A stretch of DNA of 64,000 nt from an alpha proteobacterium HIMB5 (lineage in GTDB: Bacteria; Pseudomonadota; Alphaproteobacteria; Pelagibacterales; Pelagibacteraceae): assembly GCA_000299095.1 (NCBI GenBank), contig CP003809.1, positions 124,001-188,000 of the forward strand, in the 5' to 3' direction. The notes under the pieces are model-generated. The model saw only the letters and a program-made list of their open reading frames with translations. It was not told the origin of the DNA and ran no database searches. The position numbers and the translations under genes are program-made. Below, in pieces: positions 1 through 64,000 of this stretch (the stretch's first letter is position 1; each line of letters starts with the position of its first letter).

Positions 1-215
1 TTTACTGTAAAATTGGACCAATTTTTTATTACACAGTCATCAAAATTATGATTGATAGTTTTCCAAAATGACCAAGTTTTGTCTCTATCGTAAATTTGCC
101 TAGGCTCTACAATTGCTAGTGTTTTTTTCTCAAGTTTTTGATTTTGATTTAATTCATAGGCTAATGATAAACCTGCACAACCAGCACCTTTTATTACGTA
201 ATCAAATTCTTTCAT
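1..215 (-). CDS. crtY: lycopene beta-cyclase CrtY, N-terminal part only (cut by window start)
   Basis: Seventy-one residues of the N-terminus are present; the rest lies beyond position 1. The start reads MKEFDYVIKGAGCAGLSLAY, a dinucleotide-binding GxGxxG fold (residues 10-15), followed by DRDKTWSFW near residue 46. Both are hallmarks of the flavoprotein lycopene cyclases that close both ends of lycopene to give beta-carotene. Its start overlaps the end of crtB by 14 bases, so it is translationally coupled as the last visible gene of a crtI-crtB-crtY order. Beta-carotene is the precursor of retinal in rhodopsin-bearing marine bacteria, but neither the cleaving oxygenase nor a rhodopsin is in view. 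Confidence 0.85.
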   Translation of the reverse strand, partial: MKEFDYVIKGAGCAGLSLAYELNQNQKLEKKTLAIVEPRQIYDRDKTWSFWKTINHNFDDCVIKNWSNFTV

Positions 216-1044
216 TAATATTTATCTCTTCTTCAATTAAATCATGATTATGATCAATTATATCATTATTAAATGTTGTTAATTTAATCAGATCAAAAAT
301 AGAAAGGAGTGTTTCTAGAATTTTTTCATAATTATTAACGAAAATTTTTCCTGAATTTTTATATTCCTCAAAGGTTTTAATCTTTATTATTTTGTGGCCT
401 ATTTTTCGATAAATACGTCTTGCAACAATTATTGAAAACCTAAGAGAAAATGGAATTTTTTTCATTGCGTAGAAAGAATTATCATAAAATTTATCAGCAA
501 AAAAAATTGTTGATTTAATTGTTTCTAAATTAGCATTAATATAACTTCTATTGTTAATTTCATCTTCTATTACATCTCTTGATATATTTGTTAACTGCAT
601 GGCTATACCTAAGTTAATTGCTGATCTTAAAGAATTTTTATCCTCTACTTTAAGAATTTTTGCCATCATTAATCCCACAGTTCCAGCAACTCTATAAGAA
701 TAGATTAACAATTCTTTTTTTGAATTTAATTTAACTTCTTCTTTAATATCTGAATGAATTCCATCAAAAAGATCTTCAACTATTTTTGGAGAAATGTTAA
801 ATTTTTCAATTAAACCCCACATATTTTTAATTATGGAATTGTTTTGATCTTTTTTATTAAAAGCTTCCTTGAATTCATAAAAAATTTTATTTTTTAATTC
901 TAAAGAATTTTGATCATCTGCAATATTGTCAGCCGTTCTGCAAAAATCATATAATTTTGAGCAATCTAAATAAGTGTTTTTTGGTAAAAAGAAACCTGCC
1001 CAATTAAATGATTTGGCATAAATAGATAAATAATTTTTATTCAT
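202..1044 (-). CDS. crtB: phytoene synthase CrtB
   Basis: A 280-residue squalene/phytoene synthase family enzyme that condenses two geranylgeranyl diphosphates to phytoene, the first committed carotenoid step. Two aspartate-rich Mg-diphosphate motifs are visible: DNIADD (residues 39-44) and NISRDVIEDE (153-162). The length is slightly short for the family (about 290-310), mostly through a trimmed C-terminus. Its ATG overlaps the crtI stop by one base (TAATG) and its end overlaps crtY by 14 bases, indicating one coupled operon. The C-terminal tail is rich in Ile, Asn and Glu and is not obviously conserved. Confidence 0.93.
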   Translation of the reverse strand: MNKNYLSIYAKSFNWAGFFLPKNTYLDCSKLYDFCRTADNIADDQNSLELKNKIFYEFKEAFNKKDQNNSIIKNMWGLIEKFNISPKIVEDLFDGIHSDIKEEVKLNSKKELLIYSYRVAGTVGLMMAKILKVEDKNSLRSAINLGIAMQLTNISRDVIEDEINNRSYINANLETIKSTIFFADKFYDNSFYAMKKIPFSLRFSIIVARRIYRKIGHKIIKIKTFEEYKNSGKIFVNNYEKILETLLSIFDLIKLTTFNNDIIDHNHDLIEEEININERI

Positions 1045-2501
1045 TATAAAATTTTATCAAGAACTTTAGCAGATGATAATACACCAGGGACGCCTGCTCC
1101 AGGATGCGTTCCAGCACCCACAAAATATAATCCATTAAAAATTTCAGATTTATTATGAAATCTGAAGTAGGCTGATTGAGTAAATTTTGGCTGAATTGAA
1201 AAACCTGAACCGTATTTTGTATTTAGTTCTTTTTCAAAATAATCAGGTGTTAAATAAAAATCTTCAACAATGTTGTTTTTTAAATTAGGCATTAATTGTT
1301 TTTCCATTTTTTCAATTACCAAATTTTTCATTTTTTCACCTTCAATATTCCAATCAATATTTGATTGATTATTTGGAACTGGCACTAATACGTAAAAACA
1401 ATCATGTCCCTCTGGAGCCATAGATTTATCTGTTGCTGTAGGTCTATGTAAGTAATAGCTAATGTCATTATTTAACTTCTTTCGATTAAATATATCATCA
1501 AGATGTTCTTTGTATTTATTTCCAAATTTAATCGTATGATGTTCAACATTGTCATATATTTTTTTTGTTCCAAAATAATAAACAAATAGACCCATAGAAT
1601 ATTCCATCCTGTTTTTTTTCCATTTAAAAAAATTTGTAAAATTTTTTTTATTCAAAAGTTTCTCATAAACTGCAGGTGGATCAGCATTACAAATTACATT
1701 TTGACAATCAATATTTGTTCCATCATCTAAAATTACACCTTGGATATTTTTTCCCTGAGATTTTATCTCACTTACTTCATGACCTTTAATAATTTTTATT
1801 CCAACCTCATTCATTAGTTTTTCAAAACCTTTAATGATATTTCCAGTACCCCCAATAGAATAATGAATTCCCCATTTTTTTTCTAAGTAGAGTATCAGTC
1901 CATATATAGAAGTTGTTGTAAATGGATTACCGCCAACCAAAAGAGGGTGCATACTTAGCATTCGTCTTAACTTTTCATTTTTGATATATGACGAGACTAG
2001 CGAGTAAACTGATTTATAGCTTTTAAGATTTAATAAAGCAGGTAATTGCTTCATCATAAAGATTGGTTTTTCAAAAGGAACATCGGCCAATTCAAGGAAG
2101 CCTTTGTTAAAAATTTTTTTAGTAAATTCTACTAATTTTTCATAACCACCAACATCTTGAGAATTTAATTTTTCAATTTGATTTTTCATATCCTCTTCAT
2201 TTCCTGAATAATTAAACTTTGTGTCATCTTCAAATATAAATTGATACCAAGTTTTAAGAGGAGTAATTTTTATATAATCTTCAGGTTTCTTATTAAAGAT
2301 TTCAAATAATTCATTTATTAAATAAGGTGCTGTAATTACAGTTGGTCCAGCATCATATGTAAATCCATTTTTTTTGAACACACGAGCTCTACCGCCTAAA
2401 TCTTCATGTTTTTCAATTAAAATAACATTATGATTTTTAGCCTTTAGTCTGAGGGCTGTTGCAATTCCACCAAATCCAGATCCAATTACTACTGAGTTCA
2501 T
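1044..2501 (-). CDS. crtI: phytoene desaturase CrtI
   Basis: A 485-residue FAD-dependent carotenoid desaturase that converts phytoene to lycopene. The N-terminus has the Rossmann motif GSGFGG (residues 7-12) and the acidic IEKHEDLGGRA stretch that binds the FAD ribose. The C-terminus has the family signature GLYFVGAGTHPGAGVPGVL. Size and motifs match bacterial CrtI throughout. It starts 38 bases after the ATP synthase b-subunit gene on the same strand, with no terminator-like hairpin between. The spacer holds TATAGA on the coding strand that could be a weak -10, so either read-through from the atp genes or a private promoter is possible. Confidence 0.95.
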   Translation of the reverse strand: MNSVVIGSGFGGIATALRLKAKNHNVILIEKHEDLGGRARVFKKNGFTYDAGPTVITAPYLINELFEIFNKKPEDYIKITPLKTWYQFIFEDDTKFNYSGNEEDMKNQIEKLNSQDVGGYEKLVEFTKKIFNKGFLELADVPFEKPIFMMKQLPALLNLKSYKSVYSLVSSYIKNEKLRRMLSMHPLLVGGNPFTTTSIYGLILYLEKKWGIHYSIGGTGNIIKGFEKLMNEVGIKIIKGHEVSEIKSQGKNIQGVILDDGTNIDCQNVICNADPPAVYEKLLNKKNFTNFFKWKKNRMEYSMGLFVYYFGTKKIYDNVEHHTIKFGNKYKEHLDDIFNRKKLNNDISYYLHRPTATDKSMAPEGHDCFYVLVPVPNNQSNIDWNIEGEKMKNLVIEKMEKQLMPNLKNNIVEDFYLTPDYFEKELNTKYGSGFSIQPKFTQSAYFRFHNKSEIFNGLYFVGAGTHPGAGVPGVLSSAKVLDKIL

Positions 2502-2539
2502 ATCAGCAATCTATAGTTTTTTTTTTAAATTGTAAGCGA

Positions 2540-3037
2540 TTATGAATTAATTTTTTTTAATTCTTCTTTAGTTTCATCTAGGTTTTTTTGAAACAAAGTA
2601 TCTAATTTTGAAGAGTCAACTGATGTAGTGATGATTTTCTTAACAGAGTCGACAGCTATTTTGACAGATGCATCTCTTATTTCTTTTAGTGCAGCTTTTT
2701 TCATCTGATCTATTTTATTTTCAGCTAAGTTTTTTTTAATTTCTGAAGATCTGTGAAATTTATCATTTAAATCAATGATTAATTTATCACTCTCTTTCTT
2801 TGCTTGCTCAATAATTTCATTGCTAACATTTTGCGCTGTATCAAGTTTTTTTTGTGCGTTATCTAAAAGGGTTTTAGCTTCTGTTCTAAGTTTTTCACTT
2901 TCATCAATTTCGTTTCTAATTTCTGATATCAAATTATTTAGCACTTCATTAATTTTTTGAGGAACTTTTAAATAGAATAATCCTGCAAAAAAGATAACGA
3001 ATGATACTGCTACCCAAAACGTTGCATCAATTGCCAT
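2540..3037 (-). CDS. atpF: F0F1 ATP synthase subunit b
   Basis: A 165-residue subunit b of the F0 stator. One N-terminal membrane segment (about residues 6-23) is followed by a long charged coiled coil that dimerises with b' and holds F1. The longer frame opens on TTG at 3076; I chose the ATG at 3037 because it gives a standard N-terminus (MAIDATFWVAVSF) and has GGAG about eight bases upstream. It overlaps the b' gene by 11 bases. It is the last gene of an atpI-B-E-b'-b set, the usual alphaproteobacterial arrangement with F1 encoded elsewhere. Confidence 0.9.
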   Translation of the reverse strand: MAIDATFWVAVSFVIFFAGLFYLKVPQKINEVLNNLISEIRNEIDESEKLRTEAKTLLDNAQKKLDTAQNVSNEIIEQAKKESDKLIIDLNDKFHRSSEIKKNLAENKIDQMKKAALKEIRDASVKIAVDSVKKIITTSVDSSKLDTLFQKNLDETKEELKKINS

Positions 3038-3617
3038 AATATTTATCTCCATTTCTTTTAGATAAATCATCAACAATTGCTGAGATACTACTTGCGTTTA
3101 CATCAGCGCCAATTAATTTTTTAACTAATTCTGATGAAGTATCTATTGCAATTTTGTTTATTTTTTCAGGTGCGTTTTTTCTTAAAGCACTTATTTCATC
3201 TTCAGCTTTTTTTATTTCTTCGTCTAACTGCTTATCCAAAGTTTCTCTTTTAGATGTAATATCTTTTTGAACTTTTTCTCTAGCTTGGGCTAAAATATTT
3301 TTTGCCTCTATTTTACTTTTAGCTACTAGATCATCAAATTCTTTAATCTTAAGTTCACTTTCTTTTCTTTGCTTATCAGCTGACTCAATATTTTCCAGAA
3401 TTTGTGATTTTCGAGATTCTAAGTTTGCACTTATTTTTGGAAGTATCAATTTTGACAACACAATCAAGAGTGTTCCAAATGTAAGTATTAACCAAAAAAT
3501 TTGTGAAACCCAAAATTCTGGATTCAGCTGAGGCATACCTCCACTTTCAGCTGCGTAAGCTTCCACAGTTAGGAAGCTTAAAAATATTAAGTTAAGAAAT
3601 ATTTTTTTTACCATCAA
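3027..3617 (-). CDS. atpF2: F0F1 ATP synthase subunit b'
   Basis: A 196-residue second b-type stator subunit (b'), typical of alphaproteobacteria and phototrophs. An N-terminal hydrophobic stretch (residues 4-20, ending near AYAAES) precedes the membrane anchor QLNPEFWVSQIFWLILTFGT, then a heptad-like charged coiled coil to the C-terminus. The first hydrophobic stretch could be a cleaved signal or a second anchor. It lies two bases after atpE and overlaps atpF by 11. Names differ between genomes (atpF', atpX, atpG), so the symbol is a convention. Confidence 0.88.
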   Translation of the reverse strand: MMVKKIFLNLIFLSFLTVEAYAAESGGMPQLNPEFWVSQIFWLILTFGTLLIVLSKLILPKISANLESRKSQILENIESADKQRKESELKIKEFDDLVAKSKIEAKNILAQAREKVQKDITSKRETLDKQLDEEIKKAEDEISALRKNAPEKINKIAIDTSSELVKKLIGADVNASSISAIVDDLSKRNGDKYYGN

Positions 3618-3619
3618 AT

Positions 3620-3847
3620 TTAAAATGCAAATAAGATGATTAACGCAACTACTAATCCAAATAATCCTGTTGCTTCCGCTAATGCGAAACCTAAAAGTAG
3701 ATTAGGAAACTGTTTTTGAGCTGCAGATGGATTTCTCATTGCACCTGATAAATAATTTCCAAAAATTATACCAATACCTACACCAGCACCTGCTAAAGCT
3801 ATTGCCGCAAGTCCTGCTCCGATCATTTTTGCTGCTTCTAATTCCAT
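3620..3847 (-). CDS. atpE: F0F1 ATP synthase subunit c
   Basis: A 75-residue proteolipid that forms the rotor ring. Two transmembrane helices flank a polar loop (about residues 38-46, RNPSAAQKQ). The proton-binding carboxylate is Glu58 within GFALAEATGLFG. No Na-binding Gln/Ser pattern is evident, so a proton-coupled ring is inferred. The first helix carries the GAGVGIGIIFG small-residue packing motif. AGGAGG-type pairing is available just upstream (tatcctcc on the plus strand), one of the few strong ribosome sites in the window, as expected for the most abundant F0 subunit. Confidence 0.96.
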   Translation of the reverse strand: MELEAAKMIGAGLAAIALAGAGVGIGIIFGNYLSGAMRNPSAAQKQFPNLLLGFALAEATGLFGLVVALIILFAF

Positions 3848-3862
3848 TATATCCTCCTTGTT

Positions 3863-4597
3863 TTAATGGTGTAAATTTAATGCATCATTTAAATAGATGC
3901 AGGTTAAGATTGCAAAAACATATGCTTGAAGAAAAGCAACTAAGATCTCCAAACCAGTTAATGCAACCGAAAAACTTAGTGGAAGCCATCCACCAACAAC
4001 TCCGAGACTTATTACAAAGCCACCGAAAACTTTCATCATAGTATGACCAGCCATCATGTTAGCAAATAATCTAACAGATAAGCTTATTGGTCGACTTAAA
4101 TAAGAAATAATTTCAATAACAACAATCAAAGGTAAGAGTACAGCTGGCACACCACTAGGTACAAATAACTTCAAATAACCAAGACCATGCTTAATAAATC
4201 CAATAACCGTAACCCCAATAAATATAAAAGCTGCCAATAAAAATGTAACAATGATATGACTTGTTACTGTAAAAGTGTAAGGGATCATCCCAAACATGTT
4301 GCAGAACAAGACAAACATAAATAGTGAAAAAATAAAAGCAAAATATGGTTTTCCTTTAGATCCGGCTGTATCGCTAATCATTTTAGATACAAATGTATAA
4401 CTTAGCTCAGCTAGTAACTGTATTTTATTAGGTATCAGTGAATTTTTTTTTGAACCAAGGTTAAAGACAACTAAAATTGCTAACGTGCTGATTATCATAA
4501 ACAAACTTGCGTTTGTAAACGAGATATCAAAACTTCCTATTTTAATTTCGGGCCCAATTCTATAAACTTCGAATTGAGACATTGGATTTGCTGCCAT
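3863..4597 (-). CDS. atpB: F0F1 ATP synthase subunit a
   Basis: A 244-residue multi-spanning subunit that provides the proton half-channels. The essential arginine is Arg176 within ISLSVRLFANMMAGH, and the C-terminal helix motif GLEILVAFLQAYVFAIL is intact. Five to six hydrophobic helices are visible. It lies 15 bases upstream of atpE and 11 bases downstream of atpI, so it is co-transcribed. Nothing unusual. Confidence 0.96.
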   Translation of the reverse strand: MAANPMSQFEVYRIGPEIKIGSFDISFTNASLFMIISTLAILVVFNLGSKKNSLIPNKIQLLAELSYTFVSKMISDTAGSKGKPYFAFIFSLFMFVLFCNMFGMIPYTFTVTSHIIVTFLLAAFIFIGVTVIGFIKHGLGYLKLFVPSGVPAVLLPLIVVIEIISYLSRPISLSVRLFANMMAGHTMMKVFGGFVISLGVVGGWLPLSFSVALTGLEILVAFLQAYVFAILTCIYLNDALNLHH

Positions 4598-4608
4598 TGT
4601 CTAAAACT

Positions 4609-4884
4609 TTATTTTTGCATGTTTTTTGCGGATCTTATTACATTAGTTATGCCTGCAATGACACCCACAAAAAAAAATATTATTATTAACCAGGGCTTAG
4701 TACCAAAGGTCTTGTCTAAAATAAACCCAATAATTGTCCCAACAGCCACTGCAGATACAAGTTCGGTACTCAATTTAAATGCAGTACCAATGGGTGATGT
4801 TTTTCCGTCTTTTTCGGACTTATTTTTCTTTAAAAACTTTGATTTTGCAATTTCAAGGCGAGTTTTGAGAGGGTCCTCAGCCAT
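4609..4884 (-). CDS. atpI: ATP synthase accessory protein AtpI / AtpZ family
   Basis: A 91-residue membrane protein with a charged N-terminus (residues 1-35) and two hydrophobic segments (about 38-60 and 66-84), the pattern of the AtpI/AtpZ family that helps c-ring assembly or Mg uptake for ATP synthase. Position directly in front of atpB supports the call. It starts only five bases after the smc stop, so the F0 genes are probably transcribed with smc. The role of AtpI is not settled in the literature. Confidence 0.8.
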   Translation of the reverse strand: MAEDPLKTRLEIAKSKFLKKNKSEKDGKTSPIGTAFKLSTELVSAVAVGTIIGFILDKTFGTKPWLIIIFFFVGVIAGITNVIRSAKNMQK

Positions 4885-4889
4885 TCTAT

Positions 4890-7463
4890 CTAAGCAACCA
4901 TACTTTCAGCTTTTTGTAGATCCACAGCAACAAGTTGGCTAATCCCTTTTTCTGGCATGGTCACACCATATAATCTGTTCATTTTAGACATTGTTAGAGC
5001 GTGGTGTGTTACAATTATAAATTTTGTATTTGTAATATTAATTAGCTCCTCTAACAAACCACAAAATCTAGTAACGTTCGCATCATCTAGGGGCGCATCA
5101 ACTTCATCTAAAACACATATTGGAGATGGATTTGTAAGAAAAACTGCAAATATTAATGAAAGAGCTGTTAAGGCTTGCTCTCCACCAGACAAAAGTGTAA
5201 TCGACTGTAGTCTTTTACCTGGAGGACTAACTAACATTTCTAAACCTGCTTCAAGAGGATCATCGCTATCAACCAATTCAAGTTTTGCATTACCTCCATT
5301 AAAAAGTTTTGTATAAACTTCATTAAATTTTCTATTTACTTTTTCAAAAGCCTCCAACAATCTTTCTCTTCCTTTTTGATTAAGTTCATTAATACTCTCT
5401 TTTAGCTTGATTATTGCTGTCACAAGATCAGCTCTGTCTTGCTCCATTTTTTTAATTTCTGTTTCATATTTACTTGTTTCCTCGTCAGCTTTTAAATTAA
5501 CAGATCCAAATTTTTCTCTTTCTTGCTTCTTTTTATCAAGCAAATCTTCTTGCACTACAGGATCAGGTAATTCTTCAACACCAAATAAGTTTGAATTTTC
5601 TAGAATATTATCTTCACTCAAGCTTAACTCAGAATTAACTCTATCTAAAAGATCATTTTTTCTTTTTTTTAATCCTTCAATTGTTGCACCTGAACTTGCT
5701 TTTCTCTCCCTAATTTGAATTGAGTCTTCTTGAATCTTATTAAGTTCAGATCTTAAATTTTCAATTTTTTCGTCAGTATCACTGATAATTTTTTCATTAT
5801 CTTGCTTTTCTTTTTCAGAAATTCTTAAACTTTCATTTATCTGACCTTTTTTTTCTGCTTGAATTTCAGGTTGATTATCCAATTCATTTAATTGATTTGA
5901 TAATTTACTTTTTCTTTCAGTTAGCTCATTAATCATTTTATTAGAATTAGTTAATAAGTTAATCCAGCTTTCTATTTCAGTTTCAATTGTCTTAATTCTT
6001 TCATTTCTTTTTAAAGACTCTTTCTTGATTGATTGATTTTTACTAAAGCTATCAGTGTACTTACCTTGAAGAATTTTTATTTGCTCATTTTTGTTATTTA
6101 GCACAGACAGTCTTTTTTTGCTTTCTTCATCACCTAGATTTTTTAAAAAATCATTCAGTTCAATTTTGCATCTATCTAATAAGGTTAGTGCTTGATTGAG
6201 TTCATTTTCATTTATCAAAGATTTAATTTTATCAATATTTTCTTCAACACTTTTAACCTGGTTTACATTTATATTTATATTTCCATCTGCAAATGTTTTA
6301 ATTATTTCATTTGCTTGCTTTTGTTCCTCATCTAATTCAGTTTTTGCTTTTTCTAATTCCTCATTAGACAGTTTTTCTGTTTCGAAATATTTTGAGTCTA
6401 TTTCTATTAATTCATTTTTTTCTTCTTTAAGTCTTTTTTCATTAGAATTTGCATCTACAACAATTCCTTTTTCTCTTATTATATCTTCATCAATTATTTG
6501 AAGAGATTTTTTAATTGAACCTATTTCTTCCTGAATTCTTAAATTTTCTTCATCTAAACTTTGAAGTTCTAAATTAAGTCTTTGTATCTTTGACAAATTT
6601 TCAATATTTTTTTCTCTTAGTGGATTTACCTTATCAGTTTCAGTCTTTATCTGAATTTCTAATTCATTAATTTTTTTATTAAATCCATCAACTTCACTTT
6701 CAGCTTCAGTGTTGATTTCATTCTCAACTCTTATTTCTTTTTCTATATCTAAAAGTTTTAAATAATATAAGCCTGCCTCAATTTTTTTTATTTCCTCAGA
6801 AATTAATTTATATTTTGTTGCTTCTTCTGCTTGCTTTTGCAAGTTTGCTAATTGTTTTTCCTGTTGTCTTCTCAATTCATCAGCTCTTTTCAAATTATTT
6901 TCAGCCGCACCAAGTCTTAATTCAGCTTCATGTCTTCTGACATGCAGTCCTGAAATGCCGGCAGCCTCCTCAAGTATTGCTCTTCTATCAGTAGGTTTTG
7001 CTGTTACCAGAGCTCCAATTCTTCCTTGGCTGATCATAGAAGGCGAGTGCGCTCCAGTAGAAAGGTCTGCAAAAAACATTTGAGCATCCCTTGCTCTCAC
7101 TTCTTTATCATTAATATAAAATTTTGATCCTTTATCTTTTTCAATTTTTCTTCTTATGTGAATCTCACTCAGCTCTCTATATTGAATTGGCCCTTCATTT
7201 TTTTCATTATTTACTGTGATTGAAACTTCAGCAATATTTTTTGATGGTTTATTTGATGTTCCTGAAAAAATTACATCTTCCATTCCGGAGCCACGCATAC
7301 TTTTTGCAGAAGTTTCTCCCATTACCCATCTTAACGACTCTACAATGTTTGATTTTCCACATCCATTTGGTCCAACTATTCCAGTCAAACCTTCCTCGAT
7401 TAAAAAGTTTGTCTTATCAGCAAATGATTTAAATCCATTTAATTGGATTTTTTTAAACTCCAT
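4890..7463 (-). CDS. smc: short chromosome-segregation SMC ATPase
   Basis: An 857-residue SMC protein. The N-terminal head has Walker A (IVGPNGCGKSNIVE, near residue 30) and the family stretch EEAAGISGLHVRRHEAE. The C-terminal head has the ABC signature LLSGGEQALTAL and Walker B ICVLDEVDAPLDDANV. Between them lies about 500 residues of Lys/Glu-rich coiled coil. Standard bacterial SMC is about 1150-1190 residues with a globular glycine-rich hinge in mid-protein; I see no such hinge here, only a short irregular stretch around residues 385-440. Family assignment is secure from the heads; a shortened or hinge-reduced architecture is inferred. It is followed closely by atpI and preceded by dsbA. 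Confidence 0.9.
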   Translation of the reverse strand: MEFKKIQLNGFKSFADKTNFLIEEGLTGIVGPNGCGKSNIVESLRWVMGETSAKSMRGSGMEDVIFSGTSNKPSKNIAEVSITVNNEKNEGPIQYRELSEIHIRRKIEKDKGSKFYINDKEVRARDAQMFFADLSTGAHSPSMISQGRIGALVTAKPTDRRAILEEAAGISGLHVRRHEAELRLGAAENNLKRADELRRQQEKQLANLQKQAEEATKYKLISEEIKKIEAGLYYLKLLDIEKEIRVENEINTEAESEVDGFNKKINELEIQIKTETDKVNPLREKNIENLSKIQRLNLELQSLDEENLRIQEEIGSIKKSLQIIDEDIIREKGIVVDANSNEKRLKEEKNELIEIDSKYFETEKLSNEELEKAKTELDEEQKQANEIIKTFADGNININVNQVKSVEENIDKIKSLINENELNQALTLLDRCKIELNDFLKNLGDEESKKRLSVLNNKNEQIKILQGKYTDSFSKNQSIKKESLKRNERIKTIETEIESWINLLTNSNKMINELTERKSKLSNQLNELDNQPEIQAEKKGQINESLRISEKEKQDNEKIISDTDEKIENLRSELNKIQEDSIQIRERKASSGATIEGLKKRKNDLLDRVNSELSLSEDNILENSNLFGVEELPDPVVQEDLLDKKKQEREKFGSVNLKADEETSKYETEIKKMEQDRADLVTAIIKLKESINELNQKGRERLLEAFEKVNRKFNEVYTKLFNGGNAKLELVDSDDPLEAGLEMLVSPPGKRLQSITLLSGGEQALTALSLIFAVFLTNPSPICVLDEVDAPLDDANVTRFCGLLEELINITNTKFIIVTHHALTMSKMNRLYGVTMPEKGISQLVAVDLQKAESMVA

Positions 7464-7471
7464 GAGCTAAC

Positions 7472-8056
7472 TTATATCATTTTTTCTAATGATTTTTTTA
7501 AATTTTTATAATTAAGAGATTTTTCAAACTTTTCGTTGTTGATAATAATCGTGGGAGTAGCATTTACTTTAAATTCTTTAGATCCTTCGATTCGATCATT
7601 TAGAACAAAGTCTTCAATTCGTTTATCTGTAATACATCTTTTAAAGTCTATGTTTATTCCTTGTTCTTCAATAAATTTCTTTAAGTTATCATTTGCCTCA
7701 CTAGCATTATTTCCTTTTACCCATTTTTGTTGATTGGCATATAAAGTTTCTAAAATTTCTGAGTTTCCATCATTTCTACATTGCGCAATTTTAGAAGCGT
7801 TGAAGGCTATAATATCCAAAGGAAAATGTCTGAATTCAATTTTTACTAAACCGGTATCAATAAATTCTTTCTTTAATTGTGGGTAAACATTTTTATGAAA
7901 GTTTGCACAATGACTACAAGTTAGTGACTCATAAGCTATTATAGTTATCTTAGCATCTTCATTACCAACTTTAATTCTGTTTATTTCACTTGCAGAAACG
8001 CTATTGATTATAAATGTTATCGCTATGAAGAATATTGATTGGATAATTTTTTTCAT
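7472..8056 (-). CDS. DsbA-family thioredoxin-fold protein
   Basis: A 194-residue periplasmic thiol:disulfide oxidoreductase of the DsbA / Thioredoxin_4 family. A cleavable signal peptide (residues 1-22, cleavage near SVSA-SE) precedes the active site CSHC (Cys47-Cys50). The helical insertion with FRHFPLD and the cis-Pro segment NATPTIIIN near the C-terminus are both present. The start overlaps the dciA-like stop by four bases (ATGA) and it ends eight bases before smc. Whether it oxidises or isomerises disulfides cannot be told from sequence. Confidence 0.88.
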   Translation of the reverse strand: MKKIIQSIFFIAITFIINSVSASEINRIKVGNEDAKITIIAYESLTCSHCANFHKNVYPQLKKEFIDTGLVKIEFRHFPLDIIAFNASKIAQCRNDGNSEILETLYANQQKWVKGNNASEANDNLKKFIEEQGINIDFKRCITDKRIEDFVLNDRIEGSKEFKVNATPTIIINNEKFEKSLNYKNLKKSLEKMI

Positions 8057-8538
8057 TTTTCTCTAAATACTCTGGTTAATTCTGCTAAAGATTTTTTTAA
8101 TTTGTCATTCTTAACATCTTTGATTTTTTCTTTAAATTTATTATTTGTCACATTTATTGTTTGAGTTTCTACATTTGAAATTTCAGTTTCATCATTAAAA
8201 CTTGTGAATTTTAGTTTTTCGACCACAGAATATCCAAAAAAATTATTCATCTTATCCATAATTTCCTGTTTTGAGTATTCAAGATCTACCTCATGACCTC
8301 TTTTTACCATGATGACTAATGTGCTAACTCCAAACCTATTTGAATTTTTAAATGATTTTGGATAGCAATATTTAAACAACTCATCTCCAACTATGTATTT
8401 CCAATTATTTAATGTTTCAGAATAAATATGACCTTTTTTATCAATTATTTTTTTAATTTTTTTTGGCAAAGTGTCTCTAAAAGATCTTAAACCTTGAATG
8501 GAAGAATTTCTCTGCTTAAAGTTTTTATTGTATTGCAT
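8053..8538 (-). CDS. dciA: DUF721 / DciA-like protein
   Basis: A 161-residue protein with the DUF721 domain (about residues 20-110), including WKYIVGDEL and a basic VMVKRGHEVDLEYSKQEI strand. This family includes DciA, which in many bacteria loads the replicative helicase DnaB. The C-terminal 50 residues are low-complexity and charged. The symbol is given by family; true DciA function here is inferred. Its ATG is directly adjacent to the divergent mutY ATG, leaving no intergenic DNA, so its promoter must lie inside the mutY coding region or transcripts are leaderless. Confidence 0.75.
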   Translation of the reverse strand: MQYNKNFKQRNSSIQGLRSFRDTLPKKIKKIIDKKGHIYSETLNNWKYIVGDELFKYCYPKSFKNSNRFGVSTLVIMVKRGHEVDLEYSKQEIMDKMNNFFGYSVVEKLKFTSFNDETEISNVETQTINVTNNKFKEKIKDVKNDKLKKSLAELTRVFREK

Positions 8539-9519
8539 ATGATAGAGTCGATGATATCAAAAAAAATTCTGAAATGGTATGATTTAAATAAAAGAGATTT
8601 GCCGTGGCGAAAAAAGTGTTCCAAATCAAAAAAAGAATATTACACACTCATAAGTGAATTTATGTTGCAACAAACACAAGTTGCAACTGTAATCCCATAT
8701 TTTAATAGATTTATCAAAATATTACCAACGATTGAAAAATTATCAAAAGTTGATAATTCAAAATTATTTAAATTGTGGGAGGGGTTAGGTTACTATTCAA
8801 GAGCTAGGAATCTAAAAAAAACAGCACAAGTTATTGTAAAAAAATATAATAAAAAAATTCCAAACAATTTCGAAGATCTTCTCTCTTTACCAGGTATTGG
8901 TAATTATACTGCAAGCGCAATTTTATCTATTGGTTTTAATAAACCTTATATTCCTTTAGATGGAAACATAGAGAGAGTACTTAAAAGATATCTTTTATTA
9001 AAAAAAGAAAATCAAATCACCAAAGAGTACTTAAATAAGACAAAATCAATATTTGGAACAACAAGACGTTCAAGTGATTACGCACAAGCACTGATGGAAT
9101 TAGGAGCAACAATTTGCAAACCTTTTAACCCTGTATGTGATATGTGCCCTATAAACCATAATTGTAAAGCGTTGATAAAAAAAGATTTTACTTTGAAAAA
9201 AATCCTAAAAAAAAATAAAAAAAAATTTTTCGTAGTTAATGTTCATAAAAAAAATAATAAATATTTTTTAATAAAAAATAATACATTTAATTTTTTGAGA
9301 AATTTAAAGATATTTCCAATGAAGGAAGTGCGATATGATAAAAGATTTAAAAAACATTTAAACATTAAATTATCAAATATGGATATGGCTATTCAAATTA
9401 AAAAAACAGAGAAAAAACAAAATTCTCCTGTTCATTACTGGATTGATCCAAAAAAAGTTGAAGAAATTGTTCTTCCATCTTTTACAAAAAGAATATTGAA
9501 AGAATTGGAAACAATATGA
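8539..9519 (+). CDS. mutY: A/G-specific adenine glycosylase MutY
   Basis: DNA repair glycosylase that removes adenine opposite 8-oxoguanine. The N-terminal catalytic Glu lies in SEFMLQQTQVATVIPYF; the helix-hairpin-helix is LPGIGNYTASAILS; the catalytic Asp is in PLDGNIERVL; the 4Fe-4S ligands follow the C-X6-C-X2-C-X5-C spacing (CKPFNPVCDMCPINHNC). The C-terminal NUDIX-like 8-oxoG recognition domain is short and divergent. The longest frame opens on TTG at 8494 inside dciA; the ATG at 8539 or the one at 8551 is more likely. Its stop overlaps the next gene by four bases. Two A9 runs near 9207-9225 keep frame. Confidence 0.93.
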   Translation: MIESMISKKILKWYDLNKRDLPWRKKCSKSKKEYYTLISEFMLQQTQVATVIPYFNRFIKILPTIEKLSKVDNSKLFKLWEGLGYYSRARNLKKTAQVIVKKYNKKIPNNFEDLLSLPGIGNYTASAILSIGFNKPYIPLDGNIERVLKRYLLLKKENQITKEYLNKTKSIFGTTRRSSDYAQALMELGATICKPFNPVCDMCPINHNCKALIKKDFTLKKILKKNKKKFFVVNVHKKNNKYFLIKNNTFNFLRNLKIFPMKEVRYDKRFKKHLNIKLSNMDMAIQIKKTEKKQNSPVHYWIDPKKVEEIVLPSFTKRILKELETI

Positions 9520-10667
9520 AGAAAATTGCAATTATTGGAGCTGGAATATCTGGATTGTATTTAGCAAATATTTTTAAACAAAACTCTGACTTTAAGGTTT
9601 TATTATTTGAAAAAAATGAAGAAATAAATTTGGATGATGGTTATGGGATACAGCTATCTAATAATAGTGTTAAATTATTAAATTATATTGGATTTGATCA
9701 ATTAGATAATAGTCAAAAATTTTTTCCAGATAATCTAGATTTTTACTCAATAGATAATCCTGATAAGATTTGTGATCTAAATATTTCAAAATTTAATTCT
9801 GCTAATAATAAATATACAACAATAAAAAGATCATCATTAATTAAGTTTTTAATTAGCAAAATTTCAAAAAATGATATTTTTTATGGTCATGATATTTCAA
9901 AAATTGATTTGAAAGAAGATAAAATAGAGCTTTCATTTTCAAATGAATATTCAGAAAAATTTGATTATTTAATTATTGCTGATGGTGTATTTTCAAAAAG
10001 TTCTTCATTAATTTCAAATTCAAAAAACTCTTTAAAATTTAATAATTCAGTAGCTATAAGAGGAACTATAAATAGAGATAAAATTGAAAAAATAAATTTT
10101 CAAAATATCTCTTTATTCCTTGGCGCTAATTTTCACTACGTAATTTATCCAACATCAGAAAATGAAGATTTAAACTTTATTGGTATTTTAAGAAAAAACT
10201 TAAACAAAGATCGATTAAAAAACTATCAACAATTCAATTCCTCAGATTTTGTTGATGAAATAGTTTCTGAAATTCCTCCAACATACAATCAGATAATTCA
10301 TAAATTAGATAATTTAAAATGTTTTCCAGTATTTATTACTGATGAAATTTTACATCTAAATAACAAAAATATTTTTACTGTAGGAGATGCTTTTTTTGCT
10401 TTCCCTCCATCTTTTGCTCAAGGCGCTTCTCAATCAATTGAAGGGTCTCATGAACTTTTTCAAAACTTTTCAATAAATGAAACAGAAAAATATTTTCCTA
10501 GAAGGCTACAAAAAACAAAAATGGTAAATAAGCGTTCAAAATTTAACCAATTTGCTTTTCATCTATCAAATCCGCTATTTATTTTAACAAGAAACTTAAT
10601 TATGAAAAGACTAGTAAAAAATGAAAAATTTTTAGAAAGTTACTTAGGTAAAATTTATGATAATTAA
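9516..10667 (+). CDS. FAD-dependent aromatic-ring monooxygenase (UbiH / salicylate-hydroxylase-like)
   Basis: A 383-residue group A flavoprotein monooxygenase. It shows the N-terminal GxGxxG motif [15 protein letters not shown], a central [11 protein letters not shown] (DG motif), and the C-terminal GD motif [25 protein letters not shown]. Enzymes of this fold use NAD(P)H and O2 to hydroxylate aromatic or ubiquinone-precursor rings. The [13 protein letters not shown] stretch is typical of the superfamily, but the substrate is not identifiable; a ubiquinone hydroxylase is one possibility because UbiH-like enzymes are needed for aerobic respiration. It starts within the mutY stop (ATGA) and ends on a TTAA shared with ccrM. 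Confidence 0.8.
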
Positions 10668-11734
10668 TTTTTAGGAATTAATCTTTGTCTTAAATGATCT
10701 ATGGGTACAATATTACCATTCATATTATAATGCCAATAAGTCCACCCATTACAGCTTTCAGCTCCTAAAATAGTTGCTGCTACTTTATGGATTGATCCTT
10801 CAGCTTGTTGATGTTTGATACTTCCATCAGCCATAATTTTTGCATTAATTTTCTTTTTATTATCAAATATTATCGTACCCGGTTTTATTATTCCAAGTTC
10901 AACTAATGAGCCAAATGGAATTCTTGGTTTTGATCTGTTGTTTTTTAATGTATCTAAGAAATCATCTTCTATTGGTTTTATATCCTTAAGTCTTTGTTCA
11001 ACAGCTTTGAAATAAGTTTTTTCTTTTTCTATACCATAATATTTTCTACCTAATTTTTTGGCAACTGCAGCTGTTGTGCCTGATCCTAAAAAGGGATCTA
11101 AAACCAAATCATTTTTGTTTGTAGTGGCTAATAATATTCTATGAAGTAAAGCCTCTGGCTTTTGAGTTGAATGTATTTTCTTACCATTTTTTTTTAATCT
11201 TTCTGTACCACTACAAATTGGCAGGTTCCAATTTGATCTCATTTGAAGATCATCATTTAAACATTTAAGAGACTGATAATTAAATGTGTATTTTGATTTT
11301 TCTGATTTTGATGCCCAAATTAATGTTTCATGAGCATTAGTAAATCTTGTGCCTCTAAAGTTTGGCATTGGATTATTTTTGTTCCAAATTACATCATTAA
11401 GTATCCAAAATCCGAGGTTTTGAATTGTATATCCAACTCTAAAAATATTGTGATAACTCCCGATTACCCAAATAGCTCCATTTTTTTTTAGAACTCTTTT
11501 GCATTCACTCAACCATTCAAATGTAAATTCATCATATTTTCTGAAATTTTCAAATTGGTCCCATTTGTCATTAACCGCACTAACTTTCGATTGATCAGGT
11601 CTGCTTAGTTCATTTTTAAGTTGCAAATTGTAAGGAGGGTCAGCAAAAACTAAATCAAAAGTTTCGTCAGGAATTTTTTTTAATTCCTTTAAACTATCAC
11701 CATTTACAATTTTACTTTTTGCTTCAAAATTCAT
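10664..11734 (-). CDS. ccrM: CcrM-type GANTC adenine-N6 methyltransferase
   Basis: A 356-residue beta-class N6-adenine methyltransferase. The catalytic DPPY is at residues 32-35 ([11 protein letters not shown]) and the SAM-binding motif is [24 protein letters not shown]. The C-terminal RAMA domain (about 270-356, ending [21 protein letters not shown]) is characteristic of CcrM. In Caulobacter and relatives CcrM methylates GANTC once per cell cycle and controls genes including ftsZ. rnhB and a UDG gene lie upstream on the same strand, a 119-base gap away. The gap contains two GANTC sites, suggesting self-regulation. The gene has no restriction partner, as expected of an orphan regulatory methylase. 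Confidence 0.95.
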
Positions 11735-11752
11735 TTTGTATAAGTGAAAGTA

Positions 11753-11768
11753 GACTCCAAAAAGATTC
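11753..11768. promoter_or_regulatory. two GANTC methylation sites upstream of ccrM
   Basis: GACTC at 11753-11757 and GATTC at 11764-11768 lie 19-34 bases upstream of the ccrM ATG. GANTC is the CcrM recognition sequence and reads the same on both strands. In Caulobacter the ccrM promoter region also carries GANTC sites whose methylation state affects its expression. The sites are seen directly; regulatory use is inferred. Confidence 0.5.
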
Positions 11769-11853
11769 TGTGGTCAACCTGGGATTGAATTAATTTAAGC
11801 TTAATTGTGTCTAAATTTTTATGACAACAATATATTGTGTTTCTACGTGAAAC

Positions 11854-12414
11854 TTATTTTAATTTAGAGATCGGTGCAAAAGTTTTTCGATGATGAATAG
11901 TTATTCCATGTTTTTTTATAGCAACTAAATGTTTTTTAGTGCCATAGCCACAGTTTGTTTCCCAATAATATTTATTAAACTTTTTTGATAAATTTTTAAC
12001 TAGTCTATCTCTAGATACTTTGGCAATAATTGAAGCCGCAGAGATACTAGGTATTTTTTTATCGCCCTTAACTACTGATTTTAAATTATAATTTCTAATT
12101 TCTGGAGTTTTGTTACCGTCCACAAGAATTAATTTAGGTTTTTTCTTAAGCTTCAATATTGCTCTTTTCATTGCGAGAAGAGTTGCATTTAAAATGTTTA
12201 ATTTTTCGATCTCTTTTACTGACGCTTTTCCTAGGCTCCACGTAGAGTTTTGTTTAATATATTTTGCAATTTTCTCACGTTCATTTTTATTTAGAGTTTT
12301 TGAATCTTTTAATAATTTTTTATTTATTTTTTTATCCAGTATTACTGCAGCAGCAAAAACTGGTCCCATTAAACTTCCTCTGCCAACTTCGTCAACACCA
12401 GCAATAACTTGCAT
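11854..12414 (-). CDS. rnhB: ribonuclease HII
   Basis: A type 2 RNase H (about 186 residues) that removes ribonucleotides from RNA-DNA hybrids. The metal-binding N-terminus IAGVDEVGRGSLMGPVFAAAV contributes Asp and Glu, and a second acidic residue is in KLILVDGNK. ISAASIIAKVSRDR is the typical C-terminal motif. The ATG at 12414 overlaps the UDG stop by one base (TGATG); an in-frame GTG three bases upstream is an alternative. Synteny with ccrM downstream is common in alphaproteobacteria. Confidence 0.94.
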   Translation of the reverse strand: MQVIAGVDEVGRGSLMGPVFAAAVILDKKINKKLLKDSKTLNKNEREKIAKYIKQNSTWSLGKASVKEIEKLNILNATLLAMKRAILKLKKKPKLILVDGNKTPEIRNYNLKSVVKGDKKIPSISAASIIAKVSRDRLVKNLSKKFNKYYWETNCGYGTKKHLVAIKKHGITIHHRKTFAPISKLK

Positions 12415-13133
12415 CACAATTTAATTTTTAATTCTTTAATTTTGTCTCTTATTTTTTTTAAATCTTCCCAAGAGTATTTTTTATTCTCGGGAAATCTTAT
12501 TAGGTAAGATGGGTTAAAGCTTATCATCATTGGATAAGTTTTATTATCGAGTATAATTTCTTTCCAATTTCCACGTTCTTTTGAAATCTTGTTACCTGAG
12601 CCAGTTAAAGCCTCCATCGCAGAACTGCCCATTACAATTATTAATTTAGGGTCAATTATAGAGATGTGTTTTTTTAAGAAAATTGAATATCTTTTAATTT
12701 CTTGAGAAGTAGGCTTCCTGTCTTCTGGAGGTCTGAAATTTATTGCATAACTCAAATATATTGAGTCTCTTTTAATTTCTATAGCCAGTAACATTTTATC
12801 AAGCAAAGTACCCACTTCACCCTGAAAGGTTTTGCCAGATTCGTCTTCAATAGCCGATGGTGCTTCACCTATAAGCATGATTGGACTATCAGGTTTCCCA
12901 TCACCTAAAATGAGATGGTTAGAATTTGATTTTAAATTACAATTTTCAATTGAATTTATATTTTTTTTCAATTCTTCCAGAAGCGTCTTTTTTTCAGCAT
13001 TCTGGTTTTTTGTAGTTTCTAACTTAACTTTAAATCTATTTATTGGCTTGTTACTAAATACAAAATCTTGCTCAATTGTATTTATGAATTCATCAGTATA
13101 TACCAGGCTATGATCAGATTTGTTTTTAATCAT
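12414..13133 (-). CDS. uracil-DNA glycosylase superfamily protein (family 4-like, lacking Fe-S cysteines)
   Basis: A 239-residue protein with the UDG family 4 core: motif A is IMLIGEAPSAIEDESGKTFQG, followed by GTLLDKMLLAI and IVMGSSAMEALTG. Family 4 enzymes excise uracil from DNA and normally carry four cysteines that bind a 4Fe-4S cluster. This protein has one cysteine only (ENCN, near residue 69). Motif B, usually HPxYLLR, reads FNPSYLIR, so the usual His is Asn. The N-terminal 60 residues are a Lys-rich extension. Fold assignment is good; uracil excision activity is uncertain. It overlaps rnhB by one base and its start overlaps the divergent TPR gene by 24 bases. Confidence 0.78.
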   Translation of the reverse strand: MIKNKSDHSLVYTDEFINTIEQDFVFSNKPINRFKVKLETTKNQNAEKKTLLEELKKNINSIENCNLKSNSNHLILGDGKPDSPIMLIGEAPSAIEDESGKTFQGEVGTLLDKMLLAIEIKRDSIYLSYAINFRPPEDRKPTSQEIKRYSIFLKKHISIIDPKLIIVMGSSAMEALTGSGNKISKERGNWKEIILDNKTYPMMISFNPSYLIRFPENKKYSWEDLKKIRDKIKELKIKL

Positions 13134-14831
13134 TTAAAATTTAAGATTTTAAAATATATAAAATTAGTTGTTCTAATTGGTTTAGTTTATCAGACACCTA
13201 CTGATACTAAAAGTGCTAGTTTTGAAAAATTTGACTCTAGATATTTATCCAATTATTTCTCAGGGATAGTTGCATACGAGAATAAAGATAATTCAAATTC
13301 TCTAGATTTTTTTAGGTCTTCAAAAATACTCATTGATAAGCATGACCCTTATCTTAAAAGATACATTTTTTCTTTAGTACAAGAAAATAAAATCACTGGT
13401 GCAATAAATCTAATTAAACAGAATTTAAGGAAAGAGAATACTGATTTTTTCGAAAGCTATGTTTTGTTGGTTGTAGATAGTATTAAGAAAGATAATTTTG
13501 ACCGAGCAGAAAAATATTTAGTTAAATTGTCTTTTTTGACAGAACAAAACAGATTTAATCTCATTATTTATGAAACTTTAAGACAATATATTTATGTATT
13601 TAAAGAAAAAAGAATTTCCTTTAATGATCAAAATTTTGGAAATTTAACTCTAATTACTAATACATTTAAAAGATGTTATTTAGGAGATATTAATACTGAG
13701 GATTTTTTTTTAAAACTAATTGATGAAAATAATAAATTTGATTATTCAAGATATTTATTTTTTTATCTCTCTTATTTGATTGAAAATAATAGGATAGATG
13801 AGGCAATACAACTTACAAACAAAATAGAATATATCAATAATCCTATATTATTATCTCAGGGAAAAAATTGGATTGAAAATAAAAAATATGAAAATTTCAA
13901 AAAAGTATTTTCATGTAAAAATCATAAAGATTTAATCAGCGAATTTTTATTTTTGATATCAAATCTTTATTCTTCACAAGATCAATTTGAAAAATCTAAT
14001 TTTTATTTAAACATAGCAAATTTTTTAAATCCTAAATTTGTATTTAATTTAGCTTTGGTAGCAGATAATTATTATTTGAATCAAAATTATGAAAAAGCCA
14101 AAGAAACTTTGAAAGTTTTTAATAAAGAAACTTTATTTTATTATTGGTTTAGAATTAAAAAAGAAGCCCAGATTATTGGAAAAGAATCTGATGATATAAA
14201 AGCATTAAATTATTTAGTTAAAGAATTTTCAAAGTTCGATTACCCAAATTTGAAAATGATTTTAGATGTAGGAAATTTTCATAAAAGTGCAAAAAAATAT
14301 AAAAAAGCGATATCATTTTATTCAACAGTCTTATCTTCTATTGATTCAAATTCAGAACTAAGCTCAGATATTTTATATAGAAGGGGAGGAAGTTACGAGA
14401 GAATAAAAGATTTTGAAAATTCAGACAAAGATTTACTTGCCTCTTTAGAAATTGATCCTGATGATGCTTATGTTTTAAATTATTTGGCATACTCATGGTT
14501 AGAGAGAGATTATAAAATTGATGAAGCCATCTCTATGTTAGAGAAAGCTTATGCTATTAAAAGTAATGATCCTTATATAATAGATTCAATTGGTTGGGCT
14601 TACTATTTAATTGACGATTATGTTAAAGCTGAAAAATTTTTAAAAAGAGCAGTTGAACTTATGCCCGATGATCCAATTGTTAATGATCACTATGGTGATA
14701 TTTTATGGAAATTAGATCGTAAAATTCAAGCAAGATATTTTTGGAGTAATGTATTAAGTTTTGAGGACACCGAAGAAGAAATGAAAGAGAAAATAAATAT
14801 TAAATTAATCTCTGGTCCTCAAAATACTTAA
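13110..14831 (+). CDS. TPR-repeat protein, exported or membrane-anchored
   Basis: A roughly 573-residue protein with a hydrophobic N-terminal signal or anchor (residues about 12-30, near YIKLVVLIGLVYQT) followed by many tetratricopeptide repeats. These are clearest at the C-terminus: ALEIDPDDAYVLNYLAYSW, AYAIKSNDPYIIDSIGWAYY and AVELMPDDPIVNDHYGDIL. TPR solenoids mediate protein-protein contacts; the partner is unknown. The longest frame opens on TTG at 13068; the ATG at 13110 keeps the signal segment and is preferred. Only one base separates it from ispE. Similar TPR-IspE neighbours exist in other alphaproteobacteria by my recollection; no function is implied. Confidence 0.75.
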   Translation: MIRFVFNHLKFKILKYIKLVVLIGLVYQTPTDTKSASFEKFDSRYLSNYFSGIVAYENKDNSNSLDFFRSSKILIDKHDPYLKRYIFSLVQENKITGAINLIKQNLRKENTDFFESYVLLVVDSIKKDNFDRAEKYLVKLSFLTEQNRFNLIIYETLRQYIYVFKEKRISFNDQNFGNLTLITNTFKRCYLGDINTEDFFLKLIDENNKFDYSRYLFFYLSYLIENNRIDEAIQLTNKIEYINNPILLSQGKNWIENKKYENFKKVFSCKNHKDLISEFLFLISNLYSSQDQFEKSNFYLNIANFLNPKFVFNLALVADNYYLNQNYEKAKETLKVFNKETLFYYWFRIKKEAQIIGKESDDIKALNYLVKEFSKFDYPNLKMILDVGNFHKSAKKYKKAISFYSTVLSSIDSNSELSSDILYRRGGSYERIKDFENSDKDLLASLEIDPDDAYVLNYLAYSWLERDYKIDEAISMLEKAYAIKSNDPYIIDSIGWAYYLIDDYVKAEKFLKRAVELMPDDPIVNDHYGDILWKLDRKIQARYFWSNVLSFEDTEEEMKEKINIKLISGPQNT

Positions 14832-14832
14832 A

Positions 14833-15678
14833 ATGAACATAAGAACTTTATATTCACCTGCCAAAATAAATTTAGCTTTAAATGTAGTTGGAAAAAAAGG
14901 GTCACTTCATAAAATTGAAAGCATTGTTTCTTTCGTAAATTTATATGATTTGATTAAATTAAAAGAAATAAGGCATAAAAAACATCAAATAATATTTAAT
15001 GGAAAATTTTCCAAAAATATTAAAAGAGATAATACCATAACAAAGTTGCTAAATATTCTTGATGATAGAAATTTATTAAAGAAAAAAAAATTTCAAATTA
15101 AAATTACAAAGAATATTCCTCAAAGAGCTGGCCTTGGTGGAGGCTCGATGAATGCTGCAAGTTTACTATCTTTATTTATAAAAAAGAATTTTTTTAAAAT
15201 AAGTTCAAAAAAAATTAGAGAAATATGTGATTTAATTGGATCGGATGTAGTTCTTGGGATTTATAAAAGTAATTTAATTTTAAATTCAAAAGGAAAAATC
15301 TCAGCTTTCAAGACTAAAAAAAATTTTAATATTGTTCTGGTAAAACCAAAATTAGGATGTTCCACAAAAGCAATTTACTCCAACGTAAAAAAATACTCTA
15401 AAGCCATCTTTAATAAATCAAAAGCCGGTGTATTTAATTTAGATAAATTGAGTAATCTTAAAAATGATTTAGAGCCAATAGCATTAAGAAAATATTCAAA
15501 ATTGAAACAAATTAAGTCTCACTTAGAAAATTACACAAAATCAAAATTTGTCAGAATGACAGGATCTGGTTCAGTGATTGTTGGATACTATTTGACCAAA
15601 AAGGACAGCGAATTAGCAAAAAAGTATATAAATAAAAAATTTAGAAATTATTGGTGTATTGTTGCAAAAACTATATAA
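14833..15678 (+). CDS. ispE: 4-diphosphocytidyl-2-C-methyl-D-erythritol kinase
   Basis: A 281-residue GHMP-superfamily kinase of the non-mevalonate (MEP) isoprenoid pathway. It shows the N-terminal substrate motif YSPAKINLALNV, the ATP-binding glycine loop PQRAGLGGGSMNAASLLS, and the C-terminal GHMP motif RMTGSGSVIVGYY. The product feeds IPP/DMAPP for ubiquinone, undecaprenyl carrier and the carotenoids made by the crt genes near the window start. It lies one base after the TPR gene and just before tRNA-Gln. Confidence 0.95.
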   Translation: MNIRTLYSPAKINLALNVVGKKGSLHKIESIVSFVNLYDLIKLKEIRHKKHQIIFNGKFSKNIKRDNTITKLLNILDDRNLLKKKKFQIKITKNIPQRAGLGGGSMNAASLLSLFIKKNFFKISSKKIREICDLIGSDVVLGIYKSNLILNSKGKISAFKTKKNFNIVLVKPKLGCSTKAIYSNVKKYSKAIFNKSKAGVFNLDKLSNLKNDLEPIALRKYSKLKQIKSHLENYTKSKFVRMTGSGSVIVGYYLTKKDSELAKKYINKKFRNYWCIVAKTI

Positions 15679-15711
15679 ATTTAATTTTTTTGTGTTATAT
15701 GAAAACGATAT

Positions 15712-15785
15712 TGGGGCGTAGCCAAGCGGTAAGGCACGGGTTTTTGGTACCTGCATCCTAGGTTCGAATCCTAGCGCCCCAGCCA
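15712..15785 (+). tRNA. tRNA-Gln (TTG), CCA encoded
   Basis: A 74-base cloverleaf. Acceptor TGGGGCG pairs fully with CGCCCCA; the anticodon loop holds TTG; the T-arm has the canonical GGTTCGAATCC. CCA is encoded at 15783-15785. The gene for the CCA-adding enzyme begins three bases later, so the tRNA and that mRNA are probably one transcript separated by tRNA 3' processing. Confidence 0.97.
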
Positions 15786-15788
15786 AAT

Positions 15789-17063
15789 ATGGAAAGCTTG
15801 ATAGATAAATTTTTCTCAAGAACAAGTAATTTAGATTACGTAACACAAAATATTAAAAAAATTTCAATAGATACTGAAGTCGATAAATTATTTAATGCTA
15901 TCAACTCATATTCTGATGAAAGTGAGTTAAGATATGTTGGTGGTTGCATAAGAAAAATAATTAATAAAGAAAAAATTGATGATATTGATTTAGCTACAAA
16001 TTTAACGCCCGTTGATGTGTCTCAAGCATTGAAAAAAAACAACATCAATTTTTATGAAACGGGAATTGAGCATGGCACAATTACAGCAGTTATCAATAAT
16101 CAGAAATTCGAGATTACCTCACTTAGAAAAGATGTTGTTACCGATGGAAGGCATGCAAAAGTTGAATTTTCAAAAGACTGGAAGGAAGATGCATCTAGAA
16201 GAGATTTTTCAATAAATTCAATATACTCAGACAAAGAAGGAAATTTATTTGATCCTTATGAAGGTAGAAAAGATATATTAGCAGGTAAAATAAAATTTAT
16301 TGGTGATGTAGAAAAAAGAATAAAAGAAGATTATTTAAGAATAGTAAGATATGTGAGATTTTTTCTTAAATATTCAAAAAATAAACATGACCCAAGGATT
16401 TTAAAAAAAATTAAAATTAACTTAGAGGGCATCAAAAATTTATCCTCTGAAAGACTGTTAGATGAGCTTAGAAAGATTATTAGATCTAATGGTTTAGAAC
16501 ATATTTCAAAAGATAAGGAAAGTGCAGAACTTCTAAGGCTTACTTTTCCTCAAATTTTAAAAATGAATTCATTTGAAAAATTAAATGAAATTTCTAAGAA
16601 AATTTATCTAGAGGCAGACTTCTCTTTTTTATTGGCAGTTATGATTATAGACAAAACTGATAACGCTGATTATTTTATGTATAAGTTTAACATTTCAAAA
16701 AAAGATCAAAAACGAATAAAATATTTAGATAATTTTTATAAATCTAAAGTTAATAAAAATACTTTTACAGAAAAAAATTTAGTAAAAAAACTTTATTTTG
16801 ATGGCAAAGAGTCTGTCTTGGATATTTTGAATTTTAAGATCCTCACAAACAAAAAAATAGATCAAAAAATAATTGATTTAAAAAATATGCTTAAAAATAA
16901 AGATTTACCAAAATTTCCAATTGAAACTAAAAATCTGATGCAAGAATATGATTTAGTTGAAGGCAAAACATTAGGAAAAAAATTGAAATTACTAGAGGAA
17001 TTTTGGGTGAATAATGACTTCAATATTTCTAAAGATCAAATTAATAGAATTATAAGAAATTAA
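15789..17063 (+). CDS. cca: CCA tRNA nucleotidyltransferase / poly(A) polymerase family
   Basis: A 424-residue class II nucleotidyltransferase. The catalytic core reads [21 protein letters not shown] (G-G-x-x-R and the D-x-D metal pair). It is followed by [11 protein letters not shown], the [10 protein letters not shown] base-selection segment and the [23 protein letters not shown] neck. It would add or repair CCA at tRNA 3' ends; poly(A) polymerase activity of a paralogue cannot be excluded from sequence. The ATG lies three bases after the encoded CCA of tRNA-Gln, leaving almost no leader. The C-terminal 150 residues are divergent. It ends on a TTAA shared with greA. Confidence 0.9.
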
Positions 17064-17536
17064 ATATATTTTACGTCTTTAATTTCAAAATTTTTGATAC
17101 CTGCTGGGGTTTTAACTTCAACAAGATCATCTTTATTTTTTCCAATTAAACCTTTTCCAATTGGTGACTGAAAGTAAATGAGTTTTTGTTTTAAATCTGC
17201 CTCATCTTTACCAACAATTTTATAATTAATCTTTTCACCAGTATCTAAATTTTCAAGAAAAACAGTTGAGCCAAAAATTACTTTTCCATCATTATTTATT
17301 TTTGTGACATCAATAACGTTTGCTCTAGCGATGATATCATTTATTTCATCAATTCTTCCCTCGTTATGTGATTGCTCTTCTTTTGCTGCATGATATTCAG
17401 CGTTTTCTTTTAGATCACCATGAGATCTAGCTTCTGCTATTGCAGCAACAATTTCTGGTCTTTTTTTTTCTTTTAAATAAACAAGTTCTTCTTTTAGTTT
17501 ATTAAGACCATTTAATGTTATTGGCTCTTTATCCAT
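17060..17536 (-). CDS. greA: transcription elongation factor GreA
   Basis: A 158-residue factor that rescues backtracked RNA polymerase. The N-terminal antiparallel coiled coil contains the acidic tip [20 protein letters not shown] (about residues 36-55). The C-terminal FKBP-like domain ends [21 protein letters not shown]. Length and motifs are standard. It is the last of a trmL-hemF-greA run, one base after hemF. Confidence 0.97.
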
Positions 17537-17537
17537 T

Positions 17538-18365
17538 TTATTTCCATTTTGCTAATGGAGGTAATGACATTAAGATACCTTCTACATTGCCACCAGTTTG
17601 CAATCCAAATTTTGTTCCTCTATCATATAATAGATTAAACTCTGCATATCTACCTCTTTTTACATACTGAGCCTCTTTCTCTTTTGATGACCATTTTTTA
17701 TTAATCTTTTTATTTATTATCGAATTAAATATTGATTGGAATGTAACTCCCACATCTCTAACAAATTTGAAATCATTATGAAAATTTTCTTTTTTATAAT
17801 CGAAAAATATACCACCTATCCCTCTTGGCTCTTTTCTATGAGGAAGAAAAAAATATTCATCACACCATTTTTTATATTTTTTGTAATAACTTTTATTATG
17901 CCTGTCACACATCTTTTTTAAATTATTATGAAAATTTTTTTTTTCATTTAAATCATTAATTGCAGGTGTTACATCCATTCCACCCCCAAACCATTCAAAA
18001 GTTGTGCTTATAAATCTGGTATTAAAATGCATTGCAGGTATATGAGGATTATTCATATGCATTACAACTGAAATTCCTGAAGCCCAAAATCTTGGATCTT
18101 TAGATGCACCTGGTATATTTTTTTGAAATTTCTTAGGAAATTTTCCGTAAACTTTTGAGAAGTTAACACCAACTTTTTCAAAAACCTTACCACCTTTAAG
18201 AATTCTAAATTCACCTCCACCTTCATCTAATTTTTGACTTCTTTTCCAAGAAGTAGATTTAAATTTTAATTTATTTTTCTCAAATTTTTCTATGTCATTA
18301 CAAAAGGAGTTTTGTAATAGTTTAAACCAATTACTTGCCAAATCTTTTTTTAATTCTAATTCCAT
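17538..18365 (-). CDS. hemF: oxygen-dependent coproporphyrinogen III oxidase
   Basis: A 275-residue HemF that oxidatively decarboxylates coproporphyrinogen III to protoporphyrinogen IX in haem synthesis and needs O2. Family signatures seen: [48 protein letters not shown] and [20 protein letters not shown]. The presence of the aerobic enzyme fits an aerobic surface-ocean lifestyle. It overlaps trmL by one base. Haem made here would serve the bc1 complex encoded next door, though that link is only contextual. Confidence 0.96.
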
Positions 18366-18814
18366 TAAGATAAATTTATTTGTCTTATATTTTCAGCTAA
18401 AATTATAGCAACAGATGTGGCTAAATTTAAAGACCTTTTATTCTGGGCCATTGGTATTTTAAGTCTATTTGAAACTTTTTTATGCACAAAATCTGGAACA
18501 CCTGAACTTTCTCTACCAAATAGTAGCGTATCATTTTTATCAAATTTAAAATCAGTGTAGGCTATAGATGCTTTTGTGGTCATTAATACAACTCTTCCAT
18601 TTTTTTTTTCGTCAAAAAAATGTTCAGAATTTTGATAAAATTTGATTTCATCTTCATTAAAATAATCCATAACTACTCTTTTAAATCTCTTGTCACTTAG
18701 TAGAAATCCACATGGTTCAATAATTTCTAGATCCGCTCCAAGGCATGCACAAGTTCTAATAATTGCTGCAGTATTTTGAGGTATATCAGGTTCGTATAAT
18801 GCAATTTTGGGCAT
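18365..18814 (-). CDS. trmL: tRNA (cytidine/uridine-34-2'-O)-methyltransferase TrmL
   Basis: A 149-residue SPOUT-fold methyltransferase for the wobble nucleotide of tRNA-Leu. It contains LYEPDIPQNTAAIIRTCACLGADLEII at the N-terminus, LLFGRESSGVP (motif 2) and the knotted C-terminal motif KIPMAQNKRSLNLATSVAI. The size matches the minimal TrmL family. It is the first gene of the trmL-hemF-greA run and is divergent from petA across a 94-base AT-rich gap. Confidence 0.94.
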   Translation of the reverse strand: MPKIALYEPDIPQNTAAIIRTCACLGADLEIIEPCGFLLSDKRFKRVVMDYFNEDEIKFYQNSEHFFDEKKNGRVVLMTTKASIAYTDFKFDKNDTLLFGRESSGVPDFVHKKVSNRLKIPMAQNKRSLNLATSVAIILAENIRQINLS

Positions 18815-18908
18815 CAGTTATTCGTTTATGTGTCATTCTATCCATAGAAAAAAAAGTATTTTCTTATAGAAAATCATATATTAAATAATTTTTAGTTACA
18901 TTTTATAT

Positions 18909-19424
18909 ATGTCTGATTCTAAGAAAAAACCAGAAAGAAGAGATTTTTTATTTACTGCTACATATGCTGTTGGAGCAGTAGGGGCTGCAGCTGTTGTCTG
19001 GCCAATGATTGATCAAATGAACCCTGATGCATCAGTCAAAGCATTGGCTAGTACTGAAGTTGATGTTAGCTCAGTTCAACCAGGAAATACAATTACAGTT
19101 TTATGGAGAGGTAAACCAGTTTTTATAAGAAGAAGAACTCAGGAAGAAATTGATGAAGCTAGAGCAGTCAAAATGGAAGAATTGATACACCCTGAAAAAG
19201 ATGAAGATAGAGCCAAAAACCCAGAGTGGTTAGTGATGTTAGGGGTTTGTACCCACTTAGGCTGTGTTCCGTTAAATGATAAAGGTGATTACAATGGATG
19301 GTTCTGCCCTTGTCATGGATCTCATTATGATACTTCTGGAAGAATAAGAAAAGGTCCTGCTCCTTGGAATATGGAAGTTCCCAAATATGAATTCGTAAAT
19401 GCAAACACAATTAAGATTGGATAA
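18909..19424 (+). CDS. petA: ubiquinol-cytochrome c reductase Rieske Fe-S subunit
   Basis: A 171-residue Rieske protein. The 2Fe-2S ligands are Cys114/His116 in CTHLGC and Cys133/His136 in CPCHGSHYD. The N-terminus has a twin-arginine-like RRDFLF ahead of one membrane helix (about residues 14-33), as is normal for Tat-exported Rieske proteins. It is the first gene of petABC; petB starts seven bases after its stop. The leader upstream is AT-rich and holds possible -10-like TATATT elements that I cannot rank. Confidence 0.97.
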
Positions 19425-19431
19425 ATAAAAA

Positions 19432-20697
19432 ATGAGTGATCACGATTACACACCAAATTCAAAAGTAGGTAAATGGTTCAACGATAGATTACCTTTGCTA
19501 ACTTTAGCAAACCATTTAACAGATTATCCGACGCCAAAAAATTTAAACTACTGGTGGACATTTGGCGGTATTTTAACTTTTTGTTTAATTACACAAATCG
19601 TAACCGGTTTAACTTTAGCTATGCATTATATTGCACATGCTGATATGGCATTTGAAAGTGTTGAACATATCATGCGTGATGTAAACTATGGATGGTTAAT
19701 AAGATATATTCATGCAAACGGTGCATCAATGTTTTTCCTAGCTGTATATATTCATATATTTAGATCTTTATTTTATGGCTCATACAAAGCTCCAAGAGAA
19801 ATTATATGGATCATTGGTATTATCATTTATCTTTTAATGATGGCTGCAGCTTTTATGGGTTATGTTTTACCTTGGGGTCAAATGAGTTTTTGGGGTGCAA
19901 CAGTTATCACAAATTTATTTAGTGCTATCCCATTAGTAGGTGAAGGAATAGTTACATGGTTGTGGGGAGGGTATTCAGTTGATAATCCCACTCTTACAAG
20001 ATTTTTTACATTACACTATCTAATTCCATTTTTAATTTTAGGACTAGTTGTGCTTCACATATGGGCTTTACATGTTCCAGGAAATAATAATCCAGTTGGA
20101 ATTGATATTAAAAAACCTTCAAAGGACACAGTACCGTTCCATCCATATATTGTCATAAAAGATGGCTTCGCTTTACTTATGTTTATGATCGTTTTTGCTT
20201 TTTTTGTTTTCTATACACCAAATATTTTAGGTCACGCCGATAATTATATTGAAGCTAACCCAATGGTTACTCCAGCGCATATTGTTCCGGAGTGGTATTT
20301 ATTACCTTTCTATGCAATTTTAAGATCTGTACCCGATAAATTATTAGGTGTTGTTGCAATGTTATCAGCAATTTTAATTTTAGCAGCACTACCATGGCTT
20401 GATACATCAAAAATTAGATCAGCTGTTTTCAGACCACTTTATAAACAGTTCTATTGGATATTAGTTGCTGATGTTTTGATACTTGGTTATGTCGGAGCAA
20501 TGCCTGCGGAAGGTCTTTATTTGTTAATAGCTAGAGTTGCTACAGCATATTATTTTTTACATTTCTTAGTAATTTTACCAGTTTTAGGATTGAAAGAGAA
20601 AACCTTACCGGTTCCATTGAGCATAACAGAACCTGTATTAGGCGGATCGCCCAACCTAGCAATGGCCAAGAAAAAAGAAGAAAGGTCATTAAACTAA
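19432..20697 (+). CDS. petB: cytochrome b of the bc1 complex
   Basis: A 421-residue integral membrane subunit with eight helices that binds haems bL and bH. It shows [52 protein letters not shown] and the Qo-site [16 protein letters not shown]. It matches the unsplit proteobacterial/mitochondrial form rather than the split b6-f type. The petC start follows the stop by two bases. Confidence 0.98.
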
Positions 20698-20699
20698 AA

Positions 20700-21470
20700 G
20701 TGAAAATTTTATTAAAATTCTTTGTTTTAGTTTTTATTTTTACTTTTCAAGCTAATTCAGCAGAGAAGGTTGAATATTTAAAAACTGATTGGTCTTTTAA
20801 AGGTTTGTTTGGAAAATTTGATCGAGGCTCTCTTCAAAGAGGCTATCAAGTATATACAGAAGTTTGTTCTTCTTGCCATTCGATGAAATATTTGAGTTAT
20901 AGAAATTTATCTGAAAAAGGAGGACCAGAGTTTTCAGAAGCAGAAGCTAAAGCAATTGCAGCATCTTTTGAGGTTACTGATGGACCGAATGAAGATGGAG
21001 AAATGTTTACTAGACCAGCTAAATTATCAGATAAGTTTGTAAAACCTTACGAAAATGTAAAAGCAGCTCAAGCAGCTAATGGGGGTGCTTATCCACCAGA
21101 CATGTCTGTTCTTGTTAAAGCAAGAGGGGGTGGGGTAGATTATATCTATTCACTGCTTTTAGGTTATGAAGATGCACCAAGTGGAATGAAACTTGATGAA
21201 GGAGTGCATTATAACAAATATATGTATGGCAATAAGATTAAAATGTCTAAACCATTATCAGATGGTTTAGTTGAATACTCAGATGGAACAGTTGCTTCTG
21301 AAGCACAAATGGCTAAAGATGTAACAACATTTTTAATGTGGTCTGCAGAGCCTCATTTGGAGTCTAGGCACCAAATGGGTTTCAAAGTTATTGTATATTT
21401 GATTATTTTAACAATTTTAGTTTATTTCAGCATGAAAAGAATTTGGTCACGTGTTGAATCTGAAGTTTAA
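20700..21470 (+). CDS. petC: cytochrome c1
   Basis: A 256-residue c-type cytochrome of bc1. A signal peptide (residues 1-21) is followed by the haem-binding CSSCH (Cys56, Cys59, His60). The likely axial Met lies in GNKIKMSKPL, and a C-terminal anchor helix (about 228-245) holds it in the membrane. The start is GTG, two bases after petB; no ATG is available nearby. The 3' end overlaps the convergent ychF gene by 24 bases. Confidence 0.97.
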   Translation: MKILLKFFVLVFIFTFQANSAEKVEYLKTDWSFKGLFGKFDRGSLQRGYQVYTEVCSSCHSMKYLSYRNLSEKGGPEFSEAEAKAIAASFEVTDGPNEDGEMFTRPAKLSDKFVKPYENVKAAQAANGGAYPPDMSVLVKARGGGVDYIYSLLLGYEDAPSGMKLDEGVHYNKYMYGNKIKMSKPLSDGLVEYSDGTVASEAQMAKDVTTFLMWSAEPHLESRHQMGFKVIVYLIILTILVYFSMKRIWSRVESEV

Positions 21471-22520
21471 AACATCACCATCTTTAACAATATAATCTTT
21501 ACCTTCTAATCTCATTTTACCATTCGTTTTAGAATTTACCCACCCATCGTTTGATACAAAATCTTCATATGAGATAGTCTCTGCTCTAATAAATCCTTTT
21601 TCAAAGTCTGTATGAATTTCACCAGCCGCTTTAGGAGCTAGACAATTTTTTTGAATTGTCCAAGCTCGAGTTTCTTCTGGTCCAGAAGTAAAAAAGGTAT
21701 CTAATTCTAATATTGCATAACCTTTTTGAATTAACATTGATAAACCTGTGTCTTTCAAACCAATCATATCCATGTAATTTTTTCTCTCACTATCTTCAAG
21801 TTCATTTATTTGATTTTCTATATCAGCAGAAACAATTAATGTATTTTCACTCCCATATTTATTTATAAAATTTTCAGTATGATTGTTTCCTTTTTGAACG
21901 CTTTGTTCATCAACATTGCAAACAAATATTTTGGGTTTTATTGAAAGCAACCCACTTTGTTTCAACTGTTTAAATGTGAATTCTTCTTTCAAACAGTCTA
22001 AACTTTTATCGTTATTTATACAATCTAAAGCAATTTCTAATAATTTTAGTTGTTCAGGTTCAACATTCTTTTTATTATTTTTTTCAAGTCTTTTTTGAAT
22101 AGACTCTAAATCAGCTAGCATCATTTCTGTTTCGATAATTTCTAGATCTCTTACAGGATCAACATCAGGATTTACATTTTGGATATCATCTGACTCAAAG
22201 CATCGTATCATATGAATTATAGCATCAACCTCTCTGATGTGAGATAGAAATTTATTGCCAAGACCTTCTCCTTTTGATGCGCCTTTAACTAACCCTGCTA
22301 TATCAACAAAAGATATTGTTGTATTAATTATTTTTTTTGATTTTGAAATTTTGGCTAAGTTGTCCAATCTAATATCGGGAACAGCAACGACACCTACATT
22401 TGGATCAATTGTACAAAAGGGAAAATTTGCTGCCTGAGCTTTATTTGAATTTGTTAAAGCATTAAATAAAGTAGATTTACCTACATTAGGTAAACCAACA
22501 ATTCCACATTTAAAACTCAT
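21447..22520 (-). CDS. ychF: redox-regulated ATPase/GTPase YchF (OLA1 family)
   Basis: A 357-residue Obg-related P-loop NTPase. The G1 motif is GLPNVGKSTLFNAL, G3 is VDIAGLVKGASKGEGLGNKFL, and the C-terminal TGS-like domain includes TSGPEETRAWTI and HTDFEKGFIRAE. YchF associates with ribosomes and prefers ATP. It overlaps pth by one base (TAATG), and rplY-pth-ychF is a widely conserved order. Confidence 0.97.
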   Translation of the reverse strand: MSFKCGIVGLPNVGKSTLFNALTNSNKAQAANFPFCTIDPNVGVVAVPDIRLDNLAKISKSKKIINTTISFVDIAGLVKGASKGEGLGNKFLSHIREVDAIIHMIRCFESDDIQNVNPDVDPVRDLEIIETEMMLADLESIQKRLEKNNKKNVEPEQLKLLEIALDCINNDKSLDCLKEEFTFKQLKQSGLLSIKPKIFVCNVDEQSVQKGNNHTENFINKYGSENTLIVSADIENQINELEDSERKNYMDMIGLKDTGLSMLIQKGYAILELDTFFTSGPEETRAWTIQKNCLAPKAAGEIHTDFEKGFIRAETISYEDFVSNDGWVNSKTNGKMRLEGKDYIVKDGDVLNFRFNT

Positions 22521-23080
22521 TATTTATTGTTTACTGTACTTGAAAATAGGTCTAATTTTTTTTTAACAAGAATATCTAGGGACTCAGTTATATTTGTTGT
22601 GATTTTCTCTAGCTCAGTCATTTCATCATCATCAAAGTTTTGTAAAACAAAATCACCAACTTCGATGTTACCTTTTGGCTTTCCAATTCCAATTCTAATT
22701 CTAGAATATTCTTTACTAATAAATTTATCTATAGATGCAATACCGTTATGACCTGCACTTGACCCACCAAATTTAGCTTTAATTTTTCCAAATTCAACAT
22801 CAAGATCATCATGAAAAACAATCACGTCTTCTGCATCAATTTTAAAATATTCTAATAATTCTCTTATACATATTCCAGAATTATTCATGAATGTTAAAGG
22901 TTTTATTGCATAAACTTTTTCGCCTTCAATTTCACCAGTGGTAAGTAAACCTTTAAATTTTGGTTTTTGTTTTGATAAACCAAATTTTTTATTTATGGCA
23001 TCTATAATTTTAAAGCCTATGTTATGTCTATTATTCTCACTATTTGGTGTTGGGTTACCTAAACCTACAAATAAAAGCAT
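22520..23080 (-). CDS. pth: peptidyl-tRNA hydrolase
   Basis: A 186-residue enzyme that frees tRNA from stalled peptidyl-tRNA. The N-terminus FVGLGNPTPNSENNRHNIGF holds the catalytic His19; KPLTFMNNSG and VFHDDLDVEFGKIK are the other conserved blocks, and GGSSAGHNGIASI follows. It is 35 bases downstream of rplY and overlaps ychF by one base. Confidence 0.97.
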   Translation of the reverse strand: MLLFVGLGNPTPNSENNRHNIGFKIIDAINKKFGLSKQKPKFKGLLTTGEIEGEKVYAIKPLTFMNNSGICIRELLEYFKIDAEDVIVFHDDLDVEFGKIKAKFGGSSAGHNGIASIDKFISKEYSRIRIGIGKPKGNIEVGDFVLQNFDDDEMTELEKITTNITESLDILVKKKLDLFSSTVNNK

Positions 23081-23115
23081 AAATTTATTTTAATTTTTAA
23101 AGATCAATTATTAGA

Positions 23116-23829
23116 CTACTTTTTTTCTGCTGGAGCAGCTTCCTTTTTATCACCCTCAGCTGGTTTATCACCACCCTCAGCTGGTTTATCTCCACCTTCT
23201 GCAGCTGCACCCTCTGCACCATCTGCACCTTCTGCAGCTTCAGCTTCAGCAGGTTTTTCAGGTTCTTTCATAACTGTCGGAGCAGCTAATGTTGCGATAA
23301 CAAAGTCTCTTCCTTGAATGGTAGGAACTACATCTTGTTCAAGTTTAATTGATGAAATTTTAAAACTTTCACCAATATCAACTCCATCTAGATCAATAAC
23401 TAAACTCTCTGGAATTTTTTCACTTGGACATCTTAATTCAACTTTTCTTCTTACAATGTTTAATACACCACCTTTTTTAAGGCCTGGTGATTTTTCTTGG
23501 TTAATAAACTGAACTGGAACGTCTATTCTAATTTTTACTCCTGGTACAACTCTTTGAAAATCAACATGAATAGGCTCGTCAGATATTATATGATAAATTA
23601 CTTCTCTAGGTAATACGTTTTGAGTTTTCCCATTAATATTTAAGCTGATTATATTTGAGTAGAAATTATCTTTCTCAACTAAAGACTTTAAAGTTTTTTT
23701 TGAAATAGATATGTTCTCGTTATTATCCTTTCCGCCATAAACTATAGCTGGAACATTTCCTTCTTTTCTAATAATGCTAAGCTCACCCTTAGTCTTATTA
23801 TTTCTTATAGTAGCGTCTAGTGAATTCAT
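23116..23829 (-). CDS. rplY: ribosomal protein L25 (CTC/TL5 form) with acidic tail
   Basis: A 237-residue general-stress-protein Ctc form of L25, which binds 5S rRNA. The N-terminal L25 domain (residues 1-95, with VPAIVYGGKDN) is followed by the C-terminal beta domain (about 100-185, DGVDIGESFKISSIKL). The last 45 residues are a low-complexity Ala/Glu/Gly/Lys tail with two tandem GGDKPAE units. The tail region is notably GC-richer than its surroundings. It lies 45 bases after prs. Confidence 0.95.
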   Translation of the reverse strand: MNSLDATIRNNKTKGELSIIRKEGNVPAIVYGGKDNNENISISKKTLKSLVEKDNFYSNIISLNINGKTQNVLPREVIYHIISDEPIHVDFQRVVPGVKIRIDVPVQFINQEKSPGLKKGGVLNIVRRKVELRCPSEKIPESLVIDLDGVDIGESFKISSIKLEQDVVPTIQGRDFVIATLAAPTVMKEPEKPAEAEAAEGADGAEGAAAEGGDKPAEGGDKPAEGDKKEAAPAEKK

Positions 23830-23874
23830 AAAACTGGGGTCTTTTAGCCCAACTTCTTTAATAAAACAAGGGAA

Positions 23875-24807
23875 TTATTTAAATAAATCAGATACAGAAG
23901 TCGAATTAGAGATTCTTTTTATTGCTTCTCCCATCAGTCCAGAAATAGATAAAACTTCAATATTTTTAGCTTTTTTCAATTTATCGCTGTTATCTATTGT
24001 ATCGGTAATAACTAAGTTTTTAATAACTGACTTTTGTATCTTTTTGACTGCCTCTCCACTCAATACGCCATGTGTGATATAGACATAAACATTTTTTGCT
24101 CCTCTATCTTTAAGAGCTTTAGCTGCATTAACTATTGTTCCTCCAGAATCAATTAAGTCATCTACAATTATACAAGTTTTATCTTTAACATTACCAATTA
24201 CATTCATTACTTGAGATTGACCTGGTTTTGGTCTTCTTTTATCTACAATAGCAAGTCCAACGTTAAGAAGATTGCCAAGCGCTCTTGCTCTTTGAGTTCC
24301 TCCTACATCTGGTGCAACACATATAAGATTTTTTTCTTTTATTTTCTTTTTAACATGTCGAGCAAATATTGGAGTTGCAAATAAGTTATCTACAGGAATA
24401 TCAAAAAATCCTTGAATTTGTCCTGAATGCAAATCAACTGTCACAACTCTATCAGCTCCTGCTTTTGTGATAAGATTAGATACTAATTTTGCTGATATAG
24501 ATGTTCTTGGTACAACTTTTCTATCCTGTCTTGCATAACCAAAATATGGAATAACTGCAGTAATATTTTTTGCTGATGATCTTTTTAGCGCATCTATACA
24601 TAGCAATAATTCCATTAAGTTGTCATTTGCAGGAGAGGAAACTGATTGAATAATAAAAATACTATTACCTCTTATATTTTCATTAATTTCAATATAGATT
24701 TCTCCATCTGCAAATTTCTTGATACTGGAATTTACAAGTTTTGTTTTTAAAAATTGAGAAATCTTTTTACTTAAAGGTTTATTGCTATTGCCAGTTAATA
24801 ATTTCAT
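23875..24807 (-). CDS. prs: ribose-phosphate pyrophosphokinase
   Basis: A 310-residue PRPP synthetase, the entry to nucleotide, histidine and tryptophan synthesis. It shows FADGEIYIEINENIRG, YFGYARQDRK, VTVDLHSGQIQGFFDIPVDNL (metal-binding His/Asp) and the PRPP loop CIIVDDLIDSGGTI. The ATG at 24807 overlaps the pgeF stop by one base (TGATG); the longer frame would add one TTG codon. Confidence 0.97.
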   Translation of the reverse strand: MKLLTGNSNKPLSKKISQFLKTKLVNSSIKKFADGEIYIEINENIRGNSIFIIQSVSSPANDNLMELLLCIDALKRSSAKNITAVIPYFGYARQDRKVVPRTSISAKLVSNLITKAGADRVVTVDLHSGQIQGFFDIPVDNLFATPIFARHVKKKIKEKNLICVAPDVGGTQRARALGNLLNVGLAIVDKRRPKPGQSQVMNVIGNVKDKTCIIVDDLIDSGGTIVNAAKALKDRGAKNVYVYITHGVLSGEAVKKIQKSVIKNLVITDTIDNSDKLKKAKNIEVLSISGLMGEAIKRISNSTSVSDLFK

Positions 24808-25574
24808 CAATTTTTAGAATTAATCATAATTAATGAAATATTTCTACCATAATCATTCTCTTTAAGATGAATTGATCTTCTAGCACTAAAATAATTGTTT
24901 TTTATATTAAACGTATCTTTATTTAGCACATCTATTCTATTAACTCCACTATGCTTTATGGAGTTCTTAACAAAATTTCTTAAATTAAAATAAATCCTAT
25001 TTTTAATAATCTTGAAAAATATTTTATTTTTATTGTTTTTCTTTAAGAATTTTTTTTTGAAATCGTATTTGACTTCATAATTATTTTGAGAAATACATGG
25101 TCCTATAGCAGCAATCAAATCGCTTGGTTTATATCCTTTATTCACAATGAATTTTATAACTTTTCGTATTATATCTTTATAGGCACCTTTCCAGCCCGCA
25201 TGGATTGCTGCAATAATAGAGTTTTTTTTATCAGATATTAAAATTGGAACACAGTCAGCTGTTAAAACTCCAATAGGAAGATTATTTTTGTTTGTGATAA
25301 TTGCATCTGCTTCAACTTTTTTAATTTTTTTGTTTTGATTTTTATCAATATACACAAACTTACTACTATGAATTTGTTTAACCAGATAAATTTCATCAGT
25401 GTTTTTATTTATTTTTTTCCTAACAATATCTAAATTTTTATTTATAGCTCTTTTATTGTCATTAGATCCTGGACCACAATTTAGACTTTGATAAATACCT
25501 TTAGACACCCCACCTTTTTTGTTAAAAAATCCATGTTTGATATTATGTGAAGATAATTTTTTTGACTTAATCAA
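24807..25574 (-). CDS. pgeF: peptidoglycan editing factor PgeF (YfiH, multicopper-oxidase-like fold)
   Basis: A 255-residue protein of the YfiH/DUF152 family, shown in E. coli to remove mis-incorporated L-serine from muropeptides. The zinc-site residues are visible: His in KHGFFNKKGG, Cys in VLTADCVPILI and His in IAAIHAGWKGAYKD. AAIGPCISQNNYEV is also conserved. The frame opens on TTG at 25574, one base after the preceding stop; no early ATG exists and the N-terminus aligns with the family, so the TTG start is accepted. Older annotations call such genes laccase or polyphenol oxidase. Confidence 0.9.
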   Translation of the reverse strand: MIKSKKLSSHNIKHGFFNKKGGVSKGIYQSLNCGPGSNDNKRAINKNLDIVRKKINKNTDEIYLVKQIHSSKFVYIDKNQNKKIKKVEADAIITNKNNLPIGVLTADCVPILISDKKNSIIAAIHAGWKGAYKDIIRKVIKFIVNKGYKPSDLIAAIGPCISQNNYEVKYDFKKKFLKKNNKNKIFFKIIKNRIYFNLRNFVKNSIKHSGVNRIDVLNKDTFNIKNNYFSARRSIHLKENDYGRNISLIMINSKN

Positions 25575-25575
25575 T

Positions 25576-26618
25576 TTAAAAACCCACCTTAAATGAATTA
25601 TTTTTTTTTGTTACAAACATTACTTTAAACAAAGAACCCATTTTATCTTCATCAATTAGTCTACCAACTCTATAAAATAAATCTGCTTTCTTTGAAAATT
25701 GAAGTTTTTTAGAAATAATTTCAGCTCTTTGCATTATCCCCATATTTAAAAGAAAGTTTCTCTGATTGATGTAAATACTTTTTAGTTTTTTTAAACTTTG
25801 TATAAATTTTTTAAGAAAGTAAAAGTTCAAATTATAAGTGATATCTCTACTGCCAATATTATCTAAAATGTTGGCATATTTATGATTTTGAATAGCTTGA
25901 AGAGTATCTTTAAATTTATTTTCTGAATATCCGTAATCAAATAACAATAAACCACCATCATTTGTATTAATAATTTTTCCTATATCTCTTAAATATTTTA
26001 AGGAGAGAGGAGAATACTCAATAAACTTTTGTTTTTTTATGATTTCAGAAAACAAGTCTTTTTTGTACTTTTTAATGTCTATTTTTTTTTGTCTAAATTT
26101 CCCTTTATTTTGTAAAATTTCTACATATTTCTCATACCAATCAGTTTTGATTTTAGTTAGATGTTTTATCGGCAAAGCATCAAAAAATTCATTAGCGATA
26201 AATATTATAGGATTTTTTTTTTAAATTCTAATTTCTTTTTCCAAGAGATTTTTCGTGAAGAAATATTTTTCTTTTGAATATCAATTAAAGTTTTGCTTTT
26301 TTCATATATTAAAAAATTACAAGAATTATAAAAATTAGGAAAATTTTTTAATGTATTTATTATTCCTTTCATGAGCGCCCCATTACCAGCACCTAATTCA
26401 ATTATATCAATTTTTTTCGGCTGATTTAGATGATTCCAATATGAAACTAACCAAATAGAAATCATTTCAGAAAATAGAATAGAAATATTTGGAGCAGTTA
26501 TAAAATCTCCATTTTTTCCAAATGGGTTTTTTTTTATGTAATATCCTTTCTTTTTGTCATAAAGAGCATAATCAATAAAATCATCTAAAGATAATATTTT
26601 GCTTTTATTTTTTTTCAT
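25576..26618 (-). CDS. MidA/NDUFAF7-family SAM methyltransferase, interrupted by a frameshift in A10
   Basis: Two adjacent frames together make one full-length DUF185 methyltransferase. The N-terminal part (26618-26205) has SLDDFIDYALYDKKKGYY, FGKNGDFITAPNISILFSEM and the SAM loop IIELGAGNGALMKG. The C-terminal part continues with IFIANEFFDALPIKH (catalytic NEFFDALP) on to KVMFVTKKN. The frames meet at a coding-strand A10 (plus strand T10 at 26213-26222); A11 or A8 would restore one protein of about 347 residues. Relatives methylate an arginine of complex I subunit NDUFS2. It may be sequencing error, a pseudogene, or slippage-dependent. It overlaps lgt by 14 bases. Confidence 0.85.
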
Positions 26619-27378
26619 TTTTTAAAGAAAAAATTGTAATTCCAATTGCTAAGAAAGTTATACTAATAATCTGACCCAATGTTAGATTTAAGAGCAGATA
26701 TCCAATTTGTTCATCAGGTACTCTAAAAAATTCACAAATAAATCTAAATATAGAATAAAAGATTAAAAATATTCCAGAAATATACCCTGAATTTAAATTT
26801 TTTGATCTTTTTTTAACAAATATTAAAATTACAAATAATACTATTCCTTCAAGAAATGCTTCGTACAATTGGGAGGGGTGTCTATAAATTTCATCTACTT
26901 TTAAAAACTTAACAGACCAAATTACTTCTGTAGCTTTTCCATAAAGTTCAGAATTTATAAAATTAGCAATTCTTCCTAAAAATAATCCTACCGGCGTCAC
27001 AATTGCGATCACATCAAGAAATTCAAAAACATCTAAATTTTTTGATTTTGAAAATAATATTGATGCAAGTATTACACCAAGTAGACCTCCATGAAATGAC
27101 ATTCCTCCATTCCATATTTGAAAAATCTCTAGTGGATTATTGAAATAATAACTAAAGTCATAGAAAAAAACATAACCCAATCTTCCTCCAAGAATAATTC
27201 CAACGATTACATAAGTGATATAATCATCAAAAGCCTCCTTTATTTTGTCATTATCAATAAAGAATTTCTTACTAAGATACCATCCAATTAAAATTCCAAA
27301 AATATAAGCTAAGGAATACCATCTTATTTCTAAAGACAGGATTGTAAATGCAACTGGGTCAAAATTATTAATGAACAT
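26605..27378 (-). CDS. lgt: prolipoprotein diacylglyceryl transferase
   Basis: A 257-residue inner-membrane enzyme that attaches diacylglycerol to lipobox cysteines. Seven hydrophobic segments are visible. The diagnostic motifs are NGGMSFHGGLLGVILA and GLFLGRIANFINSELYGK, and RHPSQLYEAFLEG follows. Length is typical. It is divergent from ubiK across a 43-base gap and overlaps the methyltransferase downstream. Confidence 0.97.
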   Translation of the reverse strand: MFINNFDPVAFTILSLEIRWYSLAYIFGILIGWYLSKKFFIDNDKIKEAFDDYITYVIVGIILGGRLGYVFFYDFSYYFNNPLEIFQIWNGGMSFHGGLLGVILASILFSKSKNLDVFEFLDVIAIVTPVGLFLGRIANFINSELYGKATEVIWSVKFLKVDEIYRHPSQLYEAFLEGIVLFVILIFVKKRSKNLNSGYISGIFLIFYSIFRFICEFFRVPDEQIGYLLLNLTLGQIISITFLAIGITIFSLKNEKK

Positions 27379-27421
27379 TTAGTTAAATGATTATAAGTTA
27401 TTTTTAATATTAAATAAAATT

Positions 27422-27688
27422 ATGAAAAATTCAAAATTTGTTTTTGATAAATTATCTGAAGTTTTTGAAAAAGGCTTAATAACCTCTAAAGATTTAGGCA
27501 ATGAGATTTTCAATATACTTAGATCTAAAAGAGATGAGATTGTTTTCAAAATGAAATTAACTAGCAAAGATGAATTTGAAGTTTTAGCAAAAAGGGTTGA
27601 AAACCTAGAAAATAAGATAGCAAAATTAAAACAAACTAAGACTAAAACTGTTGTTAAAAAAAAAATTAAACGGGCAAAAAAATCTTAA
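27422..27688 (+). CDS. ubiK: UbiK / BMFP-family accessory factor
   Basis: An 88-residue BMFP-domain protein. The N-terminal amphipathic helix is followed by a coiled coil (EFEVLAKRVENLENKIAKLKQ, about residues 48-70) and a strongly basic tail. In E. coli UbiK assists late ubiquinone-ring hydroxylations by binding UbiJ and membranes. Family membership is from the coiled-coil signature and size; function is by analogy. Its 3' end overlaps the convergent histidine kinase gene by 23 bases. Confidence 0.8.
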   Translation: MKNSKFVFDKLSEVFEKGLITSKDLGNEIFNILRSKRDEIVFKMKLTSKDEFEVLAKRVENLENKIAKLKQTKTKTVVKKKIKRAKKS

Positions 27689-28985
27689 CTTCTAGACCCT
27701 TTAATTTAGATTTGTTCAATCTAATATAGCCCCCATGAGATCTTATTATATCAGAAGCAATTGATAAGCCTAAGCCAACACTAGATTTTGCTTCCGCTCT
27801 TCCTTTATCAATTTTATAAAATGGTTTAAATACATTATTGTATTCTGCCTCTGGTATACCTGGGCCATCATCTCCAATAATTATAAACAGATTTTTACTT
27901 TTTTTAGATAATGAAACATCTACTTTTGATCCATATTTAATAGCATTATCTATAATATTATTGAAACATCTTCTTAATAAATTTTTTCTTCCATTTATAT
28001 AAATTTCACCAATTATATCTTTTGAAATGTTTTTATTTTCGTATTTATGAATGATCTCATTCATTAGTAAGGAAATATTAAATATCTCATTTTTTTCTGA
28101 AAAATTTGAGCTTGTAAATTGTAAATACTCATTAAGCATTTTTTCCATCTCATTTATATCTTCACTAAGTTTTGATGAAATTTCTTGATCCTTAATGAAT
28201 GCAAGTTGCAATTTCATTCTTGTTAATGGTGTTCTCAAATCATGACTTATACCTGAAAGCATTTCTGATCTTTGGTTAAGATGTCTTTGAATTCTTTTTC
28301 TCATTTTTTCAAATTCATATCCAGCTTGTCGAATTTCTAAAGAACCTGATGGTCTGTACTCATCAACATCTTCACCACGACCAAATTTTTCAGCAGCTCT
28401 TGCTAAATTTGTAATAGGTCTAGTTTGATTTTTTAGAAAAATCATAGCTATTACGATTAAAACTATAGCTGGTACTGTTATCCACAAACCAAACAATCTT
28501 GCAGAAGAATTTGACACTCTATCTTTGGGAAATAAAAATTCAAAATATCCATTTTTATATTTTATTCGAACATTGATTAATTCTAAATAATCAGTTGTGC
28601 TGAACCAAAATTTTTGATTTCCTATACTTGATTTTAATTCTCGTCTTAAAGATCTATCTAAAGGACTAAACCATCTTTCATTTATTTTGAAATCAAATTC
28701 TTCATCCTCAATAAATTTAATATTTAGATCTAAATAAATTGAAAATAGGTCTATTAAATATTCTTTATCGTTATCCTCATTATCATAAGCAACAATGAAT
28801 GTGTCAATTTCACTAACCAACGCTCTTGTTAGACCCTTATTAGTTTTAATCCAAAGGCTATCAAAAAATACAATTGTAACAACTAACTGTAATAAGATTA
28901 CTGGAGTAGCTACAATTAAAAGTGCTCTATAAAATAATCTTTTAGGTAATAGATTTTTTACAAATTTATTCAATCCATAAAACAT
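27666..28985 (-). CDS. sensor histidine kinase, EnvZ-like
   Basis: A kinase of about 439 residues with two transmembrane helices (about 20-43 and 165-185) enclosing a periplasmic domain, then HAMP (RPITNLARAAEKFGRGEDV), HisKA with the phospho-His in SGISHDLRTPLTRMK (near residue 248), and HATPase_c with NIIDNAIKYG and GDDGPGIPEAE. The layout matches EnvZ. It follows the response regulator with a 20-base overlap, so the two form one two-component system. The longest frame opens on GTG at 28991; the ATG two codons later is preferred. The signal is unknown. Confidence 0.9.
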   Translation of the reverse strand: MFYGLNKFVKNLLPKRLFYRALLIVATPVILLQLVVTIVFFDSLWIKTNKGLTRALVSEIDTFIVAYDNEDNDKEYLIDLFSIYLDLNIKFIEDEEFDFKINERWFSPLDRSLRRELKSSIGNQKFWFSTTDYLELINVRIKYKNGYFEFLFPKDRVSNSSARLFGLWITVPAIVLIVIAMIFLKNQTRPITNLARAAEKFGRGEDVDEYRPSGSLEIRQAGYEFEKMRKRIQRHLNQRSEMLSGISHDLRTPLTRMKLQLAFIKDQEISSKLSEDINEMEKMLNEYLQFTSSNFSEKNEIFNISLLMNEIIHKYENKNISKDIIGEIYINGRKNLLRRCFNNIIDNAIKYGSKVDVSLSKKSKNLFIIIGDDGPGIPEAEYNNVFKPFYKIDKGRAEAKSSVGLGLSIASDIIRSHGGYIRLNKSKLKGLEVKIFLPV

Positions 28986-29643
28986 AACCACTACCTCTTA
29001 ATGTTTGTAAAAATTTTGGATTTTTTGGATCTAATTCAATTTTTTTTCTCAATCTTGTAATAATTACATCTACTGATCTTTCCTTATCTATATTGATCAA
29101 CTTTCCAATATCTTCTCTAGAAAAAGTTTTTCCTGGGTTATTTATCATTCTTTCTAAAATAATTTTTTCGGTATTGTTTATTTTGAATTCTTCACTTTCT
29201 TTATGGATTAGTAATTTATTTAAATCAATTTTGATATTTGAGAATTCTACAATTCTTTTTTGTTCAATAGTTTTAGTTTTATTTAAAATATTTTTAATTC
29301 TTAGTACTAATTCTTTTGGCTCAAATGGTTTTGGCAAATAATCATCAGCTCCAATCTCAAGACCTGCCACACGTTCATCTGCATCACCTTTGGCGGTCAA
29401 AAGTATTATTGGTGTGTTAATAGTACTTTTGTGTTCTTCAATAAACTCTAAGCCATTTTTTCCAGGCATCATTATATCTAATACAATGATATCAAATTTA
29501 ACAATTTTGATTTTTTCTGATGCATTTTCAGCACTATTTGATGTAGTAACTAAAAAATTATTTTCATTAAGATACTTCTTGACCAAATCCCTTATGCCGT
29601 CATCATCGTCCACAACCAAAATATGAGCTAGAAAATTATCCAT
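28966..29643 (-). CDS. OmpR/PetR-family response regulator
   Basis: A 225-residue regulator. The receiver domain (1-120) has the acidic pair DDDD near residues 12-15, the phospho-acceptor Asp56 in IIVLDIMMPGKNG, LLTAKG (Thr) and the conserved Lys in YLPKPFEPKEL. The winged-helix DNA-binding domain (about 130-225) ends RGSGYVLW. It is preceded by a MarR gene (8-base overlap) and followed by the kinase. A MarR-OmpR pair beside ilvE resembles the petP-petR arrangement of other alphaproteobacteria, where PetR is needed for bc1 expression; that function here is an inference. Confidence 0.92.
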   Translation of the reverse strand: MDNFLAHILVVDDDDGIRDLVKKYLNENNFLVTTSNSAENASEKIKIVKFDIIVLDIMMPGKNGLEFIEEHKSTINTPIILLTAKGDADERVAGLEIGADDYLPKPFEPKELVLRIKNILNKTKTIEQKRIVEFSNIKIDLNKLLIHKESEEFKINNTEKIILERMINNPGKTFSREDIGKLINIDKERSVDVIITRLRKKIELDPKNPKFLQTLRGSGYVLWIE

Positions 29644-30073
29644 TAATTATTTTTTTTAAAACATTATCAAAGTTAATTACTTCTTCCGATTTAGAACTCA
29701 ATAAAGCAGCATAAATACGTTTTTTTTGAATTTCAAAAATTTCTTTAAATAATTTCTTTCCCTTTTCATCTAAATATACATGTTTAACCCTGGTATCTTT
29801 TTCATCTTTTTCAAACCTAATTACTTCAAGTTTTGTCAGATCTTTAAGAACTCTATTTAAGCTTTGTTTTGTTACTTTTAATTTTTGTAATAATTCAGAA
29901 ATTGAAATACCCTCATACATTGACAATAGGTGTATAACTTTATGATGAGCTATTCCAATTGAGTGTTTATCTAATATCTTTTTAGGATCTGCAAAAGTGT
30001 CTCTATATGCAATGAAAAGTTTCTCTATAAGATCTTTTAATTGATCGTCTTTTAAATAAAGTAATTCTTTCAT
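29636..30073 (-). CDS. MarR-family transcriptional regulator (PetP-like)
   Basis: A roughly 145-residue MarR winged-helix protein. The recognition region is YEGISISELLQKLKVTKQSLNRVLKDLTKLEVIRFEKDEKDTRVKHVYL, with the wing DTRVKHV. The longest frame opens on TTG at 30121; the ATG at 30073 gives the family-typical N-terminus. It overlaps the response regulator by eight bases. MarR proteins usually bind ligands and repress their own promoter; the divergent ilvE gene shares the 72-base gap, which contains a tandem repeat. Confidence 0.85.
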   Translation of the reverse strand: MKELLYLKDDQLKDLIEKLFIAYRDTFADPKKILDKHSIGIAHHKVIHLLSMYEGISISELLQKLKVTKQSLNRVLKDLTKLEVIRFEKDEKDTRVKHVYLDEKGKKLFKEIFEIQKKRIYAALLSSKSEEVINFDNVLKKIING

Positions 30074-30085
30074 TATGGGTAAGTT

Positions 30086-30100
30086 ATATTGACATATTGA
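30086..30100. promoter_or_regulatory. tandem repeat and candidate promoter between the MarR gene and ilvE
   Basis: The shared intergenic region contains ATATTGA twice, separated by one base (30086-30092 and 30094-30100). The overlapping TTGACA at 30089-30094 is a perfect -35 hexamer toward ilvE, with AT-rich -10-like DNA (GATAAT, 30110-30115) after a short 15-base spacer. The repeat could be an operator for the divergent MarR protein. Sequence seen; function inferred. Confidence 0.35.
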
Positions 30101-30145
30101 AGATACAAAGATAATTTTCAATTAAATTAAAATAAATTTTCTTAC

Positions 30146-31027
30146 ATGATACCCTACGATAAAAGAGACGGAAAAATTTGGTATAATGGTGAACTTGTTG
30201 ATTGGACTGATGTAAAAGTTCATGTTTTAAGTCATGGTTTACATTACGGGAGCTGTGTTTTCGAAGGAGAAAGAGTTTATGATGGCTCTATCTTTAAACT
30301 AGAAGAACATACTTCTCGTTTTTTTTATTCTGCGAAAAGAATGGGTTTTGAAATACCTTATAGTGAAGAAGAAATTAATTTGGCATCCAAAAAAATCATT
30401 GCAACTCAAAAAGTAGAAAATGGATATGTTAGACCAGTAGCTTGGAGAGGAAGTGAGATGATGGCAATTTCAGCACAACAGACCAAAATTCATGTTGCAA
30501 TTGCTACATGGGAATGGGGATCTTACTTTGACCCAAAACTAAAAGTTGAGGGTATAAAATTAAATATTTCTAAATGGAGAAGACCTGCTCCAAATACAAT
30601 ACCTTGGGATACAAAGGCTGCGGGGTTATATATGATTTGTACTTTATCAAAACATGAAGCAGAAAAAGATGGTTACACTGACTCTTTAATGTTAGATCAT
30701 GAGGGTAATATTGCAGAGGCGACAGGAGCTAACATTTTTTTTAAAGATAAAAATGGAGAATTGCACACACCAGTTCCAGACTCTTTTTTAGATGGAATAA
30801 CAAGAAGAACAGTGATTGATATTGCTAGATCAAAGAACATTAAAGTAAATGAGAGAAAAATTAGCCCTAATGAACTGAAAGATTTTGTAGGTTGTTTTCT
30901 AACAGGAACTGCGGCTGAGGTAACTCCAGTTTCTTGTATTGCTGACAATAAATTTAAAGTCTGTGATACTATTATTGACTTAAATGAAAGCTATCAATCT
31001 TTGGTGAGAAAGAAAAAAGCAGCTTAA
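30146..31027 (+). CDS. ilvE: branched-chain amino acid aminotransferase
   Basis: A 293-residue fold-type IV PLP enzyme that makes or degrades Leu, Ile and Val. The PLP Lys157 is in WDTKAAGLYM. Other blocks are HGLHYGSCVFEGERVYDG, YVRPVAWRG, GNIAEATGANIFF and CFLTGTAAEVTPV. Specificity for branched-chain acids over D-amino acids is supported by the SCVFEG and TGTAAEV segments. It ends on a TTAA shared with the convergent pgsA. Confidence 0.95.
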   Translation: MIPYDKRDGKIWYNGELVDWTDVKVHVLSHGLHYGSCVFEGERVYDGSIFKLEEHTSRFFYSAKRMGFEIPYSEEEINLASKKIIATQKVENGYVRPVAWRGSEMMAISAQQTKIHVAIATWEWGSYFDPKLKVEGIKLNISKWRRPAPNTIPWDTKAAGLYMICTLSKHEAEKDGYTDSLMLDHEGNIAEATGANIFFKDKNGELHTPVPDSFLDGITRRTVIDIARSKNIKVNERKISPNELKDFVGCFLTGTAAEVTPVSCIADNKFKVCDTIIDLNESYQSLVRKKKAA

Positions 31028-31608
31028 TTCTTGCTATCTTCCGATATAGCGTGGTCTATACCTTTTCTAAGATATTCATAACCAGTATATAAAGTTAAAA
31101 AGGCTGATAACCATAAAAGAATTATCCCAATTGTTTGAGCATTATAATCTTGAAAATTTATAATTTTGTTTCCAGTTTCACCAGACAGTAAAAGACCAAT
31201 TGAAACCATTTGAAGTACAGTTTTTAATTTAGATAAGTTTGAAACAGGAAGTTTTATTCTTCCTTTAGCAAGAAATTCTCTTAAGCCAGATACAAGAATT
31301 TCTCTAGTTAGAATTATTATTGCTGCAATCACCTCATAGTTTTTTATAGTTCCATTCATAACTAATAAAATAAGCGCTGCAGCAACTATAATTTTATCAG
31401 CTATTGGATCTAATAATTCACCAAGTTTAGACTCTTGTTCCATCATTCTTGCAAGCATTCCATCTAAAAAATCTGTAAAAGAGGCAACAATAAATAAGAT
31501 TAAAGCAATTATATCGCCATAAAAACCTGGTAGAAAAAAAGCAATAACGAAAAAAGGAACAATTATTATTCTTCCAATTGTAAGTATATTAGGAATTTTT
31601 TTTAACAT
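31024..31608 (-). CDS. pgsA: phosphatidylglycerophosphate synthase
   Basis: A 194-residue CDP-alcohol phosphatidyltransferase with the catalytic signature DFLDGMLARMMEQESKLGEL followed by LDPIADK. Four to five transmembrane segments are visible. It makes phosphatidylglycerophosphate from CDP-diacylglycerol. It lies three bases after uvrC, a conserved uvrC-pgsA neighbourhood in proteobacteria. Confidence 0.95.
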   Translation of the reverse strand: MLKKIPNILTIGRIIIVPFFVIAFFLPGFYGDIIALILFIVASFTDFLDGMLARMMEQESKLGELLDPIADKIIVAAALILLVMNGTIKNYEVIAAIIILTREILVSGLREFLAKGRIKLPVSNLSKLKTVLQMVSIGLLLSGETGNKIINFQDYNAQTIGIILLWLSAFLTLYTGYEYLRKGIDHAISEDSKN

Positions 31609-31611
31609 TTT

Positions 31612-33447
31612 TTATTCGTGAAAAAAGTTATATATCTTTTTTGCAACTTTTTCCTCAACTCCATCAACTGATTTGATTTCATCTAAACTAGCAGATTCAA
31701 CTGCTCTTGCAGAGCCAAAGTGATTTAATAAAGCTCTTTTTCTTATTGATCCAATACCCTCTATTTGATCTAAAAGAGACTTGCTTATCCCTTTTTTCCT
31801 TTTAGCTCTATGAGCACTTATTGCAAATCTATGAGACTCGTCTCTAATTCTTTGTAAGAAAAAAAGAGTAGGGTCATTTCTAGTAAATTTATATTCTTTA
31901 CCATTGTGAAAGAATGTTTCATTTCCGCTATTTCTCATTTTACCTTTAGCAATAGCAATTAGTGGAATGTCATGAAGACCTAATTCGTTCAGAGTCTCTC
32001 GAGCCACCGAATATTGACCCTTACCTCCATCAACCATAACTAGATCTGGAAATGACAGATAATTGTCTTTTTCTTGCACTGCTTTTTTAAATCTTCTATT
32101 CAATACTTCTCTCATCATTCCATAATCATCTTGTTCATTATCCTTGTTTTTAATATTGAATTTTCTATATCTTTTTTTAATAAATCCTTCTTCCCCATAA
32201 GTAATAAGAGCTCCAACACTGTTTGTACCTTGGATATGACTGTTATCATATACTTCAATTAAACTTATATTTGTTTCCAAATTAAATTTTTTAGCAACTG
32301 AATCAAAAAGATCTTTATTATTTTGACTTTCATAAAGCTTTCTATTTAGACTATCTTTAGCATTTTTAATTGCTTGATTAATAACTTTTAACTTAGAACC
32401 TTTTTTAGCTACAGAAATAGTAATTTGTTTATTTTCTTTTTGAGTTAAAGTTTTTTCAATTAAAGCTTTCTCTTTAATTTCTTCTGAAAGTATAATTGAC
32501 GATGGAACACTTTTATTTTCATAAAATTGAGACACGAAGGAATTAATTATTTCGTTTAGGTTTTCATCTGGATCGTGTTTAGGAAAAAATGCTTGATTAC
32601 CCCAATTTTGTTTAGATCTATAAAAAAATACTTGAATACAAGTTTTGCCAGACTCTTTATAACCAGCAATTACATCTGCCTCCACTAAATTTGCTTCATT
32701 AACTCTTTGTGAGGATTGAATTATGTTTAGAGATTTTATTCTATCTCTTAAAATTGCCGCTTTTTCAAAATCTAGTTCTTCACTTGCCTTTTCCATTTGA
32801 TCAGAAAGATTTTTTTGAATTTTTCTAGATTTTCCTGAAACAAACTCAATAGCATCATTAACAGTTTGCTTATAGTCATCTTCTTTTATATATCCAACAC
32901 AAGGACCTGAACATCTTTTAATTTGATACAATATACATGGTCTTTCTCTATTTTTAAAAACTGTGTCATCACAAACTCTCAAATGAAATATTTTTTGTAT
33001 CATTTTGATAGTCCAATTTGCAGAACCAGCAGAAGCAAAAGGACCAAAATAGAAACCTTCTTTCGTTTTTTTTCCTCTATGTCTTTTTATTTGAGACCAT
33101 TTTTCTTTGTTACCGATATAAATAAAAGGAAAAGATTTATCGTCTCTTAATAAAATATTAAATCTTGGTTTATGTTTTTTGATTAGGTTTGCTTCTAATA
33201 GTAAGGCTTCACTTTCATTAGAAGTAGTTGTTATCTCTAACTTTCTAGTTTGAGACAACATTCTTTCGGTTCTAATTATGTGATTTTTTTCTGCAACATA
33301 ACTCTTTAATCTGTTTGGTAAATTTTTTGCCTTTCCAACATAAAGAATTTCTTCTTTATCATTTAACATTCTGTAAACACCAGGCAACTTTGGAATTAAA
33401 GGAAGTTCTTTTTTAATGACTTCCTTACCTATATCAGAACTTATCAT
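31612..33447 (-). CDS. uvrC: excinuclease ABC subunit C
   Basis: A 611-residue repair nuclease that makes both incisions in nucleotide excision repair. The GIY-YIG N-terminus reads [22 protein letters not shown]; the UvrBC-binding UVR motif is [16 protein letters not shown]; the RNase H-like C-terminal nuclease has [16 protein letters not shown] and [10 protein letters not shown]; HhH motifs end the protein. The longest frame opens on TTG at 33477; the ATG at 33447 is preferred and overlaps folB by 14 bases. uvrB lies three genes upstream on the same strand, so two NER genes probably share one transcript. Confidence 0.96.
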
Positions 33448-33859
33448 GACTTCTTTTTTTGGTAATTTGAATACCAACTGAAGAGCATTCTTTGAGGATT
33501 TCTAATTTTTCAATTTTTAACATTATCTTTGCAATTCTTTTATCTTTAAATAATTCATCAAAAACTGCTTCTGCTAATGTTTCTAGGAAATTGTAATGTT
33601 TCTTTTTAACTAGTTTTGTAATTAATTTTACAATCGTGCCGTAATTTACAATTGATTTAATATCTTTATCATTTGTAGGTTTTTTGTCCTCATAATCTAT
33701 TTCAAGGCTAAATTTGACTTTTTGAGGTTTTTCTTTTTCGAAGTCATAATAACCTAATTTTAAATCTAAAATTAATTCATTAATTAAAATTTTCTTTTCA
33801 TAATTGAAAAGATTTTTTGTTTTATTAATTTTAACTAATTTTAAGTTATTTTTTTTCAT
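33434..33859 (-). CDS. folB: dihydroneopterin aldolase FolB
   Basis: A protein of about 141 residues with the FolB tunnel-fold domain. It carries [53 protein letters not shown] and the C-terminal [11 protein letters not shown]. FolB makes 6-hydroxymethyl-dihydropterin in folate synthesis. The TTG-initiated longer frame (to 33892) is rejected in favour of the ATG that overlaps the SDR stop as ATGA. Pairing with an SDR resembles the FolM/FolB pteridine gene pairs of other proteobacteria. Confidence 0.88.
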
Positions 33860-34592
33860 TCTTTTGTCCCGATTATATCTGGAGTTTGCCAATTCATATT
33901 TTGTCCACTATCAATAGCTAATACTTGACCTGTAATAGATCTATTTTTGATAAAAAAGTCAACAGCATTACAAATCTCATTAACATCTACTTGTCTTTTA
34001 AGAGGTGTTGCTAAATATTGTTTTTTGAAGTGTTTTTCTGATTGTCTGATATTTTTTATAGTTGGCCCTGGCGCAATTCCATTTACTCTCACATTTGGTG
34101 AAAGACTCATAGCGCTAGTTTTGGTTAAAGTATAAAGACCTGTTTTACTTAAAGTATAAGAAAAAAAGAATGGAGTAAGTTTAAATACTCTTTGATCAAT
34201 AATATTAATAATATTGTTATTCCCCTTTTTAATATTTTTGCTAAATCCTTTTGATAATAATGCAGGTGCTTTTAAGTTTGTATTAATATGGTTGTTCCAA
34301 CTATTTTTTGTGAAGTTATCTAATTTGTCATTTTCAAATAAAGATGCGTTGTTTATGAGACAATCAAAGTAATTTAATTTCGATTTTGCAAACTTTAATA
34401 TTTTATTAATATCTTTTTCTTTACTCAGATCACCTTTTACTAAATAGACTTTTGTATTATTCTTCTCTAATTGCTTTTTTAATATTTCAGCTTTTTTTTT
34501 TGACTTATTAAAATGAATTAATATTTCTTTATTTGGACCAGATAATTTTTTTGCTATAGCTGCGCCAATTCTTGTAGCACCACCTGTAATAA

Positions 34593-34611
<19 letters not shown>
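33856..34611 (-). CDS. short-chain dehydrogenase, FolM / pteridine-reductase-like
   Basis: A 251-residue SDR with the NADP-binding N-terminus [22 protein letters not shown] ([11 protein letters not shown]) and the catalytic YxxxK in [22 protein letters not shown] and the C-terminal [12 protein letters not shown] are also typical. GGATRIG and adjacency to folB point to the FolM or PTR1-like pteridine reductase branch, which reduces dihydromonapterin or dihydrofolate. The substrate is not proven. Its start overlaps the uvrB end by 19 bases. Confidence 0.78.
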
Positions 34612-37994
<3,383 letters not shown>

Positions 37995-37995
37995 T

Positions 37996-38940
37996 TTAGT
38001 GAGATAAGAATTTCTCAGCTTCCAAAGCCGCCATACAACCCATTCCCGCAGCAGTTACAGCTTGTCTGAAAGTTTTGTCCTTAACATCTCCAGCAGCATA
38101 AACTCCTGGTATATTTGTTTCTGTAGAATCTGGTTTAGTTATTAAATAACCTTCTTTATCCATCTCAAGTTGATCCTTAAAAAGTTGTGTTGCTGGGTCA
38201 TGACCAATTGCAATAAACAAGCCATCTAATTTCATTTCTTCAACATTATTTGTTTTTAAATTTTTAACTTTAATTCCTTTAACATTTTTTGGTTCATTAT
38301 TTCCAATTACATCTTCCACAACAGAATCCCAAATTACTTCTATTTTTTTGTTTTCCATTAATTTTTGTTGAAGCATTTTTTCAGCTCTCAAAGTATCTCT
38401 TCTGTGAATTAATTTTACTTTTGATGCAAATTTAGTTAGGAACATTGCTTCTTCAACAGCAGCATTGCCGCCACCAACAACTGCAACTTCTTTATCTTTA
38501 AAAAAGAAACCATCACACGTAGCGCAAGCTGAAACACCAAAACCTCTAAACTCTTGTTCTGAATCTAAATTTAACCATCTAGCTTGTGCACCAGTTGAAA
38601 TAATTATACTGTCTGCAGTATATTTTTGACCACTATCACCAATTGCTTCAAATGGAGTAGATTTTAAATTTACTGAAGAAATATGATCCTCAATCATTTC
38701 TGTACCAACAGCTTTTGCTTGATCTTTCATTTGATCCATTAACCAAGGACCTTGGATTACATCTGCAAAGCCTGGGAAGTTTTCAACATCAGTAGTTGTT
38801 GTTAATTGTCCACCTGGTTGAGCCCCATAAACTAAAATTGGTTTCAACATTGCTCTAGCCGCATATACGGCTGCAGTATAACCTGCGGGACCAGAACCTA
38901 TAATTAATACTTTTGTGTGTTTAGTTGGATTTTCATTCAT
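37996..38940 (-). CDS. trxB: thioredoxin reductase
   Basis: A 314-residue low-molecular-weight flavoprotein. FAD motif IIGSGPAGYTAAVYAARA, redox-active CATC (Cys139-Cys142), NADPH motif VVGGGNAAVEEA and the C-terminal AAGDVKDKTFRQAVTAAGMGC. It passes electrons from NADPH to thioredoxin. It is divergent from the ELM1-like gene across a 21-base gap. Confidence 0.97.
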   Translation of the reverse strand: MNENPTKHTKVLIIGSGPAGYTAAVYAARAMLKPILVYGAQPGGQLTTTTDVENFPGFADVIQGPWLMDQMKDQAKAVGTEMIEDHISSVNLKSTPFEAIGDSGQKYTADSIIISTGAQARWLNLDSEQEFRGFGVSACATCDGFFFKDKEVAVVGGGNAAVEEAMFLTKFASKVKLIHRRDTLRAEKMLQQKLMENKKIEVIWDSVVEDVIGNNEPKNVKGIKVKNLKTNNVEEMKLDGLFIAIGHDPATQLFKDQLEMDKEGYLITKPDSTETNIPGVYAAGDVKDKTFRQAVTAAGMGCMAALEAEKFLSH

Positions 38941-38961
38941 ATGAGAGCTATATAGTTATAA

Positions 38962-39912
38962 ATGACAAAATTAAAAGGCTTATTATTAACTGAAGGTATG
39001 CATGGAATGATAAGTCAAGTTGAAGGCCTTGCTAAAGCCTTGGATTTAGATTTTACACACGAGAAAATTGAATTGAGTTCTTTTTGGAAACTTATTCCAC
39101 CAAGTTTAACTCCCGTGAAGGACTTTGTTTTCAAAAATAAAATAGATCAAAATTTTAATATTGTTATTTCGTGTGGAAGAAAAAGCGTGATTCCATCAAT
39201 ATTTTTAAAAAAAAAATTTGGAAACAAGGTAATGAATATTCACATTCAAGATCCAAAAGTTTCATTAAATAATTTTGATTACGTTATTGCACCAGAGCAT
39301 GATGGTTTGACAGGTAGCAATGTATTAACAAGCAAAGGGGCAATTCATTATTTAAGATATAAAGAACTTGATGAAAATGAGAATTATTTAGAAGATAGAG
39401 TTAAAAAAGATAAATTAGTTGCTTTAATAGTTGGTGGTCCAAATAAATATTATAATTATGATAAATTAGAAATCAAAAATATTTTTGCAAAAATAGAAAA
39501 AAACTTTATTCAAAATGGTTATCAACTAATACTAATTCCATCTATGAGAACACCAAAAAATATTATTGAGATTGCAAAAAACTATTTTGATAAAAACCAA
39601 ATAATTATAGATACAGTAGATAAGAAAGCCTACTTATCTTCTTTAAAAATAGCTGATCGTATAGTTGTTACATGTGACTCGACTTCTATGATTTCAGAAT
39701 CAGCAATGACTGGTAAACCAATTTATGTAGCTCAAATGAAACCAGTAAAAAGTAATTTAAGATTTCAAAAATTCTTTAAATTATTTAAATCTATGAAAAT
39801 TATTAAAGATCTTGAGGATACTGTAGAAGATTGGAGTTATGATAAACTTAATGAAACTGATAGAATATCAAGCTATATTAAAGAACAATTAAAAAATTAT
39901 GACTTTTCTTAA
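38962..39912 (+). CDS. ELM1-like protein (DUF1022)
   Basis: A 316-residue protein resembling the mitochondrial-fission ELM1 family common in alphaproteobacteria. Visible are an N-terminal glycosyltransferase-like half (LLLTEGMHGMISQVEGLAKAL, VISCGRKSVIPSIFLKK, HIQDPKVSLNNFDYVIAPEHDGL) and a C-terminal half with VALIVGGPNKYYNYD and IVVTCDSTSMISESAMTGKPIYV. The latter resembles a nucleotide-sugar site. Biochemical role in bacteria is unknown to me. It overlaps the next gene by 14 bases. Confidence 0.75.
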   Translation: MTKLKGLLLTEGMHGMISQVEGLAKALDLDFTHEKIELSSFWKLIPPSLTPVKDFVFKNKIDQNFNIVISCGRKSVIPSIFLKKKFGNKVMNIHIQDPKVSLNNFDYVIAPEHDGLTGSNVLTSKGAIHYLRYKELDENENYLEDRVKKDKLVALIVGGPNKYYNYDKLEIKNIFAKIEKNFIQNGYQLILIPSMRTPKNIIEIAKNYFDKNQIIIDTVDKKAYLSSLKIADRIVVTCDSTSMISESAMTGKPIYVAQMKPVKSNLRFQKFFKLFKSMKIIKDLEDTVEDWSYDKLNETDRISSYIKEQLKNYDFS

Positions 39913-40564
39913 TTCAATCAAAAACCATTCCAAAAAACATGAATTTCCTTTTGATCATTGGGAGTATGATAATGCTCTTAGCGAAGGTGCAATTAAAGAA
40001 ATAGTAGAAGCAGATATTCCAGATGTGACTAAACATAATTTAAATTATGACGGCACAAGAGCTATAGATGGTGGTGCAGCAGAATTTAGAGAAGGGATTG
40101 CCTCAGGAGGAAAGGCTATAAAGTTTAGATGTTTTATAACTAAAGAGAATGCAAAAGAGTTTCCAAATTTAGTTAAATTTATTAATGAGCTTCAGTCCAA
40201 AGAAACTCATGAAACTATTTCAAAAATGTTAAATAAAGATTTATCAAATTCTTATGTTAGAGTTGAAGTAATTTGTGATAGGGAAGGATTTTGGCTTAAA
40301 CCACACTGTGATATCAAAGAAAAATTACTCTCAGGATTAATTTTTGTAAACAATGTAAATGAATCTGAAGATCTTGGAACAGATTTTTACAATGAAAAAT
40401 TAGAAAAAGTAAAAACAGTTCCGTATAAACATAATTATGGATACATGTTTACAAGTGGACCAAATACTTGGCATGGAATGGAAAAGAAAAAAATTGTTAA
40501 AGAAAGAAGATGTGTTCAAGTAAATTATGTAACTTTTCCAACAGACTGGAAAGTAAATAATTAA
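39899..40564 (+). CDS. 2OG-Fe(II) oxygenase-like protein
   Basis: A 221-residue protein with a probable double-stranded beta-helix. The iron triad is readable as His-x-Asp in [12 protein letters not shown] and a distal His in NTWHGME, with an Arg pair ([10 protein letters not shown]) placed to bind 2-oxoglutarate. Family members hydroxylate proteins or small molecules. The substrate is unknown. It starts within the end of the ELM1-like gene and ends on a TTAA shared with carB, so it is probably co-transcribed with its upstream neighbour. Confidence 0.6.
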
Positions 40565-43500
40565 ATATCTTGAAGAGAATTAACTTCTAATTTTTTTGTT
40601 TTAAGGGATTTTATTCCTTGTAAACAAGCCATTGCAGTAGACATGTTTGTGCAGTAAGGAACTTTATTTTTTAATGTAGCTCTTCTTAGTGCAATTGCAT
40701 CATTTAATCTATGTTCACTGTTTCCACCTCCAGTATTAATTACTAAAGCTATTTTTTTAGAGTCTAAAACATCTACAATATGAGGTCTACCACTACTGAC
40801 TTTATTGATAATTTTACATTTCATCCCAAATTTTCTTATGTACTCCGCAGTTCCTTTTGTTGCACATAACGTAAAGTTTAATTTTATTAGCTCTTTAGCA
40901 AGATCAATACCTTCATCTTTGTGTGAGTTTTTAAGTGATATAAATGCTAATCCTTTTGTAGGTAGAGAATTGTATGCTGATATTTGGCTTTTTGCATAAG
41001 CGATACCAAAATCTTTATCAAATCCCATCACTTCACCTGTTGATTTCATTTCTGGACCAAGAAGCACATCGCTTTGAGGAAATTTATTAAATGGGAATAC
41101 TGCCTCTTTGACTGCGTACATATTTTTAGTTTTTTCTTTCAATGAAAATTTAGATAATTGTTCACCAGCCATAACTCTTGAAGCTATTTTTGCTAATGGC
41201 AATCCTTTTGCTTTTGATACGAATGGAACAGTTCTACTAGCTCTTGGATTAACTTCGATTACATAAATTTCATCTTTTTTAATTGCAAATTGAATATTCA
41301 TGAAACCTCTTACTTTGAGTGCTAAAGCTAATTTTTTAGTTTGATTTTCAATTTCTTTAACCAAATAAGGTTTAATTGAAACAGGAGGCAAACAACAAGC
41401 GGAGTCACCAGAATGAATTCCTGCTTCCTCTATGTGTTGCATTATTCCAGCTACATAAACTTCTTTGCCATCTGAAAGCGCATCAACATCAACTTCCATT
41501 GCATGGTCTAAGAACTTATCAATTAATATTGGATTATTTTCTGCAGCTTTAAATGCTTCTAATACAAAATTTTTTAACTGACTTTTGTCATGAACAATCT
41601 CCATGGCTCTTCCACCTAAAACATATGAAGGTCTTACCATTAAAGGAAGACCAATTTTTTCTGCGATTTGAATTGCTTGATTATATGTTTTAGCTATACC
41701 GCTTTCAGCTTGTTTTAAGTCCAGTTTGTTTAATAGATTTCTAAATCTATCTCTATCTTCAGCTAAGTCTATTGAAGAGTATTGTGTACCTAAAATTGGT
41801 AATTTGTTATCATTTAAAAATTTTGCTAATTTAATTGGTGTCTGACCACCAAATTGAGCTATAACCCCAATTAAATTACCATTCTCTTGTTCTTTTTTGA
41901 TTATATTAAATACATACTCTTCTTTAAGAGGTTCAAAATATAATCTGTCACTAGTATCATAATCTGTTGAAACAGTTTCTGGATTACAATTTACCATTAT
42001 AGTTTCAAAACCAGCATCTTTTAATGAGAAGCTTGCCTGACAACAGCAATAATCAAATTCGATACCTTGTCCTATTCTATTGGGACCGCCACCAAGAATA
42101 ACAATTTTTTTCTTAGATGATGGATCAGCCTCGCACTCAGTATTTAAAGAAAAATTTCTTTGATAAGTAGAATACATATATGGCGTAAATGATTTAAACT
42201 CTGCTGCACATGTATCGACTTTTTTGTACACCGGTAATACTTTTAGGGCTGATCTTCTTTTTCTTATTATATCTTCCGAAGTATTTGTAAGTTCAGACAA
42301 TTTCTTATCCGAAAATCCAATTGATTTAATTTTATTAAATTCTTCAAAATTTCTTGGTAATCCTTTATTTTTAATTTTATTTTCATTATCAACAATCTCT
42401 TTTATTTGCTCTAGAAACCAAGGATCAACTTTTGATAAATTATAAATTTTTTTAAGATTAATTTTTTTTCTAATTGCTTCTGCAATTAAGAGTATTTTAT
42501 TTGGAATATTTTCTTTTAATTTTTTCTCAATTTGGTTTTTGTTTAAGTCAAAAATTCTATCCAAACCAGAAAAACCTGTTTCTAAGGATACCATTGCTTT
42601 TTGTAAAGATTCTTTGAAGTTTCTTCCAATGGCCATCGCTTCACCAACAGATTTCATAGATGTACCAAGTTCAGCTGGTGATGTTTGAAATTTTTCAAAT
42701 GTAAATCTTGGGATTTTAGTTACAACATAATCAATACTTGGTTCAAAAGAAGCTGGTGTAACTTTTGTTATTTCATTTTTTAATTCATCCAATGTGTAAC
42801 CAACAGCAAGTTTAGCTGCAACCTTGGCAATTGGAAAACCTGTTGCTTTAGAAGCTAAAGCAGAAGATCTGGAAACTCTTGGATTCATTTCTATTACAAC
42901 CATTCGTCCATTTTTAGGATTGATTGCAAACTGAACATTAGACCCACCTGTTTCAACTCCTATTTTTCTTAAGCATGCAATAGAAGCATTTCTCATCACT
43001 TGATACTCTTTATCAGTTAATGTTAGAGCAGGGGCAACTGTAACAGAGTCTCCTGTGTGAATTCCCATTGGATCAATATTTTCAATTGAACAAATAATAA
43101 TGCAGTTGTCTTTTCTGTCTCTAACAACTTCCATTTCAAATTCTTTCCATCCCTGCAAACATTCTTCTACTAAAACTTGGCTTACAGGTGACTCATGCAG
43201 ACCATTAGATACAATTTTAATATAATCTTTTTTTGTTCTAGCTATACCACCACCCAGACCACCAAGAGTAAAAGCGGGTCTTATTATTGCAGGTAAACCA
43301 ATTTGTTTTAAAGCTTTCGATGCTTGTTTAATGTTGTTTACGATTTGTGACTTTGGTAAGTCCAAACCAATATCTAACATATTTTTTCTAAACTTTTTTC
43401 TATCTTCAGCATTTGAAATAGCTTTTGAATTTGCTCCAATTAATTCAATTTTATATTTTTTAAGAATTCCTTTTTTTTCAGCATCCATTGCAAGATTAAG

Positions 43501-43785
43501 AGCTGTTTGACCTCCCATTGTTGGTAAAATTGCATCTGGTTTTTCTTTTTTAAGAATTTTTTCTAAAACTTCTAAAGTAATTGGCTCTATATAAGTTTTG
43601 TCAGCAACATCTGGGTCGGTCATAATTGTTGCTGGATTTGAATTGATTAATATTACTTTATAACCTTCATCTCTTAATGCCTTGCAAGCTTGCGTTCCTG
43701 AATAATCAAATTCACATGCTTGACCAATGATAATTGGACCTGCTCCTACAACCAATATTTTTTTAATATCTTTTCTTTTTGGCAT
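40561..43785 (-). CDS. carB: carbamoyl-phosphate synthase large subunit
   Basis: A 1074-residue enzyme with two ATP-grasp halves. The first half has [20 protein letters not shown] and [13 protein letters not shown]; the second has [21 protein letters not shown] and [14 protein letters not shown]. The C-terminal MGS allosteric domain (about 935-1074, [13 protein letters not shown]) follows. With CarA it makes carbamoyl phosphate for pyrimidines and arginine. Its start overlaps carA by 23 bases. Confidence 0.98.
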
Positions 43786-44959
43786 TTTTTTTCATTAAGT
43801 TAATAAATTCTTGAAATAGATAAACGCTATCTTGTGGACCAGGATTAGATTCAGGATGGTATTGAACAGAAAAAATTGGTTTGTTTTTTAATCTTATTCC
43901 TTCAATTGAGTTATCAAATAATGATTTGTGAGTTACTTCTACATTTTTAGGTAAACTTTCTTTTATGACTTCAAAACCATGATTTTGACTTGTGATTTCT
44001 ACTTTATCATGAATAAGATTTTTAACAGGGTGGTTTGCTCCTCTATGTCCTAATTTCATTTTTTTTGTTTTTCCACCAAGCGTTAAAGCTAAGATTTGAT
44101 GACCTAAACAAATACCAAATATTGGTAAATTTTTCTTTATTAAATCTTTTATTATCTGAATTGCGTATTTACCTGTAGCCGCTGGATCACCCGGACCATT
44201 AGATAAAAAAATTCCACTAGGTTTAAGAGCTAGGATTTTATCAGCTTTAGTATCACAAGGAACAACAGTAACTTTACATTTAAAATCTGAAAAATATCTT
44301 AAAATATTTTTTTTAATTCCATAATCTATTGCTACAACATGATATGAGTTTTTATTATTTTTCTTGAATCCATTTTCTTTCGTCCATGTTCTAAAGCCTT
44401 TCCAGGTAAAATTTTTCTTCGTACTAACTTCTTTAGCAAGATCTAAATTTTTTAATCCACTCCAATTAATTGTACTCTTAGTTAAACTGTTAAGATTAAA
44501 TTTACCTTTTTTTGAATGAGAAATCGTTCCTTTTGGAGCACCTTTATCTCTAATAAAATTAGTTAAATTTCTTGTATCTAAACCTGTTATCCCAACAATT
44601 TTATTTTTTTTAAGCCAATTATCTAAATGAGATAACGCTCTGTAATTTGAGTGATCAGTTATCTCTGAATTAATTATTACTCCTCTAGTCCAGATTTTAT
44701 CAGACTCAACATCTTCTTTATTAGTCCCTACGTTCCCTATGTGAGGAAAGGTAAAATTGATTATTTGACCCGCATAAGATGGGTCAGAAATTATTTCTTG
44801 ATATCCAGTAAGTGATGTATTGAAACAAACCTCGCCTGTGGCAGTCCCTTGATAACCTAGGCCAATACCTTTAAATATTTTTCTATTTTCAAGAACTAAA
44901 ATGCCTGTGTATAAATCTGAGATTTTTTTTGAGTTAGTTTTTTTTCTTTTTTTTATCAA
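43763..44959 (-). CDS. carA: carbamoyl-phosphate synthase small subunit
   Basis: A 398-residue class I glutamine amidotransferase subunit. The nucleophile is in [13 protein letters not shown] and the catalytic His/Glu are in [11 protein letters not shown]. The N-terminal domain includes [25 protein letters not shown]. The frame opens on TTG at 44959 and no ATG lies within the first 50 codons, so a TTG start is accepted. The start sits 4 bases from a palindrome that may regulate it. Confidence 0.95.
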
Positions 44960-44963
44960 TTAC

Positions 44964-45024
44964 AACTCATGAGTTAAAGGTAATTACAATAATTGAATTA
45001 TTATCGCAACTGATATGTATTATA
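44964..45024 (-). promoter_or_regulatory. carAB upstream region: two palindromes and a TATAAT element
   Basis: In the 128-base gap between carA and yqeY lie a perfect 12-base palindrome AACTCATGAGTT (44964-44975), a 7-base inverted repeat AATAATTGAATTATT (44988-45002), and, on the minus strand, TATAAT (45024-45019) that could be the carA -10. No good -35 is evident. The palindromes lie between this -10 and the start codon, where a repressor or an RNA hairpin could act. Confidence 0.35.
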
Positions 45025-45087
45025 AAACTGTGAAAAAACAATTTTTTCTTTTGAAGATTTTTATCTTTCAAGTAGATTAAAAAAATT

Positions 45088-45546
45088 ATGTCTTTGAAAG
45101 AAACTATCGAAACTGAATATAAAAATGCTCTTAAAGCTAAAGATAAATCTAAAATCTCAACTTACAGGTTAATTTTATCTTCTATTAAGGATTTAGATAT
45201 CACAAATAGGTCAGGTCCGAATAAAAAAGAAACTGACGATGAAGATATTAAAAAACTTTTAAAGAAGATGGTTAAGCAAAGAGCCGAATCGATTGAAATA
45301 TACAAAAAGAATAATCGAACAGATCTTTTGGAAGTTGAACAAAATGAACATGATATTTTAACAAGTTTTTTACCAAAACAATTAAGCGATGAAGAGACAA
45401 AAAAAATCTGTGAGCAAATAATTTCAAAAACTGGAGCTACCACTATTAAAGACATGGGAAAAGTAATGGGCGCCCTTAAAAAAGAATATTCTGATGAAGT
45501 AGATTTTACAAAAGCAGGCTCTTTAATAAAAGAATTATTAAATTAA
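45088..45546 (+). CDS. yqeY: GatB/YqeY domain protein
   Basis: A 152-residue helical protein of the YqeY family, related to the tRNA-binding tail domain of GatB. Signatures are the N-terminal LKETIETEYKNALKAKDKSKISTYRLILSSIK, YKKNNRTDLLEVEQNE and the C-terminal GATTIKDMGKVMGALKKEYSD. The precise role is unknown; it is often found just ahead of dnaG-rpoD, as here, with dnaG starting three bases later. Confidence 0.92.
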   Translation: MSLKETIETEYKNALKAKDKSKISTYRLILSSIKDLDITNRSGPNKKETDDEDIKKLLKKMVKQRAESIEIYKKNNRTDLLEVEQNEHDILTSFLPKQLSDEETKKICEQIISKTGATTIKDMGKVMGALKKEYSDEVDFTKAGSLIKELLN

Positions 45547-45549
45547 ATA

Positions 45550-47325
45550 ATGAAGTATCCCAAAGAGTACCTTGATGAAATTAAATCAAGATTAAAAGTA
45601 TCAACTGTTGTTTCAAAAACAGTGGATTTAAAAAAAAGAGGAAAAGAATTTGTTGGTTTATCCCCATTTAAAAATGAAAAAACACCTTCATTTACTGTAA
45701 GTGATGAAAAAGAATTTTATCATTGTTTTGCTACTTCAGAACATGGGAATATTTTTGATTTTGTAATGAAAACCCAAAATTTAAAATTTGGTGAAGCCGT
45801 TAGATACTTAGCTAATATAGCAGGTATGCAACCTTATATGTTTTCCAAACAAGATGAAGAAAGAGAGAAGAAGTGGAAAGAATATTCAATGATCTATTCA
45901 CGCTACGTTGATTATTATCATAATGAATTATTAAAAAATGAAACTTATTCTAATGCTAGAGATTATTTAAGAAATAGATCTTTAGGAAAAGAAATTGTAA
46001 AAAAATTTAAGATAGGTTTTGTAGATTATAATTCTTCTTTTATCGAAAAATTTAAAGATGAATTTAAAGAAAGCACATTATTAGAAACAGGATTATTCTA
46101 TGTTGATGATAAAAAAAATAAGCTAGTTGAAAGATTTAGAAACAGAATTATTTTTCCAATAAATAATTTGTCTGGACAACCAATTGCATTGGGTGGAAGA
46201 ATAATTGAAAAGATAGATTACTTAGCAAAATACATTAATTCACCTGAAACAAATTTTTTTAAAAAAGGATCAAATTTATATAATTTAGATGTTGCTAGAA
46301 AACTTTCCAATAAGTCAGAGAATATATTTTTGGTTGAAGGATATATGGATGTTGTTGGTCTGAACAAGAATAGAATTGAAAATGTAGTTGCAAATTTAGG
46401 AACATCTTTGACTGATAAACAAATTTCAACGCTAAATCAATTTTTTGATGACATTATCATTTGTTTTGATGGTGATGAGAGTGGATATAAAGCTGCTTTG
46501 AGAGCAGCAGAAAATTCAATTAAAGATTTACAACCTGACAAACAGATTTCTTTTTTATTTCTACCAGATAATGAAGATCCAGACAGCTATGTTAATAAAA
46601 ATGGTAAAAGTAATTTTTTGGATTTTTCTAAAAATAGCAAACTATCAATACATCAATTTATTTTTAATCATTATAGGCAACAAACTAAAAATGATCCTTC
46701 ATCTTTAGCAGTATTTGAAAAAAAATTAAGAAATATTGCAAATAGTATTAAAGATGCATTAATTAAAAAATATGTTTTAGAATACTTCTTAGAGAGAATT
46801 TCAGAATTAACACCACATCAATTACAAATAAAAAAGACAAGATATACAAAAACAATTAAATCTTTAGAGGTAACAAAAAAACATTATAAAGATAGCAAAG
46901 AATTCAGTGGCGTTGAATTAAAAGAATTTTCTATATTATATTTAATAATAAATAACATAAATATTTTTCAAGATAATACTAATCTTCTAGATGATATAAA
47001 AATGTTTTCAGATGAAAATAAAACTATATTTAATTCAATAATTGACAAATTAAAACTAGATGAAAAACTTAATCCTGAGGATTTAGATCTCGACAATCAA
47101 ATAATTGATAAAATAAATCGATTTGCACCAATTAAACATATACTTAAAAACAAGAGTGATAATGATTTTGAGGTTATTGAAATTCTTGAAGATATTAAAA
47201 GAGATCTAAATAACTTCGATTTAGAATTTAGAATCCAGGAATTAGAGTCGAGGTTTTCAAAAGATTTTAGTGAAGACACTTTTAATGAGCTAAAAGAGCT
47301 AAAAAAAAGACAAAATATCAATTAA
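45550..47325 (+). CDS. dnaG: DNA primase with degenerate zinc-binding site
   Basis: A 591-residue primase. The N-terminal domain keeps the CHC2 frame (GLSPFKNEKTPSFTV and FYHCFATSEHGNIFDFVM) but the zinc ligands are mostly gone: Ser38 and Lys41 replace Cys and His, Cys59 is kept, and Thr62 replaces the last Cys. The TOPRIM core is intact (NIFLVEGYMDVVG and IIICFDGDESGYKAA). The C-terminal helicase-binding domain is divergent. It lies between yqeY and rpoD in the classical macromolecular synthesis arrangement. Confidence 0.95.
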   Translation: MKYPKEYLDEIKSRLKVSTVVSKTVDLKKRGKEFVGLSPFKNEKTPSFTVSDEKEFYHCFATSEHGNIFDFVMKTQNLKFGEAVRYLANIAGMQPYMFSKQDEEREKKWKEYSMIYSRYVDYYHNELLKNETYSNARDYLRNRSLGKEIVKKFKIGFVDYNSSFIEKFKDEFKESTLLETGLFYVDDKKNKLVERFRNRIIFPINNLSGQPIALGGRIIEKIDYLAKYINSPETNFFKKGSNLYNLDVARKLSNKSENIFLVEGYMDVVGLNKNRIENVVANLGTSLTDKQISTLNQFFDDIIICFDGDESGYKAALRAAENSIKDLQPDKQISFLFLPDNEDPDSYVNKNGKSNFLDFSKNSKLSIHQFIFNHYRQQTKNDPSSLAVFEKKLRNIANSIKDALIKKYVLEYFLERISELTPHQLQIKKTRYTKTIKSLEVTKKHYKDSKEFSGVELKEFSILYLIINNINIFQDNTNLLDDIKMFSDENKTIFNSIIDKLKLDEKLNPEDLDLDNQIIDKINRFAPIKHILKNKSDNDFEVIEILEDIKRDLNNFDLEFRIQELESRFSKDFSEDTFNELKELKKRQNIN

Positions 47326-47392
47326 TTTGTTAAAAATAATTAATGGATTTTTACTCATTTGACATTATATAAGTCTTTCAAACTTTTTTACT

Positions 47393-49207
47393 GTGGAACG
47401 AATAATTACTAAATCATTTGCAAGACTGATGGGTCGAGGAACTCACAGAGGCTTTATTACTTATGAAGAGTTAAGTAAATCTTTAGGAAAAAGAAACTTA
47501 TCAGATGAAAATTTAGCTCAAGCTTTCATACATATCCTAGATGAAAATATTTCCTTAGTTGAAAAAAAAACTGATTTTAAAGCTTTAAGGAAAAAAGATA
47601 ACTCTACAAAAGAAGAAGGTAAAACTATAGAAAAAAGTGATGACCCTATAAGAATGTATTTAAGAGAGATGGGAGGAGTAGAGCTCTTATCTAGAGAAGG
47701 TGAAATTGCTATAGCAAAGAGAATAGAAGCAGGAAAAGATGTAATGTTAAGTGCATTATCACAAAGCCCAATTACTGCAAAACAATTATTTGAATGGAAT
47801 GAAAAACTTCAGAATGATGAGATATTAGTAAGAGAAATAATAGATATAGATACAAACTATATGGAAGATGAAAACACAGGTCAAAGTGCAAAACAAAAAA
47901 ATTCAGGAGAAGAAGAAGGTACAGAGAATGAGGAAGATGATTTTAATCCCACACTTGCTGCTATGGAAAATGAAATTAAACCAAAAATTTTAAAAACAGT
48001 AGGTGCACTAACTAAAGATTACAGTAAATTAATTAAATATCAAAAAGAAAAACTAAATTGTATTTTAAACTCTGAGATATTTTCTAATTCTAAAGAAAAG
48101 ACATATGAAAAAATAGTTAATGATATTTTAGAAAACATAAAATCTCTTCAATTATCACCTTCAGTTCTAGAGGAATTAGTTCAAAAACATTATTTAGAAA
48201 ACAAAAAAATTATTTCTTTAGAGGGTAATCTTTTGAGATTAGCTATGGATCAAAAAATATCTAGAAATGAATTTATTAAATTTTATATTGGTAATGAAAT
48301 CAATCCAAATTTAAAAAAATTTCTAGATACAAATGAAGAATGGAAAAAGTTTTTTTTAAAAAATAAAAATGAATTCAAGAACATTAGAGATAGATTGGTT
48401 GAAATAAGTCACAAATCAGGAATTTCAGTCACAGACTTTAAAAAAATTGTAAGTAGAGTTCAAAAAGGCGAAAAAGAGTCAAGAATAGCAAAAAAAGAAA
48501 TGGTTGAGGCAAATTTAAGGTTAGTTATTTCTATTGCAAAAAAATACACTAATAGGGGACTTCAATTTCTTGATTTAATTCAAGAAGGAAATATTGGATT
48601 AATGAAAGCAGTCGATAAATTTGAATATCGAAGAGGATATAAATTTTCAACATATGCAACTTGGTGGATTAGACAAGCTATTACACGTTCTATCGCTGAT
48701 CAAGCAAGAACAATAAGGATACCAGTTCACATGATTGAAACGATAAATAAAATAGTAAGAACGCAAAGAATAATTTTAAGTGAGTTTGGTAGAGAGGCAA
48801 CACCTGAAGAGTTAGCAAAAAAATTAAGAATGCCATTAGATAAAGTAAGAAAAGTATTAAAGATTTCTAAAGAACCAGTGTCTTTAGAGAAACCAGTTGG
48901 TGATGAAGAAGATAGTAGTTTGGGTGATTTTATCGAAGACACTAAAGCATTAGCTCCATTAGAACAGGCAATAAAATCAAATCTAGGTGAAGCAACTACA
49001 AAAATTTTATCAACTTTAACACCTCGTGAAGAACGAGTTTTGAGAATGAGATTTGGTGTGGGTATGAACACAGATCATACACTTGAAGAAGTTGGCTTAC
49101 AATTCTCTGTGACTAGAGAAAGAATAAGACAAATAGAGGCTAAAGCACTTCGTAAATTAAAACATCCTAGTAGATCTAAACAATTAAAAAGTTTTTTAGA
49201 GAGTTAA
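47393..49207 (+). CDS. rpoD: housekeeping sigma factor RpoD (sigma-70)
   Basis: A 604-residue primary sigma factor. Region 1.2 starts at [22 protein letters not shown]; regions 2.1-2.4 contain [59 protein letters not shown]; region 4.2 ends [20 protein letters not shown]. The start is GTG at 47393. Region 1.1 is short and unusual. A TTGACA at 47359-47364 lies upstream but without a good -10. Intact region 2.4 and 4.2 helices fit the canonical TTGACA/TATAAT-type elements seen before mraZ. Confidence 0.97.
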
Positions 49208-49228
49208 AATTTATTTCTTTATGTGATC

Positions 49229-49303
49229 GGGCCGTTAGCTCAATAGTAGAGTACTGCATTGACATTGCAGGGGTAGTTGGAGCGTAACCAACACGGCCCA
49301 CCA
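49229..49303 (+). tRNA. tRNA-Val (GAC) with aberrant D- and T-loops, CCA encoded
   Basis: A 75-base cloverleaf with perfect stems: acceptor GGGCCGT/ACGGCCC, anticodon stem CTGCA/TGCAG with loop TTGACAT (anticodon GAC), T stem GTTGG/CCAAC, and CCA at 49301-49303. The T-loop is AGCGTAA instead of TTCRANY and the seven-base D-loop AATAGTA lacks the GG pair. Identity as Val rests on the anticodon; folding of the elbow must differ from normal. It follows rpoD by 21 bases. Confidence 0.8.
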
Positions 49304-49309
49304 AAACTA

Positions 49310-50083
49310 CTATCTTTTATAAAAAACTCTTGAAAAATTAGAAAAATTTCTAAATTCATGTTCAAAATAAAGTTTATTGTTTTTTATTGAAATGACTGAA
49401 AAGCCTCCTTCATCTAATCTTAAACTGGGCGGATTATTTTCAAACATTAACGGTGTAATAACTCCATTGTCAGATGAAACAACTAAATTACTATCATTAC
49501 TGACTGGTAAATTTAAATAAAATTTTTTTATTTTTTTTAAATAACTTGAGAATTCTTCATTGTAAATGCCAGGATGATTAAGAATATGACTAACTTTATT
49601 ATAACCTCCAAATGCAAGTTTTGCTGTCTGTCTTGACCTACAAGATACTGAGGAAATTACATAAGAAATTGGCACTTTTGCATATTTAAAATGTTCTCCC
49701 ATAGCTCTAGCTTGAATTTTACCTCTTTCATTTAGGCAGACTGCTTTTGCTAAATAATCATTTTCTGCATTTCTTCCAATATCAATATCATTACTATGAA
49801 CTATAGCCTCTAGAGCATCATAAGAACGTACATCTACCCAAAAATGATCTGCGTGCCTTAAATGAAGAATATATCCACCTTTTAAAATTTCATTAGCCCA
49901 AAATTCATCTAAAAGTCTTGGATCTGAGTAGTCTGAAGTATCTTTATTTAAAATTATAAAATTGAATTTATTGATTATTAAATATCGTTTGTCGTATAAA
50001 TAAATTAGTGAAGATGATAATACTATTATAAAGCTTAAAGTTAAAAAAATTAATTTAAAATATTTAATTAATTTGTTTCTCAT
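49310..50083 (-). CDS. membrane-anchored histidine-phosphatase-superfamily protein, second His missing
   Basis: A protein of about 257 residues with an N-terminal membrane helix (LIFLTLSFIIVLSSSLIYLY) and a phosphoglycerate-mutase-like domain. The RHG motif reads LHLRHADHFW (RHA form), followed by CLNERGKIQARAMGEH and SVSCRSRQTAKLAFGG with the expected second Arg. The position usually occupied by the second catalytic His (xxHGxxI) reads VVSSDNGVITP, so the enzyme may be inactive or altered. A longer ATG start at 50158 would add 25 residues; the 50083 ATG is preferred because it places the helix at the N-terminus. Function unknown. Confidence 0.65.
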   Translation of the reverse strand: MRNKLIKYFKLIFLTLSFIIVLSSSLIYLYDKRYLIINKFNFIILNKDTSDYSDPRLLDEFWANEILKGGYILHLRHADHFWVDVRSYDALEAIVHSNDIDIGRNAENDYLAKAVCLNERGKIQARAMGEHFKYAKVPISYVISSVSCRSRQTAKLAFGGYNKVSHILNHPGIYNEEFSSYLKKIKKFYLNLPVSNDSNLVVSSDNGVITPLMFENNPPSLRLDEGGFSVISIKNNKLYFEHEFRNFSNFSRVFYKR

Positions 50084-50226
50084 TTTTGACACAATAATAC
50101 ATATTAAAAATATTTGTAACTTTAATTTAGTTAATAATACTTGATTTGGTGACTTCATATTAACTTTTTATTTATGAATTAACTTGTAAGTACTTTAAAA
50201 GCATTGTATCTACATTATTACTTTAA

Positions 50227-50303
50227 GGGCCTGTAGCTCAGTTGGTTAGAGCAGTACACTCATAATGTATTGGTCCCAGGTTCGAGTCCTGGCGGGCCCA
50301 CCA
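50227..50303 (+). tRNA. tRNA with CAT anticodon, probably tRNA-Ile2 (lysidine type)
   Basis: A 77-base tRNA with acceptor GGGCCTG/CGGGCCC, D-arm GCTCAGTTGGTTAGAGC, anticodon loop CTCATAA, T-arm CCAGGTTCGAGTCCTGG and encoded CCA. CAT can be elongator Met, initiator Met or Ile2. It lacks the initiator features, and the C4-G69 and C5-G68 acceptor pairs match the determinants recognised by TilS in E. coli tRNA-Ile2. Ile2 is therefore favoured, with elongator Met as the alternative. Confidence 0.9.
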
Positions 50304-50307
50304 TAAT

Positions 50308-50784
50308 TTATTTTTTTTCTATTCCCGCAAGAAGTTGTAATAAATGAACTTCCTTTTCTGAGAGACCTTTTTCGTTTAGTTGTTTGATTATTTTAGTTTT
50401 AAGAGTTTTTATTGCTATGTAACAAGTGATTATTGGTATTATAGTAAGTAGTGATAGATAAAAATATTCCTTAAATAAAAAAATTTGAAATATACTAATA
50501 AATATCCATGATATTGTTATTCCACTCAGTATTACTTTCTGGCTGTTTAAATCTTTAATTTTTATAAAATAAAAAAATAAAATTGATGCAAATGCTAAAA
50601 TACCACTTATTATAAACCATAGAGTTATTGATATATCTGATGTTTCACCTCCAACAAATGTATCTTCCATGGCTTTTTGAACAAAATATAGAATAAAACC
50701 TTTATAAACTGCAAATAAAAGAAAAACTAAAGTGTATGTACCTGAAACGATAAAGGCTATTTTTGAAGATATCTTTAAAAACAA
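50308..50784 (-). CDS. small integral membrane protein, unknown function
   Basis: A 158-residue protein I do not recognise. Four hydrophobic segments are visible (about residues 10-33, 54-74, 84-104 and 106-124), followed by a soluble amphipathic C-terminus (KQLNEKGLSEKEVHLLQLLAGIEKK). The frame opens on TTG; no ATG exists before residue 38, which would delete the first helix. It lies 5 bases from a tRNA and 21 bases after mlaC, on the same strand as mlaA-mlaC, so it may be read with them. Expression as a real gene is likely from its length but not proven. Confidence 0.5.
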   Translation of the reverse strand: MFLKISSKIAFIVSGTYTLVFLLFAVYKGFILYFVQKAMEDTFVGGETSDISITLWFIISGILAFASILFFYFIKIKDLNSQKVILSGITISWIFISIFQIFLFKEYFYLSLLTIIPIITCYIAIKTLKTKIIKQLNEKGLSEKEVHLLQLLAGIEKK

Positions 50785-50805
50785 TGTTAAAAAAAAATAT
50801 TTATT

Positions 50806-51402
50806 TTATTCATTAGAGAAATTTTTTAAATTTTCTAATAGAGCCTCAATGTTACCATCAGCACCTTGAATTATAGAGTTGAATTCCTCTTTTTGCGTTC
50901 TTGCCAAACTTAATCCCTCAATTATTAAATCTCTAATTAAGGGTTTTTCAGGATTTTTTGTATAAACTCTCCATTCAATTTTTATCTCAGGTCTTTTCTC
51001 TGTGGCTACTAAAGTGCTTGAAACAATGGTGTAATTTTCATTAATTTTTTCTTTAGAGTTGACTTCTATAATTGGATTAGAATATTCAGCCAATCTACTA
51101 GAAAAACTTGTCATAAAATAATTACGAAAAACATTAGTGTATTCATTTAATTTTTCTTTAGATAATCCCTTTCTGTGACCTCCTAAAGAATAAAATCCTA
51201 TTCCATTTATATCCACAGTGTCAGCTGCGATTTTTTTTAGCTCCTCAATTCTTTGTTCTTTAGAAAGATTCCCACCAAGAGTATCAGCAGCTCTATTAAC
51301 TGTGGATTGAACAAAAACGTCAGCTTCTATTGAAAATGATTTAGAATTTACTGAAAAAAGTAATAAGATTGTAAGTACAAGAGTTTCAAGTTTTTTTTTC
51401 AT
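50806..51402 (-). CDS. mlaC: MlaC-family periplasmic phospholipid-binding protein
   Basis: A 198-residue protein with a signal peptide (residues 1-25, ending near KSFSIEAD) and the MlaC/Ttg2D domain: FVQSTVNRAADTLGG, GFYSLGGHRKGLSKEKLNEYTNVFRNYF and RDLIIEGLSLARTQKEEFNSII. MlaC shuttles phospholipids between the outer-membrane MlaA complex and the inner-membrane MlaFEDB transporter. It lies 22 bases downstream of mlaA; the transporter subunits are not in this window. Confidence 0.85.
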   Translation of the reverse strand: MKKKLETLVLTILLLFSVNSKSFSIEADVFVQSTVNRAADTLGGNLSKEQRIEELKKIAADTVDINGIGFYSLGGHRKGLSKEKLNEYTNVFRNYFMTSFSSRLAEYSNPIIEVNSKEKINENYTIVSSTLVATEKRPEIKIEWRVYTKNPEKPLIRDLIIEGLSLARTQKEEFNSIIQGADGNIEALLENLKNFSNE

Positions 51403-51424
51403 AAATATATATTATTTGAGCAGT

Positions 51425-52207
51425 TTAATTTTCAATATCATCCCAATCAGAATCATCCATCGCCTCAATGATACCATTAGAATTTAATATTTTTTGCTGC
51501 CTATCTTGTAAATATAAGCTTTTGACAGAAGCATAAAAATCAACAGCATTTTTTTCAAGATTATCGAAAGACTCTATATTTTTAGCTCTAAAGTCTATTC
51601 CAGCTGATAATCTTGAAACTATGTAATCGCTATCCTCAAAATGTTGAGTATTATTTTTGACAGTTACGTTATACCAAGCATCTCCTCCAATTATATTTGC
51701 TAAAGAACTTGCTGTATCTCTAACTGTAGAAGGACCAAGTACAGGCAAAACTAAGTAACAACCTGGACCAACACCTTGCACAGCCAATGATTGACCATAG
51801 TCTTCTTTTTCATATTCCTCAAATCCAACTTTTTCAGCAACATCTATAAATCCTAATATTCCAACAGTTGTGTTTATTACAAACCTTCCTGTGTTGGTAC
51901 CTGCTTTTCTGAATTCACCTTGCAGCACATTGTTTGGTATAGTCACTAAATTAGACAAATTATCTAAAGAATTACTAACTCCAGATCTGATGGGGTTTGG
52001 TAAAGTTCTATACACCTTTGCAACTGGCTTAAAAATTATATTATCAAGACCTTTATTTAATGTGAATATTGTTCTATTTATACCTTCGTGACAATCTTTA
52101 ATTTGAGATGGATCATTTTTTTTAAGAATTTCCTCATCTGCGTTAGCAACAACATTTAAAGACAAGCTTGCAGTTAAAAGTGATATATAAATTAATTTTT
52201 TAAACAT
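51425..52207 (-). CDS. mlaA: MlaA/VacJ-family protein lacking a lipobox
   Basis: A 260-residue VacJ-domain protein. The core shows EGINRTIFTLNKGLDN, YRTLPNPIRSGVSNSLDNLSNLVTIPNNVLQGEF, GRFVINTTVGILGFIDVAEKVG and GPGCYLVLPVLGPSTVRDT. In E. coli MlaA is an outer-membrane lipoprotein removing misplaced phospholipids. Here the signal peptide (1-23, VVANADEE) has no lipobox cysteine, so it would be soluble or held by protein partners. Co-directional with mlaC. Confidence 0.9.
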   Translation of the reverse strand: MFKKLIYISLLTASLSLNVVANADEEILKKNDPSQIKDCHEGINRTIFTLNKGLDNIIFKPVAKVYRTLPNPIRSGVSNSLDNLSNLVTIPNNVLQGEFRKAGTNTGRFVINTTVGILGFIDVAEKVGFEEYEKEDYGQSLAVQGVGPGCYLVLPVLGPSTVRDTASSLANIIGGDAWYNVTVKNNTQHFEDSDYIVSRLSAGIDFRAKNIESFDNLEKNAVDFYASVKSLYLQDRQQKILNSNGIIEAMDDSDWDDIEN

Positions 52208-52255
52208 TTTTTTGATCTATATAATATAATATTTCTACATGTAAATTAACAAAAT

Positions 52256-53011
52256 ATGAAAAAAATAGCCAAAAAACAGGCATTAATATTCAATAATAAT
52301 TATTCCCCTAATTTTGATACCAAAAAGAGACTTAAAAATTCCATTAAATATATAATTATTCATTACACCGGAATGGTAAAAGAATCGAAAGCAATTTCAA
52401 GATTATTGGATTTAACTTCAAAAGTTAGTTGTCATTATTTCATCAAGAATAATGGAAATATAGTTAGAATGGTGCCAGATAGTTATACAGCATGGCATGC
52501 CGGAAAATCTAAATGGAAAAAATTAAAATCTCTAAATAGACATTCAATTGGAATTGAAATAAATAATCCAGGTCACAACCATGGTTATAAATCTTTTCGT
52601 CAAAAACAAGTTAAATCCTTATTATCTTTAATTAAAGACTTAAAAAAAAAATTTAATATTGATAAAAAAAATATCTTAGGTCATTCAGATATAGCACCTG
52701 ATAGGAAGAAAGATCCAGGAGAAAAATTTCCTTGGTTTATTTTAGCAAAAGAAAAAATTATTAATTGGCATAATTTAGATTTAAAAAAATTAAAAAAATC
52801 AAGAAAAATCAAAATTAACGATAAATTAGAGCAAATATTTATTAAAAATTTATATAAGATAGGATATTGCAAAATATCAGGCTATAATATGGATAAATCT
52901 AATAAAATTTTAACTACCGCTTTTCAAAGAAAATATAGAAATCAACTTATCAATGGTAAAATTGACCACGAATGTTTTTTAATTTCTAAAAATATATTAA
53001 AAGTTAAATAA
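52256..53011 (+). CDS. N-acetylmuramoyl-L-alanine amidase (AmpD/Amidase_2 family)
   Basis: A 251-residue zinc amidase. Amidase_2 domain (about residues 30-170): the zinc His is in YIIIHYTGM, HYFIKNNGNIVRMVPDSYTAWHAGKS follows, and the second His/Asp site is GHSDIAPDRKKDPGEKFPW. The C-terminus (about 190-251, AFQRKYRNQLINGKID) resembles a peptidoglycan-binding domain. No signal peptide is clear, so it may act in cytoplasmic muropeptide recycling. It is divergent from mlaA across 48 bases. Confidence 0.88.
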   Translation: MKKIAKKQALIFNNNYSPNFDTKKRLKNSIKYIIIHYTGMVKESKAISRLLDLTSKVSCHYFIKNNGNIVRMVPDSYTAWHAGKSKWKKLKSLNRHSIGIEINNPGHNHGYKSFRQKQVKSLLSLIKDLKKKFNIDKKNILGHSDIAPDRKKDPGEKFPWFILAKEKIINWHNLDLKKLKKSRKIKINDKLEQIFIKNLYKIGYCKISGYNMDKSNKILTTAFQRKYRNQLINGKIDHECFLISKNILKVK

Positions 53012-53052
53012 TCTTAAGTTGAAAATATCTTAAAAAGTAATATCTTAATTAC

Positions 53053-53409
53053 GCCAGATAAATGATTTATCGCTTTTATTTTTATATAAAAGAGGAAAGT
53101 CCGGGCTCCGAAAGGATACAGTGCCAGGTAACGCCTGGCGGGGGCAACCCTAGGGATAGTGCCACAGAAAATAAACCGCCATATCATGGCAAGGGTGAAA
53201 AGGTGTGGTAAGAGCGCACCGGTTCTCTTGGTAACAAGGAACGCTGGAAAACCCCACTGGGAGCAAGACTAAGTAGAGATGACATTGTTTAAATACTAAA
53301 AGCTGTCCTTAGCTAGTCATCAGGGTTAGTTGCTTGAGCTTTAAAGTGATTTAAAGCCTAGACAAATGATAAATTTAAACGACAGAACCCGGCTTATATT
53401 TTATCTGGC
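53053..53409 (+). ncRNA. rnpB: RNase P RNA (bacterial type A)
   Basis: The conserved 5' block GAGGAAAGTCCGGGCTCC and the 3' block ACAGAACCCGGCTTA are both present, with the central GGTAAGAGCGCACC and GGCAACCCTAG blocks between. The ends pair as P1: GCCAGATA at 53053-53060 with TATCTGGC at 53402-53409. Roughly 357 bases, slightly shorter than E. coli. The exact 5' end is set by P1 pairing. It is much GC-richer than the surrounding sequence, as structural RNAs are in AT-rich genomes. Confidence 0.96.
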
Positions 53410-53448
53410 AAACTTCTTTAACATTCCCTTAATAAATGTTCACGTTTT

Positions 53449-53506
53449 GATTCACTTTTTCTTTATTTAAGAATCAAATATTAAGAGATTTGTAAGGTAT
53501 TGACTC
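53449..53506. promoter_or_regulatory. three GANTC (CcrM) sites upstream of mraZ-ftsZ
   Basis: GATTC at 53449-53453, GAATC at 53471-53475 and GACTC at 53502-53506 all lie in the 161-base gap between rnpB and mraZ. The first two are arms of a 7-base inverted repeat (TTGATTC, GAATCAA). The third overlaps the -35 element. CcrM is encoded in this window. In Caulobacter, GANTC methylation activates ftsZ. Presence is observed; control is inferred. Confidence 0.5.
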
Positions 53507-53528
53507 TATATTATATATCCCATATTAT
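53500..53528 (+). promoter_or_regulatory. sigma-70 promoter for the mraZ-ftsZ division cluster
   Basis: TTGACT (53500-53505) and TATTAT (53523-53528) are separated by exactly 17 bases, a near-consensus sigma-70 promoter. Transcription would start near 53535 and give a leader of about 35 bases before the mraZ ATG at 53571. Confidence 0.7.
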
Positions 53529-53551
53529 CCCATATATTCCCAAATATGGGA
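53518..53551. promoter_or_regulatory. MraZ-box repeats overlapping the promoter
   Basis: TCCCA occurs at 53518-53522, 53528-53532 and 53538-53542, an exact 10-base period (unit TCCCATAT-N-N). Read on the other strand these are TGGGA repeats, which fit the TGGG-type direct repeats bound by MraZ in E. coli and Mycoplasma. An inverted TGGGA follows at 53547-53551, making a 7-base inverted repeat with the third box. The boxes bracket the -10 and start site, so autorepression is expected. Confidence 0.75.
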
Positions 53552-53570
53552 ATTTTAAAATTTATGGATT

Positions 53571-54026
53571 ATGTTTTTATCGAGTTACGAAAACAATATA
53601 GACAAAAAAGGAAGGGTATCAGTGCCAGCAAGTTTTAGAGCATATATATCTAATCTTGGTTATAATAGTGTAATTTGTTTTCCTTCATTTAATAATCAAT
53701 CTATAGAAGCATGGCCGCAAGATAGAATTGAAAAAATTTCAAATAGCATAGATATTTTAAATCCATTTGATGAAAAAAGAGATTATTTTGCAACTTCTGT
53801 TTTAGCTGAAAGTATTAACTTACAATTTGATAGTGAGGGAAGAATATCATTAACAGAAAAATTATTAAAACATGCTAAAATAAAAAAAAGCATGGTGTTT
53901 GTTGGTCAAGGAAAAACATTTCAAATTTGGGAACCAACAACTTTTGAGAAATTTAAGACTAATGCCAGAAAAAAATCAAATTTAAATCGAGGAAGTCTTA
54001 AATGGGAGCAGCAATTAAATAAATAA
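53571..54026 (+). CDS. mraZ: transcriptional regulator MraZ
   Basis: A 151-residue MraZ/AbrB-fold regulator with two tandem copies of the domain: N-terminal [24 protein letters not shown], second [20 protein letters not shown]. It represses the division and cell-wall cluster through repeats in its own promoter, which are present 20-50 bases upstream. ftsZ follows after 14 bases, preceded by the strong ribosome site AGGGGAA. Confidence 0.95.
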
Positions 54027-54040
54027 CAGGGGAAATAACG

Positions 54041-55507
54041 ATGACTATAAACTTTAAAACACCAGAAATTAAAGAGCTTCAGCCGAGACTACTTGTATTA
54101 GGAGTAGGTGGTGCAGGAGGAAATGCAATAAATGAAATGATTGATAACAATCTTCAAGGGGTAGAATTTATTGCAGTAAATACAGATGCTCAAGATCTAA
54201 AAATGAGTAAAGCTAGAACTAAGATACAATTAGGTCTTAATCTTACAAAAGGTTTAGGTGCTGGTGCAAAATTAGATATTGGTCAAGCTGCTGCTGATGA
54301 GTCATTAAATGAAATTGTAAATACTCTACAAGGTGCAAATATGGTTTTTATTGCTGCTGGTATGGGTGGTGGAACAGGAACTGGTGCTGCACACGTTATT
54401 GCTAGAGCTGCAAAAGAATTAAATATTCTTACTGTCGGCGTAGTTACTCTTCCTTTCCTTTATGAAGGCCCCTCAAGAATGAGAAGAGCTCAACAAGGTT
54501 TAGAGGAACTTAGAAAACATGTTGATACAATTATAGTTATTCCAAATCAAAATTTATTCAAAATTGCAAATGAACAAACTACATTTGAGGAATCATTTAA
54601 TCTTTCAAATAATGTTTTAATGCATGGAGTTCAAAGTATAACAGATCTTATGGTAAGACCCGGTTTAATTAATCTTGATTTTGCAGATGTTGAAACTGTG
54701 ATGGCATCAATGGGCAAAGCTATGATGGGAACTGGTGAAGCTGAAGGAGAAGGTAGAGCTTTAAAAGCCGCAGAGATGGCAATCAGTAATCCTTTAATTG
54801 ATGATTATACATTAAAAGGTGCTAAAGGATTATTAGTAAACATTACTGGTGGCAAAGATTTAAAACTTTTTGAAGTTGATGAGGCAGTAAATAAAGTAAG
54901 AGCTGAAGTTGATCCAGAAGCAGAATTAATTATTGGAGCAATTACAGACTCAGATTTAGATGGAAAAATGAGAGTTTCAATTGTTGCAACATCTTTAGAT
55001 GGTCAACAACCTGAAGCAAAATCAGTAATTAATATGGTGCATAGAATACAAAATAGAAACCCAGGGTATTCAGATTTTTCTAATTTGGGGACAGCATCAT
55101 TTACTTTTTCAACTCAATCTTCAAATCCTGTTTCGCATGGTGCTAATGCACTTAAGATTGATAACGAGGTAATAGAAGAGCAAAAAAATATGATGGAGGG
55201 AGCAACCTCACAAGAAATGAACACCTCTTCTAATACTGAAGTAGAGCAAATTATTGATGAAAGTTCCTCATTACATGAACAAGAAACATCCTTTACTCAA
55301 GAAGCATTAAATAATGACCAACATTTAGAAGAAACTCAAACTGAGGCTACATCAAATGGATTAGAGGAATTTGGTGTTGATATGGAAGAACCAGATTTAT
55401 TTAATACTTCAAGTGGAAGCGAACAATCAGAACCTTTATTGTTGGAAGACGAACAAGAAGAGGATGATTTAGAGATACCTGCATTTTTAAGAAGACAAAA
55501 AAATTAA
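54041..55507 (+). CDS. ftsZ: cell division GTPase FtsZ
   Basis: A 488-residue tubulin-like protein that forms the division ring. The nucleotide signature [11 protein letters not shown] is at residues 107-117, the nucleotide-binding [15 protein letters not shown] at 19-34, and the T7-loop region [20 protein letters not shown] is intact. A long acidic Ser/Gln/Glu-rich linker (about 355-475) leads to the conserved C-terminal peptide [10 protein letters not shown]. Position between mraZ and rsmH is unusual: in most proteobacteria ftsZ closes the cluster after ftsQ-ftsA. It uses the best ribosome site in the cluster, consistent with high expression. Confidence 0.98.
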
Positions 55508-55525
55508 TGGTCTTCAAAAAAATAA

Positions 55526-56536
55526 ATGGAAGCCACCATAGTAAAGGATGAATCAAAACATTATCCTGTACTGCTTAATGAAATAATTAGCGTTATTACC
55601 CCTCAACATGGTGGCACATTTATTGATTGTACTTTTGGTCAAGGTGGTTACACAAAAAAGATATTAGATTTTCCTGATACAAAAGTAATCGCTCTAGATA
55701 GAGATATAGATACCAAAAAAAATGCTGATTTAATTTCAGGAAATTTTGAGCATCGATTTCTTTATAAAAATCTCAAATTCAGTGAAATATCTAATTTAAA
55801 ACTTAAAAATGAAAATATTAAGGGAATAGTATTTGATTTAGGATATTCCTATCCACAAATAAAAAATAAATCAAAAGGGCTTTCATTTTCATCTATTGGA
55901 GAATTAGATATGAAAATGGGCTTAAATAGTTTTTCAGCTAAAGATGTAATTAATAAACTTGGTGAAGAAGAATTAACAAAAATTTTTAAAACCTTTGGAG
56001 AAGAAATTGAGAGTAAATTTATTGCAAGAAATATTATAAAGGAAAGAAAGAAAAAAATTATAGATACCCCCAAACTAGTAGAAATAATCGAAAAAACAAA
56101 AAGAAAAAAAAATTATAAAATCAATAACTCGACAAAAGTTTTTCAGGCACTAAGAATATTTGTTAATAAAGAAATTAGTGAGTTAATTTATGGATTAATT
56201 AATGCAACCAAAGTTTTAAAAAAAGATGGAGTTTTGGTTGTAGTTACATTTCATTCTTTAGAAGATAAAATTGTAAAATATTTTTTTAAAAGTCTTTCTG
56301 AAAATAAAACAGTATCAAGATATTTACCTGAAAATAAAGATCAAAATATAATTTTTGAATTAAAAGAAAAAAAACCAATTTTACCATCTGAGATAGAAAT
56401 AAATGAAAATCCACCATCTAGATCAGCAAAACTTAGATATGTAAAAAAGTCAGTTGAAATTTATGATATCAAAACAGATATTTTAGATAAATTTCAAAAT
56501 CTTTTAGATGTTGAAAAAATTGGTGAAAGTTTATGA
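55526..56536 (+). CDS. rsmH: 16S rRNA m4C1402 methyltransferase RsmH
   Basis: A 336-residue SAM methyltransferase (old name MraW). Signatures: [45 protein letters not shown] (normally DLGxSSxQ; the first Ser is Tyr here), [16 protein letters not shown] and [18 protein letters not shown], ending [12 protein letters not shown]. It modifies C1402 in the ribosomal P site. It overlaps ftsL by four bases (ATGA). Confidence 0.96.
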
Positions 56537-56841
56537 ATAAAATTTTGTTAGTTTTTTTAACATTGTGTTTAGTTGTTTTTACTACCTTAATAAAAAATTC
56601 CTCGAAAAATTTAGAAGATGAAATATTTACAAAACAAGAAAATATTAGAATTTTAAAAAAAGAAGTTAGCGATTTATTATTAGAATATAATTACCTTAGC
56701 TCTGCAGAACAATTGTTAAAATATCAATCAAGATATTTTGAGGAAGAACTTGTTCAAAAAAATCTTAATGAATTTGAAATTATCAAAAATATTAAAGATG
56801 AAATTGAAATAAAAAAAATTATAAAAAATCAAAATGAGTAA
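56533..56841 (+). CDS. ftsL: FtsL-like small division protein
   Basis: A 102-residue bitopic protein with an N-terminal membrane helix ([17 protein letters not shown], residues 4-20) followed by a leucine-zipper-like coiled coil (residues about 27-70). Sequence similarity within FtsL is weak; the call rests on size, topology and position between rsmH and ftsI. FtsL joins FtsB and FtsQ to activate FtsWI. It overlaps both neighbours. Confidence 0.75.
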
Positions 56842-58516
56842 GAATAAAATTAGATTTGAGATTGAAGATACAGAATATAGTTTTTATTATAAAAAATCTG
56901 ATTTAAAAATTGATTTTAATCGAATTGCATTCATTTTTTTTATTTTAGTTTTAATTTCAATAATTTTTTCAATTCATTTAATTCATTTAGGATCAAGACA
57001 GTTAAAAATTGAAAAAAAAGATAATTTTAATTTTAATAATAATTCACCCTCTAGAGCTGACATAGTCGATAGAGAAAATAATTATTTAGTTAAAACTGTA
57101 AAATCAATTGATATTGGTATTAATCCTGTTGAGATAATTGATAAAAAAAAATTATTACTTAATCTAAGATATATTTTCCCAGAGAAAAATTTTCAAGAAA
57201 TTGAGACAAAAATAAAAAAAAATAAATTTTTTTGGTTTGAGAAAAAAATTTCAGAAGAAAATTATGAAAAAATAATGAAACTTGGAGATAAATCAATTAA
57301 ACCACATGAGAGTTTAACAAGACTTTATCCACACAAAAATCTTTTCAGTCATATAATTGGACAAATTGATGATGATAACTATGGAATATCTGGAATAGAA
57401 AAATCATTTGATGAGATATTGAAGCAAAGATCTGAGCCTTTAGAGTTAACGGTAGACACGGATATTCAGTTTTTAATTAGAAAAGAACTAATTAAATACA
57501 ATGAAATTTTTAACACGAAAGGTAGTGCTGCAGTTTTGATGAATATTCATTCTGGTGAAATAATAGCTTTCACATCTCTACCAGATTTTGACTTAAACAA
57601 GAGAGAGAAGATTGTAGATAAGAATTACATTAATAGAGTTAGCAAAGGTGTTTATGAGTTTGGTTCGGTTTTTAAGACATTTACCTTAGCAGCAGCTTTT
57701 GATGAAGATTTAATAGAACCAGAGACAGAATATTTAGATTTGCCTAAATCTTTAACTTGTTATGGCTTTGCCATAAGGGAGTATGACAATAAAATTCCAA
57801 AGGATCTTAGTGCTGAACAGATATTGATAAGATCTGGAAATATTGGTTCCGTTAGAATTGGCCAAGAAGTAGGTCAGGAAAAATTCAAATCCTTTTTATC
57901 TAAAATTGGAGTTTTAGACGAAATAAAATTTGATATTGAAGAAACTGGAAAACCAATAAAGTTCAATTGGGGAAAGTGTCCACTTGCAACAGCATCTTAT
58001 GGTCATGGAATAACTACTACATTACTTCAATTAGCTAAAGCTTATTCAATAATTACTAATGGTGGTTTTGAAATTACACCAACATTAATAAAAAAGAAAA
58101 AAAAAATAAAAAGAAGAAAAATTTTAGATAAAAAGGTTTCAGAAAAAATTTTACCTATTTTAAGAAAAATAGTTACCACAAAAGAAGGTACAGCTTCTCT
58201 AGCAAATGTAGAAGGTTACGAAATTGGTGGAAAAACTGGGACTGCTAACAAAAGTATTAATGGTGTTTATTCTAACAAAAAGGTTAATACATTTGTTTCA
58301 GTTTTTCCTACATCAAAACCACAATTTGTAATGGCAGTTATGTTGGATGAGAGTTCTCGAAGTGAGAGTTATATTTATCATTATAGGGATGGATCAAATT
58401 TTAAATTATTAGGTAGTCCAAGAAATACTGCTGGCTGGACAACTGTAGAAGTAACTGGTCAAATTATGGATAAGATTGGGCCGATTTTAGCCACAAAGTA
58501 TTTGGAAATTAATTGA
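56834..58516 (+). CDS. ftsI: peptidoglycan transpeptidase FtsI (PBP3)
   Basis: A 560-residue class B penicillin-binding protein. N-terminal anchor helix (about 30-50), pedestal domain with SPSRADIVDRENNYL, then the transpeptidase: Ser-x-x-Lys as SVFK (Ser278-Lys281), SGN (334-336) and KTG (467-469, IGGKTGTANKS). It cross-links septal peptidoglycan. The first base of its ATG lies within the ftsL end; murE follows two bases after its stop. Confidence 0.96.
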   Translation: MSKNKIRFEIEDTEYSFYYKKSDLKIDFNRIAFIFFILVLISIIFSIHLIHLGSRQLKIEKKDNFNFNNNSPSRADIVDRENNYLVKTVKSIDIGINPVEIIDKKKLLLNLRYIFPEKNFQEIETKIKKNKFFWFEKKISEENYEKIMKLGDKSIKPHESLTRLYPHKNLFSHIIGQIDDDNYGISGIEKSFDEILKQRSEPLELTVDTDIQFLIRKELIKYNEIFNTKGSAAVLMNIHSGEIIAFTSLPDFDLNKREKIVDKNYINRVSKGVYEFGSVFKTFTLAAAFDEDLIEPETEYLDLPKSLTCYGFAIREYDNKIPKDLSAEQILIRSGNIGSVRIGQEVGQEKFKSFLSKIGVLDEIKFDIEETGKPIKFNWGKCPLATASYGHGITTTLLQLAKAYSIITNGGFEITPTLIKKKKKIKRRKILDKKVSEKILPILRKIVTTKEGTASLANVEGYEIGGKTGTANKSINGVYSNKKVNTFVSVFPTSKPQFVMAVMLDESSRSESYIYHYRDGSNFKLLGSPRNTAGWTTVEVTGQIMDKIGPILATKYLEIN

Positions 58517-58518
58517 AC

Positions 58519-61380
58519 ATGCTTCTTAAAAATTATTTCCAAAATTTAAAAAAGGAGTACTCACATTACACTTTTTCAAACATTGCCTTTGATAGCTCTA
58601 AAGTAAAAAAAAATTATATTTTTTTTGCTATTAAAGGAAATATGCATGATGGTCATTTGTATATTAATGATGCAATAAAAAAAGGTGCAAAAATTATTAT
58701 TCATGAAAAAAAGTTCAATGGCATCAAAAATGGTGTTTTGTTCTTATACTCAAAAAACGTAAGAAAAAAATTAGCTGAATTTTCTTTTAAAATTAATAAA
58801 TCAATACCAAAAAATTTGATTGCAGTAACGGGTACAAATGGCAAATCTTCTGTTGCTGATTTTTATTTTCAAATACTTAAGTTGAATAATATAAAAGTAG
58901 CTTCTATAGGAACTTTAGGCGTAAAAACAAATGATTCTTTGCTTAAGCTTCCTAACACCACAATTGATCCTTTAAGTCTCAGTCAAATCTTAAAAAACTT
59001 AAAAAAACAAAAAGTCGATAATGTAATATTGGAAGCTTCTAGTCACGGTTTAGTTCAAAATAGATTGGATGGATTAAAATTTGAAGCTGGAATATTTACT
59101 AATTTATCTCATGACCATTTAGATTACCACAAAACAATGAAGAACTACTTAAAGGCTAAATTATACTTATTTCAAAATTTATTAAAAAAGAATAGCAAAG
59201 TTGTCATTGATCAATCTGTACCTCAAAACAAAATAATAAAGAAAATTTGTAAAAATAATTTACTAAATTTAAATACAATTTCAGATAATGATAAAAAAGC
59301 TAAAATAAAGATAGATAACTCTTATTATGATGGGGATTATCAAATTGTTGAATTAAAAATTAAAAATAAAAAATATAAATTAAAAATAAATTTAATAGGC
59401 AAAATTCAAATTAAGAATTTATTAATGGCCATCGTTGTTGCAGAAAATAGCAAATTATCTTTAGATAAAATAATTAGAAGTATACCAAAAATAAAATCAA
59501 TTAATGGACGACTAGAAAATATTGATAAAATTCATAATAAATCCAAAGTGATATTAGATTATGCACACACACCTGATGCCCTAAAAACAGTTTTAGTTAA
59601 CATAAAAGATCAATTTCCTAACAAAATGATTTCAATTGTGTTTGGTTGTGGAGGGAACAGAGACAAGTTTAAACGACCATTAATGGGAAGAATTGTAGAT
59701 CAATATTGTGATAAGATTTATTTAACAGATGACAATCCTAGAAATGAAAATCCTAATTTAATACGGAAAGAAATCAAAAAGGGTATTAAGAAAAAAAATT
59801 TTTTTGAGATTAAAGAGAGGAAAAAAGCAATTGACCAAGCAATAAATGATCTAAAAACTGGTGAAATTCTATTGGTAGCAGGCAAAGGTCATGAAGAGAC
59901 TCAAACTTATAAAAATAAAGAGAAATTTTTCTCTGATAGAAAAATAATTTTGAACTCAATTAATAAAAAAAATAAAAATTTATCTCAAAATATAAAAATT
60001 AATATTATTTCAGAACAATCAAATACAAAACTAAAATTAAATAAGTTAAAAATTAATAAGGCAGTAATTAATTCTAAAGAGGTAAAAAAAGATGATATTT
60101 TCTTTACTTTAAAAGGAAAAAAAAATGATGCACATAATTATCTTAATGAAGTTTTTAAAAATAAAGCTTCTATAGCAGTTGTTAATAAGATTCATAAAAA
60201 TTCAAAAAATACAAAACAAATAAAAGTAAAAGAAACATTAAAATTTTTATCAAAAAGCGCTTCTATTTTTAGAGATAATATAGATACACATATTATAGCT
60301 ATTACCGGTAGCAGTGGAAAAACTTCTTTGAAAGATTTGTTAGGTTTTACTTTGAGTAAAATTGATAAGACAAGTTTTTCAAGAAATTCATTTAATAATA
60401 AATTTGGAGTGCCCTTAAGTTTATTTAATATTGATCAGAGTGATAAATATGGTGTTGTTGAGGTTGGTATGGATAAAAAGGGAGAGATTGATTTTTTATC
60501 TAAAATAATTAAACCAAATGTAGCTGTAATTACAAATATTAGTTACGCTCATATCAAAAATTTTAAAAATATTTTAGGTATTGCAGCAGCAAAAGGTGAA
60601 ATAATTTCAAACATAAAAAAAGGTGGTTCAATAGTACTTAATCATGATGATAAATTTTTTAAATATCATCATGACCTAGCTCAAAAAAAAAATCTAAAAA
60701 TTATCACATTTTCATCAAATAAAACATCTGCAAATATTTATTTAAAAAAATTAATAAAGAAGAAAAAAAAATATCAATTAGTTATCAGAGTTAATGATAA
60801 AGAAAATAAATTTTATGTTTCAAATAATTTTAAAAATCTAATTAGTAACATATTATGTGCTATAGCTGTTATTAGTATATATTTTGACGTATCAAAATTA
60901 AGTCAAAACATATTTAAAAATATTAAAAATACTGAAGGAAGGGGAGATTACAAAAAAATCAAGATTAAAAACAAAATTATAAATTTAATTGATGAAAGTT
61001 ATAACTCAAATCCTTTATCTCTAAAATCATCTTTAGCAAATTTTGATAAAATTAATATTAACAAAAAAAGAAAACATATAATTCTTGGTGATATGCTTGA
61101 ATTAGGAAAATTTTCAAAAAAACTTCATAAAGAGGCTACAAAGCAGATTAACAAAATTTCAATAAATAAAGTCAATGTGATTGGTAAACATATTTTAGAA
61201 ACTTATAAAAAAATAAACAAAAGCAATAAAGGAAAAATCTTAAAAAATGATTCGGATCTTACAAATTTAATTTTTAATGATTTACAAAATGGGGATTATT
61301 TGATGGTAAAAGGTTCTAATTCAACGGGTTTATTTAATTATATAAGTAAACTAAAAAGAAAAAACATACATGCTTTATAA
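58519..61380 (+). CDS. murE/murF: MurE-MurF fusion: UDP-MurNAc-tripeptide synthetase joined to D-Ala-D-Ala ligase
   Basis: One 953-residue frame encodes two Mur ligases. The MurE half (1 to about 490) has VTGTNGKSS, ASSHGLVQNRLDG, SHDHLDYH and TDDNPRNENP, the DNPR motif of enzymes adding meso-diaminopimelate. The MurF half (about 495-953) has ITGSSGKTSLKD (near 595), FNNKFGVPLSL, VVEVGMDKKGEI and NPLSLKSSL. They act sequentially on UDP-MurNAc in the cytoplasm. The start is ATG at 58519 (TTG at 58513 possible). No stop, start or gap divides the halves. Separate genes are the rule; some bacteria carry such fusions. Confidence 0.93.
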   Translation: MLLKNYFQNLKKEYSHYTFSNIAFDSSKVKKNYIFFAIKGNMHDGHLYINDAIKKGAKIIIHEKKFNGIKNGVLFLYSKNVRKKLAEFSFKINKSIPKNLIAVTGTNGKSSVADFYFQILKLNNIKVASIGTLGVKTNDSLLKLPNTTIDPLSLSQILKNLKKQKVDNVILEASSHGLVQNRLDGLKFEAGIFTNLSHDHLDYHKTMKNYLKAKLYLFQNLLKKNSKVVIDQSVPQNKIIKKICKNNLLNLNTISDNDKKAKIKIDNSYYDGDYQIVELKIKNKKYKLKINLIGKIQIKNLLMAIVVAENSKLSLDKIIRSIPKIKSINGRLENIDKIHNKSKVILDYAHTPDALKTVLVNIKDQFPNKMISIVFGCGGNRDKFKRPLMGRIVDQYCDKIYLTDDNPRNENPNLIRKEIKKGIKKKNFFEIKERKKAIDQAINDLKTGEILLVAGKGHEETQTYKNKEKFFSDRKIILNSINKKNKNLSQNIKINIISEQSNTKLKLNKLKINKAVINSKEVKKDDIFFTLKGKKNDAHNYLNEVFKNKASIAVVNKIHKNSKNTKQIKVKETLKFLSKSASIFRDNIDTHIIAITGSSGKTSLKDLLGFTLSKIDKTSFSRNSFNNKFGVPLSLFNIDQSDKYGVVEVGMDKKGEIDFLSKIIKPNVAVITNISYAHIKNFKNILGIAAAKGEIISNIKKGGSIVLNHDDKFFKYHHDLAQKKNLKIITFSSNKTSANIYLKKLIKKKKKYQLVIRVNDKENKFYVSNNFKNLISNILCAIAVISIYFDVSKLSQNIFKNIKNTEGRGDYKKIKIKNKIINLIDESYNSNPLSLKSSLANFDKININKKRKHIILGDMLELGKFSKKLHKEATKQINKISINKVNVIGKHILETYKKINKSNKGKILKNDSDLTNLIFNDLQNGDYLMVKGSNSTGLFNYISKLKRKNIHAL

Positions 61381-62456
61381 TTTTATTTTAAACTTTGTTG
61401 ATACTTTTTCTTTTTTAAATGTATTTAAATATTTAACGTTTCGAACAGGATTATCTGTATTTACATCATTAGTTATAGTTTTATTTATCGGAAATCCCTT
61501 TATTAAGTTTTTTTCTACAAGAAGATACACTGATCCAATAAGAGATGATGGCCCTTCAGACCATATAATAAAAAAAAATTGGAACTCCTACAATGGGTGG
61601 ATTAATAATTTTAACAGGCTTAATCTTGTCTGTTTTGATGTGGGCAGATTTGACTAATATTTATGTGTTGTTTTCTCTATACATTGCAATTTCTTTTGGA
61701 GCACTTGGTGCTTATGATGATTATAAGAAAATAAAATTTGAAAATTCTTCTGGCATATCTTCAAAACTAAAAATATTTATTCAAATAATTTTAGCAATAA
61801 TTGGCATTTTATTTTTATCAAAATTTTCAGATAATAATGATCTTACTAATCTATATTTTCCATTTTTTAAAAATTTAGTAATAAATTTAAGTTGGTTTTT
61901 TATTCCTTTTGCTATCTTCGTGATTGTAGGATCTTCTAATGCAGTAAATCTAACAGATGGTTTAGATGGCTTAGCTACAGTGCCAGTCATTTTAGTAGCA
62001 GCCTGTTTCGCGTTTATAAGTTATATAACTGGAAATATTGTTTTTTCAGAATACTTACAATTAACTTATATTGAAGGAACTGGAGAGATATCAATTTTTT
62101 GTGGAGCTATAATAGGATCCTGCTTAGGCTTTTTATGGTTTAATGCGCCGCCAGCAAAAATTTTTATGGGTGATACTGGCTCATTATCTTTAGGAGGATC
62201 ATTAGGGGCAGTTGGAATAATAACAAAACATGAGATAGTTTTAGCGATTACAGGAGGTTTGTTTGTCCTTGAAGCTGTTTCAGTTATGGTTCAAGTAATA
62301 TCTTTTAAATTAACTGGAAAAAGAGTTTTCAAAATGGCTCCAATTCACCATCATTTTGAAAAAAAAGGGTGGCCCGAATCTACAGTCGTTATTAGGTTTT
62401 GGATTATTTCTATAGTTCTTGCAATGATTGGTTTAGCAACATTGAAGTTAAGATGA
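61370..62456 (+). CDS. mraY: MraY, interrupted by a frameshift in A9
   Basis: Phospho-MurNAc-pentapeptide translocase, which makes lipid I. The N-terminal part (61370 on, [14 protein letters not shown] ... [12 protein letters not shown]) and the main part ([13 protein letters not shown] to the C-terminus) lie in different frames that meet in a run of nine A (61570-61578). Eight A restore a full-length protein of about 361 residues, matching the family. The rest is intact: [33 protein letters not shown] and [13 protein letters not shown]. MraY is essential, so the break is probably a base-call error or is bypassed by slippage. It overlaps murF by 11 bases. Confidence 0.9.
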
Positions 62457-63749
62457 TCATTAATAAAAGTTTTTTTTTAAAAAAAAATTTTAATTTATGG
62501 TCTTGGTAAAAGTGGAATTTCAGCGCTTAAATTTTTAAAGAACAAAAAAAATGAATTATATATTTTTGATGATAAAAAATTTCTTAAAAAAAAATTCATA
62601 AAAATAAATGAGCTTAATAATAAAGAATTTGATTATATAGTTATAAGTCCCGGTATAGACATTAGAAAATGTAAATTAAATTTTTTTATAAAAAAAAATA
62701 TTTCAAAAGTTATAACAGATTTAGATATTTTTTATGCTTTTTATAAAAATCCAACAATCACTATAACTGGCACTAATGGGAAATCAACAACTGCAAAAAT
62801 AATATTTGAAATACTTAAAGATCAGAAAAAAGATGTGCGTTTAGTAGGAAATATTGGAAATCCAATACTCTCTGAAAAAAAAATAAAGAAATCTTCAATA
62901 TTTGTAATTGAAGCATCTTCATATCAACTGGAATACAGTAAATTTTTCAAAACTAAACATGGTGTGATTTTAAATATAACACCTGATCATATTGAGCGAC
63001 ACGGCACATTTAAAAATTATATTAAAGCAAAATTTAACCTGATTAAAAATCAATCAAAAGGAACTTTTTCTTTTTTGAATATTGACGATAAAAATATAAG
63101 ACAAAAAATAATATCAAGCAAATATAAATCAAAAATTATAAAAATCAGAACAAAAACGATAAATGATGTCTCTCTAAAAATTAAAAATGAATATTTTAAA
63201 ACAGATGGAAATTATGAAAATCTTTTAATGATTATTGAAATTATTAAAAAACTAAAACTTAATATAAAAAAATCAATCAATACTCTTAACAAATTTAAAG
63301 GCCTAAAATATAGACAACAAATTATTTTTTCTAATCAAAATTTAAAGATAATTAATGACTCTAAATCAACAAGTTACGCATCATCAGAGTCATTATTAAA
63401 AAATTATAAAAAGGCTTATTGGATTATTGGTGGAATACCTAAAAAGAATGACCGTTTTTCTTTAAGTAAAAATTACATCAAAGAAACAAGAGCTTACATA
63501 TATGGCAATTATTCTAAAGTTTTCCAAAAAGAATTAAATAAAAAATTAAAAACAAAAACGTTTTTAAATTTAAAAGTTTTGTTAAACACGATGTTTTCAG
63601 ATTTCAAGAAATATAAAGATGACAAATATATTATATTATTTAGCCCTGCAGCCGCTTCATTTGATGAATTTAAAAATTTTGAGGAGAGAGGTGAATATTT
63701 TAACCAACTAATCAAAAAAAAAGTAAATGGAAAATTTAATTTTAAATAA
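62453..63749 (+). CDS. murD: MurD, interrupted by a frameshift in a T9-A9 tract
   Basis: UDP-MurNAc-L-alanine:D-glutamate ligase. The ATG overlaps the mraY stop (ATGA), then the frame runs [11 protein letters not shown] and stops unless one base is lost from the A9 run (62479-62487), which follows T9 (62470-62478). With A8 the protein continues [17 protein letters not shown], then [31 protein letters not shown] and [14 protein letters not shown], all in one frame to the stop. Removing a T instead gives an immediate stop, so the fault lies in the A run. The restored length of about 431 residues is normal. Confidence 0.9.
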
Positions 63750-64000
63750 AAAATATTATTACAGTTGGTGGAAAAATATTGATAAAACAATCTTTTCGAT
63801 AATTATTTTGTTATTTGTTGTAGGCCTTTTTTTTTCTTTAGTTTCAACATCTCTTGTTGCTTCAAATAAACTTAACACTAATGATTTTTCATTTTTTTTT
63901 AAACACACAATTTTTATTATTTTAGGGTTGTTAATTATTTTTTTTACCTCTTCGATTGATATTAAGAAATTGTATAAATTTTCAGCATTTATGTTTTTTT
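63727..64000 (+). CDS. ftsW: lipid II polymerase FtsW, N-terminal part (cut by window end)
   Basis: Ninety-one residues are present. The start [20 protein letters not shown] is followed by hydrophobic segments IFSIIILLFVVGLFFSLVS and TIFIILGLLIIFF. The location after murD and the SEDS-like first helices support FtsW, which polymerises glycan strands with FtsI. It overlaps murD by 23 bases. RodA is the alternative but would not fit the gene order. Confidence 0.8.
   Translation, partial: MENLILNKKYYYSWWKNIDKTIFSIIILLFVVGLFFSLVSTSLVASNKLNTNDFSFFFKHTIFIILGLLIIFFTSSIDIKKLYKFSAFMFF

Follow-up and report, generated by a model that had tools for sequence, protein, structure and literature searches.

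The window analyzed here, the whole 64-kb stretch of DNA at C1:124001-188000 of a 1,343,202-bp genome (5,000 bases of which read N), contains the genes for an amidase, rnpB, mraZ, ftsZ, and rsmH in this order. The RNase P RNA gene rnpB (53054 to 53412, plus strand) lies directly 5' of the mraZ promoter region and is followed by mraZ (53571 to 54026, plus strand), which encodes a protein of 151 amino acids with two MraZ domains, and by ftsZ (54041 to 55507, plus strand). The name ftsZ, like those of rsmH, umuC, clpX, ribonucleotide reductase, and the MFS, PqqC-like, glycosyltransferase, and GFA genes, was assigned by eye. An earlier note on this DNA had described ftsZ as the second gene of the operon, and this arrangement was confirmed: an ftsZ homologue comes next after mraZ in all 48 same-genus loci and in 21 of the 22 loci from a second family, the contig ending at the remaining one. 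In five same-genus loci (L018, L019, L025, L029, and L035), the ftsZ start is located about 160 bp farther from mraZ (at +626/627 versus the usual position of approximately +470).

The operon is preceded by a sigma-70-like promoter, TTGACT-17-TATTAT (53500 to 53528), with the −35 hexamer TTGACT at 53500 to 53505 and the −10 hexamer TATTAT at 53523 to 53528, both on the plus strand. Taken by itself this match is weak, since the 401-bp region contains three such matches and shuffled sequences contain 1.9 on average; the TTGAC is kept in all 48 same-genus loci. Around the −10 hexamer lie three TGGGA boxes on the minus strand (53518 to 53542; TCCCA on the plus strand at 53518, 53528, and 53538) with a period of 10 bp, as the earlier note had described, and the array proved to be far above chance. 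An inverted GGGA after the boxes completes the sequence TTCCCAAATATGGGAA (53537 to 53552). TTGAC, exactly 14 nucleotides, and three CCCA at a 10-bp period are present at all 48 same-genus loci, that of this genome counted, and the pattern TTGAC-N14-CCCA-N6-CCCA-N6-CCCA was found in 215 of the 300 genomes scanned in the genus, most of them incomplete, and in 39 of the 44 near-complete ones; the reversed control pattern was absent from the matches listed in the 300-genome scan. In our genome, the array CCCA-N6-CCCA-N6-CCCA occurs a single time on either strand. For the second family, 22 of 36 mraZ matches were taken in list order, and the longest box runs comprised five boxes in 14 loci, four in 5, three in 2, and two in 1.

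An MraZ operator is recognized by at least three TGGG-type direct repeats with a 10-bp period upstream of mraZ, and the MraZ boxes of Escherichia coli are TGGG repeats with this period; three such repeats lie 5' of mraZ here. Judged by this conservation, the three boxes are a real operator that is near-universal in the genus. The −10 hexamer fills the spacer from box 1 to box 2 and takes in the first base of the latter, so that bound MraZ should cover it. By analogy with known MraZ proteins, binding of MraZ and repression of its own operon are predicted. The MraZ autorepression systems of E. coli and Mycoplasma are alike in having direct-repeat boxes 5' of mraZ and ftsZ downstream, with a single operator per genome in Mycoplasma genitalium, where loss of MraZ raises FtsZ; the boxes of Mollicutes are AAAGTG[T/G] repeats (PMC8475190). 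The present locus differs from these systems in that ftsZ is the second gene, the −10 hexamer lies between boxes 1 and 2, and binding is a prediction.

The same promoter region contains three CcrM-type GANTC sites, which the earlier note had likewise located correctly: GATTC (53449 to 53453), beginning 36 bp past the end of rnpB, GAATC (53471 to 53475), and GACTC (53502 to 53506), which overlaps the −35 hexamer. GANTC is depleted in the window (84 sites seen, 183 expected), and its intergenic number genome-wide (113 sites, 1.78 per kb) equals the 117 expected by shuffling. According to our own crude gene calls, three GANTCs within 60 bp outside genes occur at three places in the genome, namely, upstream of mraZ, umuD, and clpX, and, by a rough calculation by hand, fewer than one such cluster would be expected genome-wide at the intergenic density given above. 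The cluster at mraZ is unusual and is not decisive alone. The third of these clusters lies at C1:487180-487239, upstream of the gene named clpX by eye.

The comparison with shuffled sequence across relatives that the earlier note had proposed went against the three sites as a genus-wide feature. Within 130 bp 5' of mraZ, 17 GANTCs were seen in the 48 same-genus loci versus 11.2 in dinucleotide shuffles; 11 of these loci have any, and three are found in this genome only. In the second family, none of the 22 loci has a GANTC within 130 bp of mraZ, and one has it within 250 bp. We therefore discarded genus-wide enrichment as support. GAATC at 53471 has no counterpart in the other 47 same-genus loci, and the −35 GACTC is missing from 41 of the 48 and present in 7 of them; on a larger scale, TTGACTC was found at the mraZ promoter in 45 of 399 genomes. 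These observations could be accommodated if only the MraZ operator were functional and the GANTCs were incidental, the GACTC being TTGAC plus two bases, the site at 53449 a relic, and that at 53471 chance. Besides the near-shuffle numbers around mraZ and among intergenic sites and the absence of sites within 130 bp in the second family, TTGACTC in 7 of 48 loci is not far from what base composition would give. We nevertheless consider this account rather unlikely in view of two observations on the site at 53449, its exact second copy and its association with the −35 GACTC, both described below. Four of the 48 loci (L034, L038, L039, and L043) have a GANTC at another place, 10 bp before TTGAC; this lineage-specific CcrM site on the same promoter differs from those described above and is left unexplained by a paired-site model. 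CtrA was also considered as an input, through a TTAA-N7-TTAA at about 53418, and was rejected: just 2 of the 48 loci have such a sequence, at differing positions, and a ctrA ortholog is reported to be missing from Pelagibacter (PMC2877005).

The genome encodes the proteins that could write and read GANTC methylation. The ccrM gene (10664 to 11734, minus strand) encodes a CcrM-type methyltransferase of 356 amino acids (Pfam N6_N4_Mtase, 232 bits; RAMA, 65.5 bits), for which GANTC specificity is taken from what has been published for the genus (PMC9516812). GcrA is encoded at C1:1074108-1074539 (132.5 bits), DnaA at C1:1198936, and LexA at C1:528151. In cultured Pelagibacter NP1, 99.86% of GANTC sites (3477/3482) were reported to be fully methylated, the level being lower close to the origin when cells were growing, and in sea samples 71 to 95% were methylated (PMC9516812); neither ftsZ nor mraZ is mentioned in the main text of that article. 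CcrM of SAR11 is also noted in PMC3973325, and few probable GcrA targets are reported for Pelagibacter ubique (PMC7987155), which weighs against the model of the promoter proposed below.

The promoter of ccrM itself served as a positive control. It contains a tandem GANTC pair, 11 bp apart (11753 to 11768), inside the Rfam element bablM (11731 to 11801, minus strand), with the sequence TTGACCACAGAATC-N6-GAGTC. A tandem GANTC after TTGAC is present in 26 of 29 same-genus ccrM loci, in this window, and in 8 of 8 loci of the second family. The loci read, 29 from the genus and the 8 best matches in the second family, are a part of all matches. The spacing of the pair is 10 to 12 bp, and the N of the first site takes all four letters. 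The three misses were L110 (GAATT), L178 (AAATC), and L182 (second site not found). The maintenance of this pair indicates that the order conserves CcrM-site promoters. Between ccrM and rnhB lies TGTTTCTACGTGAAACT (11838 to 11854), which we take to be a near-parS sequence one base longer than parS; similar sequences are present in several same-genus ccrM loci.

The GATTC at 53449 is part of a longer sequence, block B (53436 to 53459, plus strand), consisting of ATGTTC-N3-TTTTGANTCA and a tail. An identical copy of all 24 letters of block B lies 5' of umuDC (C1, approximately 220132-220155, minus strand; identity read by eye). The 17-letter core has exactly two exact copies in the genome, upstream of mraZ and of umuDC, which argues against the sites being incidental. 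A matrix derived from umuD blocks in 25 further genomes gave 34.1 bits for both copies, and the next best match, inside a gene, scored 15.9 bits. Applied to the 48 mraZ regions, the same matrix found 12 strong matches (including this genome) and 1 weaker match, always on one strand and just past rnpB, and 11 of these 13 keep the GANTC. In loci L010 and L012, block B is kept and its GANTC lost, and L010 still has TTGACTC. Block B is missing from the other 35 of the 48 loci. Since 41 of 48 loci lack the −35 GACTC, 35 of 48 lack block B, and none of the 22 loci of the second family has a nearby GANTC, a CcrM input at this promoter cannot be a general SAR11 property.

At umuD, by comparison, the block with three GANTCs is kept in all 26 same-genus loci with a readable umuD upstream region. 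In our genome, the umuD block (locus L185; C1:220115-220155) contains a DnaA-type box and three GANTCs, 11 to 12 bp apart. ATGTTC-N3-TTTTGANTCA is present in 215 of 300 genomes, and 30 fetched loci with this element lay upstream of umuD (23) or mraZ (7). A longer form that includes the second GANTC was found in at least 119 stretches of a named collection. Among 80 of its loci, 58 were upstream of umuD, 3 upstream of mraZ, 18 at other or undecided places in Pelagibacter (14 of which were read, some near the end of a stretch), and 1 was a chance match in another phylum; 79 of the 80 belong to Pelagibacter or Pelagibacteraceae/-ales. Viral contigs gave no exact match to the longer pattern. The sequence TTATCCACA, which we regard as a DnaA-type box from its consensus, ends 21 to 23 bp before ATGTTC in 65 of the 76 blocks with enough flank and occurs at a similar place in the mraZ loci L018, L042, and L246. 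In some genomes, an umuD-type block stands beside MFS/PqqC-like or glycosyltransferase/GFA genes (named by eye). Because the block B twin is in some genomes found beside genes without being at a promoter on that side, block B may not be an activator site.

An alternative reading that concerns block B only takes it for a degenerate LexA operator, GTTC-N7-G(A)TTC, which would connect division with the SOS response, its GANTC being a by-product of the half-site. In favor of this reading, the twin of block B precedes umuDC, at whose start there is also a canonical GTTC-N7-GTTC. Boxes of this type are likewise present at lexA and at a ribonucleotide reductase gene (named by eye), an overlap of LexA motifs with GANTC has been noted as possible (PMC7987155), and L010 reads GGTTC, keeping GTTC and losing GANTC. 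Set against this, not one of the 48 rnpB-mraZ regions contains the GTTC-N7-GTTC that defines a LexA box, the half-site spacing in block B is one base off, and umuD retains its canonical LexA box separately. Among 30 mraZ loci with block B, furthermore, the N of its GANTC is C in seven and A in one, which would break the TTC half-site. We therefore attach very little probability to a LexA operator in block B.

The site at 53449 is also associated with the −35 site. When TTTTGANTCA was searched for 35 to 65 bp before TTGAC in 399 genomes, block B was found near the mraZ promoter in 40, and the −35 sequence was TTGACTC in 37 of these; the exceptions were G251 and G029 (TTGACAC) and G319 (TTGACTA). 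In the 300 genomes shared with the operator scan, TTGACTC accompanied block B in 25 of 28 promoters, versus 6 of 187 promoters without block B (Fisher 7e-24, relatedness ignored); all 28 are within the 215 genomes with the MraZ array. Eight TTGACTC promoters lie outside the 40: G361 and G137 have the element minus its last A, G142 and G007 have a longer form, G050 reads GGTTC, G170 has no element, and G358 and G101 were left unread. From the GANTC of block B to the GAC of TTGAC, the distance is 50 to 55 bp in 37 of the 40 and 63 bp in 3, with 43 to 73 bp allowed by the search (distances are from match coordinates, and the three promoters without TTGACTC were measured to the GAC of TTGAC). Among the three promoters with 63 bp, two (G348 and G406) are near-copies. 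These distances are near five and six helical turns, and since the 50- to 55-bp spread amounts to half a turn, helical phasing is only suggestive.

The DNA between the two sites has a median identity of 47% (30 of the 40 loci). ATGTTC, which was not fixed by the search pattern, was present at 28 to 30 of 30 per letter, and the N of the block B GANTC, whose GA and TC were fixed by the search, was T in 22 of the 30. The tight spacing across a diverged spacer, together with TTGACTC in 37 of 40 promoters with block B and the ratio of 25 of 28 to 6 of 187, suggests that the sites at 53449 and 53502 are co-maintained in a sub-lineage and counts against the account in which only the MraZ operator is functional. 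On a tree from MraZ and the start of FtsZ (69 rows), the traits were scattered, the element changing 11 times and TTGACTC 8 times; 11 rows had both, 8 the element alone, 1 TTGACTC alone, and 49 neither. A 51-row tree gave eight element changes and five TTGACTC changes. A model with dependent traits was preferred to one with independent traits on the 69 rows (LR, 15.1; P = 0.0045), in a test that used one tree with a midpoint root and in which single rates are ill determined. The association may partly reflect shared descent. Taken together, there is moderate evidence, from sequence comparison, that the sites at 53449 and 53502 may work together. Of the convergence of CcrM and MraZ on one promoter that the earlier note had put forward, the near-universal MraZ operator and the pairing of 53449 with 53502 in a sub-lineage stand; the site at 53471 is unmatched, and the arrangement does not extend to SAR11 as a whole. 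A coupling of the two inputs thus appears partly supported, as a lineage-specific feature.

The relatives of block B have been annotated as RNAs. The umuD block corresponds to Rfam family RF01827 (SAR11_0636 sRNA) and the ccrM promoter to RF01784 (bablM sRNA), both from Meyer et al. 2009 (PMC2704228); among the other papers listed as naming bablM, none discusses it, judged by their titles. Block B and its umuD twin might accordingly be a structured RNA related to SAR11_0636 rather than a DNA site. Meyer et al. 2009 proposed a separately transcribed RNA for SAR11_0636 (PMC2704228), RF01827 was above its gathering score in all six umuD loci scanned, and four loci with the block beside other genes gave 38 to 63 bits, below the gathering score of 67. 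RF01827, which holds the block B twin, did not recognize the mraZ copies scanned, with no match at L003, L018, L042, and L246 up to an E value of 10. The central hairpin of both RF01827 and bablM is the tandem GANTC pair, 11 bp apart in each, with the N unpaired; because any two GANTCA sites are able to base pair with each other, a hairpin of this kind does not speak for an RNA. The constrained distance to the −35 hexamer argues for DNA, and no covariation-supported base pair is reported for SAR11_0636 (PMC2704228).

Our own pair count on 68 distinct blocks is void as a covariation test, the search pattern having predetermined four of the six pairs completely and each of the remaining two on one side. 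In 26 loci chosen by protein, the umuD hairpin is invariant but for one loop letter, and folds of the umuD block of L186 gave z-scores of −1.30 and 0.43. We consider a structured RNA at block B improbable, and for the cores of RF01827 and bablM, DNA sites for CcrM (and, in the former, a DnaA-type box) are favored over RNA structure. As its hairpin is the tandem GANTC with the N unpaired, bablM might represent a CcrM site for autoregulation instead of an RNA. Tandem CcrM sites may thus account better for two SAR11 RNA families of Rfam, whose annotation would then have to change.

As an explanation for the whole promoter, we propose MraZ self-repression combined with a sub-lineage layer of paired CcrM sites, a proposal to which we give slightly better than even chances. 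MraZ on the three TGGGA boxes around the −10 hexamer would repress its own operon, FtsZ included, and would set the ceiling of promoter output. In the sub-lineage, the second layer would consist of the −35 GACTC and the GANTC about five helical turns upstream in ATGTTC-N3-TTTTGANTCA, kept as a pair. CcrM would methylate both sites; a methylation-sensitive protein, most likely GcrA with sigma-70 RNA polymerase, would read the −35 site, and some protein on the ATGTTC/GANTC element would contact the same complex. Once the replication fork has passed, both sites would be hemimethylated, so that promoter strength would change once per cycle. As for the direction, higher activity in the fully methylated state, as for Caulobacter ftsZ, is a guess.

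The ftsZ promoter of Caulobacter is most active when its conserved CGACTC, located between the −35 and −10 of ftsZ's own promoter, is fully methylated (PMC3708114). At our locus, too, the core promoter of the FtsZ-producing unit contains a GACTC; unlike in Caulobacter, it forms part of a TTGACTC on the −35 of mraZ-ftsZ and is paired with an upstream GANTC, an arrangement seen in roughly one-tenth of the genus. Among the papers searched, none joined MraZ, ftsZ, and GANTC. If the proposal holds, paired CcrM sites that meet an MraZ operator would form a concrete, testable node of division timing in a genus reported to have no ctrA. SAR11 are very abundant ocean bacteria, and the putative switch fronts a key cell division gene cluster.

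A more far-reaching joint reading is that Pelagibacter carries a portable DNA element, TTATCCACA, 21 to 23 bp, and ATGTTC-N3-TTTTGANTCA-N5-GANTC, which would read the replication state via CcrM methylation. Its copies would be those at the translesion-polymerase genes umuDC (filed as the SAR11_0636 sRNA) and at mraZ-ftsZ, the latter having, in one sub-lineage, shrunk and become wired to the −35 GACTC. We regard this reading as doubtful and offer it tentatively. If it were true, two SAR11 'sRNA' families of Rfam would be methylation switches and not RNAs, and division and damage tolerance would be under one replication-timed input in a genus without CtrA. A role of the umuD block as oriC was not supported: the block lies at 0.22 Mb and the GC-skew minimum at about 1.28 Mb, and at most two boxes of the pattern used are present in any 400-bp stretch of the genome. 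In the second family, all three umuD upstream regions read (L212, L213, and L214) have TTGACTC followed by a LexA-type GAAC-N7-GAAC, that is, a CcrM site on the likely −35 of another gene.
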